A stretch of DNA of 53,190 nt from Phycisphaerae bacterium (GTDB lineage Bacteria > Planctomycetota > Phycisphaerae > Sedimentisphaerales > Anaerohalosphaeraceae): positions 1-53,190 of the forward strand of contig JACZKQ010000040.1 in the NCBI GenBank assembly GCA_014859965.1. The letters run 5' to 3'. Made by a program: the position numbers and the translations under genes. This document shows positions 1-53,190 of this stretch, piece by piece (position 1 is the stretch's first letter; the number at the start of each line of letters is the position of its first letter). The notes under the pieces are model-generated. The model was not told where the DNA came from, ran no database searches, and saw only the letters and a list, made by a program, of their open reading frames with translations.

Positions 1-1002
1 ACTTGATCCATCCCAACCTCCGTCGCCGCCCTGCGCCAAATTGTCGCGTACGACACAGTCGACCATGTCCAATGTGCTGGACGCATCGCAGTAAATGCCT
101 CCGCCGCAGGCCTGGGTGCCGTCTACCCATTGCGTCGTTCCATAAGCACCATTGCCGCTGATGACACATGAGCTCAATGCGACACTGCTCGCAGCACAGT
201 ACAGACCTCCACCCTGCCCCCCAATCCACTCATGATCTCGGCTTCTGACCACATTGCCCGTGATAATACAGTTTTCGATCAGGAGCGAGTAGCCTTGGCA
301 GTAGATCCCGCCGCCATTGGCGACGTAGCTTTCAATCCGTCCGCCTTTGATTGTAAATCCTGAAATAACTGCAGCGCATCCCTGTCCGTCGGGCAGGTAG
401 AAGCCGCGGCGGCCGGCGACGTTCTGGCAATCGATGATGCAGTTGTCCGGCCCGTTGGCGCTGCGGACCGTGATCGCCTTGCGTTTGAAATCAATGTCGC
501 GGTTGCCGTCCCCAGTATAGACCCCGTCCGCCACGACGATCTCATCCCCGTCCTGTGCAGCGTCAATCGCTGCCTGAATGGTCGGATAATGTTGCGGCAC
601 CAACAGGCCCACATTGCTTACTTGCAGGGCAACCGAAACGATTTTAGGGCTGTTTGCCGCCCCCGTCCCATGCACCAGCATCTGGCAGTTATACTGCTCC
701 TCCGTCAGCCCGGCAACGTCAACGGACACCACGACCAGACTGGTGTAGCCGCTCTCGGTCGTGCCGGATGTTCGGTTCAGTGACAGCCATGGGCAATCCT
801 CCTCAATTGTCCATTCCAGCGCGCCCGGCATGCCATTACTGATTCGCAGCACCTGGTTGGCCGGATTGGCCCCACCCGGCGGTGCCGTGAACACAAGGCT
901 CTCCGGCGATGTTACGATCATGGCCCCGTCGCCGAAACCGGTCCCCACCAGGATCAGCGCGGCCAAGCCAACATGTGTCAACAGGCAGGTAATTGTCTTC
1001 AT
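1..1002 (-). CDS. Secreted right-handed beta-helix protein with BACON-like N-terminal domain (partial)
   Basis: The reading frame runs from an ATG at 1002 to the window edge without a stop, so 334 residues are visible and the C-terminus is missing. Residues 1-25 are a signal peptide (MKTITCLLTHVGLAALILVG start). About 28-130 resemble a BACON-type Ig-like domain (motif CPWLSLNRTSG near 70-80). From about 135 the text is typical of parallel beta-helix 'Right_handed_beta_helix' proteins: TIQAAIDAAQDGDEIVVADG, then repeated short strands such as IENCIITGN and LSSCVISGN. A GGAGG ribosome site lies just upstream (GGAGGATCAGA-ATG). The family is extracellular; substrate or adhesive role is unknown. 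By analogy with the two dockerin-tailed neighbours at 46-52 kb it may end in EF-hand repeats, but that part is outside the window. Confidence 0.85.
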   Translation of the reverse strand, partial: MKTITCLLTHVGLAALILVGTGFGDGAMIVTSPESLVFTAPPGGANPANQVLRISNGMPGALEWTIEEDCPWLSLNRTSGTTESGYTSLVVVSVDVAGLTEEQYNCQMLVHGTGAANSPKIVSVALQVSNVGLLVPQHYPTIQAAIDAAQDGDEIVVADGVYTGDGNRDIDFKRKAITVRSANGPDNCIIDCQNVAGRRGFYLPDGQGCAAVISGFTIKGGRIESYVANGGGIYCQGYSLLIENCIITGNVVRSRDHEWIGGQGGGLYCAASSVALSSCVISGNGAYGTTQWVDGTQACGGGIYCDASSTLDMVDCVVRDNLAQGGDGGWDGSS

Positions 1003-1569
1003 TCTCTGATCCTCCATCTAAAGTCATGTCCTTTAGGCCGGCAGGCGTTGCCATTCTCGGCAATGGAACTGCTGCGGCAACGGCTCAACCGGTAAAGAAA
1101 GCGAGCGTGACACCCCTTCATTACAAGGTCCTCCGTTGCAATTGTAGCCTCCCTTGACTGTCCTCAATTGTACCGGGCCGGCGAGTGGGCGTCAGGCGAG
1201 TTTTAGTCTATGTTTATGTTTTTTTTGCTATTTCGCACACGCCTGCTCATTTCGACCCGATAAGGGGGGCGGCCGTTGGCTGCCCTTCCTCCACTAAGTG
1301 CAGCGTTTTGCCAGAAACGTTATGCGAAAACTAAAAAAATAATAAGAAATCCCCATCCGCACGCCCCGGATTCTTGATGCAAGGTATACCGCGTACAGAA
1401 TATGCTCTCAACGTGTGTGGCTGTGGGACAGGAACGAGGCGGCGGGGTTCCCCGTGGCCCGGGCCGGCCGGAACCATGGCAGGCTGCCCATGCCGGGATG
1501 GGACGGGCAAAATGCCCGTGCCACGGCCGAAAAAAGGGGCAGGATGCTTATGCCACGGCGGACATGCCG
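1003..1569. other. Intergenic region, leader of the beta-helix gene plus palindrome cluster
   Basis: No convincing gene. The left half (1003-1330) is the minus-strand leader of the beta-helix gene, with an AT-rich tract near 1208-1230 and two TACAATTG words around 1137-1170 that could contain a -10 box; no well-spaced -35 was found. The right half (1475-1560) holds three short palindromes, described separately. Short open frames on both strands here are by-products of the palindromes. Confidence 0.6.
1475..1554. repeat. Cluster of three 'GTGILPV'-type palindromes
   Basis: Three related inverted repeats lie just after the glycosidase stop: 1475-1492 (imperfect), 1503-1519 (ACGGGCA-AAA-TGCCCGT, perfect 7-bp stem) and 1538-1554 (weak stem, followed on the minus strand by six Ts). 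Translated, the region gives GTGILPVPSRHG-like peptides that I recall being scattered through planctomycete and verrucomicrobial genomes as spurious ORFs. The minus-strand T run after the first hairpin suggests it may serve as transcription terminator of the upstream glycosidase gene. Confidence 0.6.
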
Positions 1570-4179
1570 CTATTTGCGGGTGTAGACCCGGATGTAGTCG
1601 ATATCGAAGGTAGATGGGAACGGTGTGTCCTCGGTGGGCGCCCCGGGCCAGTTGCCTCCAATGGCGAAGTTGGCGAGCATGTACATGGGCAGTTCCTTCG
1701 GCACCGAGCGGGTGGAGCGGAAGGCCTCTTTGCCGTCGAGGTACCAGACGATCACGTCGGGCGACCATTCGGCCGCGTAGGTGTGAAAGCCTGCGGAGAG
1801 GTCGACGGTGTCCACGTGCCCGCCGTGGGACTGGTGCTTGCGGTTTTCGTCGCGCCAATGGTGTGTGAAGTAGGCGCGATTGGTCTGGTGACCGAGGGTT
1901 TCAAGCACGTCGATTTCCGGCGGCCAGCCGAGGGGATCCGGCAGCAGCCAGAAGGCCGGCCACAGGCCTTTGCCCTTCGGGATGCGGCAGCGGATCTCGA
2001 ACCAGCCAAACTTCTGGGTGAACTTCTGATACGTGCTCATCATGCCGGACGTGTACTCTCGCATCTTGCCTGAATACTCCGCCTTGCGCTTCTCGGCCTT
2101 GATCTTCAGAATGCCGTCCTTTACCTCAAACGCATCCGGCACGTATGCCTGCAGCTCATTGTTGCGTTCGCGATTCCACGGATCGCGCGGGCTCCACTTG
2201 GTCAGGTCCAGCGCATCGCCGTCAAATTCATCGCCAAACGTCAGCGTCCAGCCCGGCTTCTCAACATCCGCCGACACAGCCGGGACGAGCATGGCAACAA
2301 AGCCCCCGCCTGCATTCATCGCTATCGTGAGAGCGGTCTGTGCGTCGACGCCTCGTTCTTCACGCAGGAGATTGTCAGGCCTTTGCGGGTCATCCGAGAG
2401 AAGAACGCCGCGATAGTTTCCTTTGCCAAGGAAAGAAAGGGCGGCATGATGCGTTCGTTTGTCGCCGCCGTTGATGACGCCGATAAACCATGTATCACCT
2501 TTTCGACGGGCAAATGCAGCCAAATCTCCGATTTTACTGCCTTCCAGGACGATGGTTTCGTCCCAGGTGGAAGGGATAGCCTTGATGACATCGAGTGCCG
2601 GGCTCTTGAAGTAGAATTCCGGATTGTCGGCCCAGTGCAGCATGGGCGACGTGTACACGACGGCACTTGCCAACTGCAGTGCGAAAGTCGTGCCCTTGAG
2701 CATCTTCGGGTTGAACGTGCAGGGCGTGAAATCGCCGTGGCCGGCGAGATACCGCGTGAAGGGCAGCGATGCATAATGGTCGGGCTTAAGGGCGGACCAC
2801 TTGTTGTATTCGAGCCCCTTAACGCCTTCGCGGGTGATCTCATTGGGCCAGGTGCGGGACTCACCGGTGGGCTTGTTGGCGCCATGGAAGTTGATCATGA
2901 GCTTGTAGTGGGCTGCGTCTTTGAGCACGTTGGTGTAGAAATCCATGCGCTCCTTGCATTCGGAGTCCATAAAATCAATCTTAATGCCGGAGACGCCGAT
3001 TTCTTTGCATTTGGCGAAAAAGGTTCGGCGGGTTGCGGCGTCGTCGAGGCCGACCATTTCCACGCCTTCGGTGTTACCCGTGGCCCAGCGTTTCCAAACG
3101 GTGATGTCGACGCCTTTGGCCCTGGCGTAATCGACGAGTTCCTTCATAAGGGCCCACTTGTCTTTTCCGGGTTTGCTCCATGTGTGCTCCCATCCCGCGT
3201 CGACAAGATAGTTCTCGAAGCCGAGCTTTGCCGCCTGGTCGACCCACCACATCTGGCGGTCGAAAGCGACCGTGTCAAAGTTGCCGATCTGGCCGGACCA
3301 CCAGTGCCAAAGCGCCCGCGCCGGCTTGATCCACTCGGCATTGACGAGTTCGGGCGCGGGCGGCTCGCAGACGTTATGCACGATGTCGCAGTTGACCAGT
3401 CCGTTGAGGTCGCCGCTGACCATGATGACGCGCCAAGGCGTTGTGATCGTGCCGTCGAGCGTCCAGGACACGTCGTCACGAAAGGCCGCGGCGAGCACGC
3501 GCGACGCACCGCCGCCGGCTTTCAAGGTCATGCCGCTGTAATTGAGCAGGGCGGCTTCGGTGATTGCGGCGAAACCCTTCTTGCCGGGCAATTCGACAGT
3601 GACCGGCGGGCCCATAAACGTGCCGGCCTTGACCTCTTCGATGTTGCATCGTATGTGATCGGCTTCATAATTGGCGGTATTGGTCTGATACCAGATGGCC
3701 GAACCGGCGGGCAGTGTGAAGGCGGTAGCCTCGCCGGATACCGTTCTCTTGCCTTTGCCCGGAATGATGTACCGGAAGGCTATGCCGTCGCCGAATACGC
3801 ACGTCTGAATCGTGTATTCGGTCCCCGTCGCCTTGTGCCGAACGGGAACAGACATGGCGCGATACCGATTCACCGCAACGGCATGAACGCCGCGCCAGGG
3901 GTAGGTCTCATCTATCTCGATGAAGTCACGCTGCCCCAGAAGTTCCGCCCCCGCGCCGAGGTCAACGCCGTCAACTGTTACGCCGAGCGGTGAGTTCTCC
4001 ACGACCACGGCGTCGTTGTATCGCACACTGTACATCAGCTTATCAGGTTTGACGAAAAAGGTGACCTGCAGGTCGCCGCCGGGCCCCGCCAGCATAACGG
4101 CGGAGCGAACCTCTGAAACAAGCCCCGGTCCGCCAGCGCACACCGCAAAAAGGACCCCGGACAGCAGACAGCTTTTCAT
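1570..4179 (-). CDS. Secreted GH97-GH16 fusion glycosidase
   Basis: 869 aa. Residues 1-27 are a signal peptide. About 30-635 form a GH97 alpha-glucosidase/alpha-galactosidase: N-terminal beta-supersandwich, TIM barrel with KIDFMD (D402, position of the nucleophile in retaining GH97) and TREG (E451, likely acid/base), and a C-terminal beta domain. About 643-869 are a GH16 laminarinase-like domain with EIDVLE (E755, D757, E760), the GH16 catalytic signature. The protein thus joins an exo-alpha-glycosidase to an endo-beta-glucanase/galactanase. The start at 4179 is chosen because TAAGGAGAAGATC-ATG gives a strong ribosome site; an in-frame ATG at 4200 is possible. The frame stays open upstream to 4383, but that lies beyond a consensus promoter. 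It is transcribed alone and divergently from pilT. Confidence 0.93.
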   Translation of the reverse strand: MKSCLLSGVLFAVCAGGPGLVSEVRSAVMLAGPGGDLQVTFFVKPDKLMYSVRYNDAVVVENSPLGVTVDGVDLGAGAELLGQRDFIEIDETYPWRGVHAVAVNRYRAMSVPVRHKATGTEYTIQTCVFGDGIAFRYIIPGKGKRTVSGEATAFTLPAGSAIWYQTNTANYEADHIRCNIEEVKAGTFMGPPVTVELPGKKGFAAITEAALLNYSGMTLKAGGGASRVLAAAFRDDVSWTLDGTITTPWRVIMVSGDLNGLVNCDIVHNVCEPPAPELVNAEWIKPARALWHWWSGQIGNFDTVAFDRQMWWVDQAAKLGFENYLVDAGWEHTWSKPGKDKWALMKELVDYARAKGVDITVWKRWATGNTEGVEMVGLDDAATRRTFFAKCKEIGVSGIKIDFMDSECKERMDFYTNVLKDAAHYKLMINFHGANKPTGESRTWPNEITREGVKGLEYNKWSALKPDHYASLPFTRYLAGHGDFTPCTFNPKMLKGTTFALQLASAVVYTSPMLHWADNPEFYFKSPALDVIKAIPSTWDETIVLEGSKIGDLAAFARRKGDTWFIGVINGGDKRTHHAALSFLGKGNYRGVLLSDDPQRPDNLLREERGVDAQTALTIAMNAGGGFVAMLVPAVSADVEKPGWTLTFGDEFDGDALDLTKWSPRDPWNRERNNELQAYVPDAFEVKDGILKIKAEKRKAEYSGKMREYTSGMMSTYQKFTQKFGWFEIRCRIPKGKGLWPAFWLLPDPLGWPPEIDVLETLGHQTNRAYFTHHWRDENRKHQSHGGHVDTVDLSAGFHTYAAEWSPDVIVWYLDGKEAFRSTRSVPKELPMYMLANFAIGGNWPGAPTEDTPFPSTFDIDYIRVYTRK

Positions 4180-4224
4180 GATCTTCTCCTTACTTTTCAT
4201 CTTAATACAGGCAGTATACCGCGG

Positions 4225-4253
4225 ATTATAGCCCCGCGGAGGCCGCCTGTCAA
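4225..4253 (-). promoter_or_regulatory. Sigma-70 promoter of the GH97-GH16 gene
   Basis: On the minus strand TTGACA (4253-4248), a 17-nt spacer and TATAAT (4230-4225) match the housekeeping consensus perfectly. It lies about 45 bp before the start at 4179 and rules out the longer upstream start. CCGCGG words flank the -10 box. Confidence 0.8.
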
Positions 4254-4293
4254 ACGGCGGCCCGAAATCTCGACGATCATGTGCGGAAATAAG

Positions 4294-4321
4294 TTGCACG
4301 CGAACCGCAAAAGAATATAAT
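4294..4321 (+). promoter_or_regulatory. Sigma-70 promoter of pilT
   Basis: TTGCAC (4294-4299), 16-nt spacer, TATAAT (4316-4321), 38 bp before the pilT ATG. It is back to back with the GH97-GH16 promoter, so the two units share a divergent control region of about 100 bp. Confidence 0.65.
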
Positions 4322-4359
4322 GGCAGGGGTGCTAAAACTACCTGGTGAGAGGGCTGGAT

Positions 4360-5502
4360 ATGGCTGAAGAAATGACGGTACATTCACGCATTTATCCCGG
4401 CAGCGACGGCAACCTGCTCAGCATGATCGACCTGCTGACTTACTTTGAAAAACAGGGCGCCCTGCGGGTCTCGGATCTGCACATCAAGATGGGAACGGTG
4501 CCCGCTTATCGCGTCGACGGCGATCTGGTCAAACTCAAGGGGGCCGCGATCACGAAGGAGCTTTTCGAGCAGCTCGTGTTTCCGCTGATCGGCGAGAAGA
4601 GCCTGGCGATATTGCGGCGGCAAACAACCGTCGACTGTTCCTATCGCCTGGGCGACATTCAATTTCGCATCAATGTTTTTTTCGAGAACGACGGTATGGC
4701 GGCCGCCATTCGTGCCTTGGGGCTGGATATACCCAAGCCGGAGAACATCGGCTTTCCCAACACCGCATGGCAGGACATCGTGCGGCGAAAACACGGGCTG
4801 ATCCTGTTTACCGGCATTACCGGCGCGGGCAAGAGCACGACCATCGCCTCGCTCATCGAGCGCATCAACGAAAACCGCGCCTGCCGCATCATGACGCTGG
4901 AGGACCCTATCGAATATCTCTTCAAGCAGAAGAACTCAATGATCAGCCAGCGCGAAGTCGGCCGGGACGTCGACACGTTTTCCGGCGGTCTGCGCTCGAT
5001 GATGCGGCAGGACCCGGATATCATCTTTGTCGGCGAGATGCGCGACGCCGAGACGGTGAGCATGACGCTGACCGCCGCCGAAACGGGCCACCTGGTCTTT
5101 TCGACGCTGCACACGCGCGACGCCGTGGGAACGATCACGCGGATACTCGACTTTTTCCCCTCGGGGCGGCAGGACGAGGTCCGCAACCAGCTTTCCCTGG
5201 GCCTGGCCTATGTGCTGAGCCAGAAGCTGATTCCGCGCAAGGACGGGCGAGGACGCATCATGGCCATGGAGATCCTCAACAACAACTACGCCGTCGGCAA
5301 CCTCATCCGCAAGAGCAAGGTCGAACAGATCTATTCCGTGCTCCAAGTGAAAACGAAAGACCAGCCCAGCGAGCGGATGATTACGCTGGAGCGGCATCTG
5401 GCGCGGCTTGTCAAGCAGGGGCACGTGGACTTGCTGGAAGCGCAGAAGTGGGCCAATGACGAAAACTGTTTCACGGACGCCATGAAGGGCGACGGCGCGT
5501 GA
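4360..5502 (+). CDS. pilT: PilT-type twitching motility ATPase
   Basis: 380 aa, usual PilT length. This hexameric cytoplasmic ATPase retracts type IV pili. Visible: N-terminal PAS-like domain (about 15-110), Walker A GITGAGKSTT, aspartate box LEDPIEYLF, Walker B DPDIIFVGEMRD, and the histidine box TLTAAETGHLVFSTLHT. ATG 4360 is preceded by GAGAGG; an in-frame GTG at 4345 is an alternative. No pilB, pilC or pilin gene is in the window. It is followed after 7 bp by a zinc-ribbon membrane protein and is probably co-transcribed with it. Confidence 0.93.
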   Translation: MAEEMTVHSRIYPGSDGNLLSMIDLLTYFEKQGALRVSDLHIKMGTVPAYRVDGDLVKLKGAAITKELFEQLVFPLIGEKSLAILRRQTTVDCSYRLGDIQFRINVFFENDGMAAAIRALGLDIPKPENIGFPNTAWQDIVRRKHGLILFTGITGAGKSTTIASLIERINENRACRIMTLEDPIEYLFKQKNSMISQREVGRDVDTFSGGLRSMMRQDPDIIFVGEMRDAETVSMTLTAAETGHLVFSTLHTRDAVGTITRILDFFPSGRQDEVRNQLSLGLAYVLSQKLIPRKDGRGRIMAMEILNNNYAVGNLIRKSKVEQIYSVLQVKTKDQPSERMITLERHLARLVKQGHVDLLEAQKWANDENCFTDAMKGDGA

Positions 5503-5509
5503 GGCGACC

Positions 5510-6421
5510 ATGACCATCTCGTTTACCTGTCCGCACTGCGGCAACCTGTGTGCGTTCGCGGACCGCCATGCCGGACGCCGGGCGAGGTGCACGAAATGCC
5601 AGGGGCGTTTCATTATTCCCGACCGCGACGGCGGGCAGGCCGAAAAGGTGCGAGAGGCAAACGCCGAGACGCCGATGGCGGGGTTTTACCATGCAGTGTT
5701 TGTCGATACCTGGCCGCTGTTCGTTAGGCCGGATAACGTCGTGAGCCTTGTCTTTCTTGCAGCGGTAGTGTGCTTCCGGTTTTTCCTGGGCCATCTGAAT
5801 TATACCGTTGTGCTGCCGGGCTTCGCGTTGAACGTTCCCACAGACTGGATCGTGCAGATCGTCTGCTGGGGGTGTCTCTTCTGGTTCTACATGGCGCTGG
5901 TTGAAACAACAGCCACGGGGCGGAACGAACTGCCGGACATCGATATCGGGCAGGGGCTTGAGTTTATCTGGACGGTTATCAAGAGTGTTTATCTTTTCTT
6001 CGTGGCGGCGGTCCTTGCAGAAATTCCGTTTTTAATCCTGGTCGAGGTGCTCCGCGGCTGCTTCGGGTGGGCCTTGGGAGTGTGGTCGCACATGCTGGTG
6101 CTTGCGGGGCTGTTTGTTTTTCCTATGACGCTCCTGATGATCTGTTGCGCTGACGAGATGTGGATGGTTTTTCGGCCGGACTATATCGTCGTTCCGATTT
6201 GCAGGGCGTTGCGGCCGTACTTTGTTGTGGCGGCTCTGGCGGGCGCAGCGGGGCTCATACAGGCGGCGGCGCGGCAGTATGGTCAGCTTGTCGATGCACA
6301 CGCGGTGTCGACTGCCGTCTTCCTGGCGCTGAACCTTGTGGCCGTGGCGGCAGGCATTCTGGCTATGCGGGCGATCGGGTTGTTCCTGCGACACCACAGC
6401 GCCTATTTCGGGTGGGTGTAA
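5510..6421 (+). CDS. Zinc-ribbon plus multi-pass membrane protein
   Basis: 303 aa. The first 35 residues carry two CxxC knuckles (C7-C10 and C27-C30), a short zinc ribbon of the kind planctomycete proteins often have at the N-terminus. From about 70 to the end there are about six hydrophobic segments, for example LVFLAAVVCFRFFLG, LVLAGLFVFPMTLLMICC and TAVFLALNLVAVAAGILAM. It starts 7 bp after the pilT stop, so coupling with pilT is likely, though a role in pilus function is only inferred. I do not recognise a named family for the membrane part. Confidence 0.8.
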   Translation: MTISFTCPHCGNLCAFADRHAGRRARCTKCQGRFIIPDRDGGQAEKVREANAETPMAGFYHAVFVDTWPLFVRPDNVVSLVFLAAVVCFRFFLGHLNYTVVLPGFALNVPTDWIVQIVCWGCLFWFYMALVETTATGRNELPDIDIGQGLEFIWTVIKSVYLFFVAAVLAEIPFLILVEVLRGCFGWALGVWSHMLVLAGLFVFPMTLLMICCADEMWMVFRPDYIVVPICRALRPYFVVAALAGAAGLIQAAARQYGQLVDAHAVSTAVFLALNLVAVAAGILAMRAIGLFLRHHSAYFGWV

Positions 6422-6460
6422 TGCGAAAGCGGACCGGATGGCGGGACTTTAGCGAGGCCG

Positions 6461-8098
6461 TCAGACGGCGGGGGTGTCGGTTTGGGCCGGGCTGGTCTTG
6501 GCTGGCAAGTTGATGGGAATGTCGAGTGAAAAGGTGGCGCCTTTTCCGGGTTCGCTTTCGAGGCTAATCGTTCCCGCGAGCAAATTGGCCAGCTCGCTGC
6601 AGATTGCCAGGCCCAATCCGGTGCCGCCGCCCTGTCGGGTGAGGGAGCCGTCAAGCTGGCGGAACTTCTCAAATATCTTTCCGCGGTTTTCTACGGCGAT
6701 GCCGGGGCCCGTATCCGAGACGGAAATGCGAACAGTCACATCGTCCAGCATGCCCGCACGGATGCCGACGCGCCCGTGGGGCGGCGTGAACTTGACGGCA
6801 TTGCTGAGGAGGTTGTAAAGAATCTGCTGAACCTTTCCGTAGTCGGTCCGCACGACGGCGATATTGGGGTCCGCGTCGAGTGTTAGGCAGATGTGCTTTT
6901 CCTCGACGAGGGGGGCGAAGAAGCCGACGACGCTTTCACAGAGGCGCGGAATGCTGGTCTTTTCGATACGCAGTTCCATTTTTCCCGCCTCGGCCTTGGC
7001 CAGGTCGAGCAGGTCGTTGATCATGTTGAGGAGATTGCGGCCGCTGGTGACGATGTTGTCGGCATAGCGTCTGGATTTTTCGCCGCCGTCCGCCGGCCGT
7101 TCGCGCAGGAGTTCGGCAAAGCCGAGAATGGCGTTGAGCGGGGTGCGGAACTCGTGCGAAATGTTGGCCAAAAACTCGCTCTTGAGTTTGTTGGCTTTGA
7201 ACAATTGGATGTTGCGGTCGGAGAGTTGGCCGATCTTCCCGTCGAGCTGTTTGTTGGCCTGACGGAGTTTTTCCTGGGACTCCTGCAGGCCGTCGAGCAT
7301 GTTGTTGAACGCCTCGGAGAGACGTTCGTATTCGTCGCCGCTTCGGATTGCGCTTCGGGCGTCCAGGTTGCCCTCGGCGACGTTATTGACGAGGGCCCGC
7401 AGTTGTCGGATGGGCCGGAGAATGACGCGCTGCGTGATGATATAGAAGGCGACCATCGCGCCGATGGCGGCGAGCAGTCCGGCGATGCTGATCCAGAGGC
7501 GGTTCATCAAAACCGTCTTGGCAAGCTGCCGGGCGGGAGTGCGGACGACGATGGCCCCGACGGTCTGCCCTTTGTTGAAGGCGGCGGCGGAGCCCTGCGG
7601 CCGGTGACAGAAAATGCAGGCGTCCGTAGCACGCACAATACGAACATAATTGTTGGTGGGCACGCTTTTTCGCCGGTCGATCCAGGCGAAGTCGTCGCTT
7701 TGTTCGTCGGCCAGGAGATCCTGGATAACCTGACGCTGTCTGCCGGACAGCGTTTCAGGGAGGCTGTCTTTGGCGCCGAGCCGCAGCCAGCGGTTGACCT
7801 TCTCTTCCGGCTTTCGCTCACGGCCGGCGTCATCGAGCATCGCGAGTCCTCTGAGGGAGTCGGCTTCGATCTGGAAATGTTTCTCGAAAGCGGCATCGGC
7901 GACTGCCCGGCCCGCATCGAGGGCGATCTTCTCCGTGAGCTTGCTCATCCAGAAGTAGGGGATCAACAGCGCCAGTATGAGGCTGAACAGGACAGCGGCG
8001 CCGAATTGCAGACGACACTTTTCCGCGAGACTCAGCGGCTTGAGCCTCAGCTTGCGGAGTATGCCATCGGTCTGTCGGGCGATCATCTTTCTAAACAT
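6461..8098 (-). CDS. Membrane sensor histidine kinase with periplasmic c-type heme domain
   Basis: 545 aa. TM1 at about 33-49, periplasmic Tll0287-like (DUF3365) domain about 50-198 with a heme c motif CIFCH (C161, C164, H165), TM2 about 200-221, HAMP 222-275, coiled coil, HisKA with phospho-acceptor H315 (ISHEFRTPLN), and HATPase_c with N433 (LSNAVKFT), DTGPGIA and GGTGLGLAIC. The layout suggests a redox, gas or ligand sensor that signals to a response regulator not found in the window. Start 8098 has GGAAAG upstream; the frame is open to 8218, but that extension runs toward aspS and has no signal features. It lies 94 bp downstream of aspS on the same strand. Heme attachment would need a cytochrome c maturation system. 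Confidence 0.9.
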   Translation of the reverse strand: MFRKMIARQTDGILRKLRLKPLSLAEKCRLQFGAAVLFSLILALLIPYFWMSKLTEKIALDAGRAVADAAFEKHFQIEADSLRGLAMLDDAGRERKPEEKVNRWLRLGAKDSLPETLSGRQRQVIQDLLADEQSDDFAWIDRRKSVPTNNYVRIVRATDACIFCHRPQGSAAAFNKGQTVGAIVVRTPARQLAKTVLMNRLWISIAGLLAAIGAMVAFYIITQRVILRPIRQLRALVNNVAEGNLDARSAIRSGDEYERLSEAFNNMLDGLQESQEKLRQANKQLDGKIGQLSDRNIQLFKANKLKSEFLANISHEFRTPLNAILGFAELLRERPADGGEKSRRYADNIVTSGRNLLNMINDLLDLAKAEAGKMELRIEKTSIPRLCESVVGFFAPLVEEKHICLTLDADPNIAVVRTDYGKVQQILYNLLSNAVKFTPPHGRVGIRAGMLDDVTVRISVSDTGPGIAVENRGKIFEKFRQLDGSLTRQGGGTGLGLAICSELANLLAGTISLESEPGKGATFSLDIPINLPAKTSPAQTDTPAV

Positions 8099-8192
8099 GT
8101 TTTCTTTCCGCCGCGCGCTGCTCTGCACCGGGCGCCGCCGCCATTGCCTGTAAAGGGTCCAGACGCAACGTCTGCTCCCCTGTATGCCCGCT

Positions 8193-10004
8193 TTACTGTG
8201 GCGTTTCCGGAGCCCCATGCGAATGGGTCTGGACTCGGAGATTCAATTCATCCAGTTGGGCCTGATCAACGTCGCTGGGCGCCTCGGTCAGGAGGCACTG
8301 GCCCCGCTGGGTCTTCGGGAACGCGATGACGTCGCGAATATTGTCGGTGCCGGTCAGGAGCATAACCATCCGGTCGAGGCCGAAGGCGATGCCGCCGTGG
8401 GGCGGTGCGCCGTATTCGAGCGCCTTGAGGAAGAACCCGAATCGCTGCTGGGCCTGCTGTCGTGAAATGTTCAGCAGGTCGAAGACTTTGGCCTGCACCT
8501 CCGGGTTGTGAATACGGATCGAGCCGCCGCCGATTTCGGAACCGTTGACGACGAGGTCGTACGCCTGTGAGCGAATATGGGCGGGGTCCGTTTCGAGCTT
8601 CGGCAGGTCTTCGGCGACGGGCGCAGTGAACGGGTGGTGCAGCGAGTCATAACGCCGCTCGTCTTCGTTCCACTCGAACAGGGGGAAGTCGACAACCCAG
8701 ACGAACTCAAAACGGTTGTCTTCATACAATCCGAGGTCGGCGCCGAGTTTGACGCGCAGGGGCGCCAGCGACTTATTGGCGACGGTCTCCTTGTCGGCGA
8801 CCATAAGGATGAGCGAGTCGTCCGCGGCGCCGAAACGTTCGATGATTTGCGCCTGCTGGGTCTCCGTAAAAAACTTGGCGATGTTGCTCTTGAGTTCCAG
8901 GCGGTCGCCTGCGTCGTTCTTTGCGACTTTGAACCATGCGAGGCCTTTGGCCCCGTGGCCCGCGACGAAATCGGTGAGGGTCTTTTCGATGTCGCTTCGG
9001 CTGAAGCGGTTTGCCTGCGGTGCGCAAAAACCTTTAACGACGCCGCCCTTTTCTACGGTGGCGGCGAAAACCTTGAAGGAGCACTCTTTGGCGATATCGG
9101 TGAGGTCCTTGAGCTTCATGTCGAAGCGCAGGTCCGGCCGGTCGATACCGTAATCGTTCACGGCCTCCCGGTAAGTCATGCGGCGGATGGGCAGTTGCAC
9201 GTCGACGCCGAGGACCGCTTTCCAGGCGGCCGCGATCACGCCTTCGTTGACCGTGATGACATCGTCGGAATCCACAAAGCTCATTTCCACGTCGATCTGC
9301 GTGAACTCCGCCTGGCGGTCGGCGCGGGGATCCTCGTCGCGGAAACACCGCACGATCTGAAAATAGCGGTCCATGCCGGAGACCATGAGGATCTGCTTGA
9401 AAAGCTGCGGCGACTGCGGCAGCGCATAGAAGCAGCCGGATTGAAGGCGGCTGGGCACGAGAAAATCCCGGGCCCCTTCGGGCGTGCTCTTGCCTAACAT
9501 CGGCGTTTCGATTTCATAGAAGCCGTTGACGTCGAAATAGTCCCGCACGAGTTTGGCGATCCGGTGCCGGGTGCGCACGCGGTGCTGCATCTCGGGCCGG
9601 CGCAGGTCAATGTAGCGGCTGGACAGCCGAAGTTCCTCGTTCACGCTTTCGGCGTTGTCGATTTCAAAGGGGGGTGTCTTTGCCTGATTGAGTATTTCGA
9701 GGTGGTCCACGGCGATTTCGATCGCGCCGGTGGCCAACTTGGGATTCTCCATGCCCGGTGTACGTTTACGGACCTTGCCGGAGGCGGCGATGACCCACTC
9801 ACATCGCAGGTTGCGGGCGATCCCGTGGATATCCTGGCGGGTTTGCGGGTCGAAGACGAGCTGCACCATGCCTTCGCGGTCGCGCAGGTCGATGAATACC
9901 AGATTGCCGTGGTCGCGATAAGATCGCACCCAGCCGGTAACAACCACTTCCGTGTCGACGTGTTCAGGGCGTACAAGGCCGCAGTAATGCGTTCTCTTGA
10001 GCAT
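8193..10004 (-). CDS. aspS: Aspartyl-tRNA synthetase
   Basis: 603 aa, class II aminoacyl-tRNA synthetase of the bacterial type: OB-fold anticodon-binding domain (1-105, VVVTGWVRSYRDHGNLVFIDLRD), catalytic core with motif 2 (FRDEDPRADRQAEFTQIDVE), a GAD insertion domain, and motif 3 (GIAFGLDRMVML). It may be of the discriminating or non-discriminating type; this cannot be told here, and no gatCAB is visible. Start 10004 is preferred (GAAGGACAT-ATG; matches the family's MLxRTHYCG start); ATG 10019 is an in-frame alternative. Promoter identified at 10040-10068. Confidence 0.97.
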   Translation of the reverse strand: MLKRTHYCGLVRPEHVDTEVVVTGWVRSYRDHGNLVFIDLRDREGMVQLVFDPQTRQDIHGIARNLRCEWVIAASGKVRKRTPGMENPKLATGAIEIAVDHLEILNQAKTPPFEIDNAESVNEELRLSSRYIDLRRPEMQHRVRTRHRIAKLVRDYFDVNGFYEIETPMLGKSTPEGARDFLVPSRLQSGCFYALPQSPQLFKQILMVSGMDRYFQIVRCFRDEDPRADRQAEFTQIDVEMSFVDSDDVITVNEGVIAAAWKAVLGVDVQLPIRRMTYREAVNDYGIDRPDLRFDMKLKDLTDIAKECSFKVFAATVEKGGVVKGFCAPQANRFSRSDIEKTLTDFVAGHGAKGLAWFKVAKNDAGDRLELKSNIAKFFTETQQAQIIERFGAADDSLILMVADKETVANKSLAPLRVKLGADLGLYEDNRFEFVWVVDFPLFEWNEDERRYDSLHHPFTAPVAEDLPKLETDPAHIRSQAYDLVVNGSEIGGGSIRIHNPEVQAKVFDLLNISRQQAQQRFGFFLKALEYGAPPHGGIAFGLDRMVMLLTGTDNIRDVIAFPKTQRGQCLLTEAPSDVDQAQLDELNLRVQTHSHGAPETPQ

Positions 10005-10039
10005 ATGTCCTTCTTTCATAAACGATGATTAAACGCGGT

Positions 10040-10068
10040 ATGATAACGCAAAGCAGGGCGTTCGTCAA
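10040..10068 (-). promoter_or_regulatory. Sigma-70 promoter of aspS
   Basis: Minus strand TTGACG (10068-10063), 17-nt spacer, TATCAT (10045-10040), 36 bp from the aspS start. The palindromic element at 10087-10289 lies immediately upstream of it. Confidence 0.65.
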
Positions 10069-10086
10069 TGATCTGCAGCAAAAGAT

Positions 10087-10289
10087 CAGGGCAGGCGCAT
10101 TCTCCGGATGTCCGCATCCCAGACCCAGCCTGCGGCGACAATGGGGAGCAAAATCGGTTGGGCAGAGGCCAAAATCCGGAGCATCTGTTCGCCGGGGGGG
10201 GGGATTTTGGCCTCTGGGGCCCCGACCGGTTTTGCTCGGGCCTGGCGCGCTGCCTGCCCAGCGAGTTATGAGGAGAATGCGTTTGCCTG
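10087..10289. mobile_element. MITE-like palindromic element, copy A
   Basis: 203 bp with terminal inverted repeats: the left end CAGGGCAGGCGCATTCTCC and the reverse complement of the right end CAGGCAAACGCATTCTCC agree except for two bases and one gap. It is flanked by a 10-bp direct repeat AGCAAAAGAT (10077-10086 and 10290-10299), like a target-site duplication. Inside is a long hairpin (arms 10146-10177 and 10202-10237) whose loop ends in ten Gs. A second smaller hairpin lies at about 10108-10135. It has no coding capacity. A diverged second copy is at 51934-52126. The interval 10020-10363 otherwise contains only the aspS promoter. Confidence 0.75.
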
Positions 10290-10363
10290 AGCAAAAGATA
10301 AGCTTTGACCGTTTTGCCGGTTTTCCGGGCGCGCAAGACTCAGCGGCCGGTAAGCTTGCCTTT

Positions 10364-11218
10364 TCATTTCTGGAAGCGATAGCTCAGGAGCTTATAGACA
10401 AGCTTGGCCGCCAGGAAGTCCGGCCCTTTATTGTGCTCGTTGGGGCACAGTTCCACGACATCAAAGCCGACGACGTTGCGGTTTTGGACGACGGCCTTCA
10501 GCAAGGTCAGTGCCTTGTACCAGAAGAGCCCCCCCGGTTCAGGAGTGCCGGTGGACGGCATGATCGCCGGATCAAATACGTCCAGGTCGATTGTAATGTA
10601 GACGTTTTCACTGAGGCGGCCGATGGCGGAGGCAATCCAATCGGTGTTGTCCTGGATTTGCTCGGCAAAAAAAGTTGCATTCTCGTCTGTGACAGGCCTT
10701 TCCGAGGCATCCATGCTGCGGATACCCACTTGGACGATCGGCCCGAGTTGGCGGGCCCGGGCCATGACGCAGGCGTGATTGTATTGGGAACCCTCGTATT
10801 CGGGTCGCAAGTCGCTGTGTGCGTCCAGTTGCAGAAACGTGAGATTCCGGTGGCGTTCGGCGACCGCCTGAATGGCGCCGATGCTGACAGAATGCTCGCC
10901 GCCGATGACGACGGGAAATTTGCCCTTGTCAAGCCAGCCTCCAACGCGGGCTTTCACGGCCGCCGCCATTGCCTCGGGCGAGCGGTTTTCGGCCACGGGT
11001 TGGTCCGTGTGAATGCCGCGGCGACAGACTTCGCTGTCGGTCTCGATATCGTAGAGTTCCAGGCTCCACGAGGCCTCGATGAGTGCCTCAGGGCCCTTAT
11101 CGGCGCCTTTGATCCATGTGCTCGTGCCGTCATAAGGCACGGGTACGATGACGATCTCGGCGGCTTCAGCGTCGTGCGGCCCGTCGTGCAGGTTGCAATA
11201 ACCCCTTGCCTGTTCCAT
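10364..11218 (-). CDS. speB: Agmatinase
   Basis: 284 aa, arginase/agmatinase (ureohydrolase) family, cytoplasmic, hydrolysing agmatine to putrescine and urea with a binuclear Mn centre. Metal ligands are visible: GGEHS (H109), DAHSD (D132, H134, D136) and DLDVFD near 212. It lies 16 bp after pdaD, with AGGAG before the ATG, so the two form an operon making putrescine from arginine. Ureohydrolases can be mis-specified, but the upstream arginine decarboxylase argues for agmatine as substrate. Confidence 0.93.
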   Translation of the reverse strand: MEQARGYCNLHDGPHDAEAAEIVIVPVPYDGTSTWIKGADKGPEALIEASWSLELYDIETDSEVCRRGIHTDQPVAENRSPEAMAAAVKARVGGWLDKGKFPVVIGGEHSVSIGAIQAVAERHRNLTFLQLDAHSDLRPEYEGSQYNHACVMARARQLGPIVQVGIRSMDASERPVTDENATFFAEQIQDNTDWIASAIGRLSENVYITIDLDVFDPAIMPSTGTPEPGGLFWYKALTLLKAVVQNRNVVGFDVVELCPNEHNKGPDFLAAKLVYKLLSYRFQK

Positions 11219-11234
11219 TGCCCATCGTCTCCTG

Positions 11235-11789
11235 CTACTGAATGTCGAAAAGGAACATGGCTATGGCGACGGTCGTGGTCCAAAGATCCATCTGGCCTTT
11301 TGCGGTTTGCGTCATGTTGGTCGTTTTGATGAACAAGCCGCTGGACTTATAGGCCTGTTCTTTCTCGGACCATGCTTTGTCAGGGTCGACTTCCATGCCG
11401 AAGGTCGTTCCCAACATCTCGGCGGCAAGGTCTTCGGCCATATCGCCGGCCTGCTGGCTGTTCATGCCGTGTCCGTGGACCTCACTGAGATAGCCCCAGC
11501 TTGTCCGGTCTTTCGGAATGGCCACGCCGATAGACGACGCAACGAGTCGGCCGTGTTCATTGGTATCGGAGCGGGCCATTACGCAAAAACCGATCTGGCC
11601 CGGCAGGAGCTGCTGCATGCCTGCTTCCCGGCTGATGACCTTGCACTTAGGCGGCAGGATGGAAGAGACCTGCACGAGATTGATCTGTGCGACGCCCGCA
11701 TGGCGCAACGCTTCTTCGAACGATTTCAGCCGATACTTGTGGCGGCCGACTCCCTTGGTCAGAAACACACTCGATGGAACGAAGTTCAA
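11235..11789 (-). CDS. pdaD: Pyruvoyl-dependent arginine decarboxylase
   Basis: 184 aa. The proenzyme cleaves itself between the two serines of the VSSILPP motif (S42-S43) to give a pyruvoyl cofactor; it decarboxylates arginine to agmatine. Family features include FLTKGVGRHK at the N-terminus, the VSSILPP cleavage site, and an EVHGHG segment. The start is most likely TTG at 11789, because GGGAGGTGAGCAGG places a good ribosome site 6 nt before it and MNFVPS fits the family; the GTG at 11798 overlaps the ribosome site. It is the first gene of pdaD-speB. Confidence 0.92.
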   Translation of the reverse strand: MNFVPSSVFLTKGVGRHKYRLKSFEEALRHAGVAQINLVQVSSILPPKCKVISREAGMQQLLPGQIGFCVMARSDTNEHGRLVASSIGVAIPKDRTSWGYLSEVHGHGMNSQQAGDMAEDLAAEMLGTTFGMEVDPDKAWSEKEQAYKSSGLFIKTTNMTQTAKGQMDLWTTTVAIAMFLFDIQ

Positions 11790-11922
11790 CCTGCTCACCT
11801 CCCTAAATCTGTAAATAACTGCCTTTCAATATACCCGTTGCGGCCCGCGTTATTCCAGCGGGTGGCACGGACTCTACGCAGGCCGTCGCGACCTGTGCGG
11901 TATGCCTGGATAAAAAACCTGC

Positions 11923-12264
11923 TTATGCCTGAGACTGGGAGACGAGCCGATCCAATTCGGAGGCAATCTCCTTCTTGGCCGTCAGACCGGTCCACTTCTT
12001 GGCGATTTGTCCTTCGCTGAATAAAATAAGGGTCGGAATGGCGTTAATGCCGTATTCGACAGCGGCTTCACGGTGGTCATCGGTGTTGATCTTGCAGACC
12101 TTGGCCTTGTCGCCGTATTCACTGGCGATCTCGGCGATGACCGGCGCGATCATTTTGCACGGGCCGCACCACGGCGCCCAGAAGTCCACCAACACGGGCA
12201 CTTTCGTATTATTAATCGTTGCGTCGAAATCCGCGTCCGTCAGTTCGATTACATTGCCGGCCAT
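11923..12264 (-). CDS. trxA: Thioredoxin
   Basis: 113 aa. Cytoplasmic dithiol oxidoreductase with the canonical active site WCGPC (C33, C36), the FWAPWCGPCKMIAPV helix and the cis-proline AIPTLILF loop. Length is normal. It is transcribed alone from a strong promoter at 12325-12353. Confidence 0.96.
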   Translation of the reverse strand: MAGNVIELTDADFDATINNTKVPVLVDFWAPWCGPCKMIAPVIAEIASEYGDKAKVCKINTDDHREAAVEYGINAIPTLILFSEGQIAKKWTGLTAKKEIASELDRLVSQSQA

Positions 12265-12324
12265 GACCTCGCCCTTTCATTAAGATTCCTTTGGAACCAC
12301 CACTATTAATCGGCGGTGATGGCG

Positions 12325-12353
12325 ATTCTAATGGCGGATAACTTGGATGTCAA
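12325..12353 (-). promoter_or_regulatory. Sigma-70 promoter of trxA
   Basis: Minus strand TTGACA (12353-12348), 17-nt spacer, TAGAAT (12330-12325), about 60 bp before the trxA start. One mismatch to consensus. Confidence 0.7.
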
Positions 12354-12400
12354 ACACAAATTGCTACGAATCCGGAGGGGAACGGGCTATGAATTTACGG

Positions 12401-13591
12401 CTATTCCGGCAATGAGGCACACTGCGCGGGGTCGTCGCCTGCCGGCGGGTCAATGCCTGCGGCCGAGGCAGATGAGGCGGCTCGGCGGTCACCATGCACA
12501 GGGGCCGCAGAAGGTATTTCCCGAATGGGGATTGCGGCGGAGGGAGGCGAGGGCGACCTGCCGCCCGCAGTGTTCTCGTCACTCTCGGGGGTGTCCTCAA
12601 TCTCGTCAGGATGCGGCGCCGCATCGGCTGCGTGTTCCGCATCCGGCAATTCCCGCATGCAGGCAGGCAGTTCAAAATCCATTAACTCATCCAGTTCATC
12701 GCTGTATGCGTCCCCGCCGTCATCATCCTCATCCTCATCCTCCTCGTCGCCTTCACGGCGTTCGGATGCATCCTGATATTCGGCTTCAGCGGGCTCCTCG
12801 TCCGCTATCCCGTCTTCGGCGGCCGCGTAAATAGCCCTCTGGACGGCTTCTTCGGCGGGTTCATCCGTGAGCGGGCGAAGATAAATCGGTCCGCACTGCT
12901 GAGGCTGCTCTGCCCAGATGAGTTGGTTGCGAATAAGTTCGAGCATGGCCAGAAAGAGTCCGACCATCACAAGCCTGCTGCCGCGGTCAGCAAACACCTG
13001 CTGGAGCATCATGGGCCCCTCTTCCTGGAGGCGGTGCAGTATTTCGATCTGGTAGAGATCGATCGGCGTGTCGTCCTTGATATGGTCATAACTGTGGAGC
13101 CGGCCGGTGGCCTTCATGATCTCATCGAAGGCTTCCAGAAGCGTCCAGATACTGACCTGATCAATATCGAGTTCCGGCTCGGCATCCGATTTGAGGCCGG
13201 CGATAATCGAATCAGGGCGGGTAAAACGCTGAGAGCGGCATTCAGCCGAACTTTCGAGCAGATTGGCGGCATCTTTGAACTTTTTGTACTCCAGAAGCTG
13301 CCGAACGAGTTCCATCCTTGGGTCGGTGGGGTCTTCGGGCCCTTCGGCTTCGGTTTCGGCGCGGGGCAGCAGCATCATGGACTTGATTTCCATCAGCGTC
13401 GCCGCCATGACAAGGAAATCGCCCGCGACATCTATGTCGAGCATCGTGAGAACCTCCACGTGCTGCACATACGCCTCGGTAATGCGGGCGATGGGTATGT
13501 CATAAATATCGACTTCATCCCGCCGGACCAGGTATAATAACAGATCCAGCGGGCCGGCGAAAATGTCAAGATTGACGCGGTATTCGCTCAT
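12401..13591 (-). CDS. scpA: Segregation and condensation protein A with long acidic tail
   Basis: 396 aa. The N-terminal 265 residues are a full ScpA kleisin: FAGPLDLLLYLVRRDEVDIYDIPI at the start, the ATLMEIKSMMLLPR helix, and the winged-helix end LAMLELIRNQLIWAEQ. ScpA bridges Smc heads in chromosome condensation. About 130 further residues are very acidic and low in complexity (GDEEDEDEDDDGGD) and then proline/alanine-rich, well beyond the usual 230-280 aa. Its ATG overlaps the stop of the DUF2007 gene by 4 bp, so the two are translationally coupled in trpS-DUF2007-scpA. Confidence 0.93.
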   Translation of the reverse strand: MSEYRVNLDIFAGPLDLLLYLVRRDEVDIYDIPIARITEAYVQHVEVLTMLDIDVAGDFLVMAATLMEIKSMMLLPRAETEAEGPEDPTDPRMELVRQLLEYKKFKDAANLLESSAECRSQRFTRPDSIIAGLKSDAEPELDIDQVSIWTLLEAFDEIMKATGRLHSYDHIKDDTPIDLYQIEILHRLQEEGPMMLQQVFADRGSRLVMVGLFLAMLELIRNQLIWAEQPQQCGPIYLRPLTDEPAEEAVQRAIYAAAEDGIADEEPAEAEYQDASERREGDEEDEDEDDDGGDAYSDELDELMDFELPACMRELPDAEHAADAAPHPDEIEDTPESDENTAGGRSPSPPSAAIPIREIPSAAPVHGDRRAASSASAAGIDPPAGDDPAQCASLPE

Positions 13592-13887
13592 TGTAACTGA
13601 TCGTTTCCGTCTCCATCGAAGTCTTCATCCACGTCTTCATCCATGTCCTCGTCCGAATCATATCTCAATTCCTCGTCGGGCGGATTGGCGAGAAGCGATC
13701 TGGCCCGGTCGGCGTCTCGTTCGAAGACCAGCAAGTGGACTTTAATGGCTTCAATGGTGTACATATTCGCCACAAGACTGTCGCCGACGACGATGGCCGC
13801 GATGCCGTCGTTTTCCAGACGCATCTTAGCAAGTTCGGCGTCAAAAGCGGTGTCAAATTGTGCTACGGTAATCAGTTTGTCTTCCAT
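13588..13887 (-). CDS. DUF2007-like small protein
   Basis: 99 aa. The core (1-70: LITVAQFDTAFDAELAKMRL, GIAAIVVGDSLVANMY, VHLLVFERDADRARSLL) matches the DUF2007 'putative signal transducing protein' family, a small GlnB-like fold of unknown function. The last 25 residues are nearly all Asp/Glu, similar in character to the tail of the coupled ScpA. It sits 2 bp after trpS and overlaps scpA by 4 bp. Confidence 0.82.
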   Translation of the reverse strand: MEDKLITVAQFDTAFDAELAKMRLENDGIAAIVVGDSLVANMYTIEAIKVHLLVFERDADRARSLLANPPDEELRYDSDEDMDEDVDEDFDGDGNDQLQ

Positions 13888-13889
13888 GA

Positions 13890-14858
13890 TCAGTCTCCCA
13901 GACCAGCGGCCCGACGGGCCCTTTCGAGCGTTACGCGAGCCACGGCGCGTGCCCTTCGGGCGCCGTCGGCCAGCACATTATGCACAAAATCCAGATCCTG
14001 CTCAAGCTCGGCCCGCTTCTGGCGATAAGGTCGGAAGTACGCCATAAGCAGTTCGGCAACGCGCTTCTTGACGGCGCCATAGCCGGTGCCGCCCTGACGA
14101 TACTTCTGTTCCCATTCGCCGAGTTCCTCGGGCGAGGCAACGAGCTTTAGCATCGCGAACACGTTGCACACGGCCGGGTCCTTGGGGGCCTCGACCGGGG
14201 TTGAGTCGGTGACGACCCGCATCACCTTTTTCTTTACGCTGGTTTCCGGCTCAAAGATCTCAATCGTATTATCGTAGCTCTTGCTCATTTTGCGCCCGTC
14301 AATACCGGGCACTACGGCCACGGACTCGAGTATGTGCTCCTCGGGCACGACAAAGATTTCGCCATAGGCGTTATTGCACCGTATTGCGATGTCGCGCGTC
14401 ACTTCAATGTGCTGCTTTTGATCGGCGCCGACCGGCACGAGATTGCTGTCGAAAATGAGGATATCCGCCGCCTGAAGGACCGGATAGGCGAACAGGCCGT
14501 GGTTCGGCGACAGACCCTGCGAGACCTTGTCTTTATAGCTGGTGCAGCGCTGAAGCAGGCCCATGGGCGTCAAACACGACAGAATCCATGCTAATTCGGT
14601 GACTTCCGGTACGTCCGACTGGCGCCAGAAGACCGTCTTCTGCGTGTCCAGGCCCAGCGCAATGTAGTCCATGGCGACATCAAGGCAGTGCCGGCGCAGC
14701 AACGCCGGCTCGGGGTTGCTTGTCAGCGCATGGTAGTCCGCGATGAAGTAAAAGCCTTCATTGTCGGCCTGCAGCTGCAAGTGCTGCCGCATCGCCCCAA
14801 AATAGTTGCCTATATGCAACTTTCCTGATGGCTGTATACCGGAAAGAATTCTCAACAT
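13890..14858 (-). CDS. trpS: Tryptophanyl-tRNA synthetase
   Basis: 322 aa, class I synthetase charging tRNA-Trp. HIGN at 15-18 and KMSKS at 190-194 are the ATP-binding signatures; SGIQPSG at the N-terminus is typical. The start at 14858 follows AGGAGACG; an ATG at 14873 is in frame but has a weaker site. First gene of the trpS-DUF2007-scpA operon. Confidence 0.96.
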   Translation of the reverse strand: MLRILSGIQPSGKLHIGNYFGAMRQHLQLQADNEGFYFIADYHALTSNPEPALLRRHCLDVAMDYIALGLDTQKTVFWRQSDVPEVTELAWILSCLTPMGLLQRCTSYKDKVSQGLSPNHGLFAYPVLQAADILIFDSNLVPVGADQKQHIEVTRDIAIRCNNAYGEIFVVPEEHILESVAVVPGIDGRKMSKSYDNTIEIFEPETSVKKKVMRVVTDSTPVEAPKDPAVCNVFAMLKLVASPEELGEWEQKYRQGGTGYGAVKKRVAELLMAYFRPYRQKRAELEQDLDFVHNVLADGARRARAVARVTLERARRAAGLGD

Positions 14859-15223
14859 CGTCTCCTGTAACATGACTCATTCGGATATTCAATCGGGCAG
14901 AGATTAACCGTTTTATCGATGCGAGTCAAGAATGTGCTGAAAGACGGCTCAAAAGTGCATGGCTCCGCTTTGCCGCGGCCATAGTCGCGCTGTGAATTAC
15001 CCAGTGTGTCATTCAGTGGGCGATAGGCTCTGGGCTGGTTCTACCGGCCGTTATGTTCGTTTGTGTTCTCTTGTAGCGCCAAACATCCAGCAAACCGTGC
15101 ACAGGTAGGTTTTTCTGTTGAAAAGCGGCCAAATGTTCCCTAAGTTACGTTCTTTGCTCTTGTTTCGGGCACAAAGAGCATCAGTATTTATCAACTTTTG
15201 TGGAAAGGCAGTGGTGTACAACA
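14859..15223. other. Divergent intergenic region trpS/acs
   Basis: 365 bp with no gene. It must hold the trpS and acs promoters, but I could not pick well-spaced hexamers. A 7-bp inverted repeat TGCTCTT...AAGAGCA (15155-15161 and 15174-15180) lies 44 bp before the acs start and could be an operator or a leader hairpin; evidence is weak. Confidence 0.5.
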
Positions 15224-17203
<1,980 letters not shown>

Positions 17204-17287
17204 TCCTGCGGCATTCGTCTACAATGGGCCGGGTGCATGTTTGCGCATGCACCCGGCACTTCTATTTTCCACCTGAAAGGGGCTATC

Positions 17288-18553
17288 ATGAGTGAAATCA
17301 GCAGCACGCCCGGTGCGCGAGAGGTCAATCACGGCTGGCGCGTCACATTTGCCGGCATGGGCATTAATCTTGCGTTAGGCATCCTTTACACATGGAGCGT
17401 GATCAGCAAGGGGATCCCCGCGGAATGGGGTTGGACCGAGTCGGATAAATCGTGGCCGTACTCGGTTGCGTGTCTTGTTTTCTGCCTCATTATGGTTCCG
17501 GCCGGTCGCATGCAGGATAAGATCGGTCCGCGAATTGTCGCCAGTATCGGCGGCATTCTTGTTGGAGCCGGATTTCTGCTGGCCAGTTTCACCACGTCAC
17601 TGATCGGTTTCATTCTTGGATTCGGCGTACTGGCCGGTGCGGGCATTGGTTTTGGGTATGCCTCGGCAACCCCTCCGGCGGTCAAGTGGTTCGACAAAGC
17701 CAAGACGGGTTTGATCGCCGGCATCGTTGTATCGGGTTTCGGCCTTGCCTCCGTCTATGCCGCACCGCTGGCCAAGTGGCTCATGACACACTATTCCTTC
17801 CAGGCCATGCTTATCACGCTGGGTGTGGCATTTCTCGTCGTGGTGGTAGGTCTTGCCCAAATGCTCAAGCCGCCGCCTCGTGGATATATCCCTGCGGGAA
17901 CTGTCACCGCTGCCGCACCGGTCGCCGGGACGATGGTCAGGAAAGAGGACTTCCTGCCAAAAGAAATGCTGATGACGCCTCAGTTCTATATGCTCTGGTT
18001 TATGTATGCCTGCGGGGCAGGGGCGGGGCTGATGATCATCGCCAAGCTTGCTGCCATCGCCGACGTGCAGACCGGGATTCATCTCGGCTTTATCCTTGTG
18101 GCGGTGCTCGCCATCGGCAATGGGGGCGGGCGAATCGTCGCCGGGATGCTAAGCGACAAGATCGGTCGCAAGGCGACAATGTTTGGTGTTTTCGTTCTTC
18201 AGGCCGTTCTCATTATGCTCCTGTCGACGGCGACGGCGGATAATGTTCTGGGTAAAATGTGGGTGATGGTCGTGGTGTCGATGTTGATCGGCGCCAATTA
18301 CGGTGCCAATCTTTCGCTGTTTCCCTCTATCACCAAAGATTATTACGGTCCCAAGAACTTCGGCGTAAACTACGGCCTGGTGTTCACGGCTTGGGGGTTG
18401 GGCGGCTTCATGCTGTCGAAACTAGCCGGCGCCATGTACGACAAGCATCAGACGTTTGCAATCGCCTATTATGGGGCATCGCTGCTGTTGGTGCTCGCCG
18501 CGGTCATGGTTTTCTTTGTCAAGTCGCCGCGCCATGAAACCGCCGCGGGTTAG
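17288..18553 (+). CDS. MFS transporter, oxalate/formate antiporter (OFA) family
   Basis: 421 aa with 12 predicted transmembrane helices. The OFA signature appears at the start (NHGWRVTFAGMGINLALGILYTW is split by TM1), with GFGYASATPPAVKWF after TM4 and SDKIGRKATM in the central loop. Start 17288 has GAAAGGGGCTATC upstream. Placed between acs and a terminator, it most likely imports a small carboxylate such as acetate; oxalate/formate exchange is the alternative but no oxalate genes are near. Confidence 0.88.
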   Translation: MSEISSTPGAREVNHGWRVTFAGMGINLALGILYTWSVISKGIPAEWGWTESDKSWPYSVACLVFCLIMVPAGRMQDKIGPRIVASIGGILVGAGFLLASFTTSLIGFILGFGVLAGAGIGFGYASATPPAVKWFDKAKTGLIAGIVVSGFGLASVYAAPLAKWLMTHYSFQAMLITLGVAFLVVVVGLAQMLKPPPRGYIPAGTVTAAAPVAGTMVRKEDFLPKEMLMTPQFYMLWFMYACGAGAGLMIIAKLAAIADVQTGIHLGFILVAVLAIGNGGGRIVAGMLSDKIGRKATMFGVFVLQAVLIMLLSTATADNVLGKMWVMVVVSMLIGANYGANLSLFPSITKDYYGPKNFGVNYGLVFTAWGLGGFMLSKLAGAMYDKHQTFAIAYYGASLLLVLAAVMVFFVKSPRHETAAG

Positions 18554-18610
18554 CTGTATTCGGCGCGCGGGCACTGAGCGCGTGCGCATCTGATGTGTTG
18601 CTCAAAATAG

Positions 18611-18653
18611 AGGCATCAATGGCTTGCTTGAACTGGCCGTTGATGCCTTTTTT
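18611..18653 (+). terminator. Rho-independent terminator of acs-MFS
   Basis: AGGCATCAA (18611-18619) pairs perfectly with TTGATGCCT (18640-18648), extended by TGGC/GCC(G) pairs, followed by a run of Ts to 18653. It lies 58 bp after the MFS stop. Confidence 0.85.
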
Positions 18654-18749
18654 GCAATCGTCCGCGGCAACAAAAGACTTGCAACGCCATTTGAATCGCT
18701 GATAATATCGTAACTGTGAACGAGAATTGTCTGCGAGAAAGGAGAGCGT

Positions 18750-19232
18750 ATGAATAACCCATGGAATGCCGAGACCGGGTGTTGTCCGCGTTTTGATCCC
18801 GGGCCGTGGCAGGAGAAGGAAGTGGCGTGGGAGGACAAGCTTTTCGTTAAGGACCGGGTGCGGACGTTTTGCTATATGCCCCTGGGGTTCGGCAAGGTCG
18901 TGGTGCGTAACATGGCGAAGATCGAAAAGGCAGGCGCGTTTACGGCGGAGCCGCTGATGCTTTCTGATCATACGTCCAAGTGGAACATGGACGTTTACAT
19001 CGCGGTGACCAAAGAGGTGCCCGATGCGGATAACGTGCGCCTCAGCGGCACATACCTGTCCAAAGTGTTCGAAGGGCCGTACAAGGATACCGGCAAGTGG
19101 TGCAGCCAGATGCGTCAGTGGGTCGAATCCGGCGGCAGAACCATCGGCAAACTGTTCATGTTTTACACGACGTGTCCGCGCTGTGCCAAGACCTACGGCA
19201 AGAACTACACAGTGATCCTGGCCCAGGTGTAG
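18750..19232 (+). CDS. Conserved protein of unknown function ('hydrolase'-annotated family)
   Basis: 160 aa, no signal peptide. I recall close relatives in anaerobic bacteria and methanogenic archaea beginning NPWNxxTGCCPxFxPxPWQ and labelled 'hydrolase' without biochemical proof. Visible: GCCPRF at 10-15, conserved aromatic segments, and a C-terminal TTCPRCAKTYGKNY with a CxxC pair that could bind a metal or be redox active. A strong AGGAG site precedes the ATG; TTGCAA (18679) with GATAAT (18701) is a possible promoter. Monocistronic and convergent with the heme operon. Confidence 0.75.
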   Translation: MNNPWNAETGCCPRFDPGPWQEKEVAWEDKLFVKDRVRTFCYMPLGFGKVVVRNMAKIEKAGAFTAEPLMLSDHTSKWNMDVYIAVTKEVPDADNVRLSGTYLSKVFEGPYKDTGKWCSQMRQWVESGGRTIGKLFMFYTTCPRCAKTYGKNYTVILAQV

Positions 19233-19241
19233 CGGCCTCAT

Positions 19242-20492
19242 CTACTCCGGCAGCTCGTACACTTCGCGGCAGGCCGCCAGTGCCTTTCGGGCGGCGCCGT
19301 CGAGCCCGATCTCTTCGTCGGTCAGGTAGCAGGCCGGGTCCGGCGCCCACGGATCGTTGAAGTGCAGGTCCGCACGCACGCGCAGCGCTCCGCCGCACGC
19401 ATCAAAGAACCGGCACAGTCGACAGCGGCCCTTGACGTAAGCTCTTCGATCGCGGAGGCCCTTGAGCAGCGGCTCGTCCGAATCGGACCATATCTCGCTG
19501 AACGGTTTCTCGTGGATGTCGCCGAGGTCGTAGTGGCCCCAGAACTGGTCGGCGTGGACCTTGCCGTTGAAGTCGATGCAGCCGATGCCGACGCCGCTGC
19601 TGTTGAGCCCGCCGCCGTTCCACGTCAAAAGCTTCCAGACGTTTTCCGCCTTCACCGGGTCTTCCTGGAGCAGCTTAAGATAGAGGTACACGCCGTCGAC
19701 ATGGTTGTCCACGGTAAGGATGTCCGTCTTCTTGCCGGCCGCCGTGAAGGCTTTGGTGCGGGCCATGATCATCTCGATGGCCTGGCGGCTCTGAGAATGC
19801 GTGAGGTCTTCATTGGAGATGTCGCCTCCGCGGCCGCTGGGCACCAGGTGATAGAAGCAGGCCCGCTCGATATTGTTGGCTTCAAAAAAGTCAAACAGAG
19901 CCGCCAGGTCCTCGACGTTGCGTTTGGTCAGCGTCAGCCGAAGCCCGATGCGGACCCCGGCGTCCTGGCAGTTCCTGATGCCGGCAACGGCTTTTTCGAA
20001 TGCGCCGCCGACGCCGCGGAACCTGTCGTTGATCTCACCGATGCCGTCCAGGCTGATCCCGACGTATGAAACGCCGCGTTCCTTAATGGTCGCGGCGGCT
20101 TTCTTGTCGATCAGCGTCCCGTTGGTGGAGATCACCGTCCGCAGGCCCTTGCCGCCGGCGCGAGCGATCAGCTCGAACAGATCGTGCCGCATCAGCGGCT
20201 CGCCGCCGGAGAAGAGCACCGAGGGCACGCCGAAGGCCGCCAGGTCGTCGAGCACCGCTTTGGCTTCTTCGGTCGTCGCGTCGTTGCAGAGCTTGCCGAC
20301 GCCGCTGTCATTGTAGCAATGAACGCACTTAAGATTGCAGTTCCGCGTGATGTTCCAGACGACAATGGGGCGCCGCTCGGACGCCTTCCTGGGCACAACC
20401 TCGCCGGGCCGTTCGCCGGCGCCCTTCATTCCGTATCGAAGCCAGTCGCCCGGCGTTACTTCGCCACAGTACAGTTTGCTTATGTTAATCAT
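19242..20492 (-). CDS. ahbD: Radical SAM heme synthase AhbD (Fe-coproporphyrin III decarboxylase)
   Basis: 416 aa. The radical SAM cluster motif CNLKCVHC, the glycine-rich FSGGEPL and SLDG segments, and a C-terminal SPASM-like cysteine set (GIGCID, CRLCRFFDACGG) fit AhbD, which converts the two propionates of iron-coproporphyrin III to vinyls, the last step of siroheme-dependent heme synthesis. Assignment rests on neighbours ahbC, hemA and a siroheme decarboxylase. Start 20492 is preceded by GAAGG; the frame stays open to 20792, inside ahbC, but that part is shadow. Confidence 0.88.
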   Translation of the reverse strand: MINISKLYCGEVTPGDWLRYGMKGAGERPGEVVPRKASERRPIVVWNITRNCNLKCVHCYNDSGVGKLCNDATTEEAKAVLDDLAAFGVPSVLFSGGEPLMRHDLFELIARAGGKGLRTVISTNGTLIDKKAAATIKERGVSYVGISLDGIGEINDRFRGVGGAFEKAVAGIRNCQDAGVRIGLRLTLTKRNVEDLAALFDFFEANNIERACFYHLVPSGRGGDISNEDLTHSQSRQAIEMIMARTKAFTAAGKKTDILTVDNHVDGVYLYLKLLQEDPVKAENVWKLLTWNGGGLNSSGVGIGCIDFNGKVHADQFWGHYDLGDIHEKPFSEIWSDSDEPLLKGLRDRRAYVKGRCRLCRFFDACGGALRVRADLHFNDPWAPDPACYLTDEEIGLDGAARKALAACREVYELPE

Positions 20493-20541
20493 GAAGAACC
20501 TTCGTTCACTTTCTATTTCGGCAGCCTTGTACGTTAGACAG

Positions 20542-21654
20542 TTATCGTGTCGCCTCCGGGGGAACATAGGCACAGAACGGCTCCTCGGCCATGTAGTTGC
20601 CGGTTGCGGCAAAGGCGCGAGCCCGGCAGCCGCTGCAGAGGGCTCTGTAGCCGCAGCCGCCGCACTTGCCTTCGAGGGCGTCGCTGTCGCGCATTCGGGC
20701 CAGATCGGGGCTGCCGTGCCAGATGTCTTTAAGCGGCTGTTCGAGAATGTTCCCGCACTTGACGGGCAGATAGCCGCATGGAAAAACGTCACCCTGGTGG
20801 CCCACGAAGATCACGCCCAATCCGGCCAGACAGCCGCGGGTGGCTTTTCCGTGGGGGTGCGCGCCCGGTGCGGCCGCGTGGGACGGCGCCGACGCCCGGC
20901 GGACCTTGTCGAGCCCGTGCTGGCGGATGACGCGTTCGTAATGCGGCCCGCAGGTGACCTTGATCTCAATTTCGCCTCGCCCGTCCAGGCGACAGATGCT
21001 GACGAGCATCTCTTCGTACTGCTCGGGGCTGAGCATGTCCGTCTCCGCCAACACCTGCCCGCAGCCGACGGGCACGAGCATGAAGATATGGACGGCCGCG
21101 GCGCCGAGCGTTCTTGCGAGTTGGTAAACGTCTTCGATCTGGTGCGCGTTGTGCTTTGTTAACGTTACGTTGATCTGAAACGGCACGCCGTGATGCGCCA
21201 GGCATCGAATCCCCGCCAGGGCCTGTTCGAACGAACCGCTTAACTGCCGCAGCCGGTCGTGTACTTCGGCGGTGGCGCCGTCGAGACTTACCGACACGCG
21301 GGCGACGCCGCTGTCCTTGATCCGGCGGGTGATAGTTTCATCGACAAGGGTGCCGTTGGTCGCCAGCGCGGCGCGGATATCGCGCCCGCGGGCGTAATCG
21401 ATCAGTTCAAAGATATCCTCGCGACACAGCGGCTCGCCTCCGGAAAAAACCAGTATGGGCATGAACGGCTGCGAGCGCCCGACCTCGGCCAGTTGATCGA
21501 TCATCGTCCGGGCTTGTTCAGTTGTCAGGTCCTTGCAGGCGGTCTCGTCGCCGTCGATGCGGCGGCAATGCGCACAACTGAGATTGCACCGGATCGTGCT
21601 CTCCCAGAAGAGCAGCCGCAGCATCTGATTGCCCGGTTTATGGTGTGCCGTCAT
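20542..21654 (-). CDS. ahbC: Radical SAM protein AhbC (12,18-didecarboxysiroheme deacetylase)
   Basis: 370 aa. Radical SAM motif CNLSCAHC, FSGGEPLCRED, SLDGA, and a SPASM region with FPCGYLP, KCGGCGYRALCSGC and a final C. AhbC removes the acetate side chains of 12,18-didecarboxysiroheme to give iron-coproporphyrin III. Opening text LLFWESTIRCNL is typical. The start at 21654 overlaps the hemA end by 17 bp and has GGAG upstream; an internal ATG at 21624 also exists. AhbC and AhbD are paralogues, so the order of names could be checked by phylogeny. Confidence 0.88.
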   Translation of the reverse strand: MTAHHKPGNQMLRLLFWESTIRCNLSCAHCRRIDGDETACKDLTTEQARTMIDQLAEVGRSQPFMPILVFSGGEPLCREDIFELIDYARGRDIRAALATNGTLVDETITRRIKDSGVARVSVSLDGATAEVHDRLRQLSGSFEQALAGIRCLAHHGVPFQINVTLTKHNAHQIEDVYQLARTLGAAAVHIFMLVPVGCGQVLAETDMLSPEQYEEMLVSICRLDGRGEIEIKVTCGPHYERVIRQHGLDKVRRASAPSHAAAPGAHPHGKATRGCLAGLGVIFVGHQGDVFPCGYLPVKCGNILEQPLKDIWHGSPDLARMRDSDALEGKCGGCGYRALCSGCRARAFAATGNYMAEEPFCAYVPPEATR

Positions 21655-22951
21655 GGATGTCTCCGCTTCGAATGTCTTCTGCGATCTGCCGGGCCTGGTC
21701 GAGAATGTCGACGGCCATCTTCGCAGCGTGGTCTACGCCGTGCGTTTTCGCCTCGGCGTTCATATTCTTGATGACACAGTGCAGCAGTTTGTTCACCACG
21801 CGCGAGACCATCGATTCCATCGCCCCGCGACAGTCGGCCGTCTGCCTGGGCCCGACGAAAAACCGCTCCATTTCGTTTCGCTGGATGCGCTCGAACTGTT
21901 CCTTCATCTGTCCGACCAGCGGACCGATCTGGCTGATGTTCAGCCAATCCATGAATTCGGCGGTCTTCTCACAGATGATCTCCACCGCGACGTCAACCTC
22001 CTCCCGGCGAAGCATGACGTTCTGCTCGACTACGGCGGCGAGATCGTCCACGCTGTAAAGATACACATTGGCGATCTCGTTTACGGCGGGGTCGACGTTT
22101 CGCGGCACAGCGATATCAACGATCAGGACGGCACCCTTACGCCGACTGCCGATCGCCTTCTTGAATTCGGCTTTGCCGAACAGGTAACCTTGTCCACCCG
22201 CCGAAGCCACGACAATGTCCGCGCCGGCGAGGTGCTCGGCAAGCGCTTCCCACTTGTCGGCTCGAATCCCGTGTGCGGCCGCCAGGTCCATCGCCCGCTG
22301 CAGGGACCGATTGATCACGACGATATCGCTGCACTTAACGTGTTTGAAATGTTCGACAAGCAGTTCGCCCATCTGGCCGGCCCCGATGATGACGACGCGG
22401 GCCGCGGCGATATCCTCGAAAAGCTGGCCTGCCAGTTCGACCGCCACGCCCGCGACGCTGACACGGCGATTGGCAATGGTGGTGTTAGAGTATATCTCTT
22501 TGCTCGTCTCGAACGCGGCATGGAAAAGGCGGTTAAGGACCTTGCCCGTACTTTGGACACTGCACGCGATCGTGTAGCCTTCCTTGACCTGCGAGATAAT
22601 TTGCGATTCGCCGACAACCATGCTGTCGAGGCTGGACCCGACGGTCAGCAGGTGGCTGACCGCGTCCGGGCCGCAGCGGAAATACAGGTACTCGGAAAAT
22701 TCTTCGACTGCGATGCCGCGCGACCGTCCGAGGAACGCGATCACGTCGTCGGCGCCGGGCTTGTCCTGTTCATCGGATGCCCAGTAAACCTCGACGCGAT
22801 TGCAGGTCGACAGGATCACAAACTCGGCGGCGGGGTGCTGTGCCTTGAGGGCTGCCAGAGCCATGGCGCACGCCTCCGCGTCAAACGCCAGACGCTCCCG
22901 AACGCCAATCGGCGCCGTCTTATGGTTCAATCCTAAAACAGTAATTTCCAT
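21638..22951 (-). CDS. hemA: Glutamyl-tRNA reductase
   Basis: 437 aa. Makes glutamate-1-semialdehyde from Glu-tRNA, the first step of the C5 tetrapyrrole route. LGLNHKTAP at the start, the catalytic cysteine in LSTCNRVEVY, the NADPH-binding VIIGAGQMGELL, and a C-terminal dimerisation helix are all present. It begins 2 bp after the hemX-like gene and overlaps ahbC, indicating one operon. Confidence 0.96.
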   Translation of the reverse strand: MEITVLGLNHKTAPIGVRERLAFDAEACAMALAALKAQHPAAEFVILSTCNRVEVYWASDEQDKPGADDVIAFLGRSRGIAVEEFSEYLYFRCGPDAVSHLLTVGSSLDSMVVGESQIISQVKEGYTIACSVQSTGKVLNRLFHAAFETSKEIYSNTTIANRRVSVAGVAVELAGQLFEDIAAARVVIIGAGQMGELLVEHFKHVKCSDIVVINRSLQRAMDLAAAHGIRADKWEALAEHLAGADIVVASAGGQGYLFGKAEFKKAIGSRRKGAVLIVDIAVPRNVDPAVNEIANVYLYSVDDLAAVVEQNVMLRREEVDVAVEIICEKTAEFMDWLNISQIGPLVGQMKEQFERIQRNEMERFFVGPRQTADCRGAMESMVSRVVNKLLHCVIKNMNAEAKTHGVDHAAKMAVDILDQARQIAEDIRSGDIHDGTP

Positions 22952-22953
22952 CG

Positions 22954-23844
22954 TCAGACTGTTTCCGTCGCCTGCACCAGCGTCACGGCGGCGTGCGAGA
23001 ACACATGCCGCGTACCGCAGAAAAATGTTACACCCACTATGGCAAAAATGATCAGGAAGAAGGCGACCATTGTCAGGTAGGCAACTGCCTTGCCGCCTAA
23101 TCGCACCAGCGGCCGCAGGACAAGAATCGCCGCCAACAGCAGCCAGGCAAGCAGGATGAGCACGATCTTTGGATCGATCAGCCAGTGGGCCAACGTCGTC
23201 TCGCCTGAGCGAATCTGGATCGCCGCCATACCTAAACCCGTGAAAAGCCCAAAGCTGAGCAGCACAAAACCTGCCTCGATGCCGAAGAGGTTCATGCGGC
23301 GAAGCTTCTCGATATTCGGCATCCGTCCTAACACCTTACCGAGTTCTTTGTTCTTAAGCCGCTTGTTCGCAAGAACATACATCCATGCCGAAACCGTAGC
23401 AAAAGCGATCGCGGCGGCGCTAAGGACCATTGCCAGTCCGTGGACGAGGGCCCAGGGCGTTTTTGCAGCCTCGTGCACCTCTGTAACCGGCGAGGCGACT
23501 TTAGCCCCGAGCACGGAGATCAGCAACAGGATCCACGTCATCGCCGATTGGAACCACACCTGCGGTATCACCGTGCTGAGAAGCAGGTAAGCAGCGCCGG
23601 AGGCAATGCCCAGAAGAGTCATCGATTCGAAAAGGCCGGTCAGCGGAAAGCCCTGAATGGCCATCCCACGCAGTACGAGCAGGATCGACTGAAGGCAGAT
23701 GCCGGCGATGATCAAACAGGTCAATAATCGGCGGTATTTGGGCCCGTCAGCAGACAACTGGCGGGCGGCCACTGTGCCGGCGACCAGGTAGACCCCAAGC
23801 ACCAGATAAAGCACAAGTCTTTCATTCAAAGGCAGTTGCAGCAT
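22954..23844 (-). CDS. HemX/CcsA-like membrane protein
   Basis: 296 aa with eight hydrophobic segments. It belongs to the cytochrome c assembly (CcsA/HemX) superfamily: conserved histidines in WALVHGL and GTRHVF, plus LIDPKIVLILLAW near the end. The tryptophan-rich WWD motif of true CcsA heme handlers is not evident, and its place before hemA matches HemX, thought to control HemA levels. A role in heme export or cytochrome c assembly cannot be excluded. AAGGAAATGA precedes the ATG. Confidence 0.85.
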   Translation of the reverse strand: MLQLPLNERLVLYLVLGVYLVAGTVAARQLSADGPKYRRLLTCLIIAGICLQSILLVLRGMAIQGFPLTGLFESMTLLGIASGAAYLLLSTVIPQVWFQSAMTWILLLISVLGAKVASPVTEVHEAAKTPWALVHGLAMVLSAAAIAFATVSAWMYVLANKRLKNKELGKVLGRMPNIEKLRRMNLFGIEAGFVLLSFGLFTGLGMAAIQIRSGETTLAHWLIDPKIVLILLAWLLLAAILVLRPLVRLGGKAVAYLTMVAFFLIIFAIVGVTFFCGTRHVFSHAAVTLVQATETV

Positions 23845-23896
23845 TCATTTCCTTTATTATGTACGAATGTCTGTTACTTTGGCCGGCCGAGCCGGT

Positions 23897-24415
23897 TTAT
23901 ACGCCCTTAATATACGTGGGCGGCGCCTTCTTAAGTTCTTTTAATGTCTGAAGTTGGCGGTATTTGTCCACGCCGCAGGCCCGGCTCATCGCCGCCACCG
24001 TCTCGTCGACTTCCGCCGCATCGGCCCCGTGGACCATTGTATACAGGTTGTACGGCCAGGCGTCGCTTGCCGGGCGTTCGTAGGCGTGCGAGACCTGCGG
24101 GAAGCCCGCCAGCATCGTGCCCACCTCTTCGACGCGTTCGGATTCCACCTGCCAGACGACCATCGCGCCAGCCCCCAGGCCGACCTTCACGTGGCTGACG
24201 ACCGCCCCAATTCGCCGGAGTTTGCCGTCGTCCCGCCAGCGTTTGAGCACGTCCAGCAGCTCGGCTGTCTCAATGCCGATCTTGCGGGCCATGTCCTGGT
24301 AGGGGGTCAGCGTTATCGGAAACCCCTTTTGCAGTACTGCTAACACGCGTTTTTCAAGATCGCTTAGCGATGATTTCATGTCTAAGGAACTCACGGACTC
24401 TTTAAAACTCGTCAT
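23897..24415 (-). CDS. Siroheme decarboxylase subunit (AhbA/AhbB family)
   Basis: 172 aa of the Lrp/AsnC-like siroheme decarboxylase family: an N-terminal winged helix (LSDLEKRVLAVLQKGFPIT, IGIETAELLDVLKRWRDDGKLRRIGAV) and a ferredoxin-like C-terminal domain (NLYTMVHGADAAEVDE). It decarboxylates siroheme to 12,18-didecarboxysiroheme. AhbA and AhbB cannot be told apart here, and only one copy is present; it may act as a homodimer or have a partner elsewhere. First gene of the heme operon. Start 24415 or ATG 24379; neither has a clear ribosome site. Confidence 0.88.
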   Translation of the reverse strand: MTSFKESVSSLDMKSSLSDLEKRVLAVLQKGFPITLTPYQDMARKIGIETAELLDVLKRWRDDGKLRRIGAVVSHVKVGLGAGAMVVWQVESERVEEVGTMLAGFPQVSHAYERPASDAWPYNLYTMVHGADAAEVDETVAAMSRACGVDKYRQLQTLKELKKAPPTYIKGV

Positions 24416-24431
24416 ATTAAAGAAGGATCAC

Positions 24432-24460
24432 TATATACGAGCAACCTGCTGGCGGTGCAA
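24432..24460 (-). promoter_or_regulatory. Sigma-70 promoter of the heme operon
   Basis: Minus strand TTGCAC (24460-24455), 17-nt spacer, TATATA (24437-24432), 17 bp before the first start candidate at 24415. The short leader would favour either 24415 or 24379. Confidence 0.6.
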
Positions 24461-24610
24461 TAAAAAGGCTCGCCAACCACCCATCCTCAATCGTCCATTA
24501 GGCAACCGTCATTCGGCTAAAACCCAATGCCAAGCCACAAAAGGGCTTTCTGCCGGTGGCGGCGAAGCCTTTCGGACTCTTCTCAAGTGTGATTTTTCGT
24601 CAATTGCCGG

Positions 24611-25969
24611 TCATTCGGGCTTGTCGGCGGAAATCTCATCCTGAATGTAAGTTTTTTCTCGATACGCCATGGCCACAAATATGAACAGCACCGCCGTTAC
24701 CGCCATGACCCCCACGAAAAACCAGTAATAGTCCGCCCCGGCCAGTTTGCTGGTGCCGTCAGAGTTCTGGATGAACTTGTTGACAACGGCCGTAAAAAGG
24801 TTGCCGACCGTGATTGACATGAAGAACACAGACATGATAAAGGCCTTCATCTTCTTAGGCGCCTGCTTATAGGAGAATTCCAGGCAGGTGATGGAGACCA
24901 TAATCTCGGCGGACGTCAGAAAAACATAAGCCAGAAAGAGCCAGCCCACACTGGGTGCGCCGCCTGCATCGATTCGTGTCTGGCTCCAGCCGGCGACCAC
25001 CCAGGAGAAGGCAGCGACGAACAGCCCGATGGTGATCTTGCGCAAAGGGGTCAGGCGGAAGACCTTGTTGATAGCGGGGTAGATCGCGTACGAGAAAATG
25101 GGGATGCCGATGATGATGAGGAATGGGTTTGCCGCTACGATTTGTGAGGAAAGCCACTCTCGCCCGAGCCAGTGACGGTTCATCTGCTCGGCCTGGAGGA
25201 CCCAGGCGGAGTCCATCTGGTCGTAAAGTGACCAGAATGGGGCGATGAAAATGTAGAGGACGGAAAGCTTCAGGAGGGCCTTGACGCCTTGGGCACTGAA
25301 CGTCTCTTTGAGAAAGCCTACCCCTCCCGCGGGGATGTGGACCATTTCGCGGTTTCCGGCCCAGAATGCCAGCGTCGCCAGGAACATGAGGGCACCGGGT
25401 ACGCCGAAGGCGATGCGCGGGCCGAAGCGTTTGAGGAGTTCCGGGACGAGCAGGCTCGAGAAGACCGCCCCGACGTTGATGGCGAAGTAGAACCAGGCAT
25501 ACATGCGGCTGAGAAGGTGTTGATTCGTCTTGCCGAACTGATCGCCGACATTGGCCGAGACGCAGGGTTTGATAATGCCAGAGCCTACAGCTATGAGGAG
25601 CAGGCCTGCAAAGAGCCCGACGCGGGTCTGATCCACGACCAATGCAACGAAACCGGCGCAATAGACGAGGTTGAAAATCACAATGGTTCGATATTTGCCA
25701 AGCCAGATGTCGGAGATCAGAGCCCCGACAAGCGGCATGAAGTACACCAGGGACACAAACATGTGAAACCAGGTCTTGCTTTGCTCGGGGTTGAGAGGGT
25801 CGAGGGCGCCGCCGCGGCCGAGCAGGTACTGTGTCATGAATACGGTCAGGATGCATCGGGTCCCATAGAAAGCAAACCGCTCGGCGGCTTCATTGGTCAA
25901 AATATAAGGAATGCCGGGCGGCGTTTTCGTCGTGGCGATGGGCGCCGTCAAATATTTGCTTTCGGCCAT
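24611..25969 (-). CDS. POT/PTR family proton-coupled peptide transporter
   Basis: 452 aa, about 12 transmembrane helices. The POT signature ExxER appears as NEAAERFAFYG near 26-36, followed by SDIWLGKYRTI and an FYFAINVGA segment. Substrates are usually di- and tripeptides carried into the cytoplasm with protons. It ends the minus-strand block downstream of GH5 but is separated from it by 292 bp, so it is probably its own unit. Specificity cannot be read from sequence. Confidence 0.9.
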   Translation of the reverse strand: MAESKYLTAPIATTKTPPGIPYILTNEAAERFAFYGTRCILTVFMTQYLLGRGGALDPLNPEQSKTWFHMFVSLVYFMPLVGALISDIWLGKYRTIVIFNLVYCAGFVALVVDQTRVGLFAGLLLIAVGSGIIKPCVSANVGDQFGKTNQHLLSRMYAWFYFAINVGAVFSSLLVPELLKRFGPRIAFGVPGALMFLATLAFWAGNREMVHIPAGGVGFLKETFSAQGVKALLKLSVLYIFIAPFWSLYDQMDSAWVLQAEQMNRHWLGREWLSSQIVAANPFLIIIGIPIFSYAIYPAINKVFRLTPLRKITIGLFVAAFSWVVAGWSQTRIDAGGAPSVGWLFLAYVFLTSAEIMVSITCLEFSYKQAPKKMKAFIMSVFFMSITVGNLFTAVVNKFIQNSDGTSKLAGADYYWFFVGVMAVTAVLFIFVAMAYREKTYIQDEISADKPE

Positions 25970-26261
25970 AAGCGACGTAACCTCTTTTGATCAATATAAT
26001 TACATTCAACTGTTTAGTGAGTGGGCCATCATACAACAGACGGGCGTAGATGTCGAGACCCTTTGAGGCGGAAGCGAAAAGATGGACGGATCCAGCATCA
26101 GACTGCCTGCTCATTGGCCTCTACCATCAACTGGTCGCTGGTCGCACGTCCCCGCAGTGGGGATACGATACATCCGCCGGCTTGTGCCTGGCAATAGCCG
26201 CCAGCAGTAACTTAAGTCTGATCGCGTTGACTGTTTTCGTGCGGACCTCCGTGCGAAGCGT
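25970..26261. other. Intergenic region upstream of the POT gene
   Basis: 292 bp. The AT-rich stretch at 25985-26015 is the likely control region of the POT gene, with GAGG about 12 nt from the start. The remaining sequence holds one 71-codon plus-strand frame with no ribosome site or recognisable motif, which I do not call. Confidence 0.5.
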
Positions 26262-27416
26262 CTAAATCGACCTGAGCCCCAGCGATTTGACTACGATTTG
26301 GTCGACTTGCGGCTTGCCGTCCACATAGCGGCGGTTGAGGCCAAAACCCTCATCCCAGCCCCACACGGCCCAGCCGATGCGATGCTCGGCCAGCACTTGA
26401 CCGAAATCGCGAAACCAGTTTGCCCGGTGCTCGGGATCGGAATGGACAGGAAACACACCGAATTCGCCGCAGTACAGCGCCACGCCCTGGCGTGCGCCCC
26501 ACTCTATGCCCTCCTTAAAACGTGCGGCGAGTCTGGCCTTGTTCCATCGTTCGTTGCCGTAGCGCTCCACCATCCGCCGTGAGCCGGGCTTGTCGTCGAG
26601 TGCCGCCAGCAGCGGAGCGACCGTCTCCGGGCTGGAGGGATACGGCACGCCGCGCAACGGTTTGACGTCCTCGCCCGCCCATGTCGCGCCTTGATGCGTG
26701 AAAGGGAACGGATCGTAACAGTGGAATGAATAGACAATGTTCTTGTCAGGCAGGGGAGTGAGGCGCTTCAGCCCGTCAATGCCGCCCCAACCCGCCCCGG
26801 TCGTCATGATAGTATGCTGAGGCGCGCTTTGGCGAATAGCCGCTGTCAGCCGGGCGTTGAGCACGTTCCACTCTTCCTCGCGCCCGGCAAACACCGGCTC
26901 GTTGATGATCTCAAAGACCGTCAGGTCCGGATCGAAGCCTTTAAGTCGCGTCGCCAGCGCGGTCCAAAATTTGACGAAGGCGTTCTGCCAGTCCGGGCTC
27001 AATTCCGCCTCCCGGTCTTCGTTGTGCAGGTCGATGACCACCAACAGGCCGGCCCGATGGAAGCGGCGCATGGCGGCTTCGAGCCAGGCAGCCCGGCTTT
27101 CCAGAATAGCGCCGGTGCTCTGGTCCATCAGCACGTTCGGGTGGATGGCGATGCGCACGTGCTTAAGGCCGATCTGTGCCATCATCGCCGCTTCGGCCTC
27201 CGAAATGTAATTGGCAAAGTGCTCTTCCGTATCGCGCCGCACATAGCGGAACCAGCGGCAGATGTTGGCGCCCGTGGCGAGCCGCTCTAATCGGCCCTGC
27301 GGTACCTGCGACGGGGCGGCAGTCGTTATCGAATGGAGGCAAAAGGCCGATGCCGCGGCCGCCGCTGACGTACGGCGCAGGAACTCGCGTCGTGTTAAGA
27401 ATGACTTCGCTTGCAT
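26262..27416 (-). CDS. Tat-exported GH5-family glycosidase (endoglucanase-like)
   Basis: 384 aa. A twin-arginine signal TRREFLRRTSAAAAA (8-22) precedes a GH5 TIM barrel: FEIINEP with acid/base E173 and YCGEFG with nucleophile E318; HCYDPFPFTHQG and the Trp near WAVWGWDEG are typical. Retaining endo-beta-glucanase or mannanase activity is expected. Start 27416 has GGAG at 9 nt; the longer frame to 27479 lacks this. It follows a sulfatase by 69 bp and is the last gene of the sulfatase cluster. Confidence 0.9.
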   Translation of the reverse strand: MQAKSFLTRREFLRRTSAAAAASAFCLHSITTAAPSQVPQGRLERLATGANICRWFRYVRRDTEEHFANYISEAEAAMMAQIGLKHVRIAIHPNVLMDQSTGAILESRAAWLEAAMRRFHRAGLLVVIDLHNEDREAELSPDWQNAFVKFWTALATRLKGFDPDLTVFEIINEPVFAGREEEWNVLNARLTAAIRQSAPQHTIMTTGAGWGGIDGLKRLTPLPDKNIVYSFHCYDPFPFTHQGATWAGEDVKPLRGVPYPSSPETVAPLLAALDDKPGSRRMVERYGNERWNKARLAARFKEGIEWGARQGVALYCGEFGVFPVHSDPEHRANWFRDFGQVLAEHRIGWAVWGWDEGFGLNRRYVDGKPQVDQIVVKSLGLRSI

Positions 27417-27485
27417 AATTTCATCTCCGGTTGATTTAGTTGCGGACTTCATGGCTACGGGTTGGCAGGCTGTCTCCATAGGCGG

Positions 27486-28913
27486 TTAGTTCTTGTAAGG
27501 GACGGTTTCGGTAGCGTCGACGGTGTAGTTCCATTTTTTTATGTAGTGGGCGCCGGGGAGGAAGTCGTCGTTGGTTTCTTCGAGCTTTCGGGTGAGGACG
27601 GCGTCCAGTTCTTTTTGCAGCACCGCGTGTTCGGGTTTGTTGATGAGGTTGTTCAGTTGGTACGGGTCTGCGGTGTTGTCGTACAGAAGCCACGGGCCGT
27701 TGAGGTCGCGGGCGTAGGTGTAGCGCCGCGTACGTATGCCGCGGTATTCTTTGCCGCCGATCTTGCGGGTCCACTGGCCGAAGGGCTGCGGGCACATGAT
27801 CAGCTCAGCGTCATTGACCGGTTCTGCCTTGCCGCGCAGGACGGGGGCATAGTCGCGGCCCTGCACCGTCTGCGGCACGTCAAGTCCGCAGAGGCCCAGC
27901 AGCGTCGGCATGATATCCGGCGTGCCGAAGGGCATGTCGAGCTGTTTGGCTTCGGGCCCGAACCCGGCCGGCCACCGCACGAGGAACGGCACACGGACGG
28001 ACTCATCCCAGGGCTGCTGCTTCTTGCGATTGCCCTGCGAGCAGAGCATGTCACCGTGGTCGGAGGTGAAGACGAGGATTGTGTTGTCGGCCAGTCCGTT
28101 TTCGGCGAGGGTTTCGCGCACCCACCCCACGCAGTCATCCAGTGCGGCCATATGCGCATAATAGCCGGCAATGTCCCTCTTCGCCTCGGCCCTGAGTTTG
28201 TCGGGCACGTTGGGCCGCAGGGCGATGTCCTTACCTTCGAACATCGCATTGTACTTCGATGGCGCGGTAAGATACGGCGCGTGCGGCGGCCCCCAGGACA
28301 GGAACAGCAGGAATGGTTTGCCCGCGGCGTGATTGCGGATGTAACTTTGAGCCTCTCGGGTCTGGGCGATGGCATCGTAGCCGTCCCATGTGCGCTTGAC
28401 GTCGTCGTCGGCGTAATAGGGGGAGTTGTTGTAGTTGTGCGTGCATTCCAATGCCCGCCAGAAGTCGAAGCCCTGTCGGCGTTCGGGCGGGATATAGCTG
28501 CTCCGGCCGCGGCCGTCGAGGTGCCATTTGCCGATATAGCCCGTGTCGTAGCCGCCGGCCTTGAAGGCCTGTGCGATCGACGTGGCCTTGTTGCTCAACT
28601 GCACGTCGTTCATGAACACGCCATGTGTCAGCGGGTACTGACCCGTCATGAGGCAGCCGCGATAAGGACAGCAGACGGGGCAGGTGCTCACGGCGGTGGT
28701 AATGTTGATGCTTTCGGCGGCGAGCTCGTCGATCTTCGGCGTGATCACGTCGCCGTTGCCCGCATAGCCCACATCCTGCGCCCGCCACTGGTCAGCCAGC
28801 AGAAACACCACGTTGGGCCTGCGGTTGCCTGTGCTTTGTGCGATGCCCAGCGGTTGAAGGCCGGCGGCCATGCTGGCGCCGGCAGCCATCTTCAGAAATT
28901 CACGTCGTCTCAT
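27486..28913 (-). CDS. Tat-exported formylglycine sulfatase 1
   Basis: 475 aa, type I sulfatase. RRREFLKMAAGAS is a Tat-like signal; VVFLLADQWR supplies a metal aspartate (D41); the maturation motif is CCPYRG with C81 as the residue oxidised to formylglycine; GYIGKWHLDG and FTSDHGDMLC are the other conserved active-site segments. It would cleave sulfate esters from polysaccharides in the periplasm or outside. No formylglycine-generating enzyme is visible nearby. It is preceded by the unknown secreted protein and followed by GH5. Confidence 0.93.
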   Translation of the reverse strand: MRRREFLKMAAGASMAAGLQPLGIAQSTGNRRPNVVFLLADQWRAQDVGYAGNGDVITPKIDELAAESINITTAVSTCPVCCPYRGCLMTGQYPLTHGVFMNDVQLSNKATSIAQAFKAGGYDTGYIGKWHLDGRGRSSYIPPERRQGFDFWRALECTHNYNNSPYYADDDVKRTWDGYDAIAQTREAQSYIRNHAAGKPFLLFLSWGPPHAPYLTAPSKYNAMFEGKDIALRPNVPDKLRAEAKRDIAGYYAHMAALDDCVGWVRETLAENGLADNTILVFTSDHGDMLCSQGNRKKQQPWDESVRVPFLVRWPAGFGPEAKQLDMPFGTPDIMPTLLGLCGLDVPQTVQGRDYAPVLRGKAEPVNDAELIMCPQPFGQWTRKIGGKEYRGIRTRRYTYARDLNGPWLLYDNTADPYQLNNLINKPEHAVLQKELDAVLTRKLEETNDDFLPGAHYIKKWNYTVDATETVPYKN

Positions 28914-28957
28914 GATTCGATTCTCCTTGCAGCAGCATTGGTGGGGAACTGATCCCT

Positions 28958-30181
28958 TTACTTCTGTCCTGCTGTTTCTTTTATGTGTGAAATGAACGTG
29001 GTGATCTTCGCAAGGTCTTCTAAGGTGAGGACCGCCCGGCCAGTGTTTTCGACGAACTCAGCAAGAAAATCCGCGGCCTTTTGGGCTTCGCTCAGGGGTG
29101 GAAGTGCAATCTTCTCTTCGCTGGCAAGCTGAAGCTCATCGGCAAACAACGTCTGCCGAATCAATTGACGCGATTGCTCAACATCCTCCATCTTGCCTGC
29201 TCTATCAAGAAGCAGCCGCATGCATTCATATCGCTCACGATGCTGCAGCAGAAGTTCATTGCTCCCGCCATACTCATCGAACAATTGCACACTCGCCGCA
29301 GTCCCATGCGACGCCATGCCTTTCAGCGCTCTTTCCCTGTAATCTGCGTCACCATATTCAAAATTATATTTCTGACGATAAAACTCGGTTCTGCTTTTGT
29401 CTGAGTCCAAACGTTCCAGCATAGGATAATAAAACCACACCAAAGGGACCTGGTCGATTCTGTAATCGATCTTGAGCAAACCCAAACGCGGCTCCCATGT
29501 GAAATCCGGTTTGCTGTCCTTGGGAATTTCACAAATGCGAAAACATGAAGAAGTAAACAAAAACTCCTTGTTCTGTATGGCAACGCGATAGACAGCAATC
29601 GGGCTTTTCGCGCGCTGGGGTCCTGTGAGATAATCATTTTCAAAAACAACAGGACATTCCTTTAATCCTTGGTTCATGAATTTGATCGGTACAGGCTTCG
29701 AAGAAACCCATTGTGCGGGCCCGATTAAAACTTGCGCCTGTATTGACTTTGGCTTTCGACTAGGTGACAGGGCGAAACAAGGATATGGTATGTTGGTGGC
29801 TTGCCATGCCACACTTTCCCCCGGCTTTAGTTCAGCCGATGCAAATTCCCTTACTCTTTCCCACAGGCCGTATGTTTCTATGTCGGGATCATACATCGCA
29901 TTTCGGTGCTCGCGCGGAATACAAATAGTGCGATCTACTTTTATAAATATCTGCAGAACATCTGCCCAAGATCCTTCAGGAATATAATGCAGCGTATCCA
30001 GGGAATTATTCGTCAATTCTATCGTAGAATTTGGCCGGAACTCGCCTTGTAAGAGTTCCTGATATGGAACTGTAAAGGTTATGGAGACCTGCCCCTTTGC
30101 GGTAACGTCTTCTGCGGCTGCAAGGGATGCGATCCCTAAAATGAATACGCTGTGAGCTGCCACGGCTATTCTGTAACACAT
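28958..30181 (-). CDS. Secreted protein of unknown function between two sulfatases
   Basis: 407 aa. Signal peptide MCYRIAVAAHSVFILGIASL. The first third (ITFTVPYQELLQGEFRPNSTIELTNNS...) looks like a beta-sandwich; the middle has cysteines in TSSCFRICEIP; the last third is helical and charged. No family recognised. Start 30181 is chosen because GGAG lies 8 nt upstream and the signal peptide then begins at once; an ATG at 30211 would overlap the sulfatase 2 stop. Codon use and AT content look higher than in the flanking genes, which may mean separate acquisition. Its position suggests a role in the same sulfated-glycan programme, but nothing in the sequence proves it. Confidence 0.75.
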   Translation of the reverse strand: MCYRIAVAAHSVFILGIASLAAAEDVTAKGQVSITFTVPYQELLQGEFRPNSTIELTNNSLDTLHYIPEGSWADVLQIFIKVDRTICIPREHRNAMYDPDIETYGLWERVREFASAELKPGESVAWQATNIPYPCFALSPSRKPKSIQAQVLIGPAQWVSSKPVPIKFMNQGLKECPVVFENDYLTGPQRAKSPIAVYRVAIQNKEFLFTSSCFRICEIPKDSKPDFTWEPRLGLLKIDYRIDQVPLVWFYYPMLERLDSDKSRTEFYRQKYNFEYGDADYRERALKGMASHGTAASVQLFDEYGGSNELLLQHRERYECMRLLLDRAGKMEDVEQSRQLIRQTLFADELQLASEEKIALPPLSEAQKAADFLAEFVENTGRAVLTLEDLAKITTFISHIKETAGQK

Positions 30182-30207
30182 ACGTATGTCTCCAGAGGTC
30201 GGCCCTT

Positions 30208-31638
30208 TCATTTCGGTTTTCCCCATTCGTGTGCGCGGGCGGGGTCGTGATCGGGGTTCTTTGTGGGCATGTCGGCGTTTACGGATTCTCGCCAGGCGGC
30301 GAGCTGGTTTTGGAGGTTGGCGGCGAGGTTGGGTTTGGCGGCGGCGAGGTTGTTGGTTTCGCCGATGTCTTCGCGGAGGTTGTAGAGTTCGACGCGGCAG
30401 TCGTCGTAGAATTCGAGGAGTTTATAGTCGCCGCGGCGGATGGCGCCGGCGGGGGTGGAATGGTGGTAGTGGGGGTAGTGCCAGTAGATGGCATCGCGAT
30501 TGAGTTTGCCTTTGCGCTTCAGAAGTGGGAGGATGCTTTCGCCGTCGAGGGTGTGGGAGGGGTCGCCTTTGAGTCGGGCGATTTCGAGGAAGGTGGGGTA
30601 GAAGTCGACGCTGGTGACGGGGACTTTACATTCGGTGTTCGGCTTGACGACGGCGGGCCAGCGGACGATGAGCGGTTCGCGGATGCCGCCTTCGTAGAGG
30701 GTGCCCTTTTCGTCGCGCAGCGGGGCGTTGGTGGTGACGATGGGTCCTTCGCCGGTGTACATCTGTCGCAGGCCGCCGTTGTCGGAGTAGAAGACGACCA
30801 CCGTGTTGTCGGCGAGGCCGAGGTCGTCGATCTTCTTGAGAATGCGGCCGACGCTGATGTCGACGTGCTCGACCATGGCCGCGTAGATCGGATTGTTGAT
30901 GCCGGTCGGGGGCTTAGGCTTCTTCTCGTATTTCTCGATCAGTTGCTGGCGGGCCTCCAGCGGGATATGCACGGCGAAATGCGACATATAAAGGAAGAAG
31001 GGTTTATCCCGGTTGGTCTCCATGAACCGTTCGCAGTGATCGGCGAGCACCTCCGTCAGGTACTCGTCCTTGCCGATCTGAATGTTCGGCACGCTGTTGT
31101 TGCCGAAGTGACCCCAGCCGCTGGTCACGAGCATGCTGTCGAAGCCCTGCTTGTCGGGGAAGTGCTCCCGGCCGCCGAGGTGCCACTTGCCGAACGCGCC
31201 CGACATGTAACCCGCCGGCTTCAATGCCTCGGCGATAGTGAGGATTTCGAGCGGCATGTACTGTTGGCGATTGACGGGAACGGTGAGTTTTTCAAAAGGC
31301 CGCTGGTGGCCGCGAATGAAGTCAGTCAGGCCCAGGCGCGCCGGGTACTGACCCGAAAGGATGCTCGCGCGCGTCGGCGAGCAAACCGGGCATGCGGCGT
31401 ACGCGTCGGTGAACCGCATGCCCTGTCGGGCGAGCCGGTCGATGTTGGGCGTCTCATTGAACGTGTTGCCGTAGCAGCCGACGTCGGACCAGCCCAGATC
31501 GTCGGCGAGAATAAAGACGATGTTGAGCGCTGGCCGCGGCTCCACCGCATCTTCAGCCCCGGCCGAACATGCCAGGGCCAGCCCTAACGAACCGACCCCC
31601 GCCGCCTTCAAAAAACCGCGTCTGGTGATTTCCTTCAT
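30208..31638 (-). CDS. Tat-exported formylglycine sulfatase 2 (arylsulfatase A-like)
   Basis: 476 aa. TRRGFLKAAGVGS is a Tat-type signal. FILADDLGWSDVGCYG provides metal aspartates D46/D47; CSPTRASILSGQYP holds the formylglycine cysteine C86; AFGKWHLGG and FYSDNGG follow. It is only distantly similar to sulfatase 1, so a different sulfate position or sugar is likely. It starts 43 bp after the large phosphotransferase-like gene with AAAGG upstream. Confidence 0.94.
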   Translation of the reverse strand: MKEITRRGFLKAAGVGSLGLALACSAGAEDAVEPRPALNIVFILADDLGWSDVGCYGNTFNETPNIDRLARQGMRFTDAYAACPVCSPTRASILSGQYPARLGLTDFIRGHQRPFEKLTVPVNRQQYMPLEILTIAEALKPAGYMSGAFGKWHLGGREHFPDKQGFDSMLVTSGWGHFGNNSVPNIQIGKDEYLTEVLADHCERFMETNRDKPFFLYMSHFAVHIPLEARQQLIEKYEKKPKPPTGINNPIYAAMVEHVDISVGRILKKIDDLGLADNTVVVFYSDNGGLRQMYTGEGPIVTTNAPLRDEKGTLYEGGIREPLIVRWPAVVKPNTECKVPVTSVDFYPTFLEIARLKGDPSHTLDGESILPLLKRKGKLNRDAIYWHYPHYHHSTPAGAIRRGDYKLLEFYDDCRVELYNLREDIGETNNLAAAKPNLAANLQNQLAAWRESVNADMPTKNPDHDPARAHEWGKPK

Positions 31639-31681
31639 CTGACCTTTCCCTCTCTTTCACATCATTGCTCGGCAGATCGGC

Positions 31682-34600
31682 TTAATAGTACATGCTAAGC
31701 CATTCCATTGCAAACATCGCCAGATCGGTTATACCCACGCTGCCGTCGCCGTTCTGGTCGGCGCCGCCGCATTGCCCGCAGCCGCTTTGCTGCCAGTGCC
31801 GTCCGAACAGGCCGAGATCGATAGCGTCCACATTGCCGTCGCCGTCGAGGTCCGCCGCGGAAATGTCCTTGTCGAAGCCGTAAAATATCACGCTGCCGCC
31901 ATCCCAGCCCGTCTGCGCAAGGATCAGCCGCACGTCCTGCACGCGCAGTTCGTTGAGAATCTCAGGCGACATCCCTTCCTCCAGCCGCGGCTCGAAGATG
32001 AAGTGTTCCCAAAAGTTGTGATGACCCGGCAGATACGTCTGCGAATAGTCGCCGCGCAGTTCGAGGGGTGTGCTGGTCAGTCCTTCGATCACCGTTGTGT
32101 CCCAACGCGACAGCGGGGCGGTATAGCCGGCGACAATACCCGTGGGCTCCGGCGGCCAGTAGAACGACGTCGTGATGCGGACGCCTCGGCCATCCCGATC
32201 GACTGTGCCCCCGTTCCAGGTGCGGGTCTGCAACGTATCGCCTGCCTGCGGCGCAGGACGCCTCCACAGCCGCACCGTATCGAGCGTCGTCGTGCCCGCC
32301 CCCAGCCAGTCCCACGTCGGCATCCGCTCCTCATAGCTCACCTCGACGGTAATGTCGGTGAAGTCGCGCAGGGTCAGGATCGGGCTTTGCGCCTTTGAAA
32401 CCGGCGCGCCGACGTTTGAGGTTGTCAGCGCGTAACGCCGCCGCTTGCGAAAGTCGTCGGACGTCCAACGATCCACTGCCGCGGCGCCCGCAAAACTGTA
32501 CCGGTACTCCGGCCAGGAGCCGAATCCGCCCTCGCGCGTGCGAACGTCGCAGCCGTGCAGGTAATCCATGCTCACATCCGCATAAAGGCCTTCGGCGAGG
32601 TGCTTTTCGTCGAGCCGCATACTCCTCGTCTGCATGCCCCAGATGGACTTGGCGCGATGGTTGCCGAAAATCTCCCCGAACTCGCCTTGAAAAACCGCGT
32701 ACTCGGCCGGCTCATTGATCAGAAACGGCGTGATGTCAGCCGTCGTATCCGCCTGCGGCAATTGGCGAATCTGCTTGACTTCGAGCCGTCCGTCCGGTGC
32801 GACCTTCTTGTATTCGAAATCCAGCACATACGTTTTCCGGCCGGTCACCGCCGCGAAGCGGTCGGCCGCCCGCACCAGCAACCTGGCAAGATCAACGTAG
32901 TCCTCCTGCCATGTCATCACCGTCGAGCCTCGCGGCACGAGATTCGACTCACGCAGCAGGCTGGCGTAATAGCTTGTCGAGTAAACGTTCACCCTGACCT
33001 CTTCCGGAATCGAGCCATCCGTCGGATTGCTCACCGACACCGCGCCCAACTGAGTAACCAGCGTAATCTCACACGACGGGCCCGCCCATGTCTTCGAGAG
33101 CAGGGCGACGCCGTTGGCCTGCTCGATCTCGTCCGGGAACGAGTGATGGACGAGCATCCCCATGCCCGCTGCGCTTTCGTCTACGCCCCATCGCAGCCGC
33201 TCCATGTACGCGTTCTGGTTATAGAAGCTGGCGAAGACCCGGCGGATCGCGCGGAACACGCCCCGCTCGCTGTACTCCTCCGGATCGCAGCGGCAGGGGC
33301 CCGCGCTGTCGTCATCGAGGTCGTCGGCGAGGCACCCGCTGTAGCTGTCGTAGAGCCCTGCGCCGGTGAACTGCTCGCTATCCTCGACATTGGTCGAACT
33401 GCGGAAGCGTATTTTCCGGTACGGATCAAAGCCGTACTGCGGGTCCTGCAGCGTCGCCAGAATCGCATCGCGAAGCTCTGTGCTGAACACCGTCTGCGAC
33501 TCCGACCGAAACAGCGAGCGAATACCCGACAGCGCCCCCGCCAGCGCCGGCATTTCAGCCGGCGGCCAGGCGACGTCTGACAGACGCTGCGCAATTTCCT
33601 CCCGCAGAGTTCGCCCCGTCGCGACCGTCTGGTCCAGGTATGCATTCCACAGGTCAAACGAAAACGCCGCCGCCGGCGGACAGTTGTCGGGAATCGATGT
33701 CCGCAGCAGCCCGTAGTTGGCCGCCTTGCCGCCGAAGTACCGTATGTCCGCTGGGTTGAGCATGTCAGTATTTGCGCTCCACGCGCCATAGGGCGTCATG
33801 GGCGAGATAGTCAATTCACCCGCATTCTTGAGCGCGAGAATCTCCGCCTTCATCACTGCATCGATCTGCCCGGTGGTGTCGATAAGCCGTACGTCAGTTG
33901 CGCCCCATGTCTGGTAGGCACGCAGGACCACATCCCGCCCGATGAGCGATTCGGCGTGCTCGGCGTCCTCCGAGAGCGCCAGAAACGCAAACGGGATGCC
34001 GAACGTCTGCGCCAGTATCGCCACGTGCGAATTCGGCGTCGAAGGCGCCAATGTGATCACGCCCGCCACGATCGGAATCTCCGCCGGAATGCCGTCCGTG
34101 AGCAGTATGTCCTCGCTCCGCAGCGCGCCCGACATAAAGGCGTCATCGATATCGCCCGCATGAAAGAACTTCATCGTGCCCATCGCCCAGCCGCTGCTGT
34201 AAACGACGTTGCCCTGGGCCCACCGCGCCGGCGAACTGATCTCGATTCCTTGTGAGGCCAGCCAGTCCTCGTTCTCCCGCGCCGCGGCGGCCTGCTCGTA
34301 CGCGGGAAAATAATACGCCTTGACGCCGGGCTCCGCCTGCACCGCCGCCCGCACGATGTTGAACATGTCCCGCACCTGCTCGCGCGTGTAGGCGTCTCGC
34401 CGCACGAACTCAATGCCGTACTCCAGCCGCACCGGCGGGGGCGGCCAGCCGTCCCGCGGCGCAAAGATCACCGCCCCGAGCACCACCTGCTGACCCGCCT
34501 CGTAAAGGCTTACCGCGTCGAACTGCGGCCGCGTCATTCCGAGGAAGGGGTCCAGATGATTCACCGCAAACTCGTAATGGAACGGGTACTGTCGACAGTC

Positions 34601-34813
34601 CTGAAAGTAAACCGCCTCAGGGGCCCACGGCGAAGGCAGGATCGCGAACTTCACCCACCCCGGATCGTTTGGCGACATGCCTCTCGCCATGAATGGTTCA
34701 TTTTCAAAGACGATCTCGCTTTTCCAGTAAGGACTCGGCGTAATCTGCCCCAATGCCAGGCCCTTCGCGAACACCAGCAGCACCGCGCCCCAAAGCAGAC
34801 TTGAATGCTTCAC
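31682..34813 (-). CDS. Secreted PEP-synthase-like phosphotransferase with dockerin-like tail
   Basis: 1043 aa, GTG start with GGAGGAAGAAC upstream. Signal peptide 1-22. About 235-300: phospho-histidine swivelling domain (LAPSTPNSHVAILAQTFGIPF; H263 corresponds to the phosphorylated His of PPDK/PEP synthase). About 355-690: ATP-grasp domain of the PPDK_N type (FGGKAANYGLL, IRFRSSTNVEDSEQF, VLDFEY, LEVKQIRQLPQ). No PEP/pyruvate TIM barrel is visible; 700-970 is unrecognised. The end has two EF-hand dockerin-like repeats (DLDGDGNVDAIDL and DQNGDGSVGITDL). The domain order is the reverse of PPDK. An exported ATP-grasp enzyme is odd: either it acts on an unknown phosphate donor or has lost catalysis and binds ligands. 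May head the transcript of the sulfatase cluster (43 bp gap). Confidence 0.82.
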   Translation of the reverse strand: MKHSSLLWGAVLLVFAKGLALGQITPSPYWKSEIVFENEPFMARGMSPNDPGWVKFAILPSPWAPEAVYFQDCRQYPFHYEFAVNHLDPFLGMTRPQFDAVSLYEAGQQVVLGAVIFAPRDGWPPPPVRLEYGIEFVRRDAYTREQVRDMFNIVRAAVQAEPGVKAYYFPAYEQAAAARENEDWLASQGIEISSPARWAQGNVVYSSGWAMGTMKFFHAGDIDDAFMSGALRSEDILLTDGIPAEIPIVAGVITLAPSTPNSHVAILAQTFGIPFAFLALSEDAEHAESLIGRDVVLRAYQTWGATDVRLIDTTGQIDAVMKAEILALKNAGELTISPMTPYGAWSANTDMLNPADIRYFGGKAANYGLLRTSIPDNCPPAAAFSFDLWNAYLDQTVATGRTLREEIAQRLSDVAWPPAEMPALAGALSGIRSLFRSESQTVFSTELRDAILATLQDPQYGFDPYRKIRFRSSTNVEDSEQFTGAGLYDSYSGCLADDLDDDSAGPCRCDPEEYSERGVFRAIRRVFASFYNQNAYMERLRWGVDESAAGMGMLVHHSFPDEIEQANGVALLSKTWAGPSCEITLVTQLGAVSVSNPTDGSIPEEVRVNVYSTSYYASLLRESNLVPRGSTVMTWQEDYVDLARLLVRAADRFAAVTGRKTYVLDFEYKKVAPDGRLEVKQIRQLPQADTTADITPFLINEPAEYAVFQGEFGEIFGNHRAKSIWGMQTRSMRLDEKHLAEGLYADVSMDYLHGCDVRTREGGFGSWPEYRYSFAGAAAVDRWTSDDFRKRRRYALTTSNVGAPVSKAQSPILTLRDFTDITVEVSYEERMPTWDWLGAGTTTLDTVRLWRRPAPQAGDTLQTRTWNGGTVDRDGRGVRITTSFYWPPEPTGIVAGYTAPLSRWDTTVIEGLTSTPLELRGDYSQTYLPGHHNFWEHFIFEPRLEEGMSPEILNELRVQDVRLILAQTGWDGGSVIFYGFDKDISAADLDGDGNVDAIDLGLFGRHWQQSGCGQCGGADQNGDGSVGITDLAMFAMEWLSMYY

Positions 34814-35125
34814 GTTCTTCCTCCCAAAAAAACAGCCGTTCCACGCGTCGCCTTCCTATAATACCGCAAACCCTCCGCAATTGCACGCCCAAACAGCCGC
34901 TGTAGACCTCACGAGGCGGCTTACAACAGTTCTACCGACCCTCCGTTAAGCGGTCAGCAAATTATACCCCAAAAAACACAAAAGTCAAACGAGACTGGTG
35001 AAAAAACTGCAAAATTTTGCATAATGCAAACAAAATCTGGCGTTTTCCCGGTTTTGGCTTGATGAAACGCGCTGCCTGCGGCTATAATCCGCCTTGCCAA
35101 CAGAGTTTATTCGAGGAGTACCAGG
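34814..35125. other. Divergent intergenic region
   Basis: 312 bp between the secreted phosphotransferase-like gene (minus) and the aldo/keto reductase (plus). The right part carries the reductase promoter (35059-35088). The left part has a T-rich stretch before the GTG start at 34813 but no clear minus-strand hexamers. No RNA gene seen. Confidence 0.55.
35059..35088 (+). promoter_or_regulatory. Sigma-70 promoter of the aldo/keto reductase
   Basis: TTGATG (35059-35064), 18-nt spacer, TATAAT (35083-35088), 37 bp before the ATG. GAGGAG at 35113-35118 is the ribosome site. Confidence 0.65.
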
Positions 35126-36259
35126 ATGATTTATACTAATTATGGCCGTACAGGCGCTAAGGTCTCGGCCGTCGGTTTTGGCGGTATGCGGTTCGACGAA
35201 TCGAAATCCAACGAGGAAAACGCTGAATTGCTGCTTTACGCCCAAAGCAAGGGCATCAACTACTTTGACACCGCACCAACCTATTGCAGCGACACCAGCG
35301 AAGACATCTTCGGCATCGCCATGAAGCAGATGCGCGACACCCGCGACGCGTACCACGTCACCTCGAAAGGTATGCCCGTCGAGTTCAACACAGCCGATAA
35401 GGCCCGCAAGGCCGTCGAAAAGTCGCTCAAGCGCCTCAATCTCGAACGCATCGACTTCTATCACGTCTGGTGCATTCGCCGTATGGACCAATACGAGCTG
35501 GCCATGAAGAAGGGCGGCCAGTACCAGGGTCTCATGAAGTGCAAAAAAGAAGGTTTAATCGGTAACATCGTGATCTCCACGCATCTCCCTGGCCCGCAGA
35601 TCAAACAGATCCTCGCAAAAGACGAATTCGAGGGCATCCTCCTCGGTGTCAACGTCCTGAACTTCCCTTACCGATGGGAAGGCATCCAGGCCGCCCACGA
35701 CGCAGGGCTCGGCGTCGTCGCCATGAACCCGCTGTCCGGAGGCCTGATCCCGCAGCACCAGGACCAACTGGCCTTTCTCGCCGGCCCCAACGAAACACCA
35801 ACCGAGGCCGCCCTGCGGTTCTGCATCAGCGCCCCCCAGATCACCGTTACGCTTGTCGGCTTCACCACCCGCGAGCAGATTGACACGGCCTGCCGTATCG
35901 CCGACGAGGCCCGGCCCTTCAGCGACGCCGACATTGAACGCGTCCGCACGCACGTCTCCGAGAACATGAACGCCTTGTGCACCGGATGCGGCTACTGCCT
36001 CAAATCCTGTCCGCAGAACATCCCCATCGCCAATTATATGCAGGTCTACAACGAAAAGCTGTTCCTGAACCTCGACGACAAGGCGATGCTTGCAAAGATG
36101 AAGTTTAACCACGACTGGGGCCTGCTCGTTGACCGCTGCGCCGACAGCGGCTACTGCGTCGAGTGCGGCGCCTGTGAAAACGTCTGCACTCAGCACCTCA
36201 ACATCATGGAACGCCTGAAGGAAATCGCCGCTTGGGAAAACACACTCATGTGCGGGTAG
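35126..36259 (+). CDS. Aldo/keto reductase with C-terminal 2x[4Fe-4S] domain
   Basis: 377 aa. AKR barrel with catalytic tetrad D48, Y53 (FDTAPTYCSD), K81 (TSKG) and H113 (DFYHVW). The C-terminal 95 residues have two ferredoxin-type cysteine sets: C285-x2-C288-x2-C291-x3-C295 and C344-x2-C347-x2-C350-x3-C354. This architecture is common in anaerobes and links NAD(P)H or flavin chemistry to electron transfer; the substrate is unknown. Cytoplasmic. Transcribed alone from its own promoter. Confidence 0.92.
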   Translation: MIYTNYGRTGAKVSAVGFGGMRFDESKSNEENAELLLYAQSKGINYFDTAPTYCSDTSEDIFGIAMKQMRDTRDAYHVTSKGMPVEFNTADKARKAVEKSLKRLNLERIDFYHVWCIRRMDQYELAMKKGGQYQGLMKCKKEGLIGNIVISTHLPGPQIKQILAKDEFEGILLGVNVLNFPYRWEGIQAAHDAGLGVVAMNPLSGGLIPQHQDQLAFLAGPNETPTEAALRFCISAPQITVTLVGFTTREQIDTACRIADEARPFSDADIERVRTHVSENMNALCTGCGYCLKSCPQNIPIANYMQVYNEKLFLNLDDKAMLAKMKFNHDWGLLVDRCADSGYCVECGACENVCTQHLNIMERLKEIAAWENTLMCG

Positions 36260-36325
36260 CCGATCGGCCCGTCCACCGGCGGGCGTCCGGTGTCTCGTCC
36301 CGGCGCTTCGGGTGCCGCTTTAACC

Positions 36326-36601
36326 TCAAAATGCGATTCTAAAGTCCGTATGCCGCGGGTTTACCGGAACGTCGTTTTTCTCGGCATGGCGGATGTACGC
36401 ACCGAAGCTCTCGTGAATGTCCGCCAGGCAGTCCGTCACATCCTCCGGATGACCCTGAACGACCATTTCGACCGAGCCGTCGGGCAAATTTTTGACAAAG
36501 CCCTTCAGTTCGTACCGCGTCGCAATCCGATGGCACGTGTAGCGAAACCCAACGCCCTGAACGCGCCCCGAAAAAATCACATGTCTTGCCGTATCAGGCA
36601 T
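36326..36601 (-). CDS. acyP: Acylphosphatase
   Basis: 91 aa. Hydrolyses acyl phosphates. The signature [10 protein letters not shown] (catalytic Arg at its end) and [17 protein letters not shown] with the active-site Asn are complete. Small cytoplasmic ferredoxin-like fold. It is convergent with the aldo/keto reductase and divergent from the phosphatase gene at 36739. Confidence 0.93.
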
Positions 36602-36738
36602 TTACAGACCCTTACCCGCCGCTGGCCTCAAGCTAACCCAAATAAAATCCGTCCCGTCGCCCAAAAACCGTATACTATTGCAGCAAAGCGGTTATAATCA
36701 ACGCTGGGTGTTACTATTTTCAATGAAATCTTCGGAAA

Positions 36739-38058
36739 ATGATAGAAAAAACTCCAGGAGAATTGCTGGAACGTCGCGACCAGCTTTTTGATATATCGAC
36801 CATGGTAGCCGGCAAGCTCCAGTTGCAGGAGGTCTTGGACCGCCTCGCTGAGGCTGCCGTCAAGGTTACCCGGACCACGGCTTGTTCCATCCGCCTGCTG
36901 GATGACGACGCCGCAGACCTCAAGATGCGCAGCACATACGGCCTCAGCGAGGAATACCGCAACAAAGGGCCCGTACGCAAGGACGACCCCGTCATCAGCG
37001 CCGCCTTCGAAGGCGAAGCCGTCATTATCGACGACATGCGCGACGATGATCGCGTCAAGTACCCCGAAGCCGCTGCCAAAGAAGGTCTGGTAAGTCAGCT
37101 CACCGTGGCCATGAAGTTCCGCGACAAGCCCATCGGCGTGCTGCGCCTTTACAGCCCCGAGCCGGCCCGCTTCGACGAGGAAACCCATGCCATCGCCCGC
37201 ATCGTCGCCAGCCAGTGCGCTGTGGCCATCACCAACGCGCGACTCTATCGCGAAGCTCTGGAAGGGGCCCGCATGGCCGAGCAGATGCGCCTGGCCGCCG
37301 AGATTCAGCGACGCATGATCCCACGCGAGGCCCCGTGCTGCAGCGGGCTGGATGTGGCGGCGATTTACGAACCGTGTTTCCAGATCGGCGGCGATCTCTG
37401 CGACTTCGTGCAGCTTGACGAGCAGGTCGTGGCTATCGCCATTGCCGACGTCATCGGCAAAGGTGTGCCCGCCGCGATGATGATGAGCATGTTCCGCGGC
37501 GCCCTGCGCGCGTACTCCGACGGCGGTTACGGCCGGCATACGATGATCGAGATCATCACCAAGCTCAATACCATGGCCTGCCGCGAATGCCGCGACGGCG
37601 AGTTCATTACGCTGTTCCTGGCGGTCATCGACATGAGGGAAAAGGCCATCACCTACTGCAATTGCGGCCATGAACCGGGACTTATCCTGCGGGGCGGCGA
37701 CGTCCTCGAACTCAACAAGGGCGGGCTGGTGCTGGGCATCATGGATGACGCCGAATATCTTACCGAAACGCTGCCGCTCATCGGCGGCGACTGCCTGTTG
37801 ATGTATACGGATGGCCTGATCGACGCGATGAACTTTGACAACGAGATATGGGGCAAAGACCGGATGCTGGCCGCGGCGACCCATTGCCTGGCCTGCCCGG
37901 CCGATGAGATGATCCGCACCATTCTCGCCTGGCGCCGCCGACACGTCGGCCTCGCCCCCCAGATCGACGACACAAGCATCGTCGCCGTAAAACTGGATGG
38001 CGCCGACGACGATCCCGACTGCCAGTGTAAAAAAAACCAACTCCTCGGCAAATTGTGA
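36739..38058 (+). CDS. GAF-domain PP2C (SpoIIE/RsbU-type) phosphatase
   Basis: 439 aa. GAF domain about 15-175 (LQEVLDRLAEAAVKVTRTTACSI is its first helix and strand), a linker helix EQMRLAAEIQRRMIP, and a SpoIIE-type PP2C domain 205-435 with IGGDLCDF (metal Asp), IADVIGKGVPAAMMMS, CGHEPGLIL, LMYTDGLIDAMN and DDTSIVAVKL. Such enzymes dephosphorylate anti-sigma antagonists in partner-switching stress pathways; no STAS or HPK-type partner is in the window. The GAF ligand is unknown. Confidence 0.92.
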   Translation: MIEKTPGELLERRDQLFDISTMVAGKLQLQEVLDRLAEAAVKVTRTTACSIRLLDDDAADLKMRSTYGLSEEYRNKGPVRKDDPVISAAFEGEAVIIDDMRDDDRVKYPEAAAKEGLVSQLTVAMKFRDKPIGVLRLYSPEPARFDEETHAIARIVASQCAVAITNARLYREALEGARMAEQMRLAAEIQRRMIPREAPCCSGLDVAAIYEPCFQIGGDLCDFVQLDEQVVAIAIADVIGKGVPAAMMMSMFRGALRAYSDGGYGRHTMIEIITKLNTMACRECRDGEFITLFLAVIDMREKAITYCNCGHEPGLILRGGDVLELNKGGLVLGIMDDAEYLTETLPLIGGDCLLMYTDGLIDAMNFDNEIWGKDRMLAAATHCLACPADEMIRTILAWRRRHVGLAPQIDDTSIVAVKLDGADDDPDCQCKKNQLLGKL

Positions 38059-38106
38059 CCGCAATCCCGTCGCGGCAGGGGCGCTTCCCGGCGTTCACAA
38101 ATATCC

Positions 38107-38135
38107 TTTACCCGGCGCGTGGCGGCTGTTATATT
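38107..38135 (+). promoter_or_regulatory. Sigma-70 promoter of cmk-plsC-ispH
   Basis: TTTACC (38107-38112), 17-nt spacer, TATATT (38130-38135), 67 bp before cmk. Confidence 0.55.
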
Positions 38136-38202
38136 CGCCATGCTTGGGGCGCGGCGGCGGCCTGCACCGATGCGCTGACCAACATGAGGCAAGAGCGGCA
38201 CA

Positions 38203-38886
38203 ATGGCGGATATGATCGTGACAATTGATGGGCCGGCGGGCGTCGGCAAGAGCACCGTGGCGCACAGGCTCGCCGAACGCCTCGGCGCAGCCTTTCTGGA
38301 CACAGGCGCGATGTATCGGGCCCTGACGCTGGCGGCCATCCGGAAAAACGTGCCGCTGACCGACGCCGACAAGGTCCTGGAGGTGCTGCGGGCATCCGAT
38401 TTCCAGTTCCGCATTGCTGATGCTGAGATGACCGCGGCGATCGACGGCCAGGATGTCACCGCCGCCATTCGCACCCCGGAAATCACCGCCCAGGTGCGGC
38501 ATGTCGCCGCCGCCCCCATGCTGCGGGCCGCGCTGGTCGACATGCAGCGGCGCTTCGCCGCCGAACAGGATGCTGTCGTCACCGAGGGCAGGGACCAGGG
38601 CACCGTGGCTTTTCCGGATGCACCGTACAAGTTTTTTCTGACGGCCGACGTCGATGAACGGGCAAAGCGAAGAAAGCGCCAGCTTGCCCAATGCGGAACG
38701 GAGGTCGATATCACTGCCATACGGTACGATATGATCGAGCGGGATACGTCGGACGAGAACCGCTCGACAGGCCCCCTCGTTCCGGCCGCCGACGCCGTCA
38801 TGATCGATACGACGAACCTGCAGGCCGAAGAGGTTGTAGACACAATGATGGAACATATTAAAGGTGAACGGCATGGGTACAACTGA
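38203..38886 (+). CDS. cmk: Cytidylate kinase
   Basis: 227 aa. Phosphorylates CMP/dCMP with ATP. P-loop GPAGVGKST near 10-18, FLDTGAMYRALT, the CMP-binding TEGRDQGTVAFPDA and the lid RxxRKRQLAQ. Length normal. First of cmk-plsC-ispH-rpsA, an order close to that known in clostridia and Thermotogales. It overlaps plsC by 14 bp. Confidence 0.95.
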   Translation: MADMIVTIDGPAGVGKSTVAHRLAERLGAAFLDTGAMYRALTLAAIRKNVPLTDADKVLEVLRASDFQFRIADAEMTAAIDGQDVTAAIRTPEITAQVRHVAAAPMLRAALVDMQRRFAAEQDAVVTEGRDQGTVAFPDAPYKFFLTADVDERAKRRKRQLAQCGTEVDITAIRYDMIERDTSDENRSTGPLVPAADAVMIDTTNLQAEEVVDTMMEHIKGERHGYN

Positions 38887-39631
38887 AGGCGTTGAGCCTC
38901 TGATTAAACAGCTATGGCATACGATCGCGCGCGGCTTCTCGACGACCGTGCTCTGTCTCCTCTATCGTGTCCGCATCTACAACAAGAAAAACATACGCCG
39001 CCGAGGACCGCTGCTGATCCTGTCGACGCATCAGAGTTACTTCGATCCGATGTTCGTGCAGTCCTGGGTGCTGCGAAACTTCTATTTCGTTGCAAGGGAG
39101 TCGCTTTTTAAGACCCGAATAATCGGTCCTATCCTGAGCAGCCTGCTCATTATCCCCATCAAGCAGGGCGCCGGCGATATCAGCGCGATGCGCAGAATTA
39201 TCGCCAAACTCAAGGGCGGCGGCGCCGTATGTCTCTTTCCGGAGGGCACACGAACCTTTGACGGCAAGGTCCAGGACGTAAAGCCCGGTTTCGGCCTGAT
39301 CAGCCGCCGCGGCGACGCAGATGTGCTGCCCGCCGTTGTCGACGGGGCCTACGAAGCCTGGCCGCGGACTCGTAAGTCTCCGGGCCTCGGCAAGGTCGCC
39401 GTGATGTTCGGCGAGGTGATCCCGCGTGAAGAGATCGACCGGCTCGGCGACCGGGAATTTGCACGCGTCCTGACGGAAAAGCTCCGCGAGATGCATAATG
39501 AACTCAGAGTCAAAATGGGCAAAGAGCCCTTGGATTACAGTACACCACCGTCCGAAGAAGCTGACCATGCACGCGCCTCCGCCGAAAACGAGGCCGGCGT
39601 GCCAACCGCCCGGCTGGATCGTGCGGAGTAA
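38873..39631 (+). CDS. plsC: 1-acyl-sn-glycerol-3-phosphate acyltransferase
   Basis: 252 aa. Membrane-associated acyltransferase making phosphatidic acid. HQSYFD is the catalytic HX4D motif and FPEGTRTFDG the glycerol-phosphate-binding motif; STTVLCLLYRVRIY is a likely membrane anchor. Start 38873 (AAAGGTGAACGGC-ATG) lies inside the cmk end, so the two are translationally coupled; a GTG at 38864 is the alternative. About 30 residues at the C-terminus are low in complexity. Confidence 0.92.
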   Translation: MGTTEGVEPLIKQLWHTIARGFSTTVLCLLYRVRIYNKKNIRRRGPLLILSTHQSYFDPMFVQSWVLRNFYFVARESLFKTRIIGPILSSLLIIPIKQGAGDISAMRRIIAKLKGGGAVCLFPEGTRTFDGKVQDVKPGFGLISRRGDADVLPAVVDGAYEAWPRTRKSPGLGKVAVMFGEVIPREEIDRLGDREFARVLTEKLREMHNELRVKMGKEPLDYSTPPSEEADHARASAENEAGVPTARLDRAE

Positions 39632-39640
39632 GCAGCCGCG

Positions 39641-40507
39641 ATGAAAGTGTATCTCGCTGAAAAATGTGGATTTTGCCTCGGCGTCAAGAACGCCATCATG
39701 CTGGCCAGAGAGACACTGACCCGCCGGCAGGTAGTCTACAGCCTCGGCCCCATCATCCACAACCAGCAGGTTGTCGACGAACTCGCCGGGGCCGGCCTCA
39801 AGACCATCCAATCGGTCGAGCAGATCCCATCCGGAACGGTATTGATCCGCTCGCATGGGGCCACGCGACGCCAGCTCCACGAAATTAAGGACAAGGGCCT
39901 GGAAATCGTCGATGCCACATGTGTTCTCGTCAAACGGCTGCAGAAGATCAGCCATGAACTGAACGAGCAGGGTTACAAGGTGGTGATTATCGGCGACGAA
40001 GAACATCCTGAAGTCCAGGCGATCATCGGCTATGCCGACAATGTCGCCGTCATCGGAAGCGAGAAGGACCTCGGCAAACTCTCCGGGCACGGCAAACTCG
40101 GTGTGATCTGCCAGACCACCCAAAGCCCGGACCATTTCGCACACATGGTTGCCGAGATTGTCAAAAAAGGCTTTACCGAACTGAAAATTATCAATACCCT
40201 CTGCCGGGAAGCCATCAAACGACAGGAATCTGCCGTTAAACTGTGCGAACAGGTCGACATTATGTTCGTGCTGGGCGGGTTGAACAGCGCAAATACGAAA
40301 AAACTTGCCGAACTGTGCAGAAAACACAATAATAAGACGTTTCACTTGCAAAATTGGGAGGAACTTGATAAAAGTAGCCTCCGCGGCGCTGCGACCGCCG
40401 GCGTAACCGCCGGTGCGTCGACACCCGATTGGGTGATAAACGAGTTTGTCGACAGGCTGCGAGCCGTTAGCGGCGATGACCGCAACAATGTAGAATCAGG
40501 CGATTGA
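39641..40507 (+). CDS. ispH: 4-hydroxy-3-methylbut-2-enyl diphosphate reductase
   Basis: 288 aa. Last enzyme of the MEP isoprenoid pathway; a [4Fe-4S] cluster is held by cysteines in EKCGFCLGV, VDATC and NTLC. IRSHGA, GDEEHPEVQ and TAGASTPDW are family hallmarks. It follows plsC by 9 bp. Its neighbourhood with cmk and rpsA recalls the clostridial IspH-S1 fusion, here as separate genes. Confidence 0.96.
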   Translation: MKVYLAEKCGFCLGVKNAIMLARETLTRRQVVYSLGPIIHNQQVVDELAGAGLKTIQSVEQIPSGTVLIRSHGATRRQLHEIKDKGLEIVDATCVLVKRLQKISHELNEQGYKVVIIGDEEHPEVQAIIGYADNVAVIGSEKDLGKLSGHGKLGVICQTTQSPDHFAHMVAEIVKKGFTELKIINTLCREAIKRQESAVKLCEQVDIMFVLGGLNSANTKKLAELCRKHNNKTFHLQNWEELDKSSLRGAATAGVTAGASTPDWVINEFVDRLRAVSGDDRNNVESGD

Positions 40508-40642
40508 CGATAGCATTGGCTGCGTGGGCCAGTGCGTTTTTTTGTTATCGATTACAGTGCCATTTTCCATGACGTGTCGGCGTAAATGTGGGGCGCCGGC
40601 CAGTCGGCCAAAAAGACTCCACACAGGTAAGGTTTAATTTAT

Positions 40643-42487
40643 ATGGTCAGCAGAAACATTATCAGGCAGTTAGGCTTAAACGAAGAACAACTCGATCTGG
40701 AAATCAGCCAGCTCTTCACCGAGGAGCACCGTCAGCTTCTCGGCGAAGCCCTCGATCGCAAAGTCGACGCCCTTATTCCGGGCACGATCATCAAGGGCAG
40801 GATTGTCACCCAGCTCGGTAACGACGTGATCGTCGAGTTGGGGCTCAAGAGCGAAGGCATCGTGGATGCCTCCGAATTCGACAGTCCGGAGGAAATCGAG
40901 GAAGGCAAGCAGATCGAAGTTCTTCTGGAGGAGATGGACGCCGAAGGCGGCATACTTCTCAGCAAGCGCAAGGCCGACCGCATCCGCGGCTGGGAGCGCA
41001 TCATCGAAGCGAACAAAGAAGGCGACGTCGTCACCGGCAAGGTCACACGCCGCATCAAGGGCGGCCTGCTCGTCGACATCGGCGTGCCGGTCTTTCTGCC
41101 CGCTTCTCAGGTGGACATCCGAAAGCCCGGCGACATCAGCCGCTTCATCGGACAGGACATCGAGTGCAAGATACTCAAGATCGACACGGAAAACCACAAC
41201 ATCGTGGTCTCCCGCCGAAAGCTCATCGAAGAAGAACGCCAGAGCAGCAAGGAAAAGATCATTCAGGAAATCGCGGTGGGCCAGGTCCGCAAGGGCATCG
41301 TCAAGAACATCGCCGATTTCGGCGTGTTCGTGGACCTCGGCGGCCTCGACGGCCTGCTGCACATCAGCGATCTGAGCTGGGGCAGGATCACGCACCCCTC
41401 CGAAGTGGTCGACCTCGACCAGGAAATCGAGTGCATGGTCATCGGTGTCGATAAGCAGAACGAGAAGATATCCCTCGGCCTCAAGCAGAAGATCAAGAGC
41501 CCGTGGGAGACCGTCGGCGACCGTTACCCGGTCGGCTCGCGCGTCAAGGGCGTGGTCGTCAACATCATGAACTACGGCGCATTCGTCCGCCTCGAAGAAG
41601 GCATCGAAGGCCTGGTCCATATCAGCGAGATGAGCTGGACCAAGCGCATCGCGCATCCCGCCGACGTGCTCACGCTCAACGAAGATATCGAGGTGGTTGT
41701 CCTCGATGTCAACAAGGACAAGCAGGAAATCTCGCTGGGCATCAAGCAGCTCGAAACCAATCCGTGGACTGTGGCCGCGCAGAAATACCCTGCCGGCACC
41801 GTCGTCACCGCCAAGGTCACCAGTCTGACCAACTACGGCGCCTTCGTCGAGATCGAGCCCGGCATCGACGGCCTGGTTCACATCTCGGACATGAGCTGGA
41901 CCAAAAAGTACAATCACCCCTCCGAGGCCCTCGACAAAGGCGCGGAGATCAAGTGCCTTGTGCTGGAAGTCGACGAAGAAAAGCACCGCGTTTCGCTGGG
42001 CATCAAGCAGCTCAGCGAAGACCCCTGGCTGCGGGCCATTCCCGAGAAGTACATCCCCGGGCAGATCGTCAAGGGTCAGGTCACCAAACTGACGAATTTC
42101 GGCGTCTTCGTGGAGCTCGAACCCGATCTGGAAGGCCTGCTGCACATCAGCGAACTCGCCGACCAGAAGATCAACTCGCCGCAGGACGTCGTGAACCTCG
42201 GCGACGAAATCGAGGTCAAGATACTGCGCGTCGACATGGACAGCCGCAAAATCGGGCTGAGCCTCCGACGCGTACAGTGGGCCGCCGAGGATCAGAAGAA
42301 GAAGGTCGAAGGCGGCTTCGAAGAACCCCGCGTCAAGCCTTCGGCGCGTCGCGGCGGACTGGACGGGGCGCTTATGCCCGATTCGGCGGTGGTTTCGAGT
42401 CCGATAAACGAGCCGGACCAGGATCAGACGCAAAGCGAAGAAGAGTCGCAACCCGACGACACGGCCCAGGACGATGCGACAGCCTGA
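40643..42487 (+). CDS. rpsA: 30S ribosomal protein S1
   Basis: 614 aa with six S1 RNA-binding domains; the last four are the most regular, each with a GVFV(D/E)[10 protein letters not shown] or [21 protein letters not shown] core. S1 helps bring mRNA to the ribosome. The N-terminal 30 residues and the acidic C-terminal 50 ([14 protein letters not shown]) are less conserved. It follows ispH by 135 bp, so it may have its own promoter, though none was clear. Confidence 0.94.
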
Positions 42488-42547
42488 GCCTTTCGACGGG
42501 TGAGCCATTAGCTCTAAACATCGATTGCAGAAGTGCCGATAGATTTT

Positions 42548-42580
42548 GGGACGTTCGCCCTTAACCCGGGCGAGCGTCCC
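42548..42580 (+). terminator. Strong hairpin after rpsA
   Basis: A 13-bp stem (GGGACGTTCGCCC with GGGCGAGCGTCCC, one G-T pair) closes a 7-nt loop, 60 bp after the rpsA stop and 70 bp before the sigma factor. No U-tract follows, so it may attenuate or protect the mRNA 3' end instead of being a classical terminator. Confidence 0.55.
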
Positions 42581-42650
42581 ATATGTTTGGTGCTGAACGC
42601 GGATCGCATGCCGCGCGGCCTGTAATCGACAGAGTTCTGAGGAGCTGTTT

Positions 42651-43460
42651 ATGGCATTTGACGCGACAATCAAGGACTATCTCAAGGAAATCGACGAGTC
42701 GCCCCTGCTCAACTGGGAAGATGAAAAGGCCCTCGCCTACCGCGTCATCGAAGATAACGATCCCGAAGCAAGAGAACGCCTGGTCAGCAGCAATCTCAGG
42801 CTCGTCGTCAACATCGCCAAACGTTTCAGCGGACGCGGCATGACCCTCGGCGATCTCATCGAGGAAGGCAATCTCGGACTGCTTCGCGCCGTCGACACCT
42901 TCGATCCGGAACATGGCGTCCGCTTCAGTACGTATTCCTCCTGGTGGATCAAACAGGCGATAAAACGCTCGATCCTCGCCAACGCCCAGCCCATTCATAT
43001 TCCAACCTACATGGTCGAGCTGATCAACCAGTGGCGCTACACCGCCGCCGAACAGGAGCCGCATCTGGGACGCGCCCCCACCCTCGAAGAAATGGCCAAG
43101 GCCATGAAGGTGCCCCTGCGAAAAGCAAAGGCGATTCAGCAAATCGTCGACGTGGTCAACGCCGGTTTCCAGGGCGACAATGCCGAGGAAAACTCCGGCC
43201 TCACCGAAACCATCCAGGACGATAAAGCCGCTGCCCCCGAGGACGTCCTCGGCACGGGTGAGGAACTCAAAAAAGCGGTCCAACTCCTGAAAAAGATCGA
43301 CCGCAGGGAAGCCGAGATCCTGACATTGCGCTTCGGACTCAACGACAAGGAGCCGCTGACTCTCAAGCAGATCGGCAAAAAACTCCGCCTCACACGCGAA
43401 CGCGTCCGCCAGATACAGCGCAACGCCCTTGAGCGGCTCAATGGGCTGATGACCTCCTGA
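42651..43460 (+). CDS. RNA polymerase sigma-70 factor (RpoD/SigA-like, short)
   Basis: 269 aa. Regions 1.2 and 2 (RLVSSNLRLVVNIAKRF, DLIEEGNLGLLRAVDTFDP, FSTYSSWWIKQAIKR), 3 (APTLEEMAKAMKVP) and 4.2 helix-turn-helix (LTRERVRQIQRNALERL) are complete. Region 1.1 is missing, so this looks like a group 2 or a short group 1 factor recognising the TTGACA/TATAAT promoters seen across the window. GAGGAG lies 7 nt before the ATG. Confidence 0.93.
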   Translation: MAFDATIKDYLKEIDESPLLNWEDEKALAYRVIEDNDPEARERLVSSNLRLVVNIAKRFSGRGMTLGDLIEEGNLGLLRAVDTFDPEHGVRFSTYSSWWIKQAIKRSILANAQPIHIPTYMVELINQWRYTAAEQEPHLGRAPTLEEMAKAMKVPLRKAKAIQQIVDVVNAGFQGDNAEENSGLTETIQDDKAAAPEDVLGTGEELKKAVQLLKKIDRREAEILTLRFGLNDKEPLTLKQIGKKLRLTRERVRQIQRNALERLNGLMTS

Positions 43461-43474
43461 AACCGCAATCGCGC

Positions 43475-43502
43475 TTGACGCGCTCGGGAAAACCTGTAGT
43501 AT
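43475..43502 (+). promoter_or_regulatory. Sigma-70 promoter of apt-aroB-aldolase
   Basis: TTGACG (43475-43480), 16-nt spacer, TAGTAT (43497-43502), 53 bp before apt. Confidence 0.55.
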
Positions 43503-43555
43503 GGCTTGCGCGGGTTAACGCAAACGATCACTACCCGGATTAGGAGCCAATCAGG

Positions 43556-44083
43556 ATGTCGAGTGCAGCGGTAAATCTCAAGGACTTCATTCGCGACGTG
43601 CCGGACTTCCCCAGCAAGGGAATTCTCTTCCGTGATATCGCCCCTCTGCTGGGCAATGCCGCGGCGTTAGCTGCGGCCATCCGGGGCCTCGCCGAACCGT
43701 TTCGAACCGCCGGCATCGCGCACATCGCCGCCGTGGAGGCCCGCGGCTTCATCTTCGGCTCGGCGGTCGCCAGAGAACTCAACGCCGGCTTCATCCCCCT
43801 GCGAAAAAAAGGCAAACTGCCCTGTGTCACTGAATGCTTCACCTACGACCTCGAGTATGGCGTCGACACCATCGAAGTGCACCGCGACGCCATCCAGCCC
43901 GGCGAGAAGATCCTCATGGTCGACGATCTTCTGGCGACCGGCGGAACGATGGCCGCCGCCTGCAGCCTCATGGAGCGTCTCGGCGCCGAGATTGCAGGCC
44001 TGACCTTCCTGATCGAACTGACGGGTCTGCCCGGCCGAGCGCGGCTTGGCAACTACCCAATAAACGTCCTTATCTCCTATTGA
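43556..44083 (+). CDS. apt: Adenine phosphoribosyltransferase
   Basis: 175 aa. Salvages adenine to AMP with PRPP. VPDFPSKGILFRDI at the N-terminus, VEARGFIFGSAVA, and the PRPP-binding MVDDLLATGGTM are complete. AGGAG at 8 nt before the ATG. aroB starts 17 bp downstream. Confidence 0.96.
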   Translation: MSSAAVNLKDFIRDVPDFPSKGILFRDIAPLLGNAAALAAAIRGLAEPFRTAGIAHIAAVEARGFIFGSAVARELNAGFIPLRKKGKLPCVTECFTYDLEYGVDTIEVHRDAIQPGEKILMVDDLLATGGTMAAACSLMERLGAEIAGLTFLIELTGLPGRARLGNYPINVLISY

Positions 44084-44100
44084 ACCTTGTGGCGCGGGCA

Positions 44101-45222
44101 ATGCCCGTGATCGTGACCATCATGCATGAACTCGACGTGGAAATCCCCGAAACGCCCGCCGGCCGCTACCGCATCCACATTGGCCGCAGCATCCTCGACA
44201 CCGTCTGGGCCGCCCTCGAAGCCGAATACCCGAAGCTGAAAAAATTCATCGTCACCGATGCCGACGTGGTCGCCGCCGGCCATCTCCGCCGGCTCCTCGG
44301 CGACGTCCCCGTACCTGCCCACATCATCGATCCGCCCGGCGAAGGCTCCAAACATATCGGCACGGTCATCGCCATCGTCGACGCAATGGAAAAGGCCTTC
44401 CTCGGACGCGACACGCTGATCGTCGCGCTCGGCGGCGGCACTGTCGGCGACATCGCCGGATTCGCCGCGGCCATCTTCAAACGCGGCGTCAATGTCGTCC
44501 AGATCCCCACCACCACCGTCGCCCAGGCCGACTCCAGCGTCGGCGGCAAGACCGGTGTCGACTCCGCCATCAGCAAGAACGCCTATGGCGTATTCTGGCA
44601 GCCCGCCGCCGTCTACATCGACGTCGCCGCGCTAGCCACCCTCGACGACCGCCAGTACCGCGCCGGACTCGTCGAGTCGGTCAAACACGCACTCATCGCC
44701 GACGCCAAATATTTCGACTACCTCGAAACGCACATGCCCGCCATCCTCGCCCGCGACGGCGCCGCCCTGGAGCATATCGCCCTCAAGAACTGCCGAATCA
44801 AGGCCGCCGTCGTCGAAGAAGATCCAACCGAGAAAAACCGACGCAGAATTCTCAATTTCGGCCACACCATCGGCCACGCCGTCGAGTCGGCAAGCGGCTT
44901 CCAACTCCTCCACGGCGAGGCGGTCGCCATCGGAATCGTCGCCGCCGAGTACATTGCCCAGAAGATGGATATGGCCGCTCCTCAAAGGCTCGCCCGCATC
45001 GAAAACCTGCTCTCCAGCCTCTCAATGCCGCTGAAAATACCAAGGGGCTTGCAAAAGGCCGCACTAATTGATATCATCAAGCGCGATAAGAAGGCGGTCA
45101 ACCAGTGGCCGCGGTTCGTCCTGCTCGAAGCCATCGGTCGGGCATATTGCAGAGACGGCCAGTGGGCCCATGACGTGAGCCCCCAAATTGTGGACGAAAC
45201 CCTGGACCGGCTGTACGCGTAG
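44101..45222 (+). CDS. aroB: 3-dehydroquinate synthase
   Basis: 373 aa. Second step of the shikimate pathway. NAD-binding GGGTVGDIAGFAAA, PTTTVAQADSSVGGKTG, and the metal ligands within EDPTEKNRRRILNFGHTIGHA and FQLLHGEAVAIG are present. The frame is open far upstream (from 43834) through apt; the first sensible starts are ATG 44101 and ATG 44122, both with weak ribosome sites, so coupling to apt is likely. Confidence 0.94.
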   Translation: MPVIVTIMHELDVEIPETPAGRYRIHIGRSILDTVWAALEAEYPKLKKFIVTDADVVAAGHLRRLLGDVPVPAHIIDPPGEGSKHIGTVIAIVDAMEKAFLGRDTLIVALGGGTVGDIAGFAAAIFKRGVNVVQIPTTTVAQADSSVGGKTGVDSAISKNAYGVFWQPAAVYIDVAALATLDDRQYRAGLVESVKHALIADAKYFDYLETHMPAILARDGAALEHIALKNCRIKAAVVEEDPTEKNRRRILNFGHTIGHAVESASGFQLLHGEAVAIGIVAAEYIAQKMDMAAPQRLARIENLLSSLSMPLKIPRGLQKAALIDIIKRDKKAVNQWPRFVLLEAIGRAYCRDGQWAHDVSPQIVDETLDRLYA

Positions 45223-45300
45223 CGGCCGGTCCCGTTAATTTTACCGGTGCGGGCGCCGCATGAATCGGCCCCTGCCCACTGAGACAAAAAGGAACAACCG

Positions 45301-46245
45301 ATGTACAGAGAGGCGATCAAGGTTCTGGATTGTACTATCAGAGACGGAGGCCTGATCAATAATCACTACTTCACGGACGAATTCGTTCGCGCCGTCTACG
45401 TCGCACTGTCCGAAGCGGGCATCGACTACATGGAAATGGGCTACCGATCCAGCCGCCAGTACGCCCCGCCCGCCAACTACGGCGACTGGAAATACTGCGA
45501 CGACGATAAGATCCGCCGCATCATCGACGGTGTCGAGTCCAAAGTCAAGCTGAGCATCATGGTCGACGCCCACCGTGTCCTGGAGCAGGAGTTCGCCCCG
45601 GTCGACCAGAGCCCCATCGACATGATCCGCATCGCCACCTACGTTAAGGACGTCGACAAGGCCATTACCCTGACCCAAAAGTGCCACGACCTCGGCTACG
45701 AAACAACGGTCAACATCATGGCCGTCAGCACCGAGAACGAGTTCGACCTCATCACGGCCCTGGACCAGCTCGCCGAAACGCCCGCCGAGACGATTTACGT
45801 CGTCGACAGCTACGGCTACTACTTCTGCGAGCAGGTCGAATACATCGTCAAGCTCTACCAGAAGCACCTGCCCAACAAACGCATCGGCATGCACTGCCAT
45901 AACAACCAGCAGCTCGCCTACGCCAACACCATCGAGGGTATCCGTCACGACTGCAACCTCGTCGACGCATCGCTCTACGGCATCGGCCGAGGCGCCGGCA
46001 ACTGCCCGCTCGAGCTGATCATCGGATTCCTCAAGAACCCCAAATTCGATATCGAGCCGATCCTCAAGGTCATCCAGGACTACATGATTCCCATGGCCAA
46101 AGAGATGGAATGGGGCTACACGATCCCCTACGCCATCACGGGTATTCTCAATCAGCACCCGCGTTCGGCAATCGCCGTGCGGGCAACGCCCGAAAAAGAC
46201 AAGTACGTCGAGTTCTACAACAAGATCATCGACCACCTGGACTGA
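45301..46245 (+). CDS. DRE-TIM metallolyase (HMG-CoA lyase-like aldolase domain protein)
   Basis: 314 aa. LDCTIRDGG carries the DRE-TIM active-site R and D; MHCHNNQQLAYAN gives the two metal histidines. Overall like 4-hydroxy-2-oxovalerate aldolase, but without the C-terminal communication domain and with no acetaldehyde dehydrogenase next door. In other genomes such single 'aldolase catalytic domain' proteins appear in sugar or small-molecule loci; the substrate here is unknown. AAGGA precedes the ATG; it follows aroB by 78 bp. Confidence 0.85.
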   Translation: MYREAIKVLDCTIRDGGLINNHYFTDEFVRAVYVALSEAGIDYMEMGYRSSRQYAPPANYGDWKYCDDDKIRRIIDGVESKVKLSIMVDAHRVLEQEFAPVDQSPIDMIRIATYVKDVDKAITLTQKCHDLGYETTVNIMAVSTENEFDLITALDQLAETPAETIYVVDSYGYYFCEQVEYIVKLYQKHLPNKRIGMHCHNNQQLAYANTIEGIRHDCNLVDASLYGIGRGAGNCPLELIIGFLKNPKFDIEPILKVIQDYMIPMAKEMEWGYTIPYAITGILNQHPRSAIAVRATPEKDKYVEFYNKIIDHLD

Positions 46246-46257
46246 GGCCGCCAAGGC

Positions 46258-46338
46258 AGGGGCGTCCTCCGCGGACGCTCTTGACACGGTTTGGCACGCA
46301 AAGCGTACATAGGGGCGCCCCTTGCGGGCGCCCTTGAC
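46258..46338. repeat. Two 28-nt tandem hairpin units
   Basis: Units 46258-46285 and 46311-46338 match at 22 of 28 positions and each folds to a 6-bp stem (GCGTCC/GGACGC and GCGCCC/GGGCGC). One pair changes T-A to C-G between the copies and another G-T to G-C, so the stem is conserved. They lie between the convergent ends of the aldolase gene and the repeat protein; they may act as 3'-end structures or be copies of a wider dispersed repeat. Confidence 0.65.
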
Positions 46339-46410
46339 GTTTTACCGCTGGTATGGTATCGCGTCGTAGAGAGGCGCGGTACATCCGCTGAGCCCCTGCG
46401 TGTCCCTCAA

Positions 46411-49230
46411 TCAGAGCGCCTCGCCGGACAGCGTCCACATCGCCTGCCAACGCCACAAATCCGCCATCCGCGCCAAGTCCGCCAGATCGACCGCGCCCTG
46501 CTGATCAAAGTTCGCCTCGACGTCGCCCGGCGCAAGCCACTGTTCGGCAAGCACCGCCAAATCCCCCGCATCCGTAACCCCGTCCCCATTCAAATCGCTC
46601 GCTTCTTTGCCCCCGGCAAAAGGCAGCACAAATGCCTCGACCTCCGCAGTAAGGCCGTCGGCGACGACCACGGTCTTCTCAACCGCCTTGTACTTCGGGT
46701 GAATCGCCGTCAGCGTGTAGGCGCCTGCGGCCATGTTGGCCGCTGCCCACAGTCCCCCCGGCCCGCTCTCGGCGCCGCCGGCAAATGCGCCGCTTCCGTC
46801 CGCTATGAAGACAGTCGCCGCCAGTATCGGCTGCCCCGCCGCGTTAAGCACTGCGCCCTGCATCGCCCCGTCGCCCGGCGAAGCGGTGAGCACCACATTC
46901 GATCCGACGGCCGCGTTGAGGATTCTGTCGTAAATCACAAAGGACCCCACGTCGTCCGCATCGTAATCTTCGCCTGTCAGGTAAATGTCATAGTTGCCCG
47001 GCGGCAGAATAGGAATCACAAACTCACCCGTCTCCGAAGGCATGGCCCCACAGACCTCGCCAACGATGGCGAGTGTCTCCGGGGTAATCACCGTCCCCGC
47101 CTCCAGCGCCGCCACAAAAGGCGTCCGCACACCCCACCCGGCCGTGTTCACCACCGTACCTGAAATCCGGCCCCCCGTCTCAAGAGAGTACGCGACGATA
47201 TCCGGCGCTTGCACCTCCCCCGAATCATCGACTGTAACGTACACGGCCCTCGATGCCCACTGACCGGCAAGCGATTCATCGTCATCAAATTCCAGCCTGG
47301 CCGCATACGTCCCGGCCGGCAGATACAATGCATACGCCCCATCCATGTCCGTCTCGACTTCCAGTCCGTACGTCGCACCCATGAACTCGACTTCCGCGCC
47401 GGCAACGCCCGCGCCCTCCGTGTCCTTGACGTAGCCCCGCACGAGCACTCCTCGCCGAAGCGCAATCACCTGCCCGCTCACCTCCTGCCCCTCTTCCAGA
47501 TAAATATAATTCGCCGGCCACGACAGCCAGAGATACGGCGATTCGTCCCACGCGTCGACCTCAATCTCCGCCATGCCCGGAGGCAGATTGGTCAGAGCAA
47601 AGCGCCCGTCGTCATTTGTTCTCGCACTTAGCCATATTGCATACCGCTCGCTCCAGTAGTCGACATATGCGCCGCCGATCGGTTCGGCGGTTTTCGCGTC
47701 GACGGCCCGGCCCGAAACGGTTGCGCCCGGAGACAAAACGAAGTCGACGCCCCACATGTCCGAAACGAGAAAAATGTCCCGCCCCACGCGGACATACGGG
47801 CTGTCCGACAGCACCAGAACCTGCATGCTCAGTTCCCCCGGCGTCACGCCTGTCAACACATACTCGCCCAGCGCGTCTGTCCATGCGCTCCGCCACAACT
47901 GATGCTCCTCATGCCAGCAGCCCACTTCAATGCCTGCCACCGGCAGACCTGTCCGCTTGTCCACCACCGTCCCGTGGATCGTATTTCCTGCGGACAGACT
48001 GAAATTAATACCCGCTGTGTCCTCGCCGCCAATCACTATCACGGCCGCGGCGGAATGCCGGCTGAACACGTTGTCATACCATTTGCCGGCATACGATGTT
48101 CCGTATGCATACGCCTGAATATGATACGTGCCGGACCCCAGCGGGGCTATCATGTAATTGCCCTCTTCATCCGTCAAGGCGCAGTCTACCCACTCCCCGC
48201 TATCGCTATCGTAAACTTCAATCCACACATCCGGAATGGGGCTCCCGTCGCTATCCCGTGTCACTTGCCCACTGATGCTGCCGGCCATGCTCAGGCTGAA
48301 GTCAACCCCGCCGGTCTCCTCGCCCATGGCGACAGTCACCGGCATGGCCTCAGCCCAATTGCTGACGTGATTGTAGTATTGCGGCATATAAACGCCCGAA
48401 GGATCATATGCATACAAGTGATAAGAGCCTGTGTCAAGGCCGCCTGCCACATAGCCCCCATTCTCGTCCGTACTGACAGTTGTGACCCCGCCGCCGGTGG
48501 TCGAGCGATGGACGTTAACTATGATGCCGCTAACAGGCGAACCGTCCGACTCCCATGTGATCCGTCCGGAGATTCTTCCGGCAAGAGCCAGACTGAAATC
48601 GATGCCGGAGGTCTCCTCGCCCGGGATGGCGGCGACCGGCGTCACCGCGTCCCACTCCCAAACGTTGTCGTAGTATGCGCCCAGGCAGCCGGAGTCGTCG
48701 TGCGCCGCTATGCAATAAACGCCGGCCCGCAGGCCGCCTATCATGTAATACCCGTCCTGGTCGGTGTAGACCCCGCCGCCCCAATCCAGCGTTTCAAAGT
48801 TGACGGCGGTGACCCAGGCTCCGGCTATGGGCGAACCGTCGGACTGACGCCTCACCCGCCCAGAGATTCTTGCCGCCTCCGTCAGTTCGAAATGGATGCC
48901 CCAGATTTCCTCGCCTTCTCTGACAGTGACCGGCGTCGCATCCTCCCACTTATAAACGTCGTTGTAATACTCGTTCATGCACACGCCCGAGCCGTCGTAC
49001 GCCTGAACGCGGTAAACACCTGCGCCCAGTCCGCTTAACAAATAATAGCCCTCGCTGTCCGTGTACCCCGAGCCTGCCCAGCCGCCGCTGTCGAAATCAT
49101 AAGCGATCACCCATATCCACGCCGCAGGTGCACCATCAGCCTGCCGTGTGACCCGGCCGGAGATGCTGCCTGCGTTGACGATGCCTGCAAACGTGCAAAA
49201 TGCCAGTACTGTAGTGATCAAGTTTCTCAT
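46411..49230 (-). CDS. Large secreted carboxypeptidase-regulatory-repeat protein with dockerin-like tail
   Basis: 939 aa. Signal peptide 1-20. Four tandem units of about 95 residues (about 21-405) each read SGxVxRxxDGxP ... TDxxGYYxxxGLxxGxYxxxAYD ... YYNxVxxW ... GEExxGIxFSL, a CarboxypepD_reg (CnaB-like) fold with a characteristic YYN-W insert. Then three to four less regular domains of the same class (about 410-860). The end has EF-hand dockerin-like repeats (DLNGDGVTDAGDLAVLAEQW; NFDQQGAVDLADLARM), the second with degenerate ligands. Likely an extracellular adhesive or scaffold protein. GAGGACGGGCA precedes the ATG. Confidence 0.87.
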   Translation of the reverse strand: MRNLITTVLAFCTFAGIVNAGSISGRVTRQADGAPAAWIWVIAYDFDSGGWAGSGYTDSEGYYLLSGLGAGVYRVQAYDGSGVCMNEYYNDVYKWEDATPVTVREGEEIWGIHFELTEAARISGRVRRQSDGSPIAGAWVTAVNFETLDWGGGVYTDQDGYYMIGGLRAGVYCIAAHDDSGCLGAYYDNVWEWDAVTPVAAIPGEETSGIDFSLALAGRISGRITWESDGSPVSGIIVNVHRSTTGGGVTTVSTDENGGYVAGGLDTGSYHLYAYDPSGVYMPQYYNHVSNWAEAMPVTVAMGEETGGVDFSLSMAGSISGQVTRDSDGSPIPDVWIEVYDSDSGEWVDCALTDEEGNYMIAPLGSGTYHIQAYAYGTSYAGKWYDNVFSRHSAAAVIVIGGEDTAGINFSLSAGNTIHGTVVDKRTGLPVAGIEVGCWHEEHQLWRSAWTDALGEYVLTGVTPGELSMQVLVLSDSPYVRVGRDIFLVSDMWGVDFVLSPGATVSGRAVDAKTAEPIGGAYVDYWSERYAIWLSARTNDDGRFALTNLPPGMAEIEVDAWDESPYLWLSWPANYIYLEEGQEVSGQVIALRRGVLVRGYVKDTEGAGVAGAEVEFMGATYGLEVETDMDGAYALYLPAGTYAARLEFDDDESLAGQWASRAVYVTVDDSGEVQAPDIVAYSLETGGRISGTVVNTAGWGVRTPFVAALEAGTVITPETLAIVGEVCGAMPSETGEFVIPILPPGNYDIYLTGEDYDADDVGSFVIYDRILNAAVGSNVVLTASPGDGAMQGAVLNAAGQPILAATVFIADGSGAFAGGAESGPGGLWAAANMAAGAYTLTAIHPKYKAVEKTVVVADGLTAEVEAFVLPFAGGKEASDLNGDGVTDAGDLAVLAEQWLAPGDVEANFDQQGAVDLADLARMADLWRWQAMWTLSGEAL

Positions 49231-49309
49231 TGCCCGTCCTCGGTGAATAACAAAGTTGCCGAGCTTTCTTCATACTGATGATTAGTGCGTTCAATCGAAT
49301 GGTCCGGTT

Positions 49310-51748
49310 TCAGGGTCCGGTGTTTAGCCAGTGGTCCGCCAGGGCCGCCAGATCGGCGGCGCCAATGCTGCCGCTCTGGTCGATGTCCGTATCGCCGCAC
49401 CAGCCGGCGCCGCACTCTTTCCGCCAGTATGCGGCCAGCATCGCCATATCTGCAAAGTCCACCCGGCCGTCCGGCTGAAAGTCGCCCGGCATGCTCACGT
49501 ACTCGTCGGCCCCGATGTCGACCCGCCCATAACGCACGCGCCGGTCGCCGTCGATGTCGTACAAGTCCGCGTAGTTGCCGTTCGGATTGCCCTTATTCAC
49601 GCAGGGCGATTCCAGATTCAGGTGCAAATCGCCGCCGTCCAGATCCACGAAATTCGGATCGGTCTTAAAGTTCCCCACGCCGGCCGCTCCCGCCGCAAGA
49701 CCCTGCACGCAGCAGTAGTTCATGTCCGCCGCCTGCGGCGATGCATACACCTGTGCCGCCTGCGTCGCGATCCCGTTGCCGGTGTTCCGCCAGAAGATGC
49801 AGTTGGTGACCTTCAGCGACCCGCTGCTCGAACCAATCCCCGCGCCCGTCGGATAATGCGTCGCCGCATTCCGTGCAAACGTGCAATTGATCGCCGTGCA
49901 GTTCGAATTCTTGTTGTGCACCCCCGACCCCGACGAGTAGATGGTCGTGTTGTTGAAAAACACGCAGCTTCGCAGCACCACCGACCCCACCGATTCGTTC
50001 TTCAGGCCGCCGCCTTCCGTGTCGGCCGCATTGTCGCGAAACATGCACCCAACGACGCGAACCTCACCGCAGTTCAGGTTATACGCCGCGCCCCCGAAGT
50101 AGGGCATGTCCCCGGCCGCTATGTTCGCCCCGCTGAAATAGCAGCCTTCCATCGTCACCTGCCCCATCTGTTCGGTATAAACGGCCCCGCCTCGTTGAGC
50201 GGTATTGTCCGTAAACGTGCACTGTTCCAGCCGCAGCGCAAGGCCGTTGCCCGCCGCCGCCGACACCGTATGGATCGCACCGCCGCTCTTGTAGGCGTAG
50301 TTGTCCACGAAGATGCAGTTGCGCACGGTCACGCCGCTCTCGCTGTTGTACATGCCGCCGCCCCGACTGCTGTTCGGGTCGCCGGCTGCGTCGGCATTGC
50401 CGCCGATGATGATAAAGCCGTCCAGCGTCGCGCCGTTGCCGCCCGTCACCACGTGAAAGGCGTTGTCCCCGCGGTTCGTCCGCCCCGGACCGTCGTTGTA
50501 GCGAAGGTCGCCCGACAGCACCGTCGCGTGCTGCTCGAAATCGCGTTCGCTCCAGTCGCCGCCGCCGCTCGGAAAGCCGCCGTACAGCCCCACACCCTCG
50601 TGCAGCCGAAACGTCGCACGGCGGTCCCCGCTTTCGCTCATGCCGCCCTGGTCGGGCCTGTAAACCGCCCCCGCCACATAAATATCGTTGCCCGGCCCCG
50701 CCTCTAACAGGGCGTCCTGCAGATGGATGAACGCATTCTCCCAGCTCGATCCGTCATACACGCCCCCGGCCGTCGGATCGACATAAATCGACCCGTCACG
50801 GGCCGCCGTGAAATCCTGCACATGGTCGCTCACCAGACCGCTGAGACCCTTGACCCCCGGACTGAAACGATACCCTTCCTTCTGAGGTGTAATGTCGCCC
50901 GACCAGGGGCACCCTACATGCGTTTCATAATACCCCTGCAAGTCGGTCGTGACCACGGGTCCGCCCTCGCCGATCTGTATGCGTGTGCCCGCGACGGCCT
51001 TGCCGCTGGGCAGACGAACCGTGCCGCTGATCCGGGGCTGCCGCACGCCAGCGGTATAGTTCTGGTTAATCTGATTGCTCTGAACGTTAATGTAGCTCCG
51101 CGAGCCCGGCGTAAAGCTGAAGCACGGCGCCGACGGCACAGCGGTCCCCGACTCGCCAAGAACCATCGCCGCGGTATAGAACCCCTGTGCATTGGTCACC
51201 GGGGCGCCCGGCAGCCCGTACAGAGTAACACCGCTGATCCCCTGGCCGCCCGCCGTCCGCACGTACCCCGAAATAGTCGCCTGCGGCAGAATACCGCTGT
51301 CGACGGTGATCCTGAAGGGAAACATATAGATGTTGTCGGTCACATTGGTGTCTGGCGGCGCAAGCCGCCCGCGCTCGATCTCCATGAACACATAATAAAA
51401 GCCGTTGGCCGGAAGTGCCCAGCCCCCCGCGGGAGGAGCAAGATTCTGCTGTTTCGGCCCCCAGTAGCTGTTCCCGTAGAGCACCTCTTCGTGTACATGG
51501 AAAAGAAAATCGCTCGCCTTATCCAGCGTGGCGTCGCTCGACAGGTAGATCTTCACATTGTAGTAGCAGGTCGCGTAGTAGGCCGGGTTCAGTTCGGCTT
51601 GGTAGTAGATTTTGCATGTACTCGTCTTGACAAGCGTGCCGGGTTCCTGCCAGTCGAAGTAATACAGCGTCATATTGTGGGTTGCGCCGCCCGCGTACTG
51701 CACGCCAAACACCAGCACCATGACCGCCCAATGGGTCGCTTTTCTCAC
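49310..51748 (-). CDS. Secreted beta-helix protein with CARDB-like and CnaB-like domains and dockerin-like tail
   Basis: 812 aa, GTG start (GGAGGGAAT-GTG). Signal peptide 1-22; a CARDB-like beta domain about 23-150; two carboxypeptidase-regulatory-like domains (ATISGYVRTAGGQGISGVTL near 155, PRISGTVRLPSGKAVAGTRI near 238); a choice-of-anchor-Q/beta-helix region about 325-735 with many SGG, NCIF and NNT turns; and the C-terminal pair DFQPDGRVDFADM / DIDQSGSIGAADL. Similar in design to the partial protein at 1-1002. Surface-located, perhaps polysaccharide binding or lyase-like; no catalytic residues could be assigned. Confidence 0.87.
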   Translation of the reverse strand: MRKATHWAVMVLVFGVQYAGGATHNMTLYYFDWQEPGTLVKTSTCKIYYQAELNPAYYATCYYNVKIYLSSDATLDKASDFLFHVHEEVLYGNSYWGPKQQNLAPPAGGWALPANGFYYVFMEIERGRLAPPDTNVTDNIYMFPFRITVDSGILPQATISGYVRTAGGQGISGVTLYGLPGAPVTNAQGFYTAAMVLGESGTAVPSAPCFSFTPGSRSYINVQSNQINQNYTAGVRQPRISGTVRLPSGKAVAGTRIQIGEGGPVVTTDLQGYYETHVGCPWSGDITPQKEGYRFSPGVKGLSGLVSDHVQDFTAARDGSIYVDPTAGGVYDGSSWENAFIHLQDALLEAGPGNDIYVAGAVYRPDQGGMSESGDRRATFRLHEGVGLYGGFPSGGGDWSERDFEQHATVLSGDLRYNDGPGRTNRGDNAFHVVTGGNGATLDGFIIIGGNADAAGDPNSSRGGGMYNSESGVTVRNCIFVDNYAYKSGGAIHTVSAAAGNGLALRLEQCTFTDNTAQRGGAVYTEQMGQVTMEGCYFSGANIAAGDMPYFGGAAYNLNCGEVRVVGCMFRDNAADTEGGGLKNESVGSVVLRSCVFFNNTTIYSSGSGVHNKNSNCTAINCTFARNAATHYPTGAGIGSSSGSLKVTNCIFWRNTGNGIATQAAQVYASPQAADMNYCCVQGLAAGAAGVGNFKTDPNFVDLDGGDLHLNLESPCVNKGNPNGNYADLYDIDGDRRVRYGRVDIGADEYVSMPGDFQPDGRVDFADMAMLAAYWRKECGAGWCGDTDIDQSGSIGAADLAALADHWLNTGP

Positions 51749-51786
51749 ATTCCCTCCGTTTATCTAACTAAGCCCTAAAGCAGTAC

Positions 51787-51815
51787 ATTGTAATCTTCTT
51801 GCATCAAAATGTAAA
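51787..51815 (-). promoter_or_regulatory. Sigma-70 promoter of the beta-helix gene
   Basis: Minus strand TTTACA (51815-51810), 17-nt spacer, TACAAT (51792-51787), 39 bp before the GTG start. Confidence 0.65.
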
Positions 51816-51933
51816 GTAAAACGACCGTAAAATGTGGTCCGAAAGCGAAAAATAGGGCCTTTTTGAACGCTCGCGGCCGTTCTGACGCTGCTTTTGACCC
51901 GCCAGGAAATTCCAATTGCGGCAGGCCCCCCCT

Positions 51934-52126
51934 CAAGGCTGTCGCATTCTCCGGACGTCCGCACCCAAACCAGCCCTGCGGCGGCTTTGGAGAGCAAAAC
52001 CGATTGGGCAGAGGCCAAAATTGGGAGCATCTTTTCGCCGGGGGGGGAATTTTGGCCTCTGGGGTCCCAAACGGTTTTGCTCGGCCCAAACGGCGCCGCA
52101 AGTTATCAGGAGAATGCGTTTGCCCT
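51934..52126. mobile_element. MITE-like palindromic element, copy B
   Basis: 193 bp, clearly related to the element at 10087-10289: same end words GCATTCTCC (51944-51952) and GGAGAATGC (52109-52117), same central hairpin (arms 51992-52022 and 52048-52082) and a loop ending in eight Gs. Several stem positions differ from copy A in ways that keep pairing. The flanks share GCCCCCC but no clean direct repeat, so a target duplication is not secure here. Confidence 0.75.
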
Positions 52127-52147
52127 CACGCCCCCCGACAGTATAAT
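52120..52147 (+). promoter_or_regulatory. Candidate promoter of rnhB overlapping element copy B
   Basis: TTGCCC (52120-52125), 16-nt spacer, TATAAT (52142-52147), 38 bp before the rnhB ATG. The -35 hexamer is the last bases of the element. Confidence 0.5.
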
Positions 52148-52185
52148 GCCCCAAAACGGAGAACAGGTGCTGTCAGGAGGGCACA

Positions 52186-53166
52186 ATGGCGATTGTGGTG
52201 GGTATTGATGAAGCAGGTTACGGTCCCTTGCTGGGGCCCTTGGTGGTGTCGTCGGTGGCGTTTTCCATGCCGGAGGAGTTGCTCAGGGCCGATCACTGGA
52301 AGGTCTTGTCGCGCGCCGTCGCCAGGGAAAAGAAAAACCTCGCCGGCCGTCTCCTCGTTGCCGACAGCAAAAAGGCCTACACCCGGGCCACCGGCCTCGA
52401 GCACCTGCGCCGAACCACGCTCGCCCACCTCTATGCGATGGATCGCTGCCCCGAGGTGCCGCAGTCGGCGGGCCCGTTGCTGGCCCTCCTCAATTGCCCC
52501 TGCGGCGACGGCCTGGCCGAGTACGCCTGGTATAAGTCCTTCCCCGAAAAGAACTTAGGCGGCGACCGGGCCGCAATCGAAATCGCCTCCGCCGTGCTGG
52601 CCAACACCCTGGCCGCCGAAGGCATGAAGATCGTCGACATGACGTGCCGCGTTCTCGATGTGGGGCACTACAACAGGATGGTCGATGTCGTCAAAAACAA
52701 AGCCGGCGTCCTCTTTACAACGGTCGCCGGCCTCATAAACGACGCGTTCTGCAACGGTTACGGAATAGGTCCCGACGGCATGCTTCAAATCATCGTCGAC
52801 CGGCAGGGGGGCCGCGACAATTACGTGCCGGTGCTGCGTAAGATGTTCGGCGAACTGGACTTGCGTGTCATCCGCCAGGACGACCGGCTGTGCAGCTACG
52901 AACTGACCGGCCGGGGCAAGGCCATGCGCCTGCATTTCGCCGTAAAGGCCGACGACCGGCACCTCCCGGTCGCCCTCGCCTCCATGGTCAGCAAATACGT
53001 CCGCGAACTATTCGTGGAGTCGCTCAACAGCTATTTCGTCGAACGCTGCACCGGCCTAAAGCCCACCGCCGGCTACTGGACCGACGGCCTGCGATTCGTA
53101 AAAGACCTCGAAAGCCACAAACCCCAAATCACCTACGACCCCCAAAAACTAATCCGCCAGCGATAA
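52186..53166 (+). CDS. Divergent RNase HII-like protein
   Basis: 326 aa against about 200-260 for usual RNase HII. GIDEAGYGPLLGPLVV (D7, E8) and ADSKKAY supply the first catalytic residues; a later VDRQGGRDNY (Asp) and KADDRHLPVALASMVSKYVREL correspond to the AAAS..AK region. It should cleave the RNA strand of RNA-DNA hybrids. The extra length is an insertion between about 65 and 200. AGGAGG lies 6 nt before the ATG. Only the first part aligns easily by eye with rnhB, so the specific RNase H2 activity is inferred. Confidence 0.8.
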   Translation: MAIVVGIDEAGYGPLLGPLVVSSVAFSMPEELLRADHWKVLSRAVAREKKNLAGRLLVADSKKAYTRATGLEHLRRTTLAHLYAMDRCPEVPQSAGPLLALLNCPCGDGLAEYAWYKSFPEKNLGGDRAAIEIASAVLANTLAAEGMKIVDMTCRVLDVGHYNRMVDVVKNKAGVLFTTVAGLINDAFCNGYGIGPDGMLQIIVDRQGGRDNYVPVLRKMFGELDLRVIRQDDRLCSYELTGRGKAMRLHFAVKADDRHLPVALASMVSKYVRELFVESLNSYFVERCTGLKPTAGYWTDGLRFVKDLESHKPQITYDPQKLIRQR

Positions 53167-53190
53167 AACCACCCCCGCGCCCCAAATTGT

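What the first reader, a model, noticed from the sequence alone, without database searches (positions are those of the whole stretch)
10087..10289. MITE-like element with terminal inverted repeats, 10-bp target duplication and a conserved hairpin
Seen directly: near-identical inverted ends, an exact 10-bp direct repeat AGCAAAAGAT at both borders, and a 30-nt-plus internal stem with a loop ending in ten Gs. Comparing the copy at 51934-52126, stem positions change together (C-G to T-A next to the loop; T-G to C-G and T-G to T-A lower down), and a second side hairpin with the same 2-nt bulge is kept. This pattern suggests selection on structure as well as mobility: a non-autonomous transposon or a mobile structured RNA.
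Basis: partly seen in the sequence, partly recalled or inferred. Interest (0 to 1): 0.75.

Follow-up and report, generated by a model that had tools for sequence, protein, structure and literature searches.

The report
Jumping DNA hairpin with borrowed ends
The stretch is one of more than 80 copies of a small parasitic DNA element in this bacterium, and its core is a hairpin whose pairing is preserved by matched mutations in related bacteria, where the same hairpin travels between the ends of three different kinds of jumping gene; what the hairpin does is unknown.

Summary
10087-10289 is a MITE with inverted ends, an exact 10-bp target duplication and a 32-bp bulged hairpin. The genome holds about 85 copies; 10-bp duplications are strongly enriched among them (12 of 29 anchored copies, none expected).

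Its ends match those of an ISAs1-family insertion sequence in a related genus, so it is most likely moved in trans by an ISAs1 transposase. None was found in this genome.

The hairpin is the surprise. It recurs in at least 11 other Phycisphaerae genomes across several families, with 16 of 32 pairs changing on both sides and far more G.U than A.C departures. It sits inside MITEs with three kinds of ends: ISAs1 here, ISL3 in most relatives (8-bp duplications, matching ISL3 elements in the same or related genomes) and IS30-like in two. Within this genome the stems vary as little as the terminal repeats and three times less than the rest. The hairpin therefore looks like a module independent of the transposase, selected as one folded strand. 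Its function is not shown.

No Rfam family matches. The genome's 'long' copies are nested 68-nt mini-IS110 insertions into the conserved bulge. New variant of a known kind.

The parts
10077..10086 (.). left target-site duplication AGCAAAAGAT
   Evidence: exact 10-bp repeat; 10-bp TSD is family-wide, 12/29 anchored copies vs 0 expected
10087..10289 (+). MITE copy 1 (whole element, hairpin-sense orientation)
   Evidence: 100 stretches of the family in held own DNA
10087..10105 (+). left terminal inverted repeat CAGGGCAGGCGCATTCTCC
   Evidence: consensus CAGGGC(A/G)(A/G)(A/G)CGCATTCTCC; matches end of ISAs1 element in G008
10272..10289 (-). right terminal inverted repeat GGAGAATGCGTTTGCCTG
10146..10237 (+). 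conserved hairpin core
   Evidence: covariation across Phycisphaerae
10146..10162 (+). 5' outer arm GAGCAAAATCGGTTGGG (pairs with 10221-10237)
   Evidence: I1; helix 1, 98.2% of cells paired, 7 pairs with two-sided changes
10221..10237 (+). 3' outer arm
   Evidence: I1
10163..10177 (+). 5' inner arm CAGAGGCCAAAATCC (pairs with 10202-10216)
   Evidence: I3, 100% complementary; helix 2, 9 pairs with two-sided changes
10202..10216 (+). 3' inner arm
   Evidence: I3
10217..10220 (+). conserved 4-nt bulge GGG(C/T/A); IS110 elements insert at its 5' side in other copies
10178..10201 (+). apical loop with the G-run (ten Gs, 10194-10203, the last two in the inner arm)
10290..10299 (.). right target-site duplication AGCAAAAGAT
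51934..52127 (+). MITE copy 2
   Evidence: imperfect 10-bp TSD CAGGCCCCCC/CACGCCCCCC
51934..51952 (+). copy 2 left terminal inverted repeat CAAGGCTGTCGCATTCTCC
52109..52127 (-). copy 2 right terminal inverted repeat GGAGAATGCGTTTGCCCTC
51992..52082 (+). copy 2 hairpin core (arms 51992-52008/52066-52082 and 52009-52022/52048-52061, bulge 52062-52065 GGGT)

Best explanation
A MITE: a non-autonomous element of about 200 bp moved by an ISAs1-family transposase acting in trans on its CAGGGCAAACGCATTCTCC ends, making 10-bp target duplications. Its core is a 95-nt hairpin that does not belong to any one transposase: related bacteria carry the same hairpin between ISL3 ends and IS30-like ends. The hairpin is selected as a folded single strand of fixed polarity (the window's + strand, probably as RNA, possibly as single-stranded DNA). 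Because each copy's own pairing is kept, it most likely helps the copy that carries it to spread or be tolerated, through a host factor common to Phycisphaerae and not through the transposase. Shown: MITE anatomy, TSDs, matching IS ends, covariation, strand asymmetry, shared core across end types. Inferred: trans-mobilisation by ISAs1, RNA as the functional form, cis benefit. Not known: the partner and the biochemical step.
For: About 85 copies, 83 of 85 intergenic; 10-bp TSD in 12/29 anchored copies, null 0. End CAGGGCAAACGCATTCTC(A) closes an ISAs1-family IS in same-family genome G008, 18/19 identity (NF033564 E 5e-29 and 2e-13). Same hairpin in Phycisphaerae: 46 of 49 pattern hits in 257 Gb of genomes are Planctomycetota; 12 of 397 class genomes by CM. 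Covariation 0.276 vs 0.121 shuffled, 16 two-sided pairs, slid controls 0.035-0.071. G.U 141 vs A.C 16 cells, 81 vs 10. ISL3-ended copies: 8-bp TSD 14/27, null 1.3%, and ISL3 elements with the same ends. IS30-like ends: IS30 element with similar ends in G321. In the own genome stems 3.1%, TIR 3.0%, rest 9.4% divergent.
Against: No ISAs1, DDE_Tnp_1, ISL3 or IS30 transposase was found in the own genome, a 199-contig assembly where repeats may be lost. The matching ISAs1 element is in another genus and is broken or cut by contig ends. No transcript evidence; no promoter found inside the element. Pair counts are cells, not independent events. Within the own genome G.U:A.C is only 23:9. The IS30 association rests on end similarity (about 20/24) since 2-bp TSDs cannot be tested.
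Confidence: 0.72

Rival explanations
1. The hairpin works as DNA: the central palindrome extrudes (cruciform or lagging-strand hairpin) and brings the two ends of a very short element together for any transposase, easing synapsis.
For: Core lies centrally in elements of mostly 187-203 bp whatever the end type; independent of transposase family; cis-acting, which explains per-copy conservation.
Against: Mere extrusion needs no sequence-specific bulge, G-run or fixed U.G pairs, yet these are the most conserved parts; the excess of G.U over A.C is unexpected for a double-strand palindrome unless one strand is used as single-stranded DNA.
Confidence: 0.25
2. The hairpin is a host-useful regulatory RNA (terminator, attenuator, RNase III site) spread by MITEs and kept where it helps neighbouring genes.
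For: Stable folded + strand; nearly all copies are intergenic; MITE transcripts with stem-loops are known in other bacteria (PMC10969869).
Against: No clear orientation bias relative to neighbours; no T-tract or terminator-like site; patchy presence in 12 of 397 genomes.
Confidence: 0.1
3. No selection on structure: a palindromic passenger amplified recently, with pairing maintained by palindrome-templated repair or inherited by descent.
For: Palindrome correction can copy one arm onto the other; own copies are mostly about 90% identical.
Against: Same bulge, U.G pairs and loop in other families with many two-sided changes and retained wobbles, which arm-copying would erase; stems as conserved as TIRs while spacers drift three times faster.
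Confidence: 0.12
4. The conserved core is kept because it is a landing site for RNA-guided IS110 elements, which then carry or protect it.
For: At least one full IS110 and many 68-nt mini-IS110 insertions sit exactly at TCTG|GGG of the hairpin.
Against: The insertions are seen only in the own genome among loci held; being a target should not select for compensatory pairing; a mini-IS110 also lies outside any MITE at CTCTG|GGGATGCC.
Confidence: 0.04

Closest known systems
ISAs1-derived MITEs / ISAs1 family insertion sequences
   Same: CAGGGC ends, 8-10 bp TSD (range from general knowledge of the family), end nearly identical to an ISAs1 element in G008
   Different: the internal hairpin was not seen in the ISAs1 fragments and is shared with ISL3- and IS30-ended elements
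ISL3-family MITEs (the class found here in G213, G330, G354, G011, G036, G047)
   Same: same hairpin core; MITE length and TIR anatomy
   Different: ends GGTTCATCCGGTTAATGCGTAGGTG or GGCTCTTCGGAATAATTTGTGGGT, 8-bp TSD
QMITEs of Coxiella, Correia/NEMIS elements, ERIC, BOX (structured bacterial MITEs)
   Same: short, TIR-bounded, intergenic, stable stem-loop in the transcript (QMITE: PMC10969869; the others from general knowledge)
   Different: I know of none with a covarying internal hairpin shared across several transposase families
REP/REPIN palindromes moved by RAYT (IS200/IS605-like)
   Same: conserved hairpin, high copy (general knowledge; PMC3733652 listed)
   Different: here DDE-type TIRs and 8-10 bp TSDs; hairpin of 32 bp with a bulge
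IS110-family elements with bridge RNA
   Same: IS110 and mini-IS110 insert into the bulge of this hairpin in some copies
   Different: they are parasites of the MITE, not its source

Membership tests
MITE | short, no coding capacity, high copy | tested here: met
   203 bp, about 85 copies
MITE | terminal inverted repeats | tested here: met
MITE | target-site duplication of constant length | tested here: met
   10 bp, 12/29 vs null 0; ISL3-ended relatives 8 bp, 14/27
MITE | ends shared with an autonomous element | tested here: met
   ISAs1 end in G008 for this copy type; none in the own genome. ISL3: same genome G213
MITE | empty sites / observed mobility | tested here: inconclusive
   no empty site in held own DNA; one genome per species held
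ISAs1-type element | ends CAGGG..., 8-10 bp TSD | tested here: met
   the defining range is from general knowledge
ISAs1-type element | moved by an ISAs1 transposase | not testable with these tools
   needs a transposition assay
known Rfam RNA family | match to a covariance model | tested here: not met
   no match at gathering threshold in the window; only chance-level matches at relaxed E for own and related loci
structured RNA | covariation across divergent homologues | tested here: met
   R-scape itself not available
structured RNA | transcribed | not testable with these tools
   no RNA-seq
intrinsic terminator | stem followed by T-tract | tested here: not met
IS30 association of G321/G274 copies | ends match an IS30 element, 2-3 bp TSD | tested here: inconclusive
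   end similarity to L283/L284; TSD too short, 3/6

The most novel reading that the evidence does not exclude
The hairpin is an independent selfish module, a structured RNA or single-stranded DNA signal that recruits a conserved host factor and turns any pair of IS ends into a successful MITE, and that has changed transposase family several times (ISL3, ISAs1, IS30) in Phycisphaerae.
Probability: 0.35. Interest if true: 0.85.

Novelty: new variant of a known kind. Interest (0 to 1): 0.66.

Why it matters
MITEs are usually seen as shrunken insertion sequences whose insides do not matter. Here the inside is as conserved as the ends, covaries, and outlives its transposase. If true, non-autonomous elements can carry a portable structured module that works with several unrelated transposases, which gives a testable handle on why some MITEs reach high copy number and on a host factor that reads the hairpin.

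Tried and rejected
Rfam families (none). Intrinsic terminator (no T-tract). Orientation bias to neighbouring genes (none clear). An autonomous element with the same ends in the own genome: nearly every end examined belonged to a MITE copy, and ISAs1, DDE_Tnp_1, ISL3 and IS30 profiles found nothing there. Reading the 'long form' as ancestral extra arms: rejected once the 68-nt insert was found outside MITEs and at the ends of an IS110. Phage or plasmid carriage: viral pattern hits lack the hairpin, no plasmid match. Three non-planctomycete pattern hits (L145, L162, L173) show no stem. The G068 match is palindromic on both strands and near chance. A 3-tier G-quadruplex from four G-tracts was considered; the second tract is only GG in own copies, so it was not adopted. 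Literature searches found no description of this element.

Full report
What was checked. The element at 10087-10289 has near-identical inverted ends, an exact 10-bp direct repeat outside them and a long bulged hairpin with a ten-G run. The + strand folds better than all shuffles (z -6.3; the - strand -5.1; copy 2 -4.6). The own genome (G000, 5.28 Mb, 199 contigs) carries many copies: 100 nhmmer stretches in held DNA, about 85 elements, 47 full length. The 19-nt end GGAGAATGCGTTTGCCCTG occurs 63 + 68 times with up to 3 mismatches and its reversed control never. Among 29 copies with clean ends, 12 have a 10-bp target duplication with at most one mismatch against a null of 0, and other lengths stay near their null. 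83 of 85 copies are intergenic with no clear orientation preference.

Which transposase. Profiles for ISAs1, DDE_Tnp_1, ISL3 and IS30 transposases find nothing in the own genome. Searching the order for the end sequence, genome G008 (same family, other genus) has seven forward matches. Two of them (L239, L241) close an ISAs1-family insertion sequence: CAGGGCAAACGCATTCTCATGTTTT... is followed by the reversed C-terminal part of the transposase (NF033564 E 5e-29, 2e-13 and 1e-5). The own elements are therefore most likely ISAs1-type MITEs. The partner may be lost or missing from the assembly.

The hairpin elsewhere. A covariance model of 38 own copies hits relatives in another genus and another family. 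An exact pattern for the conserved core (TTGGGCAGA, 28-58 nt, TCTGGGGCCCC) over 257 Gb of bacterial and archaeal genomes returns 49 loci, 46 of them Planctomycetota MAGs; the other three lack the stem. A hairpin model (R2) finds it in 12 of 397 genomes of the class, in several families, usually in many copies (only 10 candidates per genome are scored, so copy numbers are floors; one genome, G068, is a doubtful palindrome, and G019 adds one). In a MAFFT alignment of 45 hairpins, 95.4% of cells pair (shuffled 86.3), 16 of 32 pairs show two-sided changes (shuffled 10.1 +/- 1.4), and the covariation score is 0.276 (shuffled 0.121 +/- 0.007; partners slid by 1-3 columns 0.035-0.071). The bulge GGG(C/T/A), the stretch UGGGCAGA, one or more U.G pairs and a G-run loop are the constant parts. 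Departures from Watson-Crick pairs are mostly G.U on the + strand: 81 against 10 A.C in A2, 141 against 16 in A3, 23 against 9 among own copies versus 6 against 10 in the TIRs. These are counts of cells, not independent events, but they point to one strand, folded as a single strand.

Different ends around one core. The relatives' copies have other ends. In G213 they are GGTTCATCCGGTTAATGCGTAGGTG, and the same ends (24 of 25 on one side) flank an ISL3-family insertion sequence in the same genome (C159, about 632-1944; NF033550 E 3e-89). A second ISL3 element in G019 has GGCTCTTCGGAATAATTTGTGGGT, the end type of hairpin copies in G036 and G330. ISL3-ended copies show 8-bp target duplications (14 of 27, null 1.3%), a different length from the 10 bp of the ISAs1-ended copies, as expected for the two families from general knowledge. 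In G321 and G274 the ends are IS30-like; an IS30 element in G321 has GGATTTTTTTCTGAAGTGCAACAAA against the MITE's GGATTTTAATCTGAAGTGYAACA. This third association is weaker because 2-3 bp duplications cannot be tested. Most copies with both flanks can be assigned to one of these end types above a shuffled control. In a low-resolution tree of the hairpins the ISL3-ended copies are paraphyletic and the ISAs1-ended and IS30-ended ones form nested groups, consistent with the core having changed ends at least twice. None of the intact insertion sequences seen has room for the hairpin.

Selection inside the own genome. Over 64 own copies the hairpin stems differ from consensus at 3.1% of sites, the TIR core at 3.0% and the rest of the element at 9.4%. 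The hairpin is thus as constrained as the ends on which the transposase acts.

Long copies. Some own copies are longer by 68 nt at the bulge. The insert carries two small hairpins and also occurs outside any MITE (C48:6570-6637). Its end sequences are those of a full IS110-family element at C94 (412-aa transposase, PF01548 E 1.7e-28, PF02371 E 6.5e-21) that is itself inserted in a copy of the MITE at TCTG|GGG. The long form is therefore a nested mini-IS110 insertion, not an ancestral form.

How it most likely works. Shown: a TIR/TSD mobile element whose ends match a known IS family; a core hairpin conserved by compensatory change, on one strand, across end types. Inferred: the ISAs1 transposase moves it in trans; the hairpin acts as folded + strand, probably RNA, and helps the copy that carries it via something common to these hosts. 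The per-copy conservation argues for action in cis, since a trans-acting RNA could be supplied by any copy. A DNA role (hairpin extrusion easing synapsis of short elements) remains a serious rival. The function is not demonstrated by anything here.

Novelty. MITEs, ISAs1, ISL3 and IS30 are known. I found no Rfam family for the hairpin and no paper describing it or a core shared across IS families (the held library lacks most subscription journals). I therefore call it a new variant of a known kind with an unexplained structured core.

Noticed in passing
L296 (G000:C94:65500-71500), element about 66245-67742; also L064, L065, L074, L080, L082, L084, L088: An IS110-family element and its 68-nt mini-derivatives insert exactly at TCTG|GGG of the MITE hairpin, as if the repeated hairpin were the programmed target of the IS110 bridge RNA.
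   Followed up: partly
window 10087-10105 and 10272-10289: Read outward, the own left inner end GGACATCCGGAGAATGCG resembles the ISL3-type TIR CATCCGGTTAATGCG (13 of 15) but in inverted orientation; possibly a trace of the switch from ISL3 to ISAs1 ends.
   Followed up: no
L138/L254 versus L164, L260 (G321): Hairpins with the same unusual apical loop (GGGGCCGTTTCGGCCAGAGGGTCGGGG) carry two different IS30-like end types in one genome, suggesting end exchange on a short time scale.
   Followed up: partly
L191 and L200 (G047): Very GC-rich versions of the hairpin in another family of the class keep the GGG bulge and G-run loop; L191 has perfect 23-nt TIRs and an 8-bp TSD.
   Followed up: partly
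L235-L238, L240 (G008): A different repeat with ISAs1-like end CAGGGCAAACGCATTCTCTGTGGGGAGAG and no such hairpin recurs in this genome, mostly at contig ends.
   Followed up: no
G000:C10:60998-61415, C6:5719-6207, C56:12580-12920: MITE copies lie in tandem or abut, suggesting insertion next to each other or tandem duplication.
   Followed up: no
contig ends C125, C139, C194, C148, C62, C166, C167: Many contigs of this assembly break inside MITE copies, often at the G-run or at nested IS110, so copy number is underestimated.
   Followed up: partly
window about 10360-10500 (-) and 52187 onward (+): The two copies lie next to what reads as an agmatinase-like gene and the start of an RNase HII-like gene (by eye, not searched).
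   Followed up: no
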